Below are positions 1-64,000 of a DNA stretch of 64,000 nt, one piece after another (within the stretch, counting starts at the first letter, position 1; the number at the start of each line of letters is the position of its first letter). The stretch spans positions 5,926,784-5,990,783 of the forward strand of contig NC_049987.1 of the NCBI RefSeq assembly GCF_000003815.2, written 5' to 3'. This DNA is from Branchiostoma floridae. Lineage: Eukaryota; Chordata; Leptocardii; Amphioxiformes; Branchiostomatidae. The notes under the pieces are model-generated. The model saw only the letters and a program-made list of their open reading frames with translations, was not told the origin of the DNA and did not search any database. Made by a program: the position numbers and the translations under genes.

Positions 1-117
1 CGTAAGGTACTCGACGGTGAAAAACTGGGGGTTTCCAGACGGGTTTACCATGTACTCACTCAGCCATATCAGATATCTCTTCAAAATAGCTGTCAATCAT
101 AGATTGTTTTTCCAGTG

Positions 118-171
118 GCGACCTTCTTTTTCATCATGACCTTTCCTTTGAATGGAGCGCCGCTTCAAAAG
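118..171 (+). repeat. 54-bp direct repeat, left copy
   Basis: A stretch containing CATGACCTTTCCTTTGAATG and ending in GCGCCGCTTCAAAAG has a clear but imperfect direct copy at 2382-2437. The two copies bracket the MITE-rich 2.2 kb upstream of gene A. What element they come from is not known. Confidence 0.45.
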
Positions 172-184
172 TTGTTTTTTTACA

Positions 185-430
185 CCTCCTTTCAACTAGG
201 ACGGCGCTCTCGCCGCGCTCTCTCTGCGACCTAAAATTTGACAGATCGCTCAACGAATTCTATGGGAAAGATAGAAACCAATCGTTTTACACTTAGTGTG
301 TTTTGTTGTCTTCTCAGTCACACGTTTACGTTTTGTATGATATACCCAGTGTGAGATCAAATATTACAGATATCCTATTTAGGTCGCAGTGAGAGCGCAG
401 CGCGATCGCCGTCAAGTGGAAAGGGGGCTA
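185..430. mobile_element. MITE-like element, family 1 copy 1
   Basis: The ends form imperfect terminal inverted repeats of about 50 bp: the left arm has GGCGCTCTCGCCGCGCTCTC and the right arm (376-430) carries the complementary GTCGCAGTGAGAGCGCAGCG. No ORF of note lies inside. A second copy with recognisably similar inner sequence is at 1205-1438. Size (about 245 bp), inverted ends and lack of coding potential fit a non-autonomous DNA transposon; the superfamily is not assigned. Confidence 0.7.
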
Positions 431-781
431 GATGCTGTAATCGTGTAAACGTGGTCATCACGCATGTAAAGTACAAAAAGTATAGTTCAGAGACTTAGTT
501 TATGCCTACAAATAGGGATCTGTTAGATGTTGAAAAGTACCTTTTTTTCTTTGTATAAAACGGACCTTGTGACACAATTAAGTGGAGTTCATCGATATTA
601 CCATGTAAGGGACCTCTAGTTCGACGTTTCTTTTACTACTTTGCCGTATATACCACTGCTCTCAATATCCTTATATGCCAACAAGTGATTTGTTACTTTT
701 AACCTTTCCTGTGTTTTTTTTGTAGTCTAGAGACGTACGGTTCTTGATTTTTTGTTTTATAAAACAAAAACTGCAGCAAAT

Positions 782-977
782 ATGGTGGTATCTCACGCCA
801 TCTTGGGCACCAGTGCCTCACTGCGGGGTTCGAAATATTACTGAACGAATTTCAGAGATAAAGCATTTTGTGAATTTTGTTGTCTTGTAAGTCATTGTAT
901 AACAGAATAGTGCCGCAGTACGTGAACGAACCCCACAGTTCTGCACCGATGGCCCTAGTGCAGTGAGATACCACCTT
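782..977. mobile_element. MITE-like element, family 2
   Basis: The element begins GGTGGTATCTCAC and ends with the exact complement GTGAGATACCACC, with further inverted matches (GGGGTTCG / CGAACCCC) further in. The inner stretch with TTTCAGAGATAAAG reappears in inverted form near 2097 in the element at 1924-2179, so the two share ancestry. A short palindrome with the same ends lies at 50455-50488. Confidence 0.6.
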
Positions 978-1204
978 TTAAGAGACAAGGCGGGCACCTG
1001 TGCCTCCACACGCCACATCATCACCTGGCGGATTGTAAGTGTACTACAGCGAGTGTATTATTACAAGCAACACCATCTCGCTGACAGGTAATCTTACCAC
1101 CGGGGTATAAATAAACTAAACGCTCCTGACGTCACATGTGTTGTTTCACTTGACGTGATGTTTTCTTTGTGCCAGCCAATCAGCGACCACTTCTTCTAAT
1201 ACGC

Positions 1205-1438
1205 ACTCCCTTTCCGATAGTACGGTGCTCTCGCCGCTTGCTCTCTGTGACATAAAATTTGACAGATCCCGCAAGGAATTGTATACAAAAAACACGGCTT
1301 TGTGTGTTTTACTGTCTTTTCAGTCGCACGTTTATACTTTGTATGATTTAAACAGTTTGTAATAGAAGGTTACACACTTCCGTTTTATGTCGCAGTGAGA
1401 GCACAGCGTGATCATCGTCTATAGTGGAAAGGGGGCCT
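1205..1438. mobile_element. MITE-like element, family 1 copy 2
   Basis: Diverged second copy of the element at 185-430. The left end reads CCCTTTCC...GGTGCTCTCGCC and the right end GTCGCAGTGAGAGCACAGCG...GGAAAGGGGG. The inner tracts GACAGATC and CACGTTTA...TTTGTATGAT are shared with copy 1. No coding potential is seen. Confidence 0.7.
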
Positions 1439-1923
1439 TATGCAGGGAAGTTTAAACATAACCCCCGCAGAGAAATATTAAGTTGCATATATTGCTAAGA
1501 TTAGTTGTTCATTGGCGTGGCAATTAAAATATCAACCTGTTTGAAAAAAAATTCGTCAGCATCTTTTATTCGTACAAGAAACATATCATAGGTCTGATCG
1601 TTTTAACCGAACGATAGCACATTTTATTCAAAAGTGTAGTCGTTGTGTACTGGTTCCAACACATTTGAAGTGAACCCTAGGTAAAACGCATACGTTGTTA
1701 ACATGAGCTAGACTCATTCTACTTGATTAATGTTTAAGGTCGACATCAGGTGAAGATCAAGGAAGTAACTGTCTATTAAAAGATCCAGGGGGATGCAGAC
1801 TTGTGATTAGATCTTCTTTCTGTTGTTCTTAAGTCCTGAAAAACATTGCCATTCGTAAGCTCTATTCAGACGTAAGATACATTCACCGACACGCCTTAGC
1901 TTGGGTCACCGTTAGCAGAGGGC

Positions 1924-2179
1924 ACTAAAGGCCCCCTCTCACTTGACGTGCGGCACGCTTGCGGCATTGCTGCGTTCGTTCACTGTGGTACTGTTTTGTT
2001 ATTTTCTCCGATTTGTTACAATTCAGATATTGCGCAATACGTAAAAGTGTGACATAGAAGACCACAAAATACACAACAAGTAAGAAAATTCGTTCTTTAT
2101 CTCTGAAATTCGTTGAGCATCTTCCGAACGCAGCAATGCCGCAAGCGTGCCGCACGTCAAGTGAGAGGGGGCCTTTAGT
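1924..2179. mobile_element. MITE with apparently perfect 55-bp terminal inverted repeats
   Basis: Positions 1924-1978 and 2125-2179 are, by eye, exact reverse complements over 55 bp, starting ACTAAAGGCCCCC and ending GGGGGCCTTTAGT. The central 146 bp are not palindromic. Perfect arms suggest a recent insertion or conversion. The inner TTTATCTCTGAAATTCGTT is shared with the element at 782-977. An ORF-like reading through the right arm is not a gene. Confidence 0.8.
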
Positions 2180-2524
2180 TATCCACAAACATCTATTATG
2201 AACTCAGGTGCTAGGACTTTCAAAAGGTCTTTCACTGTTATAGATATACAATGGGACGATGTAGATGAATCGGTTTGAAGATTTGACAGGAGAAGAAAGA
2301 AGAAACATCACGAATACAATACGTTTTAACCATACCTGTGGTATGGCTGAAATATAATCACCCTGGTTGTTTTTACTGTGTCAACCTTCTCTTTCATCGT
2401 GACCTTTCCTTTTAATGCAACGCCGCCTTGAAAGGCGGGGTTGTTTGCACTCGCACCCTTTTCACTGGATGCTTGAGCCATGCAGGTTCGAATTCATAAC
2501 TGAGACTTCCATTATATCAAGGCA

Positions 2525-4943
2525 ATGTGCAGTGCTAGGACATTGCTGATCTTAGGAACAGTTCTTTTCATCTGCGCGAACCTTACAACGTGTTGGAGGC
2601 GTAGACGTAGAAGGCGATGCGAATGGCATTGGAACGAATGGAGCGCCTGCAGTGCGCCCTGTGGGAACGCTGGCACCCAGACCCGCACGGCTAGCGGCTG
2701 TGGGGCCCCGAGACCGCAGACGCGGGCCTGCAACCGCTTCTGTCACAACGGTGGGACACCTCTATCGCATTCGTGTTCCTGCCACAACGGCTTCGAGGGC
2801 GCTTGTTGCCAAAATCGTGAGTTTTTAGCTGATTGCCGAGTGTATTGCTTTTCTATCCTGTTTGATGATCACCATTATAAATACTGTCTAAAAATTAAAA
2901 ATATGGACATGGTAAGTACTAAAATTGAGAAATTAAGAAAATCTATCCCACGTCAACATTACAAAAAGGCTTTGACAACCCCTACGTATACGATGATCCT
3001 AACGGTACGTACGAACACTCCTGTGACACCGGATATTGTAAGAATGTATTGACTGGGTATATTGCAAACATTGACCAACTTCATCATGATTCCAGTTGAT
3101 TTGACCTCGTACCACAAAATAATGGATAGGGGCAATCATTTTACTTTAGATTTCTATTTCTTCACACAGAGCCCTGCAGTTTTGTCCGTTGTCCTTAACA
3201 TCGCATCGAGATAACGTTACCCGAGTATAAAAACTACGTTGAAGTTAACATGAGAGACTACGTCGTGGCTGTTGATGCTGAATTGAACGAGACGAGGCCA
3301 TTGGCGGACGCATCATCTGACGTCACATACCCAGTTACAAAGTACCAAGTCAGTCCAGACAGGAAGCCGTCGTCAGCTGGAGAATACCTGTTTCCCCCAG
3401 CAAGGTTTACGATTTGTAACGGCATGAGAGCGTGTGCTTTCAGTGTTACTGTCAAAGGTACGTTTATTAGGTTACGCTTATTGGGAATTGTCTTCATATT
3501 GTAATACATGTATGTTGACAGTCGGCACTTATGATGTTTGTACTACCAGTATTTTTGAAGACAATGGAATGGAGTAAGATTAAAAAAAGGTTATTCTTCA
3601 GAAAGTTGACGTCTTTTCTAGTTTGAAAATAATTACGCTATACATTCTCTCCAGACAACATAGCGCCACAGCTAGTGCACTGTCCATTCTCTTACCATCA
3701 TCTCCAAGGAGACAGATGCCGTGATGTGAATGTGTATGGCTACTACAGCACCAGTGAGATGACATCGTGGTTTCGGGACAATGTTGGGATCAAGGAAGTC
3801 CACTGTAAGCAGCCTACAGTCAACACTATCGCGCCTGGTGAAACAGCGTCTGTCACGTGCCAAGCGAAGGACATAGTTGGCAATCCTTCAGCCGACTGTA
3901 ACATCACATTCTACTGTACGAACCAAGGCAAGTTATTGTTTACATTTTCTATTAAAGACCTTTCCGATTCAAATATAATAACTAAAATCAGTAGGCACTC
4001 TTTGGCATTAGTGGAATAAAGCCAAAGACTGTACCTCTAAAGATAAACCAAGTCTTGCTGTTGACCATTGCAGGGATTCTATGCCTTATAATTTTCTGCA
4101 CATACAAATGCCTCTCACGAAGTAAGGTAAAACTTGCAAAAACGGTGGACAATATTGCTGTCGGTACAATGAATACTCATATTCACATTTTGAGTAACAC
4201 AAGCTACTACTTTTTCTGTCACCATGCATACAGTTTGTCCACCGTTAAGGCCACCTAAGTTTGGAGCTTTGGTCTGTCATGAAGATCAGCCAGAGAAGAA
4301 GTGCATCCTGTTCTGCACTGAAGGCAAACTTCATACGAAACCAAACATCTTTAGATGTGATATGAGCGAACCTTCACCAACCTGGATCGGTGCACACGGT
4401 ACAACTGTGGACCGTGTCAACTGTAAAGGTAATTAAATAGTAATCAAAATTGTCAGCATGTTTGCCTCACTGATCTTAAGTGAAAATGCATACCGTGTAT
4501 TTTATCTAACTTCTGATGTTATCAAATGTAGACAATTCAAGACATGAGCTACAGTTTACTGTCAACACCACTTGCACCCCCGATGACGAGGCGTTCTACA
4601 ATGAAGTGCAGCAAACTTTGTCGGACACAAAGGGCGAGCACCACTTATGTTACAACGTGTCTGATGTCGACTGTGATATTACAGTAACCTGCGCAAATTA
4701 CTCCAATCAAGGTAAAAACTTAAGACCTTTCATTTTGCAATTTGAAATGCCGATTACCCTAATACTGGAGTTGAACTTTTGTTGCAGATTGATTTGAGGA
4801 AATACATTTACGTTTGGGGTCAATTACGCCGCAGTTTCTTTGTCGTCTTTCATGCAGATTTAATAGTTCTTTTCTTGTAATCTTCCAGTGACTACAATTC
4901 CCTCGCTGACAACAAAGACGATCACTCCTACCACGAGCATTGT
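2525..4943 (+). CDS. Gene A: secreted TSP1/EGF/HYR/sushi protein (3' end in assembly gap; in-frame stop)
   Basis: Exons: 2525-2816, 3170-3457, 3655-3927, 4234-4428, 4532-4711, 4889-4943 (cut by the gap); every intron is phase 1. Exon 1 encodes a signal peptide, seven consecutive Arg, a thrombospondin type 1 repeat ([12 protein letters not shown]) and a compact EGF-like Cys motif. Exons 2-3 hold two hyalin-repeat (HYR) modules; the join reads [19 protein letters not shown], a typical HYR boundary. Exon 4 is a sushi/CCP-like module, exon 5 a further Cys-containing module, exon 6 starts a Thr-rich stretch. These are extracellular adhesion or immune-type modules; the partner is unknown. Two oddities: exon 2 has an in-frame TAA at 3196-3198, and intron 3 starts with GC rather than GT. 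The gene is either a pseudogene, a truncated allele, or carries a sequence error. Confidence 0.7.
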
Positions 4944-5043
4944 NNNNNNNNNNNNNNNNNNNNNNNNNNNNNNNNNNNNNNNNNNNNNNNNNNNNNNNNN
5001 NNNNNNNNNNNNNNNNNNNNNNNNNNNNNNNNNNNNNNNNNNN
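4944..5043. other. Assembly gap (100 N)
   Basis: Exactly 100 N, the conventional size for a gap of unknown length. It removes the 3' end of gene A, so whether that protein has a transmembrane helix or tail cannot be seen. The ORF-like readings across it are artefacts. Confidence 0.99.
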
Positions 5044-5238
5044 CCACTGGATGTTAGTGATTCGTAAAAAGTTGTTGCGTTTCCCTAAGCCGTGCGAAAG
5101 GGGAACTCCCGTTGCCCTACCTAGCTGCATATCAGGTTGCGATGTTGCGCAGCAGAAATTAAAGGAGGAGGAAGTAAATGTCTTCGCACTGCGGAGAGAA
5201 GGATTTCCAGTGAGATTTTTGCAAGGAAGTCATGTAGA

Positions 5239-8200
5239 ATGAAAGCCATGTCCTGCTGTGTGCCACTTCTGATCGGCCTCTTCTGCTGTCTGTGGAGCAG
5301 TGGGCAGGTTGGCGCAACACTTGAGGGGTAAGTTGGTCGTTTTTATGAACACTACAAACTAAATGTAGATTTATTTACCACACCATTTGAGAATAGCATA
5401 TTTCACGGCCAGGTATGCTCACACGAAGGGAACCTCATCAGCACCTTCATATTATGACACGTAATAGTAGTTTGGGTATTACCATCGTTAGAAAACTGTA
5501 AGCGTATCTATGACGTACACATTGCAAATGTGAAAATTACTATTTACCAAAGGCACACATACTTAATTTGTTTGTTCAAGCAAAGACAACACATTACGTT
5601 TTAAAAAGCCCAGTAGAATGACAAGACCCTACCGATCCGGATTACGTTAACTATGGTCTTCAGTATGCTACAGTCACATGTGTATAGTCACATCAGAGTT
5701 GCACTGGCACAAAAAGTTCATCAAGTAGAACTTACTCTTTAAGTCATATTTCAATTTGATACGAGACAATTGATATTCAAATATGAGAACACATATATAA
5801 TTGAAAGCTTGGAGAACATCTAGCTCAGAAAATGAAGTAATGAAAACACGGGATCGCTATTAAGTGTGAAACACCGGTTGGCAATATATGTAACATATGA
5901 TTTTACATGTATACAGAACACAGGTCTATACAAGTCTCCTACTACAAGTCGAGACACAAATCACTCACTCACTCACGGCCCGTAACCTCAGTGGTCGTAG
6001 GGGCTCCACAACATCCGGTAGCAGTGATAATTATTATCAGACACAAATATTACAAGTCATATTCTATACATACAAGATCACACAATTGCGAGCTAATCCA
6101 GCTGCGAAGAAGATGTTTTCAGGTTGGAAATTTAGATGCAATTATATACTTTTATTCAATTTTGACAGGGCTGGTTTGAAAGTTGAAATTTGAACAAAGT
6201 TGATTTTCACAAAACTGCAGATAGTATTGTCTTATCATATGGATCTTATCTGACTGAAACTTTGTAACTTACTTTGGGTCACTTGGTCTGATCTGACAAT
6301 GTTCCTGATAATGGAAACCAGTGCAGAATATTTTAATCTTGTGACCAGTATTATGCTAATTTGTCCCTGGCCGTTGCTTTTCGCTGGTAGGATGTGTACG
6401 AGTTTATTTGGGTATAGGGGTCAGTCCACCATTCAAACTGCTGGACAAGTCACAATGGGAGCACTTCCTTACTGCTCTTGCCCTGGGTAAGATTTTCATT
6501 CCTTTAAACTTTGTGGTTCACCTGCAGACTAGCTCAGTTATAGCAGTATGTGCTATCCAAATTACTATTCCGACTAGCATGCGAAAACCTCAGTTTCCAT
6601 TGATTCTCATTAGACTACGTATAGGAACACTGATATCTGAAGTTATCGCTTGGTACTAAGGCAGCAGAAAAGTCACTCGCGATCGTGGGCAAGAAAAGGC
6701 TTGGGACTATTAATGATTCCATGTAACGTTAGAGGGATCTAGTGGATGATTTTAGTCGGCAAAAACCAAAGCGTAATAAGCAATACTGGGAGACATTAAG
6801 AAAAAAAAAACTTTCAAGTTAAGTATTTCACGGTAATGGTTATGATACGAAAGCTCATTCTTTTGTTTGATATATCCTGCTGAGCATACTCACGGTGTAC
6901 TAGACGTATAGGGGTAAGCCAGATACGACGACACAATAGACAGGTGTCAGGTAAACGTTTTAGTGCCCTGAATGACCCTTCATCATTCATCACCGTTTGG
7001 CTTCTGTGTGGAACGTGGCTTTCGTGACGGTATGTGCTTACTTAGTGTGTTCAATTTGAAGACTGTAACAGTAAACACGGAAACGGGGCGAGTTAGCCAC
7101 GATGTAGTGTGTACAGTAAATACACTGCCTGGCTATACAACCTTAATCATTGAAAAGATGGTGGGACATTTGTTATAAGGTTTACGTACATGTTTTAGAC
7201 AAGAAGATCTCTTGGCATGTTGTAACAGAAGTATACTTGACATACATACGTATGGTGAGAGCTAGGTTTCTTTTACTTTAATCAAGCATAAGGCTACGTA
7301 TCCTGGAGGAAGGATGTTTTCACACAGCGGCTTGTGAGGTGGCATGTGATTTTTAATACATTTTTCTTAACAGTCCACCGGGTAGTTTGTGCCGCAACGT
7401 TACTGTGAGCTACCAGATAGAGGAGCGTCGAAAAAGACATCCTGCAACTGATGTGTGGACATATGTCAGCGAGATATTGACTAACAGGTATTCGTTTATC
7501 CTTAAGTTTGTTGTGAAAATTAGCTTACCGTTAACTCAGTTCCCGTATTATATTCGGTAAAAAAATTACATGTAATGTTTACTTGTCAAACTTGTCAAAC
7601 CTGATCCTTACAAACCATGACAAGGTATATTACACGAGAATGAGGAAAGTAAATGACGCGAAGGCATGTCATAGCCAGAGCTACATTGTATGTCCGATTT
7701 GGTTATAATTTCAGGCATGGAAAAGTCCGCAGGGGTATTCAAACCGTGTACGAAACACGCTATGAAACCATTGAGGAATGTTGCCATGGATGGGCTCGTG
7801 TGGGGGATACATGCACAGGTACGTGTAACATCATCGTCTATAAAAGAAACCGTCGCTAATGCTTTCGCACATCAAGCTGGTATTGAATACCTTGGTAGTA
7901 TCTGAACATTGTAAAGTAGAAAAAGAAACTATTACATTCCCTTATTTACAATTAAGAAAATAAAAAAATTCATATGCATGAAATATCATTGATTGATTAA
8001 TTTTTCGTCTAAATAAGAAAAGTATTACATTTTTGGTGATTGTTAAAAGGTATCACATATATGTTACCCACCTTACATGCTAGCGACCTGTTCTGAGACC
8101 TGTGGTGACCATGGCAGCTGTACTGCACCCGACACCTGCACATGTGATACAGGCTACACCGGCAGACTCTGCAATGAAGGTAATAACTTAGATAGACGGT

Positions 8201-11200
8201 AGTATCGTTACTATAGTACACGATAGATATGCCCTTTATGTAAAAATAAGGTTAGAAAGTGTCATTTTTGACTCAGCTACAAATTTTGTGCAATGGTTCC
8301 GTAATCTTTTCATAGATCTGGACGAGTGTGTGGCCGATAACGGCGGCTGTGACCAACACTGTGTCAACTCTGTGGGATCGTACCACTGCAGCTGTGATGA
8401 CGGGTACAATCTTCTCAACGGGAGGACTTGCAGGGGTTAGTATCATACAAGAATAAATGTATATAACAGTATTTTCCTGCACAAGTACGAGTCTATATGT
8501 TGCTGAATTGTAAGGTTTGTGATATTTCGGATATTTTCTTGTGCATCTGTATCAATTCAACAATATTGAAGACGTCCAGTAGTTTGGAACTCGTTTTTAA
8601 CTACATACTAGAGTGAACACATAGTTGGCATGAAACACTTTTCTTGGCAATTTTTCAGAGGTTGTTTGCAGGATGCCGGTAGACCTTGTTTTCCTGCTGG
8701 ACGGATCGGGGAGCATCACGGCACCAAACTTCGAGATAACCAAAAGTTTCGTCCAGAACACAACGAGCGACTTTCAAATCGGTACCGCCCATACGCAAGT
8801 CGGCGTAGTCCAGTACGAGGACAATCCATACGACGAATTTCCCTTGAACCAATATGCGACTTTGGATGAGCTTCTAACAGCCATTCGAAATATAACGTAT
8901 CGAGGTGGGGGTACTCAAACTGGTAAAGCCATTGACCACGTGGTCGACAACAGTTTGACGGAAAGTCATGGTGCGCGCCCGGGTGTACCGAAGGTTGTGA
9001 TAGTGGTGACAGATGGACAGTCGTGGGACAGTGTTGTGGCACCAGCTCAGAGGGCGAACCATAGCGGGATCATAATGGTAGCCATTGGTGTCGGATCAGG
9101 CTATGACATAAATGAGTTGATGGAAATCGCCTCATCGAATGACACACTCGGAACTGTGACAGACTTTGCACTACTGGAGAGGCTGAAAGAAGACATTCTG
9201 CCCACAGTCTGTGAACGTAAGTAGATGTTTGAATTTTCAACATAACTTGAAAATTCACCATTGTTCATTTGTCTGTAGACTTTAAGAAACAGTAGAAACT
9301 GGTTAGTTGCGATGTTCTTTGCAGCAAAACCCATAAATTGCAAAGGATTGCGAACTCCAAAACAGTTTCCCTTTAACCCCATTGTTTACGGAACCCCATA
9401 TCTGCAAAGCTCAAACCGGCTAATCTGAAAAAATATCAAATTGCAACACATGTTGAACCCAAAATGTACAAAACAAATCACCAGAATCGGAAGGAATAAG
9501 GAGTACCCCCATAACATCTTACAACGTAATGCTTCATCTGGGCAAGCTACAAAGCATCTGAAGACATCTAGATATTTAAAACATAAATCATGATGACTTC
9601 ACAAAATGATTTGCACGATGCAGTCGGTCACGAGCATAAAACCCGGTCTACTTGCAGAAATCCCCGATGTCGATGAGTGTAACCAGATAGACAAGGGCGG
9701 TTGTGCTCAGAACTGCCACAACCTACATGGCTCCTACTATTGCACATGTAACGACGGATACACACTGGCTGAGGACAAGCATTCTTGCGATGGTAAGTAT
9801 GCTATGTGTTATCATGTGATTGGACTGCGCATATATTGTAGACGCCAATTAAAGACTCAAAAGACTACCCAATAGTATAGCAGAAAAATACAAATGCGTT
9901 GAATTAGTCACGAAAGCTACACGCATGACACAATTCAAACTAAATTTATATGAATGAACTGTTTTTTTCCAGACATTGACGAATGCCCGGCTCCAGGCTG
10001 CCACTTCTGCACGAACGTACCCGGATCCTACCGATGTACCTGCCCAGGATATCACAGGCTGGTCAACGAGAAGGACTGCAGAGGTAAAATTACAAGATCA
10101 TCTACTCTTATTTCATATTCTGTGTCTGTATCTGTATCTATATTCCCGATATAACCGCCCTTCGAGTAACACACCAGCTTCGCAGGAAGCAGCTGTTCCT
10201 ATTACACTGAATGAACGACCCGTCACACCTAACTTTTGCACATCTATCTATATTTCGCTGCAAAATAAGCAGTTGTAGTCACCTGGAAGAAAAGTCAACA
10301 AGAAACTCATGCGAAACTCTCAAGTAGTCAACCGCCGTCAGAATCACTTATGTTTTCTTGTTCATGTCTTTGTTTTGGTTGCAGATGAGGACCTTTACCC
10401 ATACGGCGAGGAGGTCGGAAAGAGTCAGGTAAAATGGGACTACAGAGCCTGCATGAAGAGAGAACTCCCTGCCGAAGGCTTTCGGTTCTTTGGTCAGCGG
10501 CACCACAACATACATGTGAGTGTCCCCTCTTGTCTTTTCTATTTGTCTACCTGTAACCTCAAACTGTTGCTTTTCATCATGCAGATCGATTATAGATCCA
10601 AAATGTTCCTTCTAGTTCTACGAACGTTGTATCAGAAAATACATTTGGGTGCTTTTTTGTTATCGTAACGGAATTAATAATAAGATGATAGAGCAAGACA
10701 TTCGCATACTTACTGTTCCATTTAATCACTTCTGTAGGTATGCCACAACGGGATAGTCGCATTCACCAAGATCCGGCCACCAGTTTGGCCGACCAAGCTC
10801 ACAGACAAGCAGTGGTGGAAGACTCCCGCGATAGCCCCGTTTCTCGCAAAGTCTCGTCCTTACGTCTCGCGAGACATTTACGAGAGTAGACGTGGCAAGA
10901 TATACTACGAGATCTTCGAAAAAGGTGATGGAAATCCGAACACTACCACCATCATTGACAAAGCCCGGGACTACGGGAGGTCTGCAAGAAAATTTAAGAA
11001 CCCAGGTACGTTTATTTTCATTTTGACAGATTCAAATGACATTGTGTGCCGTATGATTTTATGTTTTCATTGGGTAAAATGAGCAATTATGATATTATTT
11101 ATGTAGGGTATGAACCCGTGTGGGTTCTTGTTATCACTTGGACAAACATCGCCCCCGACTGCACAACGTTCGCGAAGGGACAATGTCCAGTTGACAAGAA

Positions 11201-14200
11201 TAATCTGCCCGTAAGTAAACCTTATATAATGTAAATGTACTCACATCTAAGGCGGTTCCTGTTTAACTGTGAGACAAAATTTGGCAGTGATGAAATGTAC
11301 AATGATGAAGTGTAACTTACAACGTAATGAGCAATACACACGACACTCAGAAATCAAGTTACAACGTGATAATTGATAACAAGTCATTCGTCCTAATTTA
11401 CTGTTCTCGTTGATGATGTTAGATTTATCTTACCACAAAAAATGTATTAAGATAGCATTAACATCAATAACATGTATTTTAACGCACAAATGCCGTTCCA
11501 GTTAAACCGATTCCAGCTCGCCCTGTCAACAGACGGACAATACTCGTATGCTACTTTTGTCTACCCAGCAAAGACCATTCAATGGGCATCCCCAGGTACA
11601 AAAGTCTTTTCTCATAATCATAGCAAAAGCATGTTTGCTTTAGTAGAGCTCACGATTGAAGTCAAATGTCCGGGCCAACACAAAATCATAAAAACTCATA
11701 CATTGCTTTGAAGAATGCAGTAGGATCGGTAGGACAAACCATTGGTATTGTAGATATCTCAATCTTCTTACGCTCTTCCATTTAGACGAACTTCAGCCAT
11801 TTGGGAACAAGTTTCCAGCGGCCATCGCCGTGGCAGGGTACAACGCAGGAGACGGCACCAACGCCGTTGACCTCGACGAGAGTGGAACGATGAAGATGAA
11901 GCGATTGGGAGAAGCCAGAAATGGAGGTTAGTCTTAAAACAGTCCTGCAGATCTAAATTCATTTGCACATTTTGTGTGCCAAGATGTCTTAAAGTTGTTT
12001 ATTCCGAAATTATTGGTCAACATAGGGTTAATGAACCACCTTGAGTTGAATACCGTTATAGACAAGATCGGTTCCTATATTCATCGAATAGAACATTGAG
12101 TAAGCAAAGTAATTGGCCAAGTTGAAAGTAACATGTCTGCTTCTAGTATTTCCAGATAAATACAATTGAAATCTATGCAGGTAAATTCTGTAAATAAGAA
12201 CATTATCAATCAATGATACTCTTTTAACTGGACCCCACACTACACTTGGTTCACGTATACCCTCCCACAAAAGTGGTCAATATGGAGTCATAGTGACCAG
12301 TTGTGGCAACATGAATGACATTTTATTGGTCAACGTCGTCATCTGGATATAACGGATAATAAGTTCCTCCAACTACCCACAGGCATCTGGACCTTCGCGC
12401 TGCAGCATCAAACCGGTGACACGGTACCTGACCAGCACATTGTGAAATGCTCTCAGTGGTTCCGAGCACAGGAAATTCCAGACCCCACTAAGTTGGTGGG
12501 ATACCCAGCCCTGCCGGGACCCTACTCCTGTCCTTGTACTGCCGAGCAAGCACACTACGACAACACGTAAGCATTTTGTTGGTTTATCTAGCTATACGTC
12601 GCTGGAAAGTGGTTCTTGAATTTATTCATTCACATCTGACACGTTGAACAAATAATAACATACATAGCTTAAGCGTAATATGATATTCTTGGATCCCAAT
12701 TTGCATATGTTGCTGAAATTACTTGTCTGTTGGCGTGTCAATCACAATATCAATTCATTTGTCCATGTTACTAAATTTTTCGCCATCTTCATAAGATATA
12801 AGGACTTTCGGCCAGTTCCCTGGAAAATGGAACGAAGATGCGTGGACAGCAGGAGGAGAATCCATTCCTTCGTGGACTCCAAACGCTACAAGCTTCGCCG
12901 TACCTGCTGCTACAGCCATTCCTATTGGCGGAGCGAATGGCGTAGGGGTTGGTTCCGGTGGAGGATCAGGGGCGGAAGCCTTCTCACGGGTCATAAGGGT
13001 GGACATTTGTTTATGGTGAGCACAAAATATGAATGTTTTTGATGGTGAGGGGGTAAAGCTTTCAGCGGATTCGAAGAGAACATGATCAATATATGAAAGC
13101 TGTAGGTAGAATCTATCGCTGTTCTGGTATACAGATGCATACTTCACTTTTTAGTAAATGTTGACATTGAATTGTAATTTGTAGATTTGGAGTTTGTATA
13201 ATTCCCCGGTGTATTCAGTCAGTCCATGGTATCGACAGGAAGCAAGGAAGACGTTAGCAGCACCTATTCGATACCAACTATAACGCAATTCTATCCCTTT
13301 AATAATAGCCCCGTGTTGTTTACTTCTAGGGAGATGACAAGACCGTTGATGAGGAAGCTTACCATCAGTGCTGTGTGAAGTCTGCTGGAGCACGTAACGG
13401 CTGGTACTGCCAGAGGTTCGCTCAGCTGCGACCGTTGTCTGTGCCTACGAACTACGGCAACCCCTGCAAAAACTACCCAATAAACATCGGTATGTGCAGT
13501 GTAATATTGAACATACCAGATAATATCAGATAGGTATCTTAAACTGTAATGCAAATTCAGTACTTAGGCTGTAACAGTTTTTAATCTAATAAACCATTTC
13601 ACAAATTTCACAAAGTATTGGGATTTCCAAATGTAAAGGTGGTCTGAAACTGTCTAAGCCACTTACATTGTGACTGCGTTTTTGGTTATCATCTTTTTGT
13701 AACGCCAGTGGTTTTTTTTAAAGTTCCGTTATTTTACCGTAGGGTGGATCCGAGCGTGGGGAGATCCACACATAACAACTTTGGACGGTACACAGTACAC
13801 GTTTAACGGCATGGGAGAGTATGTTCTACTGGACATAGACGATGGAGAGTACCAGTTCCAAGCGAGGACCTCCCCGGTACAAGGTAACTACACTTACTGG
13901 TAGACTATACTTAATGAGTATACTTACTAATAGATATATGGTGCTTAAATGTTTGACAATATGAAAAAGACATTATGGGTACTTAAAATGAGTTCTGGTT
14001 AAGGTTATTTGTGTGCCATGTAATATGAAGATTAAGTTACACGCTTGTTTTTCATTATATTGCGCTACCATCATCATGATCATTCATCAACCTGTCTCTA
14101 TTTGATACAAAGAAATCAATCCATATTTTCTCTGCAATGAAGAGTAATACACAATTATAAATTTCAATTCAATAATACATCTGTCATATCATAGAACATT

Positions 14201-16011
14201 TGGGAGCGACGGTGTTCTCGGCTCTAGTCGTCCAACATCGGAACCACTCTGCAATCCAACTCGAACTCGTGGGGACATCAGACATGCAGCTCTACATCAA
14301 CAGGTCTGAAGCACACAGTTCTGTGTACAACATGGATCTAGAAAAGTCTTTAAAGAGTAGCTAAATAAAGTTAAATTGCCCATGCGTCCCTCGGATAGGA
14401 CGTTAAATGGAGGTCCCGTGTATGGGGAGAGCCATACCCCATGCACGTTAAAGAACCCCCACACGTGCGATGGTGCGGTGTGCGTTGGTGCAAATCCTTC
14501 TGTCGGAAGTTGGTGATTCACTTCAAATCACCCGGATGGAGGCCTGGCGACCTCTGTCTCGTATCAGCCACATGGTAATCTACATCATTCACCCGGACGG
14601 GTGTGTCACCCCGTAAGGGGCGGTATAACCCGTCGTTGTGCGAACATGTGCGAACATGTATATAGGGCTCCCTTGGAAATCAGTTACTACGTTAACTGAA
14701 TGGACTACCCTAAAGATAAATAAATAAATAAATAAATGCGTTATGTAAAATATGAATCTAGAATTGTTTTTTAAAGTAGCTAGATAAGGATAGAATAACA
14801 ATGTGTCATGATACTTGATATCATTTTACCATCCCGTTTTCTTGTATTATGGTGATCAACTAATCATCATATGGGTGCCATTTTTAAAAGGAATAGACTA
14901 TCATTTTTTGTTGCCTATGCCAAACTAGGTCCTGGGCCGACATGAGTCTCTTCGAGCTGGAGGATTATGAGATGGATGTAGATGACAACGCTGTTATCGC
15001 GAGAACAGGAAACAACTCCTTGTTGATCGTGTTTGTCAGTGGGATATCCGTCAAAGCCACGGCTGAAAAGGTACACGTTTACAACATATTTAACAGTGCA
15101 TTTTAAAGAAGAATACTTAATATTGAGCCGTATTCTGACGTCTTAAAAGAGAAGTTAAACCTGCACATGATGGAATTCAGTAGACTTTCTAGATGTAGTA
15201 CGACACCACATTAGTACATCACTAATTGTACTAAGAGGTAATTAATCATCTTGACATGTGCTTAGCTTGTAAGAGCATGGACGTACAATAAGTACCTTTA
15301 TACATTAATTCATTGCTCGTTAAACGAAGAGCAATGTACTTATTCAGTTATATAGCCAACCATATCAGGAAAATACAAGTCGTCGACCTCATTTTTTATT
15401 CCCCAGGCAATGTTGTTCTTTGAGTTCACCCTGCCACCAGAGTTCATGAACAAGACCAAAGGTCTGCTAGGACGGTGGGACAGGGACAAGTCAAACGACT
15501 TCGAGGCGTTTGATGGCACTGTTCTGCCGGCAGACGCATCAGAACGGGAACTCTACAGCTTTGGCACATCATGTGAGGAAATTTACAGTACCTCTTCTAG
15601 CTCCTAGCCTAGCACAACAAAGCACTTTTGAATCGCTATTCCAAACTATACTTTCTACATTATATGTAACTAATTTTGATACACAAGGTAAAGCAATTTT
15701 CTGTAGTAACTGAAGGTTCTTGTAACACTTTAGGGCAAATCACAGAGGAAGACGGCCCAAAGACATCCCTATTCTATTACAAGGCCGGAGAGGGGGTGGA
15801 GACTTTCAGGAACGACTCGTTCCAGCCGACATTCACGGGTGAGATCATCTTCAGCGACCCCGACATGAAGCAAAGGGCCATAGCCGTCTGTGGTAACGTC
15901 ACTTCCTGTCTCTATGACGTCAGCATGACGAATGACATCGAAGTAGGGGAGGTGTCAGTCAAGATCAGTGACAGCCACCGGGAGGCGGTCGAAGGCAGAG
16001 GTATGTACATT

Positions 16012-16069
<58 letters not shown>

Positions 16070-19000
16070 CTGTAGATATAGATAGATAGATAGATAGATA
16101 GATAAACTGAAAAGATAGAATGGATAATAAAGAGATGAATAGGTACTATAGCTAGACAGACGCATTATTTATACGTGGAATTTTATTACATAGCTGCCAA
16201 ATGTTGTTGCACAAAGAGAGAAATTTTACTGCGTTGAGATTCTATTGTAATGTGCATTTTCTTTCCAGACAAGTTCCCTCCAACTGTCGAAGGACCAGAA
16301 TCCCTCCATGTGACCACTGGGGAACTCCTTCACGTGACCTTGACAGCAAACGACTCAAAGGGCCTCAACACAACATTTGACCTTGAAGAGGCACCTGTAG
16401 GAGTGTCTCTCGTGCAGGGATACGATGAGGCTGTCCTAAAGATAAATGTTACGTCGACAGAACCTTTCAATGTTAAGGTGACCGTCAGTAACTCAGACAA
16501 CAGCACGGCTCTGTACTGGCCTGTAGTCTACCTGTGTTCCTGCTTCAACGGAGGGTACTGCAACGACAGCTATGATCCGGACTCTTCTTTCGTCGGCAGT
16601 GAGGCAAGGTAAGGCACTAATTTGGAAAAATGTTCTTGATTATTGAATTTTTAAGGGTGCAATTACTAGTAATTTTCATTACTAACAATTTCGTTTTTAT
16701 ATTCAAGGTTCTACCAGCAACTGTGCATCTGCAAAGATGGGCTTTCGGGAGACCAATGTGAAACAGACATCGACGCATGCGCCGCGAACTTTGCCCCATG
16801 TTTCCTAGGAGTCAACTGCACGGACCTGCCTCCACCGGCTGGCGTAGACGGGTACGAGTGTGGGGAATGCCCGGACGGGTACACTGGAAATGGCACTGTA
16901 TGCCAAGGTGGGGTTGTAATATTGATTTCCCTTTCCTAGATTTTGTAATACTTCGCTCTCTTGGGGCGAAGTTAAAACTTTGCCAAAAGGGAGTGAACTT
17001 TTGTTTTTTTACTTGTCTGTGTGTCTGTGTAACGCAATTTCTTTTAATTTACATGGGTCTGATATACAGAAATTAACTACCCAGATTGTTGACTTTGGAA
17101 CGGTAAGGATATGTAGTATGGTTAAGGGGTGAAGTTTGTCATATCTGAATGCCTTGTTGATCGTTCTGTTCTGTTGATCATAGATATCGACGAATGTGAG
17201 ACTGACGAAGGGTCTCAGTGCCATCACATCTGTGTCAACTTCGTGGGAAACTTCACCTGCACATGTAACAATGGTTACTACCTATCCGACGACGGCTTCT
17301 CTTGCAAAGGTAAGTAGATGTTGTAAGGATATGCTGCATAGCTAAAGTCTTTACAAAAACTTAAGATAAGCATTAATGAATGAGGATAGCCATGTGTCAG
17401 AGTGTGATACTTGGCCAGGCGTAGATTGAGTACTTTTTACGCTGTAAATACCTTAAGGTTAACAATCTCACCTTTCTTTTTCAAGACATCAATGAATGTG
17501 AGCTGCCAAACAACTGCAGCCAACTCTGCACCAACACAAATGGATCTTTTGCCTGCGCCTGTCAGGAAGGGTTCGTCCTGGAACCTGACGGGGAATATTG
17601 TCAACGTAAGTAACTTATAATTCGACTCATACAGGGTCAATATGCTGTCGATCAGACAGGTATCATACAGAAGTATCAACAACAAAATATAATGCGGTGT
17701 GCTTGCATGACAGTATTTTTAAATGATTGTCCTCCTCATTGAGAATCTATGACGTTTACGTTCGTACGTTCACAAAAAGAGAACAAAGAAAAGAAATGAT
17801 GAAAAATGTCTCACTGACCTTTGCTGTGTCTATCTTCAGCCGAAGATCCCTGTGGAAGTGACAAAGACCCCGGATGTAGCAATGCCACAAGCTGGTGCAC
17901 CGTGAACACCACCGGGCATGCGCAGTGTGTCTGTCTCAGAGGGTTCGAGATAGGCGAGGACGGTGTCACTTGTATAGGTACAGTCTTAGAATATGCCACA
18001 CAAGACACTATCTATAAACTTTACCTCAAAGTTTCTTCTTGAACAAGATTGCACTACTTTACTAGAAATGATCCACTCATTGCATCAAGATTTTAGGGCG
18101 TGCGACCATTCTCGACTCTAATCCTACGGTGCTTTGGACACCGTGCAATTATCATTTTTATGACATCAACAGAATGGTTCAATGGGTCCATGCTCCTCAT
18201 CTGAAGCCATTGACTATATCATTTGATTTTCTGTCATAACTTTTTCAAACATATTCATTTGCTGCATAACTGCCCCTCTTCAAACTATTACATGCCGATT
18301 TTCCTCCGATAATGCTTCATTCCTTCATTGCAGACAAAGATGAATGCGCAACTGGCGAAAACCACTGTGACCAAGTTTGTGAGAACACACCTGGATCGTA
18401 CGGCTGTCTTTGTGAGGACGGCTACATTCTAACTGACGACCCAGTTCGACCTTGTCAAGGTACGCCAGCTCTCATTTTACTTTGGGTTCTTTTATTCATT
18501 TACTTGCAAATATGACAAATACATTCACTTCTATGCATTGCATTTACAATAGGAAGAAACACGGAGTCTACCACGCGTAGTGTAACCGCAGCAGTAGACA
18601 TAATTTTAAAGCGGAAGGTATAAAGGAACTGCAGTGATCGCATTTCATATCATTCAGTGATAACATTTTGAATTGCTTTTATCCAGATATCGACGAATGC
18701 TACGAAGGCACATACAACTGCACTGGGAACGAGAACTGTCTGAACGAGCCGGGAACGTACTCCTGCGCCTGCGCACCGGGCACATTCCTACAAGGCGACA
18801 TCTGCGCACCAGGTCTTTGTTTATTGCATTCATCTCAAGACGTTTAAGAAACGTCCTTTACTATAACACATGTATGAAGATCAGATTTCAGCTCCTCCAT
18901 TGATAGACTTTTCTTTTCAATCTCCTTTTTTTTCTTTTACACCCTCAGGCTACGTTTGAATATTTGCAAATCGTTTTTTTTTTTCATCTCCAGAACTTAT

Positions 19001-22000
19001 TGTGGTGTCAGTGAGTACATTGCCTTCATCCACTGTGACCACAACCGTCAACACCGAGGACCGCATAGAAGACAGCACTGTGGTGTTGGAAGTGGCCATG
19101 GACGTCCCCGAGGTAAGATCATGAAGATGATTTGAATATTTGACAGAAGGAGGAGAGAAAGAAACTTCAGGGAAATAATATATTTCACTCCCATGCCCAT
19201 GGTATGAGATATAACAAGATCATTTTTTTTTCAAAATCAGTACAGTAGAAGCAGCTTAATTGCACACCCCATTTGCCAGCGTATTTCGTGCAATTATTGA
19301 ATGAATGAATGACCTTTATTGTACATTTGTGCTCAAACAAGCTAAGTACAGGTCGTAGCGCTAGTGATAAGGTACAATTTCACATGGTGCAATAATGGTA
19401 AGTTATCTAGCTGGACCTCCCTGGTTTGGGATTTGGGCATACCGTGCAATTAACAGAAGTGTGCGGTAATCCGGCCATAATTGGTTTCTACAATACTTTG
19501 ATAATGCATTTATCATTATTCTTCATGTTTTAAGTTCCAGTTCACGGCGGAAAGCGACAAGCAACTCATGGCGACTGTTGCAGCTGTGCTGACTTCCTTC
19601 TGCACACGTCACGCAAGGGAATACCCAGCGTGTGCATCCACTACAGCGAGCAGGTAATCAGTTTAACTTGCAATTTTTCAACATGAATCTCTGAGTATCC
19701 TCTTCACTTATGATATATGTTACTATTCCAAATGAGGCACATGATTGCTTCTGACCGGGTTTCGCGTCGTTAAGAGGCGACACCTGGTCGGGAGCAGTCC
19801 ACGTGCTCTCATTAACCACCTGTACATCCTCACCTGTGCATAGAACCTTTTATACGCCCTGCGCCTTTCATTCCCATATGTTGGCCGAGCTACGCCGGAG
19901 AGGTCGGGCTTGGTGCTGGTTCGCCGGAGTTCATCGTTTTGGCTAGCTGTGCCCGCCTGCCCTCCCACCCCGCTTCCCGCCTGCCTGCTCGTACGTCCTG
20001 CCGGCTCGTTTCAACCCATTCTGCCCGCGTTAGGCGAGGAACTCTACAGGGCCAAGAACTTCAGGAACGCACAGGATTTTGGAGCACACATTTGTGAGGT
20101 GACATTAGGAGCGTTTGATTTTTCTTTTTCCCAAGTTTGTGCGGTTTTGCCATGTTGACTTCCGTTCGTAAATTGTTCTCGTTTGGTTGACAGTAGTAGT
20201 TTCACGAAGTGAGTGGTATTTTCACAGCCGTGCAGGTATGTTATTTCGGTGATAAATGTTTTCGCATTACTTAGTTTGATATGTTAATTTGGTGATTGGC
20301 ATGCTCGAAGCTTTGGAGTTAAACACGTTTTCGGGGTAATTAGCTCGTATGATGCAGTCGTTTCGGATATTGGCGAATGGTTTGCTCGCAGTGCTATGGT
20401 TTTAATGTTATGGGACCACAGAGACACATATAAGAAGAGGAAGACATGTGAATTTGGCGAATGGTTTGCTCGCAGTGTTTGGGTTTGATATGGTGGCTGG
20501 CCCCACATGTGAATTTGGCGAACTTTGTGCTCGTAGTCTTTGGGTTTGATATATGGTGGCCACAGAAACACAAAGAAGTAGTAGTAGTAGTAGTAGGCAT
20601 CTTTCCATCTTTGCAGATAATGGAAGTGTTTTTGTTTGATAGGGTGGCCACAGAAAAAAAAAAAAAAGAAGAAGAAAAAGAAGACATGTGAATTTGACGA
20701 ATTTGTGCTCGTAATCTTTTGGTTGGACATGGTAACCACAGAAACGCAAAGAAGAAGGAGAAAACTTGTGATTTTGGCGAATGGTGTGCTCGCAAAGTTA
20801 TGGTTTGACTTGGTGCCTGCCAGAACACAAAGAAGAAGAAGACGTGTGAATTTTTATTGGCGCAGATTGTTATTTGATTTTGGCAAATGCAGTGCTCGCG
20901 CCGTTATGATTTGGCATGTGTTTTCGGCAGTTCGACTTCGCATCTTTTACGTAAAACTTGATTTGGATATTGGCCAAGGGTTTCATTGAAATTTTCATAG
21001 TGCAGATTGGCGTGTGAATTTGGCGAAGGGTGTGCTCGCAGTGTTATGAATGATTGCAACCTTTAGTTGCATTTTTTGTCGCGCTGGGTTAAGTCGTATC
21101 ACCTGGCAACATCCATATACTGGTAACGTTGGTAACTTATTCATTTACATTTTTTGTGTGCATTTTTGCGTCTAATCTATACTCAAGTACATGAGGATCC
21201 ATCCTCTCAGTCTTGCTACGGGCACCGGGGTCACTAAGAACCCTTGACGTTGGTCTGCCCCTAACCAGGGGTTGGTGTTCCGTCCCCGGGCTGACCTTGG
21301 TTGGATTGCGATGTGTCGTTTCTAGTAGTAGTCCGGTTAAGCTGCATTGTCATTTTCGTTTGTTTTCTCGTTGGTCGTGCAGACCTACCTGGTGTCTGGT
21401 GACAAGTGGCGTCTGTGTTTGGGAGTTTTTAGGGATGTTAAGTTGAATGTTTGGCAGCTCAATCGTAAAGGTCAGCCTTGGGACGGCTCCAACCTTTGCT
21501 CTAATTCGTGCAGGAGGTCGATTAAATATACTTTAAGTTGGATACAATCTTTGCTGTCAGAGAGTAGACAAAGAGTTTGTGTTGATGAAAAAGATCAGAA
21601 TGTGTCCACACTATGAAATACACAGTGATAAGCTGGAAAAAGGACACCCCGAGATAGTTAATGTACCGCAATGTTACTTGTACCCTAATGGAGTTTACGC
21701 AGCAGGAAAAGCACTTGGGCATCACCATTGACAGGGAACTGAGTTTCAGTAAGCACATATCTTACATATGTATTAAGACAAATAAGATTGCAGGACTCAT
21801 TGGAGAACATTTTGCATTTATAGACAAGGTGGTGTTCTTTCTCCTATATAAGTCACTGGTATTCAACTAGTCAAGTGTACGAGGCTCCAACATGGTCATC
21901 CTATACATTGAAGCAGGTCCTGGAACTTGAAAAGATCCGAAAGAGAACAACTAAGATAGTCCTCGGCCCTAGTAGGTTAACCGTTGAAGAGAGTTTGAAG

Positions 22001-23153
22001 GCTCTGAAATCACCAACATTGGTCTTTAGGAGAATCAGAGGAGATCTCATAAACACTATATGTCATTTTGAGCTAATTAAGAACACTCGAACAACACTGT
22101 CTCCGGATTAAGAAAAAAGCGCCGATCGAGAAGTAATAGAAGGACACACTTCTTCTGTATCAGGGTTATCTCGTGGTGGAATAAGCTACCAAAATCTGTG
22201 GTGACATCTCCAAGCGTTAACTGTTCTGAAGAGAGACTGGATAACCACTTGAGGCAACACAGGTCACACTACATCTTAAAAGCCCTGGATAATCTGCAGT
22301 TATCAGGGATGACAGTGTTTTGAGAATGAGTGAGTGGCCTAAATTGGAACAGGGGTTCCTACCTTTGCCAGAAGAATTCTATTCTACTCTAATAAATTGT
22401 TGGGGTTTCAGTCAAACAGGTGCCAGGTAGCAGTCGTAGGTGGCACTACTAGTGATTGTCTTTCATTGCAGACGGCGTCCTACAAGGGGCCGTGCTCGGA
22501 CTGTTATATTTCATATTGTACATAGATGACATGCCAAACTACTTAACCACTGAAGGTCAGATAGTACTCTTCAAAGTCGGTTACAAGAAATGTTGTTTTG
22601 AATACTGATTGCAACAGTACTGAGAGGTGGCTGGATGGGAATAGACTGACAACTAATGTACCTAGATACGAGTCAAGAAACAGAAGTTTTGAATTTTGTG
22701 TTTTCTGCTAGATTTCGGGTAGTGGTTTCATTTTTTAATGAATGAATGATTGTAGTCATTTATTGTACATTGTTGGTTAAACGAGCCAAGTACAGGTCGC
22801 ACAAGACATAACATGGATTGGTATACCATAATAGTATCACAAATCTACTCTACACAGAAGTTCGGCTTCTTCTCGCGTCTTGGTGATTGTGAAACTGTAG
22901 GACTGTATTGGTTTAGCTATGGTTGGTTTGTCAAAGCATATGAGGATTATAAACTTGTCAGTGCTATTCATGTGTCTAAAGTGAGGGAAGCTACTTTCTT
23001 TATAAAAAGATAGCGCATTTCTATCTTGTCATACATATCACAATCAACAGTGAAGTGCACGTCATCTTCTACCATGTTTGAAGTACAAAAATGGGCAGAC
23101 TCTTAAATGAATCATTGCAGGTCCCTACGGTCAAACTCGCATCCGGCCGTAGG

Positions 23154-23185
<32 letters not shown>

Positions 23186-26100
23186 CTTACATAGGTGCAT
23201 TTGTTTGGAGGGAATTGCAAGCTGTGGTTAGAGTGGCCACAACTCACCACTCATTTAAGAAACTTCTGAATCCGACTTTTAATCCCTAGGCCCTGTTTTA
23301 CGATTCGGTGCGGATAACAACTGTGAGAAGTGGTATGATTGTGTTTCTTGCAGGGTGGACTTGTCTTGGTTAGGTATACTAGTATACAAATATTTGTATT
23401 GTGTTTAAACTCTATATATGCGTGTACTCAGGGTCTCCCTGGTAAGCAGTGTTTTTCCACCCTGATTATGAATACAAATATAGATAAGTTGATTCAGTGT
23501 TTGAGGAGCGCGTGCCGTTGCAGGTTCAGGTGTTTAGAATCTTTGGGACACTTAAGGTATGGAATCAGACGTTTGGTTATGAGTATCATCCGAATCTAGG
23601 GAGAATGGTCCTGGGAGCGCTTGGCCCTAAGGAGTACGAAGAGATCTTCGTTCTCGTTTTTTACTGCCATTGGCATTTACTAAAGAAGCTAAGTCTCTGC
23701 GTAAAACGGTGCATGTTCGGCATCGGTTGAAGTTAAGCTGAGCAAGGGGAAGTAAGAGGAATTCCTTGGCTGTGCAGTTCTTGATAACCCCTTCAGGCTT
23801 TAGAAGCGGGATGGGTGCGTGGTATTGGAGTTGCAACTCTAATCGATCTTTGGCAAAGCAGTGCAACAAAATTTTTCGGTTCTGTCTTAGTTCTCCATAA
23901 TAATTTTAAGGTGACCATTTGTGTATTCGTGGCCTCGTCCTTCCTCTCAATCCTGTTTCGAACTTCGCCGGGTTACTAACAACCCTCTACTTACGTAGGC
24001 CCTTAACCAAGGGTTGAGGTTCGTCTCAGGGCTGACCTTGGTTGGCTCGAGTGTTGTCGCTGTTTATGGTTACAGTTTTCAAGAGAGTTAAGGTTTCCTC
24101 TCTTGCTATCTAGCAGTTCGGTGAGCGGAAACTTGCTAGACGCGATTGGTCTTTTCCTGACTGGGAATATCAAGATCCGTTCGACCCTGAGTCGGCGGCG
24201 CAGCGGGCGCAACAGCGACAACTCCGATTTGTCGACTTCCGAGGTCAGCCGTGGGATGATTCCAACCCTAGTGCTCCAGGTGTGCAGGATATCGCGTCGG
24301 GGTCTGTGCAAGCGAGTACAGCTATGGTCAAGTTTACAGACCCTAATTCTTTTATAGCAGGCCAATTAGGCCATCATACTGCGGAGTGGAAATTGATTTT
24401 GGCCTACCATCCAGATAAGGATATGCTCTTAGAGTGGGTGAATAACGGGGTAGACGTGTACAAGTTCATTACTCCATTTAAAGGCAAGTTTCGGGGAAAT
24501 CGAATTAAGGTAGACTTTCCTGAGCCGCAAGTGTTTGTTAACAACGTGTATTGTAAATCTTTTGTGAAGTTTATTGCTTCCTTTCCATTATTGGATAGCC
24601 TGGAAACGGGCGCAATCTAAATTTTGGGGGAAGGTAGGTGAAGGCGCACCACCCTACCTAATAATGCTCTTAACGGTGGATCCGGCTAAGCCTCGTTTGT
24701 GTTGTGATCAGAGATATCTGAATTCATTCATTATAAGGATTGCCCGTTTGTCTTAGATAAGTTGGTCGACGTTACCAAGTATGTTAGGCCAAACACGTTT
24801 CAAACGAAGTGCGATGATAAGTCGAGCTACGACCACATCTCGATACATCCAGAATCTAGGACGCTGCTTGGTTTTCAGTGGGTGGGCTTCTGGTTTGTTT
24901 GTAATAATCTTCCTTCTGCGTTCAAATCGTCGGCCATGATTTATAACACGTTAGGTTTGGCCGCGACAAGGAGAGTACTGTCAGTAACAAGATCAAACGC
25001 AGCGCTAAATTTGTATATTCAACTCCAACAAGCTCCCCTCTTTCCATGACTGACAGCCAGTCATCTGTCATATTAACCAAGGCGGATGTGGTCGAGCGAT
25101 TAGGATGGTAAGCGGGTTATGCAGTTGACACAATATCGTTTAAGTTTGAATAGCGCAAAATCATGAACAACTCTTTCGAACACTTTGCTCGCACCTCAAC
25201 ACTGAAAGTAGGCTGGTTGGCCGGCTGTTTTTTCCAGTCAGTCGCGTTCGGGAATTCTTAGGGAGGGGGCGTACTTTTGTGTCTCTCCATTGACTGGGGA
25301 AAAGGCCGGGGATTAGTGACTGATTGACAATGGGGTGCACAGGTGCGGCTATATACAAATATGGCAATCTCATTAATCTGTGTTCCATATGGTCCACAGC
25401 GCATGATGCTGGTATAGGTATGTCAGTCAGCAGCCCCAGAATGCCATCTCTACTAATTGTCTTGAATTAATTTCAGACGGCATTCTTTATGTGACATAAT
25501 TGAATGAAGAATTTTATGGCACATTTTTGCCCCACTGGGCTAAGTACAGGTCATATGGTAACGGTTATATATATATGCAGCAATGGAAACAATCACACAC
25601 GTCTACATATGCAGATATGCATCTAATCTATTCTAGTACATTCGATTTCCTCTTGCTTCTTGGTAATTGCATAAATGTAGCTAGCTGTATGGTTAATTAG
25701 AGTTGGTTTATCAAAAGCTGTCAGGAATAAAAGTTCTCCTTGTCGTTCAAGTGTATGAAGTGGGGATATTTACTTGACACATAGTCAAATAGGATGCTCC
25801 TATTGCTATCATACAACGGACATTCCACAGTAAATTGTACTTCATCTTCTACTTTACCTAAACTAAAAAAAAAAAAGGCAGTTTCTTTGCTCTAGAGGAC
25901 TGTGGTTATTTCTTCCTGATTCGATTCGTAATTTGTGACGACTGATTCTTAGTTTTGTGATGGTAGATCCGTGGCATAAATTGGTAATCTTAAGATATTC
26001 TTCTTCGTTATAAGATTGTGTTAATAAGCGGTATGTTCGTAGTTTATTTTTCGTAGTCGCAGCTCTTTTATTGTTGTGGATTTCAGATAGAAAGGTCGGG

Positions 26101-29100
26101 AAATAAATGTCCTTTCAGCCCTGATAGATTAGTGAAATAATTTGAGGTGTACTTGAGACTGTTGACTTGGCGTTTTTGCCAGACGAAAGCATAGCCACAT
26201 TTTCTCCAGAGAGTTGCGTACACCAGAAGCCCAACATTTAGCACCAGATGCTTCTAAATCCATTTGGCACAAGAGAGCTTCTGCTTGAAGGTTGTCAGCT
26301 GGCACGTTCTTACAAAGTCGAATGGAATATGTGATGGTATTTTGGTAGGCCTCCAGATATATTATGTTGATCAATTCAGTTCAGTCACAGTTGGATTTGG
26401 AAGATCAATATCTGTTCTGTAAGTTTTGTTTTTGTCAATATAATACTAGTTGTTGGTAAAGTAATTGGCAATGTTATACACAGTAATACACAGTTATAAC
26501 ACCAGACAGGCTCAACAGTTACACAGACCAAAGTACACATCTCGAACAGGCCAACGAACGTTTGCTTTCAGAGCGGTTTCTATCTACAATTCCCTTAATC
26601 CAACAACAACTTCACAAACCACTCTGAATTCATTCAAGCGAGCTTTACAATCTGACCTCTGACCCCTCTGACCAACGACCTCGAATCTGGTTTGAAAATT
26701 AGCTTGATTTCGTTTATTTATGTACTGTTATGTTCTATTCATATGATTATTGTTGTGATGAGTTTTGTAATTAACGACTTTGAGTTGTTATTATTTGGGC
26801 TAATCGCATTTAAGTTATTATCCATATTTTGATTTAGTCACGTTTTATGTTATATGATTATCGTTATCTTTATGTTTATGTCCATTATGTTCATTTGGGC
26901 TCCCTTGGAAATCAGTTTTATCAAAACTGTAGGGACTACCCTGAAAGATTAATAAATAAATAAAAAAATGTCAGATGGTTTGGTATGGAATTTTGCCATC
27001 AACTTCCACTCAGGATGGGGATTGGGTATTACAGCGACCCGGTGACTGCAAAAACTGCAAGAGAAGATCCATATGAAAGGCAGGGTATCAACCCGGACAG
27101 ACAGTGCCCATGTTCGTAGGAAAACTGACTTCATAACGACTTTTCGTTGGGATTGTAAGCAGAATTGTTTGGGTTCTCCTAGACAAGAGGTGCTCTCGTC
27201 AGTGCGTGGGCAAACCGTTATAATTAACTTTGGTGAGGGTTAACGGAAGCTCAACCTGGCGTTTGTTGAACGCAGGACGTGAAAGATAGGTACTGTGATG
27301 CGTCGTTTTTTTCCGCCCACAAGTGTGATAAAACCCGAAAAAAAAAAGAAGTTTGGACGGTGGCTTTGTCTCATGAGTGAGAACTAGTACATATGCACAA
27401 TCCGAGAGAGTGTTGTCGGTGAAGACCGGGTTTCGCGTCGTTAAGAGGCGACACCTGGTCGGGAGCAGTCCACGTGCTCTCATTAACCACCTGTACATCC
27501 TCACCTGTGCATAGAACCTTTTATACGCCCTGCGCCTTTCATTCCCATATGTTGGCCGAGCTACGCCGGAGAGGTCGGACGGAGGTAGCTGGGGAGCTTT
27601 ATAGAAGTAGAGGGACATGGACGGAAGTGACTTGAGGGTGTATGATTTTAAGTGGATGGTATAAAGATATGAAGAGGGTATGGAAAGACAGGCCTATGAA
27701 GCTGGGAACTAAATTGAATCCATAATGCGTCTGAACTTTGTGAGGTTTCGTACGGTTTAGAAACTTGTCAAGCGACATCAAGAGCTTGACACCATCCTGG
27801 AGATGGTAACAACACATCTTGAACTAGGAACATGGAGAGGGGTCTATTGTTGCGTTCGTCAAGCGCGGGAGAGGTGGCTAGGCCTGGTATACTTCTACCG
27901 CGGATGGCTTTGAACTCGGTTCCAAAAGGGAAAAGAGATAGGGCGGCAAATGATCTAGAATGTCTGGCGGGGTTTGGATGAAGTAAGATTCTTTTGGTAA
28001 GACACTGGATAGCGGGAATTGGAAAGCTGTGGTAGCCCGCTTTGGAGGTAGCTGGGATGCGGCGAAGAAGAAGAAGATGTTGGATGAGTTTAGGGCAGCC
28101 CACCGAACATTCGCTAATCCAGCCGCGGACAAGAAGATTGGTGTAGCTTTTGTCAGACCGTCCCCGTTGCCGTGGATGTGTTGCACAAGAGACGTGGGAC
28201 GTTTGGGGAAGTAAGGGCACTAAAACACCCGCCCTCCCGCCCTTTTTTCCATTCTCTGCTCGTAGACCGTTCAGTGACCCTTCGGTCGACACTCCGGACT
28301 TTTTTGCCCATACCTTAACCTTCTTCCGGAGATTCGCCTGGGGTCACTGCGGATAGGGTACTGTTGAAATTATGTAGTACAGTCATGTATCCAGTCTAAG
28401 TTTGCAACTGGCTATCAGATACAGAGTGGTGATAATGGATGAATTTAATCTGGCACATATATCTATGCATATCAGATATCAAACAAAAATGCTTGCACTA
28501 TCAACCTTAACAAATACTATTCCGTAGAAAAAGGCGTATTTTAACGATTTTTCCCAATATTCATGATTTTTCTAAGGGTGACATTTACCGAGGCCGACGT
28601 CCACATGCCAACGCGCTTCCCACGGGCAGCGGGCGATAGGATGCTTCTGGGTCTCTACGTTACCTACCCGGATAACATGCACGTCTTCCCCGGGCACATC
28701 CTTCTTTCAGCCTTACAGCAGCACAAGACGGACATCGAGGAAACCCTTGGATACAACCAGGTGCTCACCATGGCTCTGCTCAACACGTACGTCATGAACG
28801 AAGGCTACACTCTGCCGCCGTCGGAAGGAGGTAGCTCTGCTCGTGCGCCGAATGGAGAGGAGTCAGGGGAGTCATTCTACCCCGGGATGGGAGCGGTGCT
28901 CGGAGGGGGTGCCGTCTGTCTCGTCGGCGTGTTGGTCCTGGTCGCGCTCCTGTACAGGTGCAAGAGGTACGTATTCGAATTAGAATTTTTCTTATGTCAC
29001 CTAAACCTTCATTTCAAAGGAAGGCTTGTATCTTAATCTGCTGTATTTATTGTATTTTTATGTCGGGGCGAGGGCCAGTAAAGGTGTCACCACATGTTCC

Positions 29101-29403
29101 CCCGCCCCTTCCACTTGTGTGGTAAATTTTAATAAACAAATAAACAGATGTTAGATGGGAAAATAACAACATTCCTAGCTTGGCTGTCCATGTGTCTCTA
29201 TTCTTAGTGCAATAGTGTCTTAGTTTGATGTTCTGCAGTTTATTTCGTTATTTGCGGGAAAAGGAAAACAAGTGATACTGACAACCTTTTTTTTATCTTG
29301 TCACAGGATCCAGTCAAAGGTATCAGACTTGCCCAGGGGTGAACAATTTCAGGAGCCCCGCGAAAAGGACATCCAAGCCGTAGACAGTCCTACGAGTTGG
29401 TAG
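5239..29403 (+). CDS. Gene B: MUC4-like transmembrane protein, EMI-EGF-VWA-NIDO-AMOP-VWD-EGF-TM
   Basis: Thirty-two exons: 5239-5327, 7374-7487, 7715-7818, 8084-8179, 8316-8435, 8659-9216, 9658-9792, 9973-10083, 10385-10515, 10738-11005, 11107-11210, 11502-11595, 11786-11926, 12383-12566, 12796-13015, 13330-13489, 13743-13883, 14195-14303, 14929-15070, 15407-15572, 15734-16000, 16269-16608, 16708-16907, 17184-17309, 17486-17605, 17840-17977, 18334-18459, 18687-18812, 18994-19112, 19541-19653, 28577-28966, 29307-29403. They sum to 5,349 nt (1,782 aa plus stop) and all phases join. The NIDO-AMOP-VWD-EGF-TM order is that of vertebrate MUC4; EMI and VWA are added at the front and no mucin tandem repeat is present. 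A type I cell-surface protein is inferred, probably adhesive. The short tail has no tyrosine. Gene E is a close paralogue. The start ATG at 5239 is followed by a strong hydrophobic signal peptide. Confidence 0.87.
5328..7373 (+). other. Gene B intron 1, no recognised feature
   Basis: A 2-kb AT-rich intron with short repeats such as ACTCACTCACTC near 5960. The ORFs in it lack domain signatures and splice continuity. Nothing further is recognised. Confidence 0.6.
7374..7818 (+). other. Gene B exons 2-3: EMI domain
   Basis: Exons 7374-7487 and 7715-7818 join in phase 2. The N-terminal half begins with PPGSLC; the C-terminal half ends [13 protein letters not shown], matching the CC-x-GW-x4-C end of EMI domains in emilins, multimerins, MEGF10 and Draper. 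EMI domains support protein-protein contact and multimerisation. Gene E has the same two-exon split at 42490-42627 and 43033-43127. Confidence 0.8.
8084..8435 (+). other. Gene B exons 4-5: EGF and calcium-binding EGF
   Basis: Exon 8084-8179 encodes one EGF module with six Cys ([10 protein letters not shown] end). Exon 8316-8435 encodes a cbEGF starting DLDEC with the calcium-binding pattern and a CSCDDGY core. Both exons are symmetrical phase 1-1, the classic shufflable unit. Confidence 0.88.
8659..9216 (+). other. Gene B exon 6: von Willebrand factor A domain
   Basis: One 558-nt phase 1-1 exon encodes a whole VWA module, about residues 175-360. The MIDAS metal site is intact: DGSGS near the start, a Thr in [10 protein letters not shown], and the Asp in VVTDGQ. 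It should bind a divalent cation and possibly a ligand, as in integrins, matrilins and collagens. Gene E has no VWA at the matching place, so the exon was gained in B or lost in E. Confidence 0.92.
9658..10083 (+). other. Gene B exons 7-8: two calcium-binding EGF modules
   Basis: Exon 9658-9792 starts with VDEC and has CTCNDGY; exon 9973-10083 starts DIDEC and is slightly short with a CTCPGY core. Both phase 1-1. The first is most similar to the gene E module at 55209-55340 (shared CAQNCHN.HGSY). Confidence 0.88.
10385..11926 (+). other. Gene B exons 9-13: NIDO domain
   Basis: Exons 10385-10515, 10738-11005, 11107-11210, 11502-11595 and 11786-11926 encode a nidogen-type NIDO domain, about residues 443-690. 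Diagnostic stretches are [38 protein letters not shown] and [15 protein letters not shown] occurs in nidogen, alpha-tectorin, MUC4 and SNED1. The 268-nt exon 10 corresponds to two exons in gene E. Confidence 0.88.
12383..13489 (+). other. Gene B exons 14-16: AMOP domain
   Basis: Exons 12383-12566, 12796-13015 and 13330-13489. The NIDO end (IWTFAL) runs into an AMOP domain: C-x2-[18 protein letters not shown], and CCVKSAG...WYCQRF. AMOP occurs in MUC4, SUSD2 and ISM1 and is associated with adhesion. Exon 15 is unusually Arg-rich, as in the gene E counterpart at 61113-61341. Confidence 0.85.
13743..16000 (+). other. Gene B exons 17-21: VWD domain with intact GDPH
   Basis: Exons 13743-13883, 14195-14303, 14929-15070, 15407-15572 and 15734-16000. 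The start reads [11 protein letters not shown]...YTFNGMGEY, then [17 protein letters not shown] and FSDPDM. The GDPH at 13760-13771 is the autoproteolytic site described in MUC4, MUC2 and MUC5AC. Intron 18 (14304-14928) carries a SINE and is missing from gene E. Confidence 0.88.
14391..14737 (+). mobile_element. SINE-like element with (TAAA)n tail
   Basis: A compact non-coding unit in gene B intron 18. It ends GGGCTCCCTTGGAAATCAGT, then ...GGACTACCCTAAAGA and a TAAATAAATAAA tail. The same end, in the same order, closes the LINE fragment at 26465-26967 (26889-26967). A SINE borrowing the tail of its partner LINE is the simplest reading. Imperfect copies of about 45 bp flank it (14328-14375 and 14750-14797). 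Confidence 0.65.
16013..16107 (+). repeat. (CA)n and (GATA)n microsatellites
   Basis: A run of about 27 CA units from 16013 to about 16067 is followed by TAGATAGATAGATA units to 16107, just inside gene B intron 21. Apparent ORFs through it are low complexity. Confidence 0.95.
16269..16907 (+). other. Gene B exons 22-23: Ig-like region and EGF modules
   Basis: Exon 16269-16608 begins with a beta-rich stretch ([18 protein letters not shown]) that may be an Ig- or cadherin-like fold, then starts a Cys-rich motif CSCFNGGYC. Exon 16708-16907 completes an EGF ([12 protein letters not shown]) and adds a second with [12 protein letters not shown]. Such EGFs follow VWD in MUC4-like proteins. The fold of the first part is uncertain. 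Confidence 0.6.
17184..18812 (+). other. Gene B exons 24-28: five EGF/cbEGF modules
   Basis: Five phase 1-1 exons: 17184-17309 (DIDEC), 17486-17605 (DINEC), 17840-17977 (EGF-like, no DxDEC start), 18334-18459 (DKDEC) and 18687-18812 (DIDEC). Tandem cbEGFs form a stiff calcium-dependent rod, here placed between the VWD region and the membrane. Confidence 0.88.
19241..19495. mobile_element. pogo/Tigger-type MITE interrupted by CR1-like tail
   Basis: Starts TACAGTAGAAGCAGCTTAAT and ends GGTTTCTACAATA, with inner GTGCAATTAACAGAAGTGTG. It matches the two copies at 56650-57041. CAGT...ACTG-like ends next to TA fit the pogo/Tigger pattern. It is split at about 19297-19380 by an antisense LINE 3' tail (GAATGAATGAATGACCTTTA). 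Confidence 0.6.
19297..19380 (-). mobile_element. Antisense CR1-like LINE 3' tail
   Basis: On the minus strand it reads ...GTACAATAAAGGTCATTCATTCATTC, a LINE 3' end with a short tandem tail. Related copies lie at 22735-23105 and 25498-25900 (shared AAGTACAGGTC on the + strand). It sits inside the MITE at 19241-19495. Confidence 0.6.
19753..19907 (+). repeat. 155-bp direct repeat, left copy
   Basis: From GACCGGGTTTCGCGTCG to GCCGGAGAGGTCGG. By eye identical over all 155 bp to 27424-27578, with flanks diverging at once on both sides. It does not begin TG and end CA, so it is not a textbook LTR. An ACCTTTTATACGCC stretch is TATA-like. Confidence 0.85.
20365..21050 (+). repeat. Diverged tandem repeat, period about 60-90 bp
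   Basis: About seven to nine degenerate copies of a unit with TTTGGCGAATGGTTTGCTCG, then GGTTTGATATGGTGGCCACA and a purine tract of AAGAAGAAG type. Unit starts are visible near 20370, 20454, 20514, 20692, 20771, 20870 and 21013. Long minus-strand readings here are simple-repeat artefacts. Confidence 0.7.
21225..21530 (+). mobile_element. Retroelement fragment, first copy
   Basis: Shares two collinear blocks with 23960-24300: GGGCTGACCTTGGTTGG and GGTCAGCCTTGGGACGGCTC / GGTCAGCCGTGGGATGATTC, both followed by CCAACC...GTGCAGGA. They look like copies of the 5' or gag-like part of one retroelement. Copy two leads into a reverse transcriptase remnant. Confidence 0.5.
21610..22320 (+). mobile_element. 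LINE fragment (CR1-like), end of RT and C-terminal region
   Basis: Conceptual translation shows [25 protein letters not shown], a degenerate LYKSLV...[31 protein letters not shown] and [10 protein letters not shown]. This succession is typical of the C-terminal part of CR1/jockey-type ORF2. Several stops and frameshifts break it, so it is a dead fragment. Confidence 0.75.
22470..22660 (+). mobile_element. LINE reverse transcriptase fragment
   Basis: Translation gives [20 protein letters not shown], corresponding to the GVPQGSVLGPLLF...YINDLP motif before the RT active site in non-LTR elements. It lies downstream of a piece that should follow it, so it is a separate insertion or rearranged. 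Confidence 0.7.
22735..23181 (-). mobile_element. Antisense CR1-like 3' region next to poly(A) run
   Basis: 22735-23105 is homologous to 25498-25900: shared AAGTACAGGTC, then a collinear CTTCT..TTGGT..TTG and CATCTTCTAC. On the minus strand it ends in AATAAATGA and ATTCATTC, a LINE tail. A 28-base A run at 23154-23181 follows, an independent feature on the + strand. Confidence 0.55.
23960..25080 (+). mobile_element. Degenerate DIRS-like retrotransposon reverse transcriptase
   Basis: Translated pieces include [48 protein letters not shown] and [15 protein letters not shown]. They align with the DLKSGYHHI-x-IHPE, GF-x-W and LPFGLSTAP-type motifs of DIRS and related tyrosine-recombinase retrotransposons. 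Key residues are altered and frames are broken. No recombinase was found, so the class is tentative; other LTR-type RTs remain possible. Confidence 0.55.
25161..25397 (-). mobile_element. LINE reverse transcriptase fragment, minus strand
   Basis: Minus-strand translation has [18 protein letters not shown] and [11 protein letters not shown], matching the non-LTR RT motif PxxWKxAxVxPLPK...NYRPISLLSVLSK. It breaks off after this motif. Confidence 0.7.
25498..25900 (-). mobile_element. Antisense CR1-like 3' region, second copy
   Basis: Collinear with 22735-23105 and with the tail at 19297-19380. It begins on the + strand with TTGAATGAAGAATTTTATGG and GGGCTAAGTACAGGTC, has CATCTTCTAC near 25845 and an A-rich run near 25865. 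Confidence 0.5.
26465..26967 (+). mobile_element. LINE 3' end: ORF2 C-terminus and tail
   Basis: The ORF 26465-26662 ends in [26 protein letters not shown] and [12 protein letters not shown], the recurrent C-terminus of CR1/jockey-like ORF2 (YNTR...QRSF..R...WNSLP...FK..L). The 3' UTR ends GGGCTCCCTTGGAAATCAGT...GGGACTACCCTGAAAGA and a TTAATAAATAAATA tail, shared with the SINE at 14391-14737. Confidence 0.72.
27424..27578 (+). repeat. 155-bp direct repeat, right copy
   Basis: Identical by eye to 19753-19907, same strand, 7,671 bp away start to start. Flanks differ on both sides and no target-site duplication is obvious. The interval between them contains many broken retroelements. Confidence 0.85.
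27579..28576 (+). other. End of gene B intron 30, no gene recognised
   Basis: ORFs at 27768-28292 (minus) and 28029-28356 (plus) have no domain signature. A GGAGGTAGCTGGG motif occurs at 27580 and 28044, suggesting internal duplication of an unclassified repeat. Confidence 0.4.
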
Positions 29404-30010
29404 AAAGGAGAAGGATGTACATGCTGTTAACCACTGTAGCCATCGTAAAAGGAATATGTGGATATTGTTAAAATTGAGTTTTTTTAAATTATAATATGTT
29501 TTGTTGGCATTTGAACACAACTGCTTTAAGAGGTTTTCGCTAAGCTACTATACATATTTCAGGTTGACATGTTGAATTTGAGCGCTCTTATTGATAATCC
29601 ATTGGCATCCATTGTTAGCTGTGATCTGCCTTTTAGTGCACCTCAAAGTGCAATTCAAAGATTTGAATATAATTAGCATGATGGTAATTCAAACAATTAA
29701 ACCGCTTGTTATGACTGCCTTTCTTTTATGCATGTATACCCAATGTTAACATAATGGTGGTGTGTATATGGTTTGATTTGTACTTAGTCGTTTTGAAGTA
29801 ACCAAGAAATGTGTAGCTCTTATAAAAAGTCACAGAATAAAAAGGGTGTTCCATTATGAATATCAGTGAACGAATATTAAACGAATAACTCACACATTTA
29901 AGGAGACAATGTCTAGACTGTGTACGCAGCATCCGCCCCTACTTGGTCAGTTAAAAACAATGCATACATTCTGTAGTTTATTACATGTTAGAAATAAACG
30001 AGCTCCATGT
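29404..30010 (+). other. Gene B 3' UTR with two poly(A) signals
   Basis: AATAAA occurs at 29836-29841 and 29993-29998 after the stop at 29401-29403. The distal one would give a UTR of about 600 nt. No other gene is seen here. Confidence 0.65.
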
Positions 30011-30324
30011 CTCTGTTCAAGCGTGGGGTCTGTTTTAATTTTTATGTGTCAAATCTAGATTATACAAACACCTATAGACATAATGGCTACATCACACAGA
30101 AAGGCCTTGACATAGGAGAGAATACATGGGACGCATTCTTCCTAGGCCTCCTTTCGTGCTTTCCACGTAAAAATCATGGCAGCGGGCCAGGCCGATACGC
30201 GGTATTCCCCAACAGAGACAGAATATGGCATGACGTGTGCCCTGTATTTGTTACTGCTCAACAGGTAACACAACACCTGGGTCCCAAACAAAAGAGCTGT
30301 CACTGCACTCTGACCGCATGTCAC

Positions 30325-30593
30325 AGCCAGTGCACACTCTGTTGCGCAACCCGTAATGAGGCCACATTGATGCTATGCACACCTTACAATAGCTTGTGGT
30401 GTAGGCTTACCTCAACAACAAATGACGTTGCTCTGTCAGGGACTTCTGTCTGCGCCACACGAGGAAGTAACAGCGTACACGGCCACACTTGCCGCTACCC
30501 TGCACACAGGCAACCACCTTTCGTGCGGCCGGACTTACGTTAACGTCTGTTCAAGGAAGACATACAGTAGCTCGAGAGATCGTTACTGGCACC
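30325..30593 (+). promoter_or_regulatory. Conserved 5' flank of gene C
   Basis: Aligns with 35325-35571 before gene D: shared CTGCGCCA-ACGAGGAAGTA, TACAATAG-x5-TGGTGTA, CTTAC-TCAACAACAA and GTTCAAGGAAGA. As duplicated 5' UTR or promoter it may give the two genes similar expression. No clear TATA box was identified. Confidence 0.5.
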
Positions 30594-33500
30594 ATGAAGA
30601 AAGGTGTCTTCGCTGTTTACTGTGTCTTCCTCCTTGTAATCTTGGCTGTTGGTCACACGTCGGCGCTTACCGGGTGAGTAGTTTAGTCGAGACTTTATTA
30701 CATGTAAGTGTGTCTAAAGAAAATGCACCGATGTTCTTTAGCTACTACTAGGTACTACGAAGTCTTCTCTGAACTTCAGCCGAGTGCTCAGTCAAAATAC
30801 AGGTATACTTATTGTTTAGCAAGATTCAGGGATACTTGTCCATACCATTCAAACTATACTAGTGGCGGTAATGTTTTGGCTGAAACGATGGCGTAGAACT
30901 GAAACGTACTTTATTGAAAGATTGTGTACTAAATTGTTGGGTACTTTTCCAGAAAGCCGGGCAGCGTATGCGGCCCCCATTGTTGCGCAGGGTGGGACCA
31001 AGTTGGGGACACCTGCCAGCGTAAGTGTGACAAGCACAATCTAAACCACATTAATCATTTTGCTGCCTATTTTTCTTCTTCTTTTTTTTTGACGAATTCG
31101 TCAGCTTCAATGAGGTAACGGAATCATTCCCTGGAGTGTCCATGTAGTAATGTATGTCAGTGGCACCTGTAAACAAGCAACAAACCACCAACCTAGAACA
31201 AAAGTGTCAGAGTTCAAATAAAATGTAGCAATGTATTCACATTTTATTCGATATTCCTACACTACTTAAAGTGTGAACGTACAAGCAACTTTCTAAAACC
31301 TCTCATGTGAGGATGCTGTCACATTCGTTGTGGAACGTCGCACGACTTTGAATTCGAATAATTTTTATGCAGGCTTAACCAACCACTAGCAGTGTTGACC
31401 TAAGGAAGCATTTTTCCGTATAAGGAGCTGAATTTTGTCCGCCACATGCACGGTTGTCCGAAGATATACTATGTAACTTGCTATTCTTTATTTCAGCTCA
31501 TTGCTACCACCCATGTGAACACGGAACCTGTGTAGACACAAACGTCTGCGAGTGTGATCCTGGGTGGGAAGGAGCAGACTGTAGGCACGGTAAGATTGTT
31601 CTTTAATGACCCATGTAAGACATTTAAGCAAGCAAACAAACGGAAAGAAAAGAGGACTCCCATGTTCCGTCCAGGGGAAACCATTTTTAGAGGAAGACTT
31701 CCTTCTTGACAAGAGGCCTTTATTTGAGGAGCATTGTCTCTCTTTAAGAACAAAATCCTTTTTACCTAAAAGGAGGAAGTCTTCTTGAAACCAATGACGT
31801 TGTTTTTGTATTGCTAGATGATTTAGAAGGCAGGTAAACAGCCAACTTCCCCACCATAGGAACATTGGCATGGACACCCACTCCATTGTCAAATAATACT
31901 TTGAACGGGCAAAAAATATGGAAGGTCACAGAGTGCTTAATTAGTTTTCGATAGAATATATAAATCTGAAATGATATTCAATCTCCTTCCAAAGATATAT
32001 GTTTATCAATATCCATACTGCGATTTTAAGCAGTAAAATACTTTCGAAAATAGCATCCATAGTTGTCAAAAAATTATCAAAACGCATGAGGCATATGCCG
32101 GATTTTTGCTCCATGTTGATAAAATCTACTATCCAGATGGGCAAACAGTTACAAATGACATTGTAAAATATAGCTTTAGTTAACTATTTCTCTCTGTCAA
32201 TCAGTCTAAAGACAGTTGGACTTAGTTGAGCATTGGACAATTGAAGTACAAATCAACAGATAAATTCTTGATATTTTTCCAGATATTGACGAGTGCTGGT
32301 ACGGTCAACACGCCTGCCACCACAATTGTCATAACCACGAAGGCTGCTACACCTGTTTCTGTGACGACGGCTTCCAGCTCATCAACTCTACACACTGCGT
32401 CGCCTCTAACGGTAATACAACAGTTGAGCCTCCGCTGATGACAACCGCCAGTGATTCACTCTGTGTCACCACCATAGCAGCAACTGTGGGCACGGCAACA
32501 GCGACGGCGAACCCACAACAGACAACCACCAGGACAACTACAAGCGGTATACGTAACACAGCCCTAACGACAGCAGCTGACGTTACAACAGCAAGGCGAC
32601 CACAGATAGCCACCAGCACCGCAGCACCACAAACAAGCTCCACAGCACCAACAACTGCAGTTGACGTTACAACAACAAGACGATCGCAGGACGTTACAAC
32701 AGATGGTCAACAGAGAGCCACCAGGACCACATCTAGAGGGTTACACATAAGTTCCACAACCACAACAACAAGAGCAGCCTTAACATCAGCTAGACGAATA
32801 CAAAGAACTACGAGGGCCACAGCCAGCAGTTTACACACAAGTTTCATTGCCACAACAACAACAACAACAGCCCGCATTACAACAGCAAAACGACCACTGA
32901 TGAGGACCACTCGGACTACAGGTAGATATTCACGTAACGGCCCTATCTTATCCTTATCCATGTTTTTGTTTTTCCTTTATGTGAAGACATAATTCGCACC
33001 TGTTGATGCTACATTTTAGAGGAATAATTTTTTCCTTTCTTCAAGAAGCACCAGGCCGACGTCACATGACCCTGTCTGCCACCGGTCCCATTGTGCAAGA
33101 CAATCGCAAAAGCCCAGGTAAGTGCTATGCAATATTCTTTACAATGATCGCCTCTTTTCTCTTCCATCGGTTTACGCCAAAACCGTTTGCAGGCTATTGT
33201 TGAAGTATAATTTGGTTTGAACATTTGCTAAAAGATTTGTTGACGAAATGCCACACATCTGATAACGTCCCATGTACCTTACAGCTCCACGGGCAAGGAC
33301 AGACCACCAAAATGTCGACCAGGCGATCGGGGGTGCAGTCGGCGCGTTGGCCCTGTTACTCCTGCTCGTCTCCCTTGGGGTTCTGGCCTTCTGCATGAGG
33401 AGGAAGAAGGCAGCGGCCCGCCAAGACCGACTATTCTCAAACCTTCCACAGCAGCCTCGTGGCTCCCTCCCCGGCTACAGCGACACGCACTGGCGGAATC

Positions 33501-33823
33501 CCGCCTTTGAGAACCTGTACGAAGAGATTCCCGAAGCGCGTAGCCCGCCACCCCCGTATGAGGCAACAGAGGCCTGTGGAGCTACAGGGGGCTTTGCGGA
33601 TGTAGCCGCAATGTCCAAGGGTGGAATAACAGATAGGAATAACGTTGATATGTCGTTGGCAGGCACCATCCCTGCGATTCCCAGTAAGGCACTGAAAGAG
33701 ATGTCGCCCCCACTTTGTAACTTGCATGTGAATATTCAGAAAGAACCACTAGCGGACGATCACGGGTATGAACCGCTGAAGAAGGTTCCTGGGAATGAGT
33801 ATGAGAGCCTGAAGCGCTGGTGA
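30594..33823 (+). CDS. Gene C: compact EMI-remnant/EGF receptor with mucin stalk and ITAM-like tail
   Basis: Exons 30594-30673, 30953-31020, 31497-31589, 32283-32921, 33046-33117, 33285-33823: 1,491 nt, 496 aa, all phases join. Order: signal peptide (MKKGVFAVYCVFLLVI), a cut-down EMI end (GSVCGPHCCAGWDQVGDTCQ), one EGF, one cbEGF (DIDECWYG), a Thr/Ser-rich stalk of about 180 residues, a helix at about 332-354 (GALALLLLLVSLGVLAF) followed by RRKK, and a tail of about 140 residues. The tail has YEEI at 396-399, PPPPY at 405-409 and YEPL-x7-YESL at 479-493, which fits the ITAM consensus. EMI plus EGF plus ITAM is the plan of Draper and MEGF10 engulfment receptors, so a signalling surface receptor is inferred; ligand unknown. 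It is a tandem duplicate of gene D. Confidence 0.87.
33285..33823 (+). other. Gene C last exon: transmembrane helix and signalling tail
   Basis: One exon holds the whole TM and tail. Motif positions: YEEI 33518-33529, PPPPY ending at 33559, YEPL 33767-33778, YESL 33800-33811, stop 33821-33823. YxxL-x7-YxxL is recruited by tandem-SH2 kinases such as Syk when phosphorylated; pYEEI is the optimal Src SH2 ligand; PPxY binds WW domains such as those of Nedd4. These are family rules; phosphorylation here is not shown. Confidence 0.75.
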
Positions 33824-33986
33824 AATGTAGATAAAAATGTTAGCTTGTCATATCAGCAGTTTTGGACTGGCTATAGGCATCAATGTGATAATTTTCCACA
33901 CAGAAATGTAGCTAGCAACAAGACGCCTATTGCTGATGACACAGTAGGCGAACTGTGAAATGCTTGCGTGGCAATATACTTGACAC

Positions 33987-33992
33987 AATAAA
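33987..33992 (+). terminator. Gene C poly(A) signal
   Basis: AATAAA about 165 nt after the stop. Gene D has the same ACACAATAAA context at 38322-38327, preserved from the duplication. Confidence 0.75.
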
Positions 33993-34310
33993 GAGCTGAA
34001 TGACTCCCATGTTGCTTTCATGTGATCTTAGAAATTAAAAAAAAACGCTTGTGTCTGCAAGAATAATAGCCATAAATGTGTGTCTTATGATAACAATTTA
34101 TGATGTATAACAATTAACATCAACATCCTGCCTTGCTTAGTACGGTACCCATTGACGCTTCACATGTAGCAGCTGCGCAATCACATTCTTCATATATGCA
34201 GAAAACAGTCCACAAGGAAGTAAATGTCAATCAACTGATTGAATGGTAGAACAGTGATACTCTATCTGTTTCGGACACCTGATGCCACGTACAAGAGGTA
34301 ATTAGGCATG

Positions 34311-34740
34311 CTATGGTAATGGTTATGGTAATGGTTTATTTAACCGAAACTCATCGCAGCCAATCGGCTGAATTGCGAGGTTCACAAAGTTTCACACACT
34401 AATGTAATAGCATATAACAATATACAAGTGCCTCCAATTTACAATAATACTAAAATTCAGTTAAAACTTACAGATAAAATGGATCGTTAAAAAGACAACA
34501 ACGAACAACAGGCAGTTAAGATATAGGAATAATTTCCAGCATACTAAGTATCATTTAGCAGCTTCATAGCTCTCGGTATGAATGATAGTTCATGTCTTTT
34601 TGTTCGACTACGGGTAGTCATGACCTGTCTGTCACGGCGAAGTCCATAGCCACTATGCGTGTACATGCATGCCGTTTGAGACCTATAGAGTACCCGAGCT
34701 TTCTCAATGAGGCACTGTTATTTGTGTAAACATACATTTA
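34311..34740 (-). mobile_element. Antisense retroelement 3' end
   Basis: The + strand starts with GGTAATGGTTATGGTAATGG and TTTATTTAACCGAAACTC; on the minus strand this is an AATAAACC end with an ATTACC tandem tail, as in LINE or LINE-mobilised elements. No ORF is recognisable in the rest. Confidence 0.45.
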
Positions 34741-34931
34741 CCTTTTGTTGGCGGTGGGACAGGTTTTATGCGTATCTCTAGGACAACAGATACAAAGTCC
34801 TGCTCAGGACCCTGGTCCTGCTGCATTACAAACCAAGTCAACTTAGGTCACACATTGACATGGACCCGTCTTCCCAACATCTACCCGCATTAGTGTACCA
34901 AAATTCTTAAGTTTCTAAAATTCTAACGTTA

Positions 34932-35040
34932 TAGATTATAGATTATAGAACTTTATTGCATGACACCTGTACAGGATACAGTGTATGGCAATTTGTACAT
35001 ACAATACATACATACAGATAATGTTGGTTGCTGTAATGTT
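34932..35040 (-). mobile_element. Antisense retroelement tail
   Basis: Three TTATAGA units are followed by ACTTTATTGCATGACACCTG. On the minus strand this is a CAATAAAGT end with a tandem tail. Only the 3' end is recognised. Confidence 0.4.
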
Positions 35041-35089
35041 ACGTTTTTTCTGTTAAGTATGTTTGACTGATAGATAATGTATGCTAACC

Positions 35090-35325
35090 ACAATTCAAAA
35101 ACACGAACACACACAAAACAATGCCTTATTTTTTTTATGGAGGTAACGAAAGCACCTTCACACATAGCAGGTCACAAAGAGTGCACAAGCCGTTGCGAAA
35201 CTCATAGTAATGCACGAACACAAAGACTCACACACACACAAACAATACCTTCTTTTTCCATTGAGGTAACAAAAGCACTTTTACATTCAAGAGGTCACAA
35301 CCATTGCGTGTGTCGTTGCGCAACT
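35090..35325 (+). repeat. Local tandem duplication, about 115 bp, upstream of gene D
   Basis: Two adjacent blocks share AACAAT.CCTT, GAGGTAAC.AAAGCAC and AGGTCACAA, then CGTTGCG.AAC. A related GTTGCGCAAC occurs upstream of gene C at about 30342. It may be a duplicated upstream element of the C/D pair. Confidence 0.5.
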
Positions 35326-35571
35326 TTTGATAAGGCCTCGGTTACCATATGGACGCCATACAATAGTGTATGGTGTAAGCTTACTTCAACAACAAGTTAC
35401 GTTGGTCCGGCTAAAAATTTCGTCTGCGCCATACGAGGAAGTAGCAGTGTGTGCGACAACACCAAGGGTTACAAAACACTTTGACAACCATTGCTCAAGT
35501 GCGGCTGGACCTTATTTCGTTCAAGGAAGAGACATTTCCTTCCTGCAGATACACAGATCGTCCCTGACACC
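35326..35571 (+). promoter_or_regulatory. Conserved 5' flank of gene D
   Basis: Counterpart of 30325-30593, with the same short conserved blocks and order, ending ACACCATGAC at the start codon. Probably 5' UTR and proximal promoter. Confidence 0.5.
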
Positions 35572-38105
35572 ATGACAAAAGACGGTTTCAGCGTTGTTTA
35601 TGGTGTCGCCCTGCTTGTTGTTGTCGTGTCTTTTGATAATACGTCGGCTCTGTCTGGGTGAGTAGCACATGCACAGTTTTCTGAAGTGTGGTTGGTGTAT
35701 GTAGGCTTTGTGTCTATATACCGTGTAGTACTGTTCTCTAGTCGGTGCTTGGTACGATGTAGTCTTCTCTAAACACCAGAGAGTGATTAGTGAATGTAGT
35801 GTTTACAGGGTTCAAGGGGGCTGTGCTTTCGAAACTGTTTCACTGTCACTGACATACAGGAATTGAACTTCATTTATAGCTTATATGGGCTTAACTATTC
35901 GCTACTGTTCGTTCTAGACCATCGGGCAGCGTATGCGGTAGCCAGTGTTGCGCCGGATGGGACCAAGTTGGCGACACCTGCCAGCGTAAGTTTTGTTCAT
36001 GTATTCATGTTCATATGTTCATGTTCATGTGTTCATGTCCATGTGATCAAGTTCATGTGTTCATGTTCATATTTTCATGTTCATGTCTTCATGTTCATGT
36101 TCTTGTGTTTGTTGTCATATTCATGTGTACATGTTCATATGCATGTTTTATGTCAACGTTCATGTGTAATGTTCATGTGTTCATGTTCATAAGTAAGCAA
36201 GCCTGCTTCCGACACTGGACTAAACGTCATTCCAGTAATTTTGGATTCTGTCTATATTTTCGAACAATTCGTCAGTTTCAACGAACTAACAGAATCAGTC
36301 CTGTTACAGTGTTGGTGTACAGTTATGTAAGGAGGGTGGGGTTTACCTTATATCCATGGCACCTGTACACAAGCAACGAACCACCAACCTAGAACAGACA
36401 GGGCCCTATTCAAATAAGATGCAGCATTGTCCCCGTATAATTGTTATTCCAAACTAGAAGGTGGTGTAAATATATCCTCATAAAACTATTATGTAAGTAA
36501 TGTGCTACTCCTTATTTCAGACCATTGCTATAACCCATGTGTTCACGGCACATGTGAAGACACAAATGTCTGCAAGTGTGATCCTGGGTGGGAAGGACAC
36601 GACTGTAGCCACGGTAAGATGTGTAACGCTTTTCCACTTTAAAGAACAAAAACGTTTAACCACAAAAGAGGAAGTATTCTTGAAACAAATGACGTTGTTG
36701 CACTAGATGCTTTAGAAGAAAGTGAAATAACTTCCCCTCCATAGGAACACTTCGTCTTTGAGGACCCAATCCATTGTTAGATATTACTTTGTATAGTCAG
36801 AAAAAGTGTTTAGCTGATTCTTGATGAAAGAAAATGTTAAAGACATCAATTCTATCTACATCCATACTGTCATACAAAATGTAAGCCGTGAAGTACCTTC
36901 GAAAATAGCATGAAAATGATATTGGAAAATTCTGGTAGAAAACAACCAGGCAGCTGACTTCTTGACACTTTCCCCAGATGTTGACGAGTGTTGGTACGGA
37001 ACCCACGTCTGCCACCACAATTGTTCGAACCACGAAGGCTGCTACACCTGTGTCTGTGCCGTCGGCTTCCAGCTCATCAACTCTACACACTGCGTCAGCT
37101 CTACAGTATCTAACATCAACGGTACAACGGCAGGTACTCCACTGAGTCCCACCGTGAGTGATTCACTCTGCGCCACCACCGCAGCATCAAATGTGGGCAG
37201 GACAACAACAAACCCACTACAGACAACCACCAGGACTGAAGACGGCCGCGACGTTACAACAACTAGAACTCTGCCTGTTACAAGTCCCGTTGTACACGAC
37301 AACGACAGAAGCCCAGGTTAGTTCTATAAGATAAACATTTTGTTGATTAACTCTTGTGTTCTGTCAGTCTCGTCCATTAGGATTGATTCACGTAAGCCAA
37401 ACCCATTAGAAAACTGTCGTTAGAATATAGTTGACTGTTTGCACAATAAGGGATCAAGAATAGCTTAAACATCATTTATGTCTTAATATACTTCGTTGTA
37501 TCTCTTTTGATTTTTATTGATTCTGAAGCTTCGATTGGCAAAGAGACATTGTCATCAACTGCATTGGCGAAATGCTACAATGATTGGGTTTGTTTTAGTG
37601 TTAACAAAGGTTTAAACAAATATTTTTATCTGAATGGCAACGCGTTCTGTGTCTTACAGCTCCAAGGGGAAAAGCAGACCACCACAACGTCGACATGGTG
37701 GTCGGAGTGGCGGTCAGCGCGGTGGCCCTGGTACTCTTGTTTGTCTCCATCGGGATTTTTATCCGGTACAAGAAGAAGAAGGTAGCAACCCGCCAAGAAC
37801 AGTTCAATCGTCCACAGCAACCTCGTGACTCCTTTCCCGGCTACAGCGACACGTACTGGCGAAACCCCGACTTCGCAGCCCTTCACGAAGAAACGCCCGG
37901 CACGCGTAGTCCACCGCCCCCGTATGAGGCAACCGGGGGTCTTGTGGCTTTAGCTGAAATCTCCAAGAGTGGAATCCACCATAAGAATGTTGTAGGCGTT
38001 GCAATTGACGGTGTACCTGCAATTGCGAGTAATTGTCAAGATAACGGTATTAAACCACCGAAGAAAGTTCCTGAAAATGAGTATGAGGGCTTGAAGCGCT
38101 GGTGA
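35572..38105 (+). CDS. Gene D: paralogue of gene C with degraded tail motifs
   Basis: Exons 35572-35657, 35918-35985, 36521-36613, 36978-37316, 37660-38105: 1,032 nt, 343 aa, phases join. Signal peptide, EMI remnant (GSVCGSQCCAGWDQVGDTCQ), EGF, cbEGF (DVDECWYG), a Thr-rich stalk of about 70 residues (much shorter than in C), helix at about 208-230 (VAVSAVALVLLFVSIGIF), basic anchor, and a tail of about 110 residues. The tail keeps SPPPPYEAT and a final EYEGLKRW, but C's YEEI is HEET and the first YxxL is missing (KPPKKV). One intron of gene C, near the end of the stalk, has no counterpart. Same ligand class as C is likely; output probably differs. Confidence 0.87.
35996..36192 (+). repeat. 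Minisatellite of TTCATG units in gene D intron 2
   Basis: About 30 imperfect 6-bp units (TTCATG with GTGTTCATG variants). The Cys/Val/Phe-rich ORF read through it is an artefact. Gene C intron 2 has no such array. Confidence 0.9.
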
Positions 38106-38321
38106 AGTGCACAGTCAAATGTTACATTGAATTTATGTTATATCAGCGTTTTTTGAGTGGCTGTGTATATCGAAATGAAAGGTAGGATTTTCCATGGAAC
38201 TAATTAGCTACAATAATTCCTATTCCTGATGGAACGGCAAACGAAAAAAAAACTGTCTGCAAATCTTAAGATATACCTACGTGTTTTTGCTTTTCAAGCA
38301 CACTGTGGCTAGAACTGACAC

Positions 38322-38327
38322 AATAAA
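38322..38327 (+). terminator. Gene D poly(A) signal
   Basis: AATAAA about 215 nt after the stop, in the same local context as gene C's signal at 33987-33992. Confidence 0.7.
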
Positions 38328-38413
38328 CAGCTCATTGTTGCCCATACTGTTTTCATGTTGTCTTACAAATAAAGCACCCATCTACTCTTGTGGAAAGGTT
38401 CTCGTTCTTTTGA

Positions 38414-38428
38414 GGGGGGGGGGGGGGG
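38414..38428 (+). repeat. Poly(G) run
   Basis: Fifteen consecutive G. A second run of about 18 G is at 53546-53563. Both are possible sites of sequencing error or G-quadruplex structure. Confidence 0.9.
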
Positions 38429-39974
38429 CAATCTCAACTTCAAGACAAAACAAACCTACAGGTCATTTTAGATTAGTCGGTAATCGCGTTGCGCTCTCAA
38501 TGTGACCTAAAAAGGATATGTTTAACCCCTGATAACAAGAAATTTAAATGTGGGGCTGAAATGACAGCAAAACATACAAAACATGAAAATATTAGTGGAA
38601 AGGGTGTATAAGTAACGTGTTTTACTACATTAAGTACTGTTATGTTTTAATGATGATAGTGTTTATGAAACATCGTTCAGTATTTCATACAAAACAACAG
38701 AAGACCACGAATGTCATTTCACAGCTAAATGGCACTGGTGCGCGTCTGTAGTTTGCGTTACTTATAATTCATGTAGTTTCGTGGAAGGCTGACAATGCAT
38801 ACAGTATAAGATACTTTGATGCTGAAACGTCTACTATTCTTCACAAAAGATCAATAGGCGATGGACTGGCAAACTATGTTTTTAGCATGTTGACCACTAA
38901 GTGAGACTAGGACAATGGCCACAGTATACGTGCAATGGTGAACACTATAGTAAGGCTTCTTAGGGTCAATTGGGAAATCATCTACGGGACAACCCAAACA
39001 CACAATATTCAGCTCATCCTAAATTCATGAAGACATATGTCATCGCGCAGGTTTGACCGTAAGTTACCACCATCGACAACAGTTAGCAACTTCGTGGTAA
39101 GCTTGTCTAATTCTCGGAACTTTTTTTGTGTTTTGGTGCAAGGCTGTCAATACCACACGGAAACATAACACTTGTTTTGGTGACTGACTGTGGATTGTTA
39201 ACTCTCACTTGTGTTACATGTAGATAATAGGGCCATGCACAGGTACCGTGTTCTGTTCAATAGCTTGGTGCTGGAGGGTACGGTTCATGACCAGGAACAA
39301 AGGAGACCAGGTTCACCATGACCATGAGACAAAGGCACGAAGGTGTCGGGTAAAAAGGGGGTTTGTCAACACTAACATCTGAATAATTGACACATATTAC
39401 CTAATACATGGTCACCCTAAATCTGTGCAGAAATGGTATAGGTACTACGGACTAGGTGACTATCGTTAACAGTTACCTGGCCCGTAGTACGCCTGTAAAA
39501 CTTGTGTATTTTTGGTGAGACAACACCTGTTTTGGTGACATTGTGGGGCTTAAGCTAGCTATCGCACTCATGACGGCTCGCCTGACAGTGACCGTCCCGC
39601 TAATCCCGCCTGCGGAGATAGTGTAAACACAGGATATGAGGAGCTAAGTGTCGGAACTTTCACTTAATCTGGTCTTTCATGGGTGCTGAAAACAAATGAT
39701 TATTAATTATGAAAGGCACGGTCTAAGACCAAAACACAAAGACATACTGTTAGAACACATTTAGACTGTCAGGCTGAAAAGGGGGTTGGTCCAACCTTAC
39801 GTCAGAGTGATTGACATTTACTTCCTCCAGACACCTGATAGTTCACGGGTAGGGAAAGTGGGTAAGACCCGGTGACGCACCCAGAAATATACAGTGTGTC
39901 GTACTTGTACGCACTGGTTCATACTAGAGTCGGCAGATAGTTTACGACGGTACGTAGCGAGAAGTTCGTCCGAA
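38429..39974. other. Intergenic spacer between genes D and E
   Basis: No ORF with domain content. Partial internal repeats are seen: TGTTTTGGTGAC at 39173 and 39531, and AAAGGGGGTT with nearby ATTGACA at 39353 and 39778. The promoter of gene E must lie near its right end but no core element was recognised. Confidence 0.4.
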
Positions 39975-42900
39975 ATGGGCAAGTTGCTGCTTGTTGTGTC
40001 GCTGCTACTTGTTTGTTTCGCCTACTTCGCATCGGCTCAAGTTCCTCTTCGTGGGTGAGTACATGTTTCTGTTGCACTTCTTACTTTTTTTGTACTCTCC
40101 GAGCAGAGGTTTGGTACCGTTTTTCTCATGTCTGCCGACCGCAGATAGCAAAATAGTAAGCCCGACAATACGCCTAAAACACGTAATAAAACAGCCGAAG
40201 CCTAACCTCTGCTAAGAGAGTACTTCTTGTGCTTCTACCTTGACATGGGCTCTCTTTTACGAATAGTTAAGTTCTAGATATTTTTCAAAGTTATTTCCTA
40301 GATCACGAGTCACACTTTAAGCCATTAATCGTTCTCTTATGAACTTTGCTGTAAGTGTAACCACGGTGCCCAATGCATCTCTCTTTTTTTCGTTCTGCCG
40401 CATATTGCCACTTCGGTAGTTTTTAATATACCCCGTGGATACAAACAACCCATACAAACAACCACTAAACTGACAGGAACTGAACTGAAAAATAACAGTC
40501 GAGTAAGAAAAGTCAACCTGATCGATACGATTTGATGTGGCTTGTACTTGGTCAGGAACTTGCATGGCCTTTCATTACACTTTGTGTTTAATCTAGTTCC
40601 TTATTCTCGTTTTTCATATGACACACATGGTGTGGTTGGCGTCAACTGTACTCTGTAGTAGGTATTCAATGCTCGATATCTTTGATACATATTGTGCCAT
40701 CGGTCCCGAACATGGGCATCTTGGTACATACAAAAGTACAATATAGTAGAATTCCGCAAACGTAAACGCGGTGAAGTAAGTATAACTGGGGCAGACGTAA
40801 AATGACAGCCACCCTACCGTAGGGTGCAATCGTGTGGTTGCCCCTTGTCTGAAGCCATCGACTACACCTGCTCGGTGGCCGTGACCATGCATGGAAAGTT
40901 GTTGTCATGTAAACAAGTGAAAGACCAAGATAAACTAAAGCCACCCCCAGCTTAGAATGATTAGGGTAACTTTTTCGAAGCAACTTAATCTAGCTCTTCT
41001 ACCGCAGGAAGTTTCGTATAGGTGCGTCGGATAAGGAAATTGCGAAATGCTTACGATGACCTGTCTGTTTGTTCGGAGGTGTTTACCCTCTTTTGAAGTT
41101 CATCTGTCTGATAAGCTTTGTGAGGGCAAATTACTTCCCTGTTATACACGTCATACGATAGGCGAATTGGGGATATTTCTGTGACTGTTTTACACTGTCA
41201 ATGACCTTTGCAGTCGACTTTGCTGATTGCAAGATGACCGAATCTAAAAATTGTCAGGATGTATTTTTCGCCTGAATATTACTCTATTATATTGTCATTT
41301 AGCGGGTCTCGGTGTACTGCTAATACGGATATCGTAAAATCACAAAGACTGATAAAAACGTAGGACGCAATGCTCACAAAAATATCCTTCGTAGCTTCCA
41401 GACTCATGCTACGGTCACATTCTCAAGTTTGTGCGAATTTACTGCTGTGTGACAGATGCGCATTAATGACGTTCATAGATTAACTCAAATATTTTGACAT
41501 TTAAGTCATGCAGGTGTGTCAGGACTATAGATGGAACGATCTTGGTTCATGCTGAAAGCCCTTTCTTAAGTTGAACAAACAACGTGAACAGTTCCTCTTT
41601 CTACTGATTGTGCTACCACAGCTGAAAACATGTTGACATTCAAAATGTCAAAACTATTTGAGTGTCTTTTTTTGTTTTGCGGCATTGAATGCATTTCACA
41701 ATCCAATGTTCTTTCAAATTCTCAAAGTGTCTATTACTAAAAAAGGCAGTCTTTGGCAAGTGTACCAGATATGACAACAAGTAGTGAGTTCCTCTTTCGA
41801 GTTTTATTACTTCCAATTCATGCCGAAGGCAACGTTTTATGGCCAAACTTTGTTATTCGCACGTTCGCATCAGTTTTGGAGTTTCCAAGGATGCCAAACA
41901 TATAATCAAATGGCCTAATGAAGTTAAGATGCATCATAACCAATTAATGTCCCATGTGCAACACTGACGACGCATTTAAATGCTGTTGTAAATCTGCATA
42001 CGACGTCAGACTGGCATGGGACGCTCTACCACCACCTTCACCTTTTAACTAACCCGCAGAAACATTGCGCAATACATGATGTAACTCAACAAAAGCGCCC
42101 TCGCGCGACTCACAGATTATCTGCAGGACGAACTGGAAAGCATGGAGCCGGAAAGTTAAGACCGAGCACTTGCACTTGCGTAGCAAAAATATATGACTTA
42201 ATTACGCAAAAGCTGTACAGGGTACAAAACATGGCATCTACCGATACATAACTACAGTTCTATAAGGCGCTAATCTACTTAATATCAGGGTACATTATAT
42301 AGGATGAAAATTGACTTTCACCATCATTCTCCGGAGGGATTTCTTTAATATATTTTCCTATGTATACCATACAGGGGTTGTCACATGTCATAATGTATGT
42401 AACGTTTACTATCTAAGTACTAGTCCATTGACGTAAATCCCGGTATGTAAGATTATAGCCTTCCAAAATATATACCTTTGTATCCACAGGCCGGATGGAT
42501 CCGTATGCACACGTCAGGAGTCACGAATCGTGATGTACACTGTTGAGAACAGGAGGAAACGGGAACCTTCATCCGGGGTCTGGGACTACCTGAGGATGTG
42601 GGACGTCTTCGGGATTAAAAAGGCCAGGTGTGCAACATTATGTGCAGTCTGAGTAGTGTCATAATTACAACCATGTCATAACTGCAAAACAATCATTTGT
42701 GTGGAAATTTCCTCATGGACAAATGTAAAATTTTGGTGATACAAGTTTCTTGGCCGGAAGAATATTCAAATCAGTTTTGCTAATGACTAGCGAAACCACT
42801 ACATGTGAAATTACTAGGCTGGTTATCTATAATATGATAACTTAAGTCCATACCCCCAAAAGTTTAATATACATGTACCTCCTCAGTCATCAATCGTTTC

Positions 42901-44592
42901 CCCTTCTTGTTGTATACGTGAAAGTTTATCCTTCGAGTGGCTTTTGCTGAACATCCGAAGTCGTTGGTATCATCAACCTGCCAGTGACTTCTGCCTATAT
43001 TTACGTCTCTTACAATCTGATTTGTCGGATAGAAACCCCCGAAGTTTTCGGACTGTCTACGCCATTGAGTACTTCACTAACTACACGTGCTGCGCCGGTT
43101 GGAACAGGATCAACGATACTTGTCAGGGTAAGAACTGAACTTATGTTTTGTCGTTTTATCTAGAGTTGCCAAGTTCATTCATACGTAATGAAGTATGTAA
43201 TTGTTATGGGTTACAGCTTTCAGCCACTTATGCATTTCCTGACTTAACCATTACAAAGGCATTTGTAACATTTCTACTTGATATAATACGTGCTTCATGT
43301 CTTAGAACTGGGGATGACAGCTTCTTTGAAATATGCGACATACTGGATCTAGAGTTCCACGAACACATACCTTTGCCAAATAAACCAGGTTTGTTATGTA
43401 GAATGATGTCTGTAGACATAAATTTGTCACTCATTACATTTTATTTTATATGCCTGGAGTTGGTTCATAAAATTTCGCCATTGATTATACAAATTAGATC
43501 CCTATTTACACTATTAATATCAAATTGTATCAAGCATCACTTAAGCTATCAGCATACCAAAAATCATGATGATCCTTTCATTCTTGATTTATTGTCTTTC
43601 AAAGTCTGAAACAAAACCGGCATCTGCAGTTCAAGAAAAGACATTATAGGGGACCCAAACATACACCACTTACTCTCTGCCATCTTTCTCAACTACATGC
43701 AGTGGATCTATCGACTTTCCTCATCAATTATGCAAATTAGCTATTAATTGGTATCTCATTATGTAAGTTTTTACTTAGGCTATCTACATACCAAAAATCA
43801 TGACGATCCGTCAACACGTTCATATTTTCCATTAATTATGCAAATGAGATCACCATTTGCATAATTAATATGTATTGACATTTCTTTTTCTCAGCTACAA
43901 ATGTGACATGTTTGAAAGTCCTATAATGGAATGCAGTAGATTTACAAACTTTCCTCATTAATTATGCAAATTAGCTGTCGATTTGCATAATTCGAATTCC
44001 ATCATGTAAGTCTTCCCTTTGGCTATCTACATACCAAAAATCATGACGATCCGTCAACACATTCATATTTTCTCATTAATTATGCAAATGAGGTCAATTG
44101 CATAATTAATATGCGTTGATATTTTTCTCTTTCTCATCTAAATATGTGACAAGTTTGAAAGTCCTATCATGAAATGCAGTGGATTTATAAACTTTCCTCA
44201 TTAATTATGCAAATTAGCTGTTGATTTGAATAATTAGTATTCCATTATGTACATTGTTACTTGGGCTATCTACATGCCAAAAATCATGACGATCCTTCTA
44301 CACGTTCCCGAGTTATTCTCCTCCAAAGTTTGAAAGGAAATCGGCGGCTGCAGTTCCAAACAAGCCGTTAGGGGGTCAAAACTTACAGCACTTACTCTCT
44401 GCCCCAAGGGCTATTTACCATTTAAACATCACGACCACAACATGTCCAGAACATGAGATATAAAAAATTGAGTTCTGCTGCAGTACCTTAGCAAGCCGCT
44501 AGGGAGCCCATTATCGAACTTGACCTTCGTTTTCCCAACCCCTACCCACCTACCAAATATTATCGGGATCCATCCGAGGCTTCTTGAGTTAT

Positions 44593-44634
<42 letters not shown>

Positions 44635-47600
44635 ACACACACACAGACTCACAAGCACAAAACATAACCATAGCCATTCTGGCACTGTGGCTATATTTGG
44701 GTGTAATGGTTACGTCATGCCCAAGCCTATAGTGTAAGATTGACAAGAAGTGACCCCAAAGGTCATAGTTGCTGCAAAAGAGGTCAACACGACTATAAAC
44801 CAGATGATAGGATTACAAGAAAATTGTTTATAGGGACAGTACATTATACATGATGGGGTGTATACATGCTGTGTACACATAAGATTTAATAATCTGTAGA
44901 CCAAGAATAAGGCCAACTAGGGGGCCCAAACTTATGTTACTAACTCCTGAGCATAAGAGCTATCTAACACCCAAAACTCGTGGCCATACCATGTTCAGAA
45001 GATGGAAAAACACACCCGGAAGTTGCGCTGCAGTACCAAGGGAAGCCGCTAGGGGGCCCATTATCGAACTCCCCCTTCGTTTCCCAGACCCCTACCCACC
45101 CACCAAATACCAGCTGCATCCCACGCCTGTTTCATAATGGAACATTTAGCATAGAACGCGCGATCTAAGAACAGGACGCCAAACAGGACGCCACCTAGCG
45201 GCTGCGCGGTACTGCACCCTACTTGAGCTCGCGCCTTGTGACGTCCTCAGACCTTTGACCTCCGGAAATGATTGTGAAACGGTCACATGATGCGGTTTGT
45301 AGCGAGGAGAAGATGGCTGTAGTGTTTTTCTCGCACTCTGGCAACAGAAAAGTGGACCAAATGCAGTTTTCTGTTAATCATCTGCCTGAATTCGGAAGAT
45401 TAGCAACTTTTTTGTGTTCCAAGGCGTTCTCAAGGAACGGTAAGTACATATTAAAGTCTACGTATGACGGAAAGTTTTCCTATTTAAAACTAGGGTAATT
45501 TTTGTTGCAGTACATGTGTGTGCACGTTATGCAAATGGTCTCGTATATGTGACACATTTTTTTCTTGCACCACGAGGCTTCAAAGATGTGGTGTTTACGT
45601 TCTTGTTTCAGTGTGTGTTTACTATCTGTGGTGAGGCCGTGGCATTGAATAAATCTCGCTAGTAGCCTATGCATTGCCCGATAGTAACAATTACGTTGAG
45701 ACAGAATTTAAACCAAAGAGTTTTTACAGTTTCTGTCTATTTTTTTTTATTCCTTCTGTCACCATAGACTGCAGGATTGTTGTGACGCTCCCGTACTGTA
45801 CCCCCTCCCCACGATACGCACGTGTACATGTACAACGTTTTGATACAAATTGTTATGTACGTTGTATCTTTTCACTAGGTGAAAATTCTGTTGCTAGCCC
45901 CCACAGTACAGTTGGGTCCTTCCATGGATGTCCTGTCAAGAAACACAATAACTTGTAAACTGTGAGTATATTTTTTTTAATTCTGTATATAGCACAGCTT
46001 TAAAGCAGTGCTGGACATATTAACAGTTACATAAAAAGTAGCTTACAACATGTGATCTTAGTTAGAAGACTTGTGCCTAATAATTTCCTGTTTACACTAA
46101 TGTGACTAAACTTACATTCTTGGTTTTGATTGATACTTTAATTCACTCTCACTTAATTAAAGATAGAATATGTTTATTTTTTATTTTAGATAGAATATTA
46201 TAATTATTTTACCGCTGATCAATACAATATATTAGTAATCCTGCTATGTGACTACACAGGCGCCGCATACATCACCTAGACATCTTCAAGGTATCTTCAA
46301 GGTATGTACATAGTATATACACAAGCGCAAATCTCCCATAATATTTTGACTTATTTTTATAATAGTTATATGTCTAAATACTACAGAATACTCAAACCAG
46401 AACAGAACAGAAGTAGATTTGACTTATATTTGTATTCGGCAGCCCTCATAATGCTAAGAGCAAGATAGTTGTTGTTGTCCTTGTTTGTCGTCTGATTTGG
46501 TTTACTGTCCCAACTGGTGTTTACACTCTGGTGCTTGGCTTATGCGTGTTTGGGAGTGTTTCTTAGTGCTGCTTGGTAAACCTTTTCGTATCTTATACAT
46601 ACTTAGAAAATGCCATACTAGTATACATTCTTCGAACAATCAACAGTCTTTCTTTCTACCAACACAGATGAACTTTTATCTTGAATTTAACATTGAGCTG
46701 AGATGATAGTTTTTTATACTTTAAAGTTACGTGGCTTAGGAGCTGGCACCCCTCCATGGTGTGAAGGGCTCACACGGAGTAGGTGGTTCTCTAATGTTGC
46801 CTTTAGCCGTCGAACAGGATCTGCAATGCCACTTGTGGATCTCTGTATCTGGTTGAATGCCGCATGTGTGCTCTCTATCCCCTGCTCCCCGTGGAAACCA
46901 ATGCCAAATCCCCACCGGGAGACCCACTCCACCATGTGGTCCTCCAAGAGATGGAGCTTGATTGGGAATGTCATTGTAGGAAACAGCTCCCTGAACGTGT
47001 CAATAAAGCTTCTGATGTTCCTGTCTAATAGTAAGATAGAGAGAATTTGATTAGAATGTTGTTAAAGATCATGATTTTACTTTCTTTAAATGAGCCCTAT
47101 AATTTTTTTCTTACTCTGTTGAATAAAGATTTATTGCTGTTTTCAGATTATTCTTGAGTTCAATTCATGTTCAATCACTTGTTCAATGTGGTTGAAAATT
47201 CTGAAAAGAAAATCTTTGCTTGAATTTTGTGAAAGCTGTTTACCTAGAGCCAATATGTCATCCTCAGACATGGGATTGGCATGAGAGTACCCTTTGTAGC
47301 ATGCTGCAAATAGGCTCATTATTCTCTTGAAGTTAAGGTGGATTTGTTGTGCCTTGGTCACTATGATGAGAGGGAATCCCTCCATTTCTGTAACAATCTC
47401 CTCGGCAGCAACTTTTGCAATGCTGGTCAGATCTTCAATGGCGTCTTCCTGAAAGAAGGATAAATAAAATGTTCAGTTCTTCACTGAATTTGAACCAATT
47501 GAAGATAGTAGCTAGGTGATGTAATGAGTGAAAGGAAAGCTTTAATTAAATAGTGCTTTATATATGTCTCTGATATGGATGCTACAGGATAGGTAGGATT

Positions 47601-50600
47601 AAGCCAAGAATGGTTTATCTACACAGTTTGAAATGTTTTAACTGAAATGTTTCAATGCTGGATGCATGGTATTATAGTTTATACTTTACTTTGTTTCTAA
47701 CTGTGATATAAGATTTCAGTCCTGCATACTTTTTAGCTAACATACCTTAAGCATGGCATGGACATGATTTCCGATGAATGACTTTCCCTGGTATGCTTGC
47801 CTTTGGACTCGTCTCTTCTGCAGGACCTCATCCAGGCGTTTCGCAAGCGGCCCATTTGTTGTTGTCACTTTTCCCTTTTCTTTGACTTTTTTCGACTTCC
47901 TTTCCTTTGAAAACATGGTGAACATTTGTTATAATGACTATTTCATTAAGTTATCTATTTACCTATCATTCATAACTGATTATTGGCATGATATCAATAC
48001 ATTCAAAGCACTTACCATCTACTAAATATATCCTTAAATGTAACTCACTAATAGTTAAAAACATGACTTAGATTAAGCGGTAACATTTATGGAATACACT
48101 TACCAGTGTCTCCTTTTTCTCCATCAACCTGTCCACTTCTTCCTTTACTCTCATGATGCTCGCAACATCAGTGTCTGCATAAAGCATGGCCCATGCTAAG
48201 TTGTTCTCCAACTCGTCAATCTCCTCTTTGATCGCTTCAACTTCTTCATCAATTTGCCTTGCCTCCTCTACAGCAACCACATACGGGATGAGACCGTGCA
48301 TGGAATGGTGGTGGAGTACCTGGGCCTGGTCGACATCAGGGTCTGGCAGCACACGGCGCACAAGGTTGGTGGCAATGATGGCATCCAAATCGTTGAGTTC
48401 ATGCTCCAGCCTGTCGTACAGTTTGTTGTAGAGCCCAAGGGTAACATGCAGCCCAGGTATGCATACCTATTTAAGAGTACATAAGAGAGAAATGATCAGA
48501 AGTGAGCCCGTTACTGAGTATTTATTTTCGAATTTTTTTTCTTCTGGGGTGTCAATATTTTGTGCTACCTTTGAGTTTGTGCTATTTATTTTTCGTCGCA
48601 TACAAAAAGTTACCGTTAGGACAATACAGCTGTCACCTAAAAAAGTTTCTGCTGGCAAGTTGTCAGCATACAAAATGATATCTTAAAAATTAGCCTTTTT
48701 TGTTTCCTTGCACTTAATGTCCAACATTCAACTTAGCTTTACCATTGATCACAAATATTACTTGTGTATGTCTTGGGAACACAAGGGAACATTATTACTA
48801 CTCTAGTACATAAGAATACTGAAATATACTGACCTGATCAATAGGGATCCTGAACATCGCAGGAGCTATCACATTCTTGTAATGCTTTGCTTCCTGCCTG
48901 TTTCCCTTCCCACGCTCCATGAAGTCATGGTACTGCATGTCCAATCTCTCCAGGGTTCTCTTCAAAATGAGTAGTTCTCTGTCCTCTTTTGGCAGGTGCA
49001 TGCTCACCTTCTTGACTTCACAGTAAAGGCAGGGCCTTACTCCTGTGCAACAACATTATGAAACCCAATTTTTGATAAATTACTTTAAATACAGAATTGG
49101 TCGCAGTGGTTTTATGTTCGCATTTTTTTTGGGTGGCCACTTCACTGCGAAAAATTTTCCCATTTTAGTATGAGACTACAGACTATGGTGCTACCGCGAA
49201 CTTTAAACCACTGCAAAGTCTCCATTTTCACGCTGCTTGAAAGTAAATCCCCATGAACTTACAGTATTTATAGTACTACATGATAACTTTCATATTTTTT
49301 TCTGATAGAGATGATTGATGACAACTCTTTTTACTAGAATGAATTGACAAAAGAAAAATTAATTTGTACTGACCACATGCTCCTGAAATGCCATACCATG
49401 TAGATAGTAAGGCATAATCTCCCGCGGCGAAGAGTCGAAACCGCGCGTCACGGCCATCAGGTAGCCTGTATGCAAAAGGAAGGGAAACAAACAAGCTATT
49501 AGTGCACTTTGTAACAACGCCTGGACTTAAAACTTCTTTCAAGTTCATGCATGGTATAGTGTAACCATCAATGGACATTTTCTTCCATGTTTGTTTTTAT
49601 GTTTATTTTGATATTGTTATATTGTTGTGTGCTACATCTGTAACAGACAATGAAAGGAATCCTTACTTCCATACTGTGTCTTTCAATTCTTCAATTCCTG
49701 CTGCGATCTGCCCGTTGCCCGTCATGATGTTCTCCCTTGTGTCTTTCGCACGGAATAATGAGAACACAACAGTTTTGGGATGCTTTGTGTTCAACACCTG
49801 GAAGGCATTCTTAAAAGATTCGCCACCGTGGTCGGCTAGGATCTTGACCCAGATCTCGTTCTCCGGGATCGCCCCGTCATGCCATGTTAGGTCTCTTGAT
49901 AGGGAACAAATTGTAAATACTGATTCAATACAAAAAATTGAACACTGTTTGAATCTCAGTATTTAGAAACAAACAGATCTGCATGAATTTGTATGAATAG
50001 TTACCCCAAACACATAGTTATCCCAACATTATGATTTTTGATCCCATTGTGTTAGGAAAAGCCAGGCCTAGTGTGACCTACCCTTCTTCTGCACTCCTTT
50101 TCAGGTAGTCCAGGACAGTGGCTTTAAGGGATGTAACAGCAGCAGCAGGACGGAGCTCCACAGTCCTGCAGCCATCAGCATCTTTTACCGTAAAAGGTAA
50201 AAGTTCACTTTGGACTTCTTGCTCCGCCAACATGGCCCCTGCAATTCTTCTTGATGTTATCTCTGACTCACACTGGATGTTGTTCGCTTTCAGCCACCTT
50301 CAATGATAAAGAAGTAGTTATAAGGCAATGCTGCAATAGATATGTTATTTAACATGTCAAAATACACTTGTCTCTGACTGGATAAAAATACCAATACAAG
50401 TCACATGTTTATTGTTTTAGGTGTCTTTTTGTAAATGATCTGTCAATTAGTTAAGGTGGTATCTCACCTCAAGTGCAGTGAGATACCATGTTTAGGTACA
50501 ACACATATTTTGTGTATTGATATAGTCTGTATGCAGCTGACCTTTTCAGCTCCCTTGTCTGACTCCATGTCATATTCAAGTCTGTCTTTGCAGAGAGGAG

Positions 50601-53600
50601 GTGTCCGTCAGGAATGCGAATCAAGGTCAGCTTGAGATGCTGAAGCATCTCTTTCAGCGTCTCCCGTGGGACGAGCTGCAATTCCCTCGCCAGTTGATGC
50701 TGAACATCCCCCCCGCTGCTGAGGCGCCTTGCTGTCTGCAGCTCCTGTGCGCGTCGGCGAGCCGTTCTGTCACTAACCTCAGATGCAGGCTTCCTAGCTG
50801 TTGTCACCCTGCAGAAAGTCAATGGCTGCAGGATTTGCAGAAAAGAAATAATATAAACCATGGGATTGTTGCTAAGACCTAGTGATCTATGTTTTTGTTG
50901 TATGAGAAATGTTATGTTTCTATTACGAATGTAAGCTGGATGATGTATTTTAAAATCTCTTGTTCTTTGCTATTTGTTTGTGATACAATATTATTTCAAA
51001 TAGAAAATAATATTTGCTGTATACATATAGAAAAATAAGGTGACACCAGGTGTGGTTTCTTTTTATCTTATACCAGCTGCATCCGTCGAAGTCTTCTCGA
51101 GTTATGCTGTCCGCAGACAAAAGTTTGCAATTAAACCGGCGCCCGCACTTCCATGAAATCCGCTAGGGGGCCCAAACTCGCAGCAATCACTCCCTGCTTT
51201 AAGGGCTCCCTAACGCTCAAAAATCACGACCGCAGCATGTCCGGAACGCGAGATATCAAGCATGCAGGTCCTGCTGCAGTACCTTAGCAAGCCGCTAGGA
51301 GGCCCATTATCGAACTCGACCTTCGTCTTCCACACCCCTACCCACCCACCAAATATCAGCTGCATCCATCGAAGTCCTCTCGAGTTATGCTGCTCACAAA
51401 CGGGGAGAACCACACCACCAAACCGAAAACATAACCTTAGCCATTCTGGCAAAGGTAACTAGAGTTCCACGAACACATACCTTTGCCAAATAACAAGGTT
51501 TGTTATGTAGAATGATGTCTGTAGACAAATGCGTTATTCATTTCATTTTCTTTATAATTATATGCTTGGAGTTGGTTTATAAAATTTCGACATTGATTAT
51601 GCAAATTAGATCCCAAGTTACCATTAATCGATATCAAATTGTATCAAGCATTACTTAAGCTATCAGCATACCAAAAATCATGATGATCATTTGATCCATT
51701 CTTGACTTATTCTCTTTCAGTCTTTAATAAAATACACCCCTTACTCTCTTCCCTCTTTCTCAGTTACATATGTGACAACTTTGATGAAATACTTTTCCTA
51801 ATTGATTATGCAAATTATTGCTAATGCAAATTAGCTGTTGATTTGCATAATTGGTATCTCATTATGTAGGTCTTCATTTACGCTACCCAAATACCAAAAA
51901 CATGATGATCCGTCAACATGTTCACATTTTCTCATTAATAATGCAAATGAGGTCATCATTTGCATAATTGATATCTATAGACATTTCTCTCCTTCCCAGC
52001 TACATATGCGACAAGTTTGAAAGTCCTATCATGGAATGCTGTGGATTTATAAATTTTCCTGATTAATTATGCAAATGAGCTGTTGATGTGCATAATTAGT
52101 ATCTCATTATGTAAGTCATCACTCATTCTATCTACATACCAAAAATCATGACGATCCGTCAACATGTTGTAGAATTATTTCGTCCAAAGTTGAGTTTCTG
52201 CTGCAGTACCTTAGCAAGCCGCTAGGGGGTCCATTATCAAACTTGACCTTCGTTTCCCGATCCCTACCCACCTACCAGATATCATCATTATCCATCCCAG
52301 GCTTCTCGAGTTATGCTGTTAACTCACACACAGACACACAAACACATCCAAAACCTAACACATCCAAAACCTAACCTTAGCCATTCTGGCAAAGGTAAAA
52401 TTGTCGCAGTGGTTTTAGTCTATTGTCCAGGTTTGTGCGGCAACCCCTCAGCTCTAAAACCATAACTCCACAAATGTGCATTTTAGTTGTATGAAACTGT
52501 TCAGAAGTCACCCTCAAGCTTAAAACATCGAGAAACAAGTACCATTTCCACCACCCTGTCACAATTGCAAGGGGGTAGGCACTACTTCTAAGTTTGCACA
52601 AAGCCCACCATACCACATATTTATCTAGAAAATTTTTATATAATATTCCCTGGAGAATCCCTTCTTTACTTTTTTGTAGACAGTCAATGAAAACATGTCT
52701 GGATATATATATCTTTCAACCACATTTTTAACAATGTACATTATGTACTTATTGTCTAACTGTGAATTCAGACATCCATAGAAAAAAGTAACCGATATCG
52801 TTTCAAATTTCCCTTACGCCTTGTAACCTGAATTCCTTACAGCTGTTCATCAGTTCATATTCAATTTGATGACAGAGTGATAACGCGCCTACTCACAATA
52901 GGGGATGTGTTGAAAAGTCTGAATGTTTGAAGCGTAGCCACAACTTGACTGTACATTAAATATATGTAAGTCAATTGGGAACAATGTCCCAAGCTCTGCT
53001 CTACTACCTCATGTTCCTTGTATCTCTATGTACACCAAAAAGATTTTCCACAAAATCACCTCCGTGTAATTTCTGCTGGGCAATTGTCTTCTGAATTAGC
53101 TCTGCCCCAAATCTCACAACCATATGATATAAAAGGTAAGATACATGTTCTACATAGTTCAAGCTGACTCTTTGGAGACAGACTTGAATGCATGAAGGCT
53201 TTGAGACTGAAAATGGCTTTTAAAAGACTACTGCAAGGACAGCTCAAATTGAGACCATGTAGTGAAAAGAGAGATGACAGTGTACCTACCTCTCAAACTC
53301 AAAGGAAGGAGAAGAATACAGACTACCAAGACCGTTGTTATGTACATAAGCCCATCATTTTGGCTTGCCAAGTTGATCATATGGCCTAAGGGTCAACTAA
53401 CACATTGCAAGGTCTGACCTTTACACCTCTGAAATATCAGGTTGCTCACAGTACTGACTGATCATAGGCCAGTCCAATTCATGGACCAGGAACCCCTCAA
53501 CTGTGGTGACAGCTGCTAAGGTGGAGTGAAGCAAACCAGGCTTGTGGGGGGGGGGGGGGGGGGGTAAAGCTTCAGAGGTTTTTGACAAAAATTCCCCTGC

Positions 53601-56600
53601 TATCCCTACACTAGCCGCTAGGTGGCCCAAACTTATGTCACTAACTTCTGAGCACAAGAGCTATCTAACACCCGAAATTCGTGGCCATAGCTTGTTCAGA
53701 AGATGGAAAACACACCCGGAAGTTGCGCTGCAGTACCAAGGGAAGCCGCTAGGAGGCCCATTATCGAACTCCCCCTTCGTTTCCCAGACCCCTACCCACC
53801 CATCAAATACCAGCTGCATCCGTCGAAGTCTTCTCGAGTTATGCTGTCCGCGGACAAAAGTTTGAAAGTAAACCGGCGCCTGCACTTCCAAGAAAGCCGC
53901 TAGGGGGCCCAAACTCGCAGCAATCACTCCCTGCTTTAAGGGCTCCCTAACGCTCAAAAATCACGACCGCAGCATGTCCGGAACGCGAGATATCAAGCAT
54001 GCAGGTCCTGCTGCAGTACCTTAGCAAGCCGCTAGGGGGCCCATTATCGAACTCCCCCTTCGTTTCCCAGACCCCTACCCACCCACCAAATACCAGCTGC
54101 ATCCGTCGAAGTCCTCTCGAGTTATGCTGCTCACAAACGGGGAGAACCACACCACCAAACCGAAAACATAACCTTAGCCATTCTGGCAAAGGTAATAATC
54201 GAGGTGGACTTAGAAATTGAATTTGCATTTAAAAAAACTATTTGTTATGAAGTTTTTTCTGACCCATGTAGGGGACTGTCACTTCCCATGTGAACACGGC
54301 TGGTGCCTCGCTACGAACGACTGTGAATGTGATGAAGGCTATGAAGGCCTGCAGTGTCAACACGGTAATGTTTCCTTCATGATCTTCGGTCAAGCTGTAT
54401 GTCCAGTGCATCTTTCGTATTACTAAGTTTTTACCTCAATTTAACTTGGTACAGAACCTCGGTTAATATAGTCAAAGATTTCTGAATAAATCGAGTGCCA
54501 CGTATACCTGGTTTAGAATGTTTGTTACTTACGTGTTGCTGCTATGTCGTCAAAGGTTTGTAAACCGCCTATCGGTGGTGTGTATGACTCTACCTCTTGC
54601 TTAACATCATGCAAGATATAGAAATTTATGTGTAAATCAAATCGTGCTTGATTCTCGATAATCTATTCATACGCAGCATGGAAAGATGTGTGACAGTTTC
54701 AACTTATGAAAACATTATTGTTACCTTCGATGCTTGATTCATTTGCAGATGCCCGCTAATCACACATTGCTTTATCAATTTTGGGCAGATATTGACGAGT
54801 GCTGGTATGGATCAGACGAGTGTGACCATGAGAATGGCGGCTGCACCAACACAGAAGGGTCTTACAACTGTTTCTGTAATGACGGGCTGCATCTATTCAA
54901 TGGAACAGAATGCCGCGGTAGGGTACACAGTCTGAACCATATATTATAGAATATGAAGACGACAATATTTCTGCTTCAAGAAGAAAGAAGAAACACTGTC
55001 GGCCTTTGGTCATGATCGTTATTCACTGTTTTTTTGTATTCTCCAAGCATAGGTTTAGGTCCTGAGGGCTAGGAGTGGCGGCGATTTTCAACGTTCATCT
55101 CTTTCGTTAAAAATCGCCGCCGCTCTCATGAGACATGTTGTGTGCAAGTGATGCCGTACCTGTCTTGACTTGACCTGAATGTCCAATATTTCATCATTTC
55201 TACTACAGAAACCCCTGACGTCGACGAGTGTGCGAGGGGCGATAGCGGCTGTGCGCAGAACTGCCACAACACGCACGGGTCGTACTTCTGTACCTGTGAC
55301 GCAGGGTACGTCTTAGCTGCCGACGATCACGCCTGCACAGGTAAGAACTGGTTGTTATCTTGAAAGTTATTCAAGTTCGTGATAAGTTCGTGATCTGTGT
55401 TGGTAGAATTCATTCAGAATGAAATAAAACACAAGAATTTGGACTTACCTGAATTCAGTCACAGAAGCAGCGGATTGCCCACTCCTTGACTGGTGTTAAT
55501 CAGTCGAAAACTTGTGATGGAAATTGCAGTCTAAACTTTGTTCAGAAGAACTGATTGTTATTGTGATATCTTTTTGTTTATTTATTTTTTATTTTATTCA
55601 CATACATTTAACGAGCATGGGACAGAAAGCTCAGTAGTGAGCTTATAGACGTCTTCTGCTCATCTTCTTGTTTATGCAAGTGTTACATTCATGGTCGATC
55701 AGTCGTCACTGTTGCCTTTAAAATCTGCGTTGCTGTCTTTCAATTTATTTCCTGGCCGGGCAGACATATGTAGCCTAACAAAACAACACACGGAAATGCA
55801 GTCGATGACAATGATAATCGGGTAGTAATAGAATTCTAGCCACTGTTGCACCTTGATCTTGTGACGCATTACATCGAAGTTCAGTTACATTGATGAAAAG
55901 GATAGGAATGGTTGAATGTTAGAATTGTGAGGTGACTTTGAAAATTGTAGCATTTATCTCCATGTGCAGATATCAACGAATGCGCCACCAACAACGGTGG
56001 ATGCGAACACTTTTGCGACAACGTTCCTGGCGGGCGAGACTGTAGCTGCAGGCGTAACTTCCGCCTTGTGGACGGGCGTATATGTCGAGGTAGGACACCA
56101 ATTGACCTGACTTTATGAACGTCCGAATTTTTCGCTTCATCAGGTTACAATATTGCAAATGTGGATTTTTTTGTCTGAACATGTATAATCATTCATGCCA
56201 CACAATAAAGTTCGACATATTTTAGACCAAGCAAACGTCGACAAAAACAAAATCTTTATCACCACCTTTGAAACGAACAAATCAGCTTCGAATTCCATTA
56301 TGACAAAATAAATTCTTAGGCTTCCTTTGGAGGAACCTATGACTTGTTTACTCACTTTTAAGAGCAATATATGAAAACTTGAACTGATACTTTTCATGAC
56401 AGATGACGACATGTATCCGTACGGAGAGGAAGCTGGTGAGGTTCCCCGTCGGTGGGACTTTTCAACCTGCAACGAGGAGACCTTGCCGCAAGAGGGCTTC
56501 CGGTTCTTCGGAAGGCGGCACCACGAGATACACGTAAGCTGAGATTCCTTGTTATGGCTTGCTTATGAATGATCCATATGAAATGCTGTAGACTACATTT

Positions 56601-59600
56601 GTACACGTAGACCTTGCACAAACCAAGCAATCCTGCGATGTAGCTTACTGCCTTCAGATACAGTAGAAGCCGTTTGATAGCACACCGTATTTGTCAGCGT
56701 GTTTCGTGCAATTACCCAGGTGGTGCAAAAATGTGAAGTCATCCAGCTGAATCGCACCGGTTTGGAATTTTGAAATGCCATGCAATTAACAAAAGTGTGT
56801 GGTAATCCGGTGTGCATTTATCTGGTTTCTACTGTATAATCACATAGACATAGAGAGGCACAGATTTCCATGATACAGAAGAAGCCAGATAAACGGACAA
56901 CGGATTACCACACACTTCTGTTAATTGCACGGAATGTCAAAATCCCAAACGCTGGATAACGTCGCATTGTTGCACCACCCAGATAATTGCACGAAACACA
57001 TTGGCAAACACAGTGTGCAATTAAACGGCTTCTACTGTACCTTAAAATGGGCAGTTTAAAGGATATCCTCTTCGTTTACAGATCTGTGACAACGGCATCG
57101 TCAGCTTTGACCGGATCAACCGCCCGCGGGACCCGGCATTGATACAGAACACCTTCGCCTTCCGCAAGACTGCCGTTCTTGCTCCTTTCCTGGCCAGGTC
57201 CGACGCTTCGCGTAAGTAATTACACATTATACTGTAAACATGATACAGCGAATACAAAATTTAACGTCTATGGTTTGATTACATTTAAAACAAAGTACAC
57301 TCAATTAAAGTCAAACAAGCTCAGAAGAGTGTAGTAGTTTATTTATATTATGTTGTGTCATGTCAAAGTTTCTTGTAGACGAAAGATGAAAGTGTACATG
57401 TCATTTCCAACACTTAAGATTTAGACCTATCATAATTAGACTCCTTCCATGCAACAGAGATACATATTCAGTCAGAACTTCTCAAAACAATCGTCATGGA
57501 AATTCTTATCTCATCATCTCATCTATGCCTTATATCAGTCTAATTATTCGACCATTGGGGCACCACAGAGGATCTGGCAGCAAGTTTAGCCACCCCTCTC
57601 GGTTTTCTGTTATTCGTAGTATTTCACTTAGTTTCATACCTGGCCATTCTCTGACATCGTCCTCCCAATCTGTTGTCCATCCCCCTTTCTTCCTCCCTCT
57701 CCGGTTCCCTCTATGATATTTTTGGCTGGTCCATATGACCGTGACACGTGGTCGTACCACTTCACAGTTTTCTTTTCTGGAAAAGTACATAACAGACATT
57801 ATCTTTCGGACCATGATGCCTGCGATTGATTGATTGACTGCTTGATTAATTGATTGTGCAGTGCTAGACACTCTTCCCGAGGATGAGAGGACGAAGATCT
57901 ACTACAGCTTCTACGAGAGAGGCGACGGGAACCCCGCAACGGACGAGGTGCTACAGAAGGCACGGGACGACGGGAGATCAACCCCTGGGTACTATTCTCC
58001 AGGTAAGCAACAATCATCATGATGTACTGTAAACAATGTTCGTGACCGAGTGCATGGTAACTAAAATTACACATTTTACATGTAAGGGCACTCAAAGACG
58101 CGTAAAGGGTGGAAAATACTCGTAATGGGCCACACATGCATGTTGTGTAGACCAATATCTGATTGAGCTTCCAGAGAGGCAAGAGACTTGAATGACCATT
58201 GTGTACAAAATCTAAATCTGACATATATATCAACGGTCTTTCAATGACCGTCCAACTATATCAAACGTCTTTCAATGACATATGAATAATCTTTAAGGTC
58301 TTCAAAAGATGATAATAATAGTAATATCTCATAATCTCGATGGCCAGTGATTTTTAGTTGTTCATTTGTTGCCTGGGCGTCCTGAGAAAATGGGGTTTAT
58401 TATTTCATGTTAAAGTAGACAAAACCATGATGTTAAATCTGATTTTTCTTTTCTTTTCATAGCCTATGATCCAGTGTGGGCGTTTGTAGTGACATGGACG
58501 AGGGTTCCCCCAGACTGCAGCATGTATGGCGGCGGAGTGTGTCCGCTACCACACGACCAGCTCCCGGTAAGCTCTAGCTCATGTTCAGTACTGTGCGACG
58601 GAGTCACTTTTATCTGTATCAGATTCTGCACCTGTATCTGTATGGCCAGTAAAGCCGCCGGCCCTTTGACATGGAGTATCAGATTCTGTGTCTTTTTAGT
58701 CGATATAGGCACCCTTCGGCGTGGCACACAAGCTTATGTGCTTCTCAAGGACGCGTCGCGGCAGCAGCTTGTTGTATTACACTGGACTTTCACACTTAAA
58801 CCTTTGTACAATCTCGCTGTAAGCGTTGTTTAAACTATCAAGTGGTGATGCCCATACTGTACTTGGTGGCAACGAATACCATCATTGCCCTACAGGTTGA
58901 CAGGTTTTCGGACTCAAGTACTTAGTACTCAAGAACTTGAATATATGGTTTTATTATTTTCAGGTGAATGATTTTCAACTGGCCATATCGACCAACGGGA
59001 CCCACTCCTACGCTACGTTCGTTTATCCCACAATGAAACAAGAGTGGGTCAGTACGGGTAAGAAGTTTATCCCTTTATATGTACACTATTGTAGTTGTCT
59101 GTAATATATAGAAACGATATTTTGTGTCATTAAACAGTTGCTCAAAGTAATGAAACTAAATACTAGTACTTCCTATTACATCAAGTCATCAATCATAGAT
59201 AGGGAACATGGTCTTGATTTCTGCCATTGAACTTAAACACAACTAAGCATATGTGTGCACTTTTCAATTGTACAATGCCATTTATACAAAACCTCAATAT
59301 CAAGCCTTCACTATACTATCATTAAAACTGGGCAATGTACCTTACTTCCAGACGAAGCACGGGACGGCGGTCGTCGGAAATGCCCAAAAGCTGACGGGAC
59401 AGTTGCTGTTGGAGGCTACAGTGCCGGTGACGGGACGGGTCCCTATCCTTACACCCCTGCCACCAACGCCAGTCTGGTGTTCAGAAATAGGGACTTCTCC
59501 GGGAAGGATTGTGTCGGACGGAGATTTCCCAGACCGACACAGGTGTCGATGAGGAATTTGTGGTATAATAACGGCGGTAAGTTACAGTCATTTTGACATC

Positions 59601-62600
59601 ATTCTGATTCGGAGTTAAAGTGTAACATCTAACGCAAATGATTGTGTGTTGGAAATTACATTTGAACTCTGATCCACAGAATATTTTTTTACCCACACAG
59701 ACGAACATCATAAATACTGCATTGTGTACGCTTTGTTGAAGATTTTGATGTATAATAAGTGAATCATTTGACTCGATTTTCGTGTTTTCGTCGATAAGTT
59801 TCGTTATCCAAGTACATGTGAGGCAAGCTAGAGTTCATATGTGTCGTGGTGCACCATGTTTGCCCAAAGAGCAAATACTAAGGATGGCCGTCAAAGGAAT
59901 GTTTTATCATATCTCTGTCACTAGCACTGAGTTCTTGTTTCAGGCAGCTATGTCATAAAAAGAAAGGCTGCCTCATTTCTGCCAAGCTGGTGTGTTTCAT
60001 CGAAAGGCGGCAAAGCCAGTCGTAAGAGACTTGCACGGCCGCGGACAACACACCAACGTTCACTCTTATGTGAAGAACTGTAGTTATGTAGATGCCATAC
60101 TTTGTACCCCGTACAATTGTTGTGCAATAAAACTATATATGTGTTCTTGTTTTACTGTGTGTGTCCAAGGATGCTACTCTAGTTCTACATATTGTAATTA
60201 GGGTTTTAATCACTTAATCTAAATCTCATCATATTTTGTCTGACCCTCACCTATTCCCTCATGACCCAGATGAAAAGCGGTCTGCATGCCGATCAGAACC
60301 TTTAGTGAATAAACAAAGCTTTAGAAAATTCCGATATAAGTTAACTGTTTTATTTTTCCTGCAGGAAACTGGAAGTTTGCCCTGCAGCCCCAGGAGGAAA
60401 CGGCTGTCCCAGAGTCATCAGTGCCGGAGTGCTCTAGATGGATAAGGCAACAGGTTGTAGAGGATCCCACCCAGCTGCTGGGCTACAGCGCCTTACCTCC
60501 GGTCTTCTCCTGTCCGTGCTCTGCCGAGCAGGCGTTCTTTGATCCAACGTAAGTAAAAACCTACAGGATGATATCTTAAACCTTTTTTGGCTGCTCTGTG
60601 CACCCTTCCTGGGTTCGTATGGTCAGTTTATACATCACTATCGTATTATCATCGTGGTGGAAGAAACTCCACCTTTTGACTTGCTTCACTTCGAGCGAGC
60701 TGGTCTTTGCCATGTGGGGCCCATGTATTTGACACTATTGTCCCTCCATTTTGTGCTTGGTCACTCTTGTTGTCTTTTCCAATACACCCAAATACATACA
60801 CATTTTGTGCTCAGAATGCATGTCTCATTGATTACAAGCTGCTCCAAAATAGCAGTCCTTTCAACCAATAGCCAATGTCGAACAGGTTAATTTCCGTGTT
60901 AGATAATGGTAGTTTTTATCAGTCCAGTTTTTGTACACAACTAAGTCTTTAACCTTAACCATCCGCATGACCATGCTAACTAGTACTAGTTCTACTTCGC
61001 CCTACTAAGTGTGCTACTGCAGAGTGTTGATGATGCTGCATCATTTAATGATATTTCATTGGCGCATCCTAATGGCCTTTTTGTCTCTATTACAATTGTA
61101 TTTTGTGCACAGGTACACCGTCCAAAGCTCTCAGTTCAGCCAGTCTAGGTTTTGCGCAAGAAGTAGGCGCCGAGTCCACACGCTGGTCGGCTCGGAGAGG
61201 CTCATCATGTCCAGGACCTGCTGCTACTCCACTGCGTACTGGTGGCGGGAATCAGCTCGCGGGCGAAACTGGAGGAGAACCCGGAACAGGATCGGCGGTG
61301 GAACTCTCTTGACCGGGCACGCGGGGGGCCATCTTGTTATTGTGAGTGGCTTATTTTGTGTTTCGTGATGTATAAAAAGTGATTCTACGAATTGGTCAAT
61401 ATTCAACTCCATTCACCACAATTTATTTACTTCACCGAGGTTATGTTTGGTGTAGTGTTTGTGTGTATGTGTGTTGATGAACAGCATAACTCGTGAAATC
61501 CAAGGTGGATTATCTTAATAGTTGGTATATGGGTAGGTTTTGATAAGACCTCGAAAAATTGCTCCTGGGTATCCTAGCAGCTTGTTACGTGTAAACGGTG
61601 AACCTTCCGTGTTTTGTCTAACAATATAACAGCAGCCGCTCTGCTGCTTTCAATAAGGGCGATATGAACTGTCTCCTTATCGTATGGTGAGGGACTGGTC
61701 ACGACTGTATTTCTGTCTTACCTTTACAGAACGATCAGGTAGCTGACGAGGCCGCCTACCAGAGCTGCTGTGTGGGTGCCTCCGGCCTGAGGAGTGGGTG
61801 GTACTGTCAGAGGTTCCAAACGCTTCGACCCTTGTCTGCTCCGTCAGCGCCCGGCTGCAGACATTATCCTGTCAACATTGGTGAGCACATCTTCTTATCG
61901 GTGCATTTTTGTGACAAGCGTATCATTTAATCTGTTGTCATTTTTGCATAAATGATGCAAATCAGTTCCTACTTTGCATATTAGTCACTGTTTATTTTCC
62001 ACCTACCACACGTTTCATGTGCTACATGAAGTCCATTTATGAAAAACAATATAACTATACAATTTTCTAATCTATTATGCAAATTAGGTCCTCATTTGCA
62101 CAGCATGTGTATCATTATGAACATCTTTGTCTAGGCTACTTTTTTGCCTGAAATTATGGAAATCGGTCGTTCCTTTCTTCAGTTATCCTTTTTGGAAGAT
62201 CTTGACAAAAATATCCATTCAGTTCCAAAATTAAACGTTAAAGGGGATTATACCTGCCCCACCTTGTCCTGTAAAAAAGGGTTTCCACTTTGTTTGTCAG
62301 GATGGACGTGGTTCCGCTGGGATCCACATTTCACTACGATGGACGGTGTCAGCTACACCTTCAACGGGCTCGGAGAATACGTCATCGTTGATGTGGACAA
62401 CGGGCTGTACCAGGTGCAGGGTCGGACAGCTCTTGCACAAGGTTCGTAGATTTCTCTTATCCTACTTGTTGATAAATGCTGCAACAGTCAAGTTAGTCCG
62501 TAGGACATAGTTATACCGTGATTATTTCTGCAATCAGATAGTTTGTCATAACATTAGAACAAAAGTGTTTCTACCTTTAAGAAAACATTTCACATCTATA

Positions 62601-63965
62601 TTACAGTTATACCTGATTTTTTATTGCGTTGCAGGAAGCAGTCATGCAACGGTCATCTCTGCAGTTGCCATAAACGAGAGAGGAAAGCTCCCCATCCAGA
62701 CAAACATAGTAGGCAACTCAAGCCTGGATCTCTATATAAACGGAAGCATGGCAGACACCTCAGTTTTTGAAAGCAATGATGAGATAGAGGTTGGGGACAA
62801 TGCCATTATCCTCAAACCCAGCAATGACTCCATCCTTGTCGTCTTCGTCAGCGGGATGACTGTCAAAGTTTCCGCCAAGAAGGTAAGAAATACTCACATA
62901 AAAGTCTTATTGAAGTCTTATCAAAATTGCATAAACTGTCGATCCATTGTTGCATTGGACCTCTCTCTCTCTCTCTCTCTGTTTTTGTGTACGATTCCAT
63001 GCACCGTTGTCAATACAACGTTGCCCTATATCCCCAGTACTGCTATTTGTGTCTGTTATTGGAAGTCAATATGCATAAGGGAGTGAGGTATGCCATATCT
63101 GATTGCAATGTTGCTATTCCGACCCAGGGAATGTTAGCAGTGGAGTTTTCAGCACCTCCTGAGTTCCGAGGAAAGGTCCGAGGCCTACTGGGGAGGTGGG
63201 ACGGAGACTCGACTAACGACTTCGAGGCCTTCAACGGCACAGTGTTTCCCGCTGATTCTACGGAACGAGAGCTGTACGGTTTTGGAAACTCATGTAAGTT
63301 CTGATATTCCTTATAGGACGAATACGAATCTTATTCGTATAGGGTGTTCTCGAAGCAGAGGGAACGGTCGGGGGATGGTAGTGGTCTCGATTTCTTAAGA
63401 TGCCTCTCAAGAAGTCACGGCTAGGCTACCCCCCCCACACACACACACAGTATCCCCTCCTTGAAGGTTACGTTTGAGGTTTCAGAAAGAATCAAGACAA
63501 TGATTGACCTTCAAGGTCCAGGGCAAATAACATTCTAAAAAAAGATGATGGTTAAAAGATGTCTCCATTAAAAAAAAAACACACACGAAAATAAAGAACA
63601 TTGCAGCATTATTACACAGACTGACTTATAAAAATATTAGCTACTTTATTCAAAAGTTATGAAGGTTATGACTGACATTCTTTTTTTTCTATATCCAGGG
63701 CAAGTAACCGCAGAAGATGGACCCAAGAAGTCCTTATTCTTCTACAAGGACGGGGAAGACGTGAACACTTTCACTGCCCAAGACTACGAGCCGAAGTACA
63801 CAGACGAGATCGTCTTCAGCGACCCGGAATTGGAGACAAGGGCGCGCGAGATCTGCGGTAACGATACGGAGTGCCTGTTCGATGTCAGCCAGACGGGAGA
63901 CATAGAGGTTGCAGTCATCACTGTCGAAGGGAAGGAGGAATTTGCGAGTCAGACGACTGCTCGAG
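39975..63965 (+). CDS. Gene E: EMI-EGF-NIDO-AMOP-VWD protein, paralogue of gene B (continues past window)
   Basis: Exons seen: 39975-40054, 42490-42627, 43033-43127, 54272-54364, 54789-54917, 55209-55340, 55970-56089, 56403-56533, 57082-57211, 57862-58002, 58463-58566, 58964-59057, 59352-59576, 60365-60548, 61113-61341, 61730-61880, 62301-62441, 62635-62882, 63128-63293, 63699-63965; about 999 codons with consistent phases, open at a phase-1 donor at the right edge. Signal peptide ([18 protein letters not shown]), EMI, EGF, three cbEGF, NIDO, AMOP, VWD. Module order matches gene B except that VWA is missing. The VWD site reads WDPH instead of GDPH. Intron 3 (43128-54271) contains repeats and a nested mobile element. 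By comparison with B, EGF modules and a TM helix should follow outside the window. Confidence 0.87.
40055..42489 (+). other. Gene E intron 1, no recognised feature
   Basis: 2.4 kb without supported genes. ORFs at 40317-40983 and 41640-41846 (minus) have no domain content. Confidence 0.55.
42490..43127 (+). other. Gene E exons 2-3: EMI domain
   Basis: Starts PDGSVCTRQ and ends [14 protein letters not shown]; the intron falls at the same place and phase as in gene B. The CCAGW end is closest to that in genes C and D, linking all four genes. Confidence 0.8.
43480..44340 (+). repeat. AT-rich repeat rich in ATTATGCAAAT motifs
   Basis: Several units of roughly 230 bp, each with ATTATGCAAATTAGCTG, a partly inverted TTTGCATAATT, and ATACCAAAAATCATGACGAT. 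Exact ATGCAAAT occurs about five times here and again at 51475-52190; weaker copies at 61940-62100. No coding content. Confidence 0.75.
44430..44745 (+). repeat. Dispersed repeat R1, copy 1, with (CA)n
   Basis: Contains CAGTACCTTAGCAAGCCGCT, AGGGAGCCCATTATCGAACT and CCTACCCACC, then TTGAGTTATG and a CA run at 44594-44645. R1 recurs at 44925-45121, 51070-51465, 52190-52395 and 53580-54195. Its minus-strand ORFs are similar in every copy only because the DNA is. Confidence 0.75.
44925..45121 (+). repeat. Dispersed repeat R1, copy 2 (left part, cut by insertion)
   Basis: Follows the R1 consensus up to ATACCAGCTGCATCC at 45107-45121, where it stops. The consensus resumes at 51070 with the same 15 bp, showing that the sequence between is an insertion. 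Confidence 0.75.
45313..45958 (+). CDS. Gene G: possible two-exon ORF of about 105 aa in the inserted element
   Basis: ATG at 45313 in a good context (GAAGATGG). Exon 1 to 45439 ends in G|GTAAGT; exon 2 from 45768 (ACCATAG acceptor) to the stop at 45956-45958. Both phase 1, so the join is open. The product is small, with six Cys in the second exon (e.g. [15 protein letters not shown]). No family is recognised. It faces gene F tail-to-tail. Further exons or a chance ORF are possible. Confidence 0.35.
46714..50808 (-). CDS. Gene F: multi-exon transposase-like protein (5' end not found)
   Basis: Minus-strand exons: 50808-50542, 50298-50082, 49894-49667, 49465-49374, 49042-48834, 48466-48104, 47904-47746, 47448-47244, 47024-46714 (stop). 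Phases agree at every join, about 683 codons. Motifs in order: [96 protein letters not shown] and [19 protein letters not shown] and GEQG-x-E could be the D, D and E of an RNase H-like nuclease with a CxxC zinc ligand pair. I recall similar uncharacterised proteins in cnidarians and lancelets; assignment to a named superfamily (KDZ or other) is not secure. Exon 2 has a one-base insertion at 50280-50282. Lies in an intron of gene E, antisense. Confidence 0.68.
50455..50488. repeat. Short palindrome, MITE remnant
   Basis: GGTGGTATCTCAC and GTGAGATACCA with a 10-bp centre; the ends match the element at 782-977. It lies in the first visible intron of gene F. Confidence 0.6.
51070..51465 (+). repeat. 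Dispersed repeat R1, copy 2 (right part) and next unit
   Basis: Resumes with ATACCAGCTGCATCC and TCGAAGTCTTCTCGAGTTAT. 51235-51455 is nearly the same as 53975-54192, including CTCACAAACGGGGAGAACC and CCTTAGCCATTCTGGCAAAG. Confidence 0.75.
51475..52190 (+). repeat. AT-rich octamer-containing repeat, second block
   Basis: Starts with GAACACATACCTTTGCCAAA, also at 43362, and repeats the order of 43362-44300 with several ATGCAAAT motifs. The insertions here and at 43480 are copies of one composite repeat. Confidence 0.7.
52190..52395 (+). repeat. Dispersed repeat R1, copy 3
   Basis: TTTCTGCTGCAGTACCTTAG through CTCGAGTTATGCTG to CCTTAGCCATTCTGGCAAAG. Same layout as copy 1. Confidence 0.7.
52396..53579. 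other. Gene E intron 3, unassigned stretch
   Basis: The minus-strand ORF 53056-53247 reads [17 protein letters not shown], like the SYGCEIWG motif at the end of some LINE ORF2 proteins, so a LINE scrap is likely at about 53060-53230. A run of about 18 G is at 53546-53563. Otherwise nothing is recognised. Confidence 0.45.
53580..54195 (+). repeat. Dispersed repeat R1, three tandem units
   Basis: Units with GCCGCTAGG..GCCCA are seen at about 53610, 53745, 53895 and 54025, ending at CTGGCAAAG just 77 bp before the EGF exon at 54272. The array is the last repeat of the intron. Confidence 0.75.
54272..56089 (+). other. Gene E exons 4-7: EGF and three cbEGF modules
   Basis: 54272-54364 EGF ([10 protein letters not shown]), 54789-54917 DIDECWYG, 55209-55340 VDECARG, 55970-56089 DINEC. 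All phase 1-1. The DIDECWYG start is shared with genes C and D. Where gene B has a VWA exon after its first cbEGF, E goes directly to the next cbEGF. Confidence 0.87.
56403..59576 (+). other. Gene E exons 8-13: NIDO domain
   Basis: 56403-56533, 57082-57211, 57862-58002, 58463-58566, 58964-59057 and 59352-59576. Key stretches: [64 protein letters not shown]. The last exon is 84 nt longer than in gene B, with extra residues around KDCVGRRF. Confidence 0.87.
56650..57041. mobile_element. Two pogo/Tigger-type MITEs in head-to-head inverted arrangement
   Basis: 56655-56836 starts TACAGTAGAAGCCG and ends GGTTTCTACTGTA. 56877-57041 is the same element reversed, ending GGCTTCTACTGTA. Shared inner words are TTTCGTGCAATTA and GTGTGTGGTAATCCG. 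The pair could fold into a hairpin of about 165 bp. It lies in the intron between two NIDO exons. TA flanks and CAGT/ACTG ends fit pogo/Tigger. Confidence 0.72.
60365..61880 (+). other. Gene E exons 14-16: AMOP domain
   Basis: 60365-60548 ([18 protein letters not shown]), 61113-61341 ([11 protein letters not shown]), 61730-61880 ([18 protein letters not shown]). Same exon limits and phases as gene B. Confidence 0.85.
61935..62105 (+). repeat. Weak copy of the octamer-containing repeat
   Basis: GATGCAAATCAGTTCCTA, TTTGCATATTAGT and ATTATGCAAATTAGG recall the repeat at 43480-44340. Highly diverged. Confidence 0.45.
62301..63965 (+). other. Gene E exons 17-20: VWD domain, GDPH changed to WDPH
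   Basis: 62301-62441, 62635-62882, 63128-63293, 63699-63965. [10 protein letters not shown] at 62318, [34 protein letters not shown]. Gene B's two exons 18-19 are one exon here. The last exon ends with a donor at 63966. Confidence 0.87.
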
Positions 63966-64000
63966 GTAATGCCATTTGCAATATCTGCGCCCACACATTG

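Follow-up and report, generated by a model that had tools for sequence, protein, structure and literature searches.

A tandem pair of predicted mucin-like membrane receptors in Branchiostoma floridae, one of which carries an ITAM pattern in its cytoplasmic tail

Gene C and its tandem paralogue D

The window, i.e., the whole stretch of 64,000 nucleotides that was analyzed, contains a gene, C, which was modelled from the sequence alone as six exons encoding 496 amino acids, its five introns all being GT-AG (all features of C and D given below lie on the plus strand). Exon 1 (30594-30673) encodes the signal peptide MKKGVFAVYCVFLLVILAVGHTSALTG and ends in phase 2 with a GT donor, and exon 2 (30953-31020) encodes an EMI remnant, KPGSVCGPHCCAGWDQVGDTCQ, recognized by alignment with the two-exon EMI-like modules of related genes. 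An EGF domain is encoded by exon 3 (31497-31589; Pfam EGF_2 1e-4, EGF_PEAR1L 5.3e-5, the latter below its cut-off). Exon 4 (32283-32921) encodes a calcium-binding EGF domain starting with DIDECWYG (Pfam EGF_CA 2.8e-6) and most of a Thr-rich stalk, the end of which is placed by the GT-AG model on exon 5 (33046-33117). This stalk is 195 aa long, Ser and Thr making up 38.5% of it. Finally, exon 6 (33285-33823, stop codon at 33821-33823) encodes the juxtamembrane segment, the transmembrane helix and the entire cytoplasmic tail of 142 residues. The helix (residues 336-354, 33338-33394) has a mean Kyte-Doolittle value of 2.74 over 19 residues and is directly followed by MRRKK, so that C would be a type-I protein whose tail motifs are cytoplasmic. 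A poly(A)-type signal (AATAAA/ATTAAA type) occurs 164 nt past the stop codon. The small receptor gene of 496 aa put forward in the preliminary description therefore holds as a coherent six-exon model of a type-I membrane protein, with EMI remnant, EGF, EGF_CA and Thr-rich stalk. In a PDB search, the head of C matched EGF proteins generally (44 sequences at E ≤ 0.01), the best being NELL2 (2.7e-11). Within the stalk (window 32504-32899), a 49-nt unit recurs four times in divergent form (67-82% alike), its copies being spaced by 84-114 nt; D has none of them.

Gene D, which was absent from the preliminary description, is a tandem paralogue of C. It starts about 1.7 kb downstream of the end of C, spans 35572-38105 and encodes 343 aa through exons that are collinear with those of C: a signal peptide (exon 1, 35572-35657), an EMI remnant (exon 2, 35918-35985), an EGF domain (exon 3, 36521-36613; Pfam EGF_2 9e-4, below cut-off), a calcium-binding EGF domain followed by a short stalk of 71 aa (exon 4, 36978-37316; Pfam EGF_CA 7.5e-7), and the transmembrane helix and tail (exon 5, 37660-38105, stop codon at 38103-38105). 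D lacks a counterpart of intron 4 of C (32922-33045). Upstream of the two genes, stretches of 148 nt (30341-30488 for C, 35315-35462 for D) are 73% identical and possibly represent a shared promoter region. Besides, a tandem array of 14-nt repeats of the GTTCATGT type runs from the donor of D exon 2 (window 35981-36154).

An ITAM pattern in the tail of C and its counterpart in D

The preliminary description had reported YEPL-KKVPGNE-YESL at the end of gene C. Translation of 33767-33811 yielded exactly this sequence in frame, YEPLKKVPGNEYESL, in which the two YxxL (YEPL at 33767-33778 and YESL at 33800-33811) are seven residues apart. As had also been claimed, the tail fits YxxL/I-x(6-8)-YxxL/I, behind a transmembrane helix and a basic stop-transfer sequence. 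An acidic residue occupies position -3 of the first Tyr (D-H-G-Y), and KRW and the stop codon directly follow the motif. As it stands in the gene model, the ITAM pattern of C is formally perfect. Its chance rate was estimated in two ways. When the 142-aa tail was shuffled (n = 100,000), the motif with a spacing of 6-8 was found in 0.47% of the sequences and that with a spacing of 6-12 in 1.1%. Among the ORFs of ≥50 aa in all six frames of the window, the pattern occurred four times in 39,996 residues, that of C being counted, i.e., 0.014 per 142 aa; the three further ORFs are raw ORFs as to their gene status. At 0.5-1.4% per tail of this size, the motif is hence uncommon in one given tail and expected in some tails genome-wide.

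Further upstream, the tail of C contains the NPxF motif WRNPAF (33491-33508; WRNPDF in D), a third YxxI/L, YEEI (33518-33529), which is not conserved (HEET in D), and PPPY, a PPxY motif within RSPPPPYE (33548-33559), identical in D. Codon alignment showed that the counterpart of YEPL in D is IKPP (38049-38060), C reading GGG TAT GAA CCG CTG AAG (GYEPLK) and D reading GGT ATT AAA CCA CCG AAG (GIKPPK). The Tyr of YEEI being a His in D, only the last of the three YxxI/L of C is kept there, as YEGL-KRW-stop (YEGL at 38082-38093), and KKVPxNEYExLKRW-stop is common to both tails. The preliminary description had named the loss of either Tyr or of the spacing in orthologues as evidence against the motif. 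In D, the one homologue with such a tail, the first Tyr is missing, so that the pair of Tyr and their spacing are not kept, although D is a paralogue and not an orthologue.

The difference between Tyr and Ile could be due to a one-base deletion together with a nearby one-base insertion, or to substitutions. The pattern may be a coincidence, the C-terminal YxxL being conserved for trafficking and the upstream YxxL having arisen in C, unselected, by a few base changes. Such an origin would take little, since the codons of C and D are only a handful of substitutions apart, or one deletion, one insertion and two or three substitutions, and the same pattern turned up in the three other raw ORFs of the window. 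However, the 142-aa tail of C contains as many as three YxxI/L, the Asp at -3, the spacing of seven and the C-terminal context fit an ITAM well, and D could instead be the copy that lost the first YxxL. We regard a coincidence as a serious though tentative explanation, to which we give less than even weight.

The two tails were further compared by their substitution rates. For the tail, dN was 0.264 and dS 0.758, giving a ratio of 0.35 (112 codons), as compared with 0.43 for the whole protein (337 codons) and 0.34 for the last 22 codons. According to these ratios, the tail as a whole is under constraint. Identical blocks of at least four residues are PQQPR, PGYSDT, WRNP, RSPPPPYE, ATGG, KKVP, NEYE and LKRW, and both copies hold NPxF, PPxY and the C-terminal YxxL (YExLKRW); with the tail known from two sequences, the conservation of such short motifs is weakly resolved. 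Odd domain combinations in lancelets often result from gene-prediction errors, according to one study (PMC4967905). This warning is countered here by the fact that the models of C and D are collinear and constrained.

Search for further copies of the tail

The tails were then compared with the genome of the animal itself (own assembly, 513 Mb, 431 contigs), in which the window lies at C9:5926784-5990783. With the C tail as query, two matches were obtained at E ≤ 0.001, C and D themselves. With the D tail at E ≤ 10, 12 candidates gave 13 matches. One was D and two were pieces of C, and only these three were convincing; the best of the remaining ten had an E of 0.06. Eight of these ten fell on one stretch of the query, and the five that were fetched proved to be a single repeated sequence, which was rejected as a transmembrane tail in spite of an E of 6e-5 in a small database. 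A degenerate DNA pattern for EYExLKRW matched the genome exactly twice, in C and in D, and its reversed control gave 0 matches. The C tail was also not found at E ≤ 0.01 in nine fetched loci (83,985 bases), the contents of which are given below. Overall, no third copy of the tail was detected in the 513-Mb genome at the sensitivity used, which a strongly diverged copy could escape. As D lacks the first YxxL and no third copy was found, C is the only available copy with the ITAM; the first YxxL may have been either gained in C or lost in D. D further matched TMEM154, though weakly and below the cut-off (0.0042).

Origin of the head

C and D are flanked by two large genes. Gene A (provisionally window ~5200-29403) contains EMI-like exons (7375-7473 and 7716-7817), EGF and EGF_CA domains, VWA (1.6e-51), VWD (2.4e-7), NIDO (1.2e-23 with stitched exons) and a weak AMOP match (0.044, below cut-off). 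It also has a further EGF_CA and a transmembrane exon with a short tail that ends near 29403. Gene E has a similar plan, starts at ~39970 and leaves the window beyond 64000. Its signal peptide is encoded near 40 kb, its EMI-like exons lie at 42488 and 43034, and its EGFs begin at 54.3 kb. Comparison with A revealed NIDO-like pieces in the stretch 57082-57980 (1.3e-9 and 4e-6), and a VWD match below cut-off (0.0013) was obtained near 62.3 kb. Between its second EMI-like exon and its first EGF exon, tandem repeats of ~243 nt, 64-88% alike, were observed (window 43455-44315).

In the relatives, the EMI-like module is split over two exons, and exon 2 of C resembles the head of this module joined to its tail. 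Indeed, exon 2 of C and D consists of the start of the first EMI exon (PxGSVC) joined to the end of the second (CCAGWDQVGDTCQ), the core being missing, so that the remnant of C keeps the stub with the first Cys and the CCxGW...C end. The splice phases at the ends of exon 2 of C (2 and 1) agree with those of gene E, the latter being judged by eye. Pfam gave no EMI match in C or D at E ≤ 1. Among six stitched EMI-like modules of relatives, three matched Pfam EMI below cut-off (0.0062, 0.027 and 0.079), each over the C-terminal end of the profile, and three gave none; when the stitched modules of A and E were searched together with their EGFs, no EMI was obtained at E ≤ 1. The EMI-derived N-terminus claimed in the preliminary description is therefore likely, both ends of the two-exon module of the relatives being kept, but it does not amount to a Pfam EMI domain. 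A complete EMI domain in C was rejected, as even the longer relatives gave only weak Pfam EMI matches, below cut-off.

Of the flanking genes, E matches C best, with 62% identity over EGF1 and 53% over the first EGF_CA, and the same two domains of C also match other EMI-like-EGF genes of the genome, several of them with NIDO pieces. A head query made of EMI remnant, EGF and EGF_CA gave 82 matches among the best 150 of 1,483 candidates, mostly generic EGF_CA exons. In the nine fetched loci mentioned above (83,985 bases), EMI-like pieces were found in L033, L035, L039, L040 and L041, EGF pieces in L033, L035, L038, L040 and L041 with one more in L037, and NIDO-like pieces in L038, L040 and L041; L038 and L039 are neighbours on one contig, and neither L034 nor L036 had EMI-like, EGF or NIDO-like pieces. 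NIDO, AMOP and VWD are absent from C and D according to Pfam. The N-terminal modules (EMI-like ends, EGF1 and EGF_CA) are thus common to C, D and the flanking NIDO-type genes, a sharing that defines local genes and not MUC4 at large. From this, we infer that the head of C and D derives from partial duplication of a flanking NIDO-type gene.

Comparison with known receptors

The preliminary description had ascribed to C the plan of Draper/CED-1/MEGF10. Like these receptors, C and D are predicted to be type-I proteins with an EMI-related N-terminus, EGF modules and a tail combining NPx-aromatic and YxxL motifs. According to PMC8092387, Draper and MEGF10 have an ITAM and NPxY, and CED-1 has a single YxxL and NPxY; by its tail, C would thus resemble Draper and MEGF10, with two YxxL in ITAM register, and D would resemble CED-1, with one. 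A reduced member of this family could account for the EMI remnant and EGF head and for a tail in which NPxF and YxxL recall NPxY and ITAM/YxxL, and the EGF_PEAR1L profile, weak over exon 3, matched the isolated head of C at 5.9e-7, likewise below its cut-off. In contrast to the family, however, C and D have only the ends of an EMI module, with no Pfam EMI match, and one EGF and one EGF_CA domain without a series of EGF/NIM repeats. They have a Thr-rich stalk, NPxF instead of NPxY, and PPPPY; D has a single YxxL, the first one of C being absent from it, and those relatives of the head that were examined in the genome are of the EMI-like-EGF type, NIDO pieces occurring in several of them. Failing both on the EMI domain and on the repeat series, membership of C was rejected; kinship with Draper is not supported by these comparisons, and we consider it very improbable. 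The ITAM and NPXY functions of Draper are separable, as stated in PMC4503800, which would fit the idea that one part of a tail varies while the other stays.

C and D share EGFs, EMI-like ends, a mucin-like stalk and a membrane tether with MUC4-type NIDO-AMOP-VWD mucins, represented here by the flanking genes A and E with their EMI-like modules. Unlike them, they lack NIDO, AMOP and VWD, and no other place in the genome yielded their tail at the sensitivity used. EGFL7 and EGFL8 are secreted EMI-EGF-EGF_CA proteins with a complete EMI domain. Compared by module order, C and D follow the same EMI-EGF-EGF_CA succession, but they are predicted to be membrane anchored and their EMI is incomplete. 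FcR gamma, DAP12 and CD3 zeta are classical ITAM subunits. C resembles them in its YxxL-x7-YxxL near the C-terminus with an acidic residue before the first Tyr, but differs in having neither Ig nor charged-transmembrane assembly, a predicted ligand-binding head and the motif being carried by one chain.

Putative function of the tails and candidate reader proteins

The functions of NPxF, PPxY and YxxPhi motifs are well established. On balance, we lean toward C and D being a pair of membrane mucins derived from the MUC4 family, with a tail serving adaptor binding or trafficking. This reading is drawn from two complete collinear gene models, a constrained tail, identical tail blocks and the matches of the head to EMI-like-EGF-NIDO genes. 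In this model, a large EMI-like-EGF-NIDO-type gene would have been partially duplicated to give the head, and C and D would be tandem duplicates of a small single-pass mucin-like receptor, the EGF head of which would bind a ligand beyond the glycosylated stalk. A function common to both tails would be carried by the motifs that both copies hold: WRNPxF could recruit a PTB-domain adaptor or act in endocytic sorting, PPPPY could bind WW-domain proteins, e.g., ubiquitin ligases of the Nedd4 type, and YExL-KRW at the C-terminus could act as an endocytic YxxPhi signal (AP-2) or as a single-YxxL, hemITAM-like phospho-site. Against this reading, NPxF is not the canonical NPxY, and the same picture would be expected if selection had preserved a full ITAM only in C. 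The weakly resolved conservation of motifs known from two sequences and the absence of EMI matches from the modules of A and E with their EGFs also weigh against it.

Besides, an adaptor or trafficking role and a working ITAM in C are not mutually exclusive. If Src-family kinases phosphorylated both YxxL of C, a tandem-SH2 kinase of the Syk/Shark type would be recruited, and the single YxxL of D would recruit none, or would do so only as a dimer; C may thus additionally dock such a kinase, as a candidate function. Taken further, C would be a true ITAM receptor, in which docking of Syk/Shark allows the EGF head to trigger engulfment or activation, D being its single-YxxL partner or decoy. The spacing of seven, the acidic residue at -3, the C-terminal position and the extra YEEI in the same tail speak for it. 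So do published descriptions of SFK-ITAM-Syk signalling in invertebrates, with Draper and Shark (PMC4503800), of Syk-family kinases from sponges to primates (PMC9601881), and of an amphioxus Lck together with a Tyr-based inhibitory LRR receptor (PMC8211107). A 2017 amphioxus paper refers to homologues of Zap70, Lck and slp76 as not reported there earlier (PMC5431462). However, the first YxxL is missing from D, the only homologue found, and the pattern has the chance rate per tail given above. Candidate readers were also sought in the genome: SH2 places gave 60 matches (81 of 81 candidates scored) and kinase places gave 141 among the best 134 of 1,264 candidates scored, long-frame kinases filling the scored list. 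From these 60 SH2 places and best 134 kinase candidates, it was not possible to resolve a kinase linked to two SH2 domains, and hence a Syk/Shark gene. A true ITAM receptor appears less likely than not to us.

At the level of the gene model, the motif is real and the receptor coherent; with one half of it missing from D, the motif is a specialisation confined to one copy or else coincidental. That C is a lineage-specific ITAM receptor, evolved independently out of a MUC4-like cluster and accompanied by D as a natural half-ITAM twin, seems unlikely on present sequence grounds; if true, the pair would allow the gain or decay of an ITAM to be followed. As C and D are nearly the same protein, they allow a tail with an ITAM to be compared directly with one that has a single YxxL. 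Should the motif of C work, the animal would have an ITAM receptor related neither in its head nor in its tail to Ig-type ITAM subunits or to Draper, which would illustrate how easily an activation motif originates on a membrane mucin. Should it fail, it would be a useful warning that ~1% of tails of this size carry an ITAM pattern by chance and that homologues are needed before naming. The preliminary description knew of no lancelet receptor combining EMI remnant, mucin stalk and ITAM. This is in line with the open-licence literature, where no such receptor and no described lancelet ITAM receptor were found among the matches listed, and where amphioxus EMI domain gave no match; a paper on an amphioxus phagocytic LRR receptor likewise makes no mention of an ITAM (PMC10199209).

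Two further observations were made during the search for reader proteins. An SH2 sequence lies on the minus strand of locus L044 (G000:C14:10583500-10590500) and could be a reader of single-YxxL or ITIM-like tails; it resembles SHP-2. In addition, protein tyrosine-kinase matches were found on contigs C1, C7, C8 and C12, many of them in long uninterrupted frames of ~900 aa that are closely arrayed in tandem, as if intronless kinase genes had expanded.
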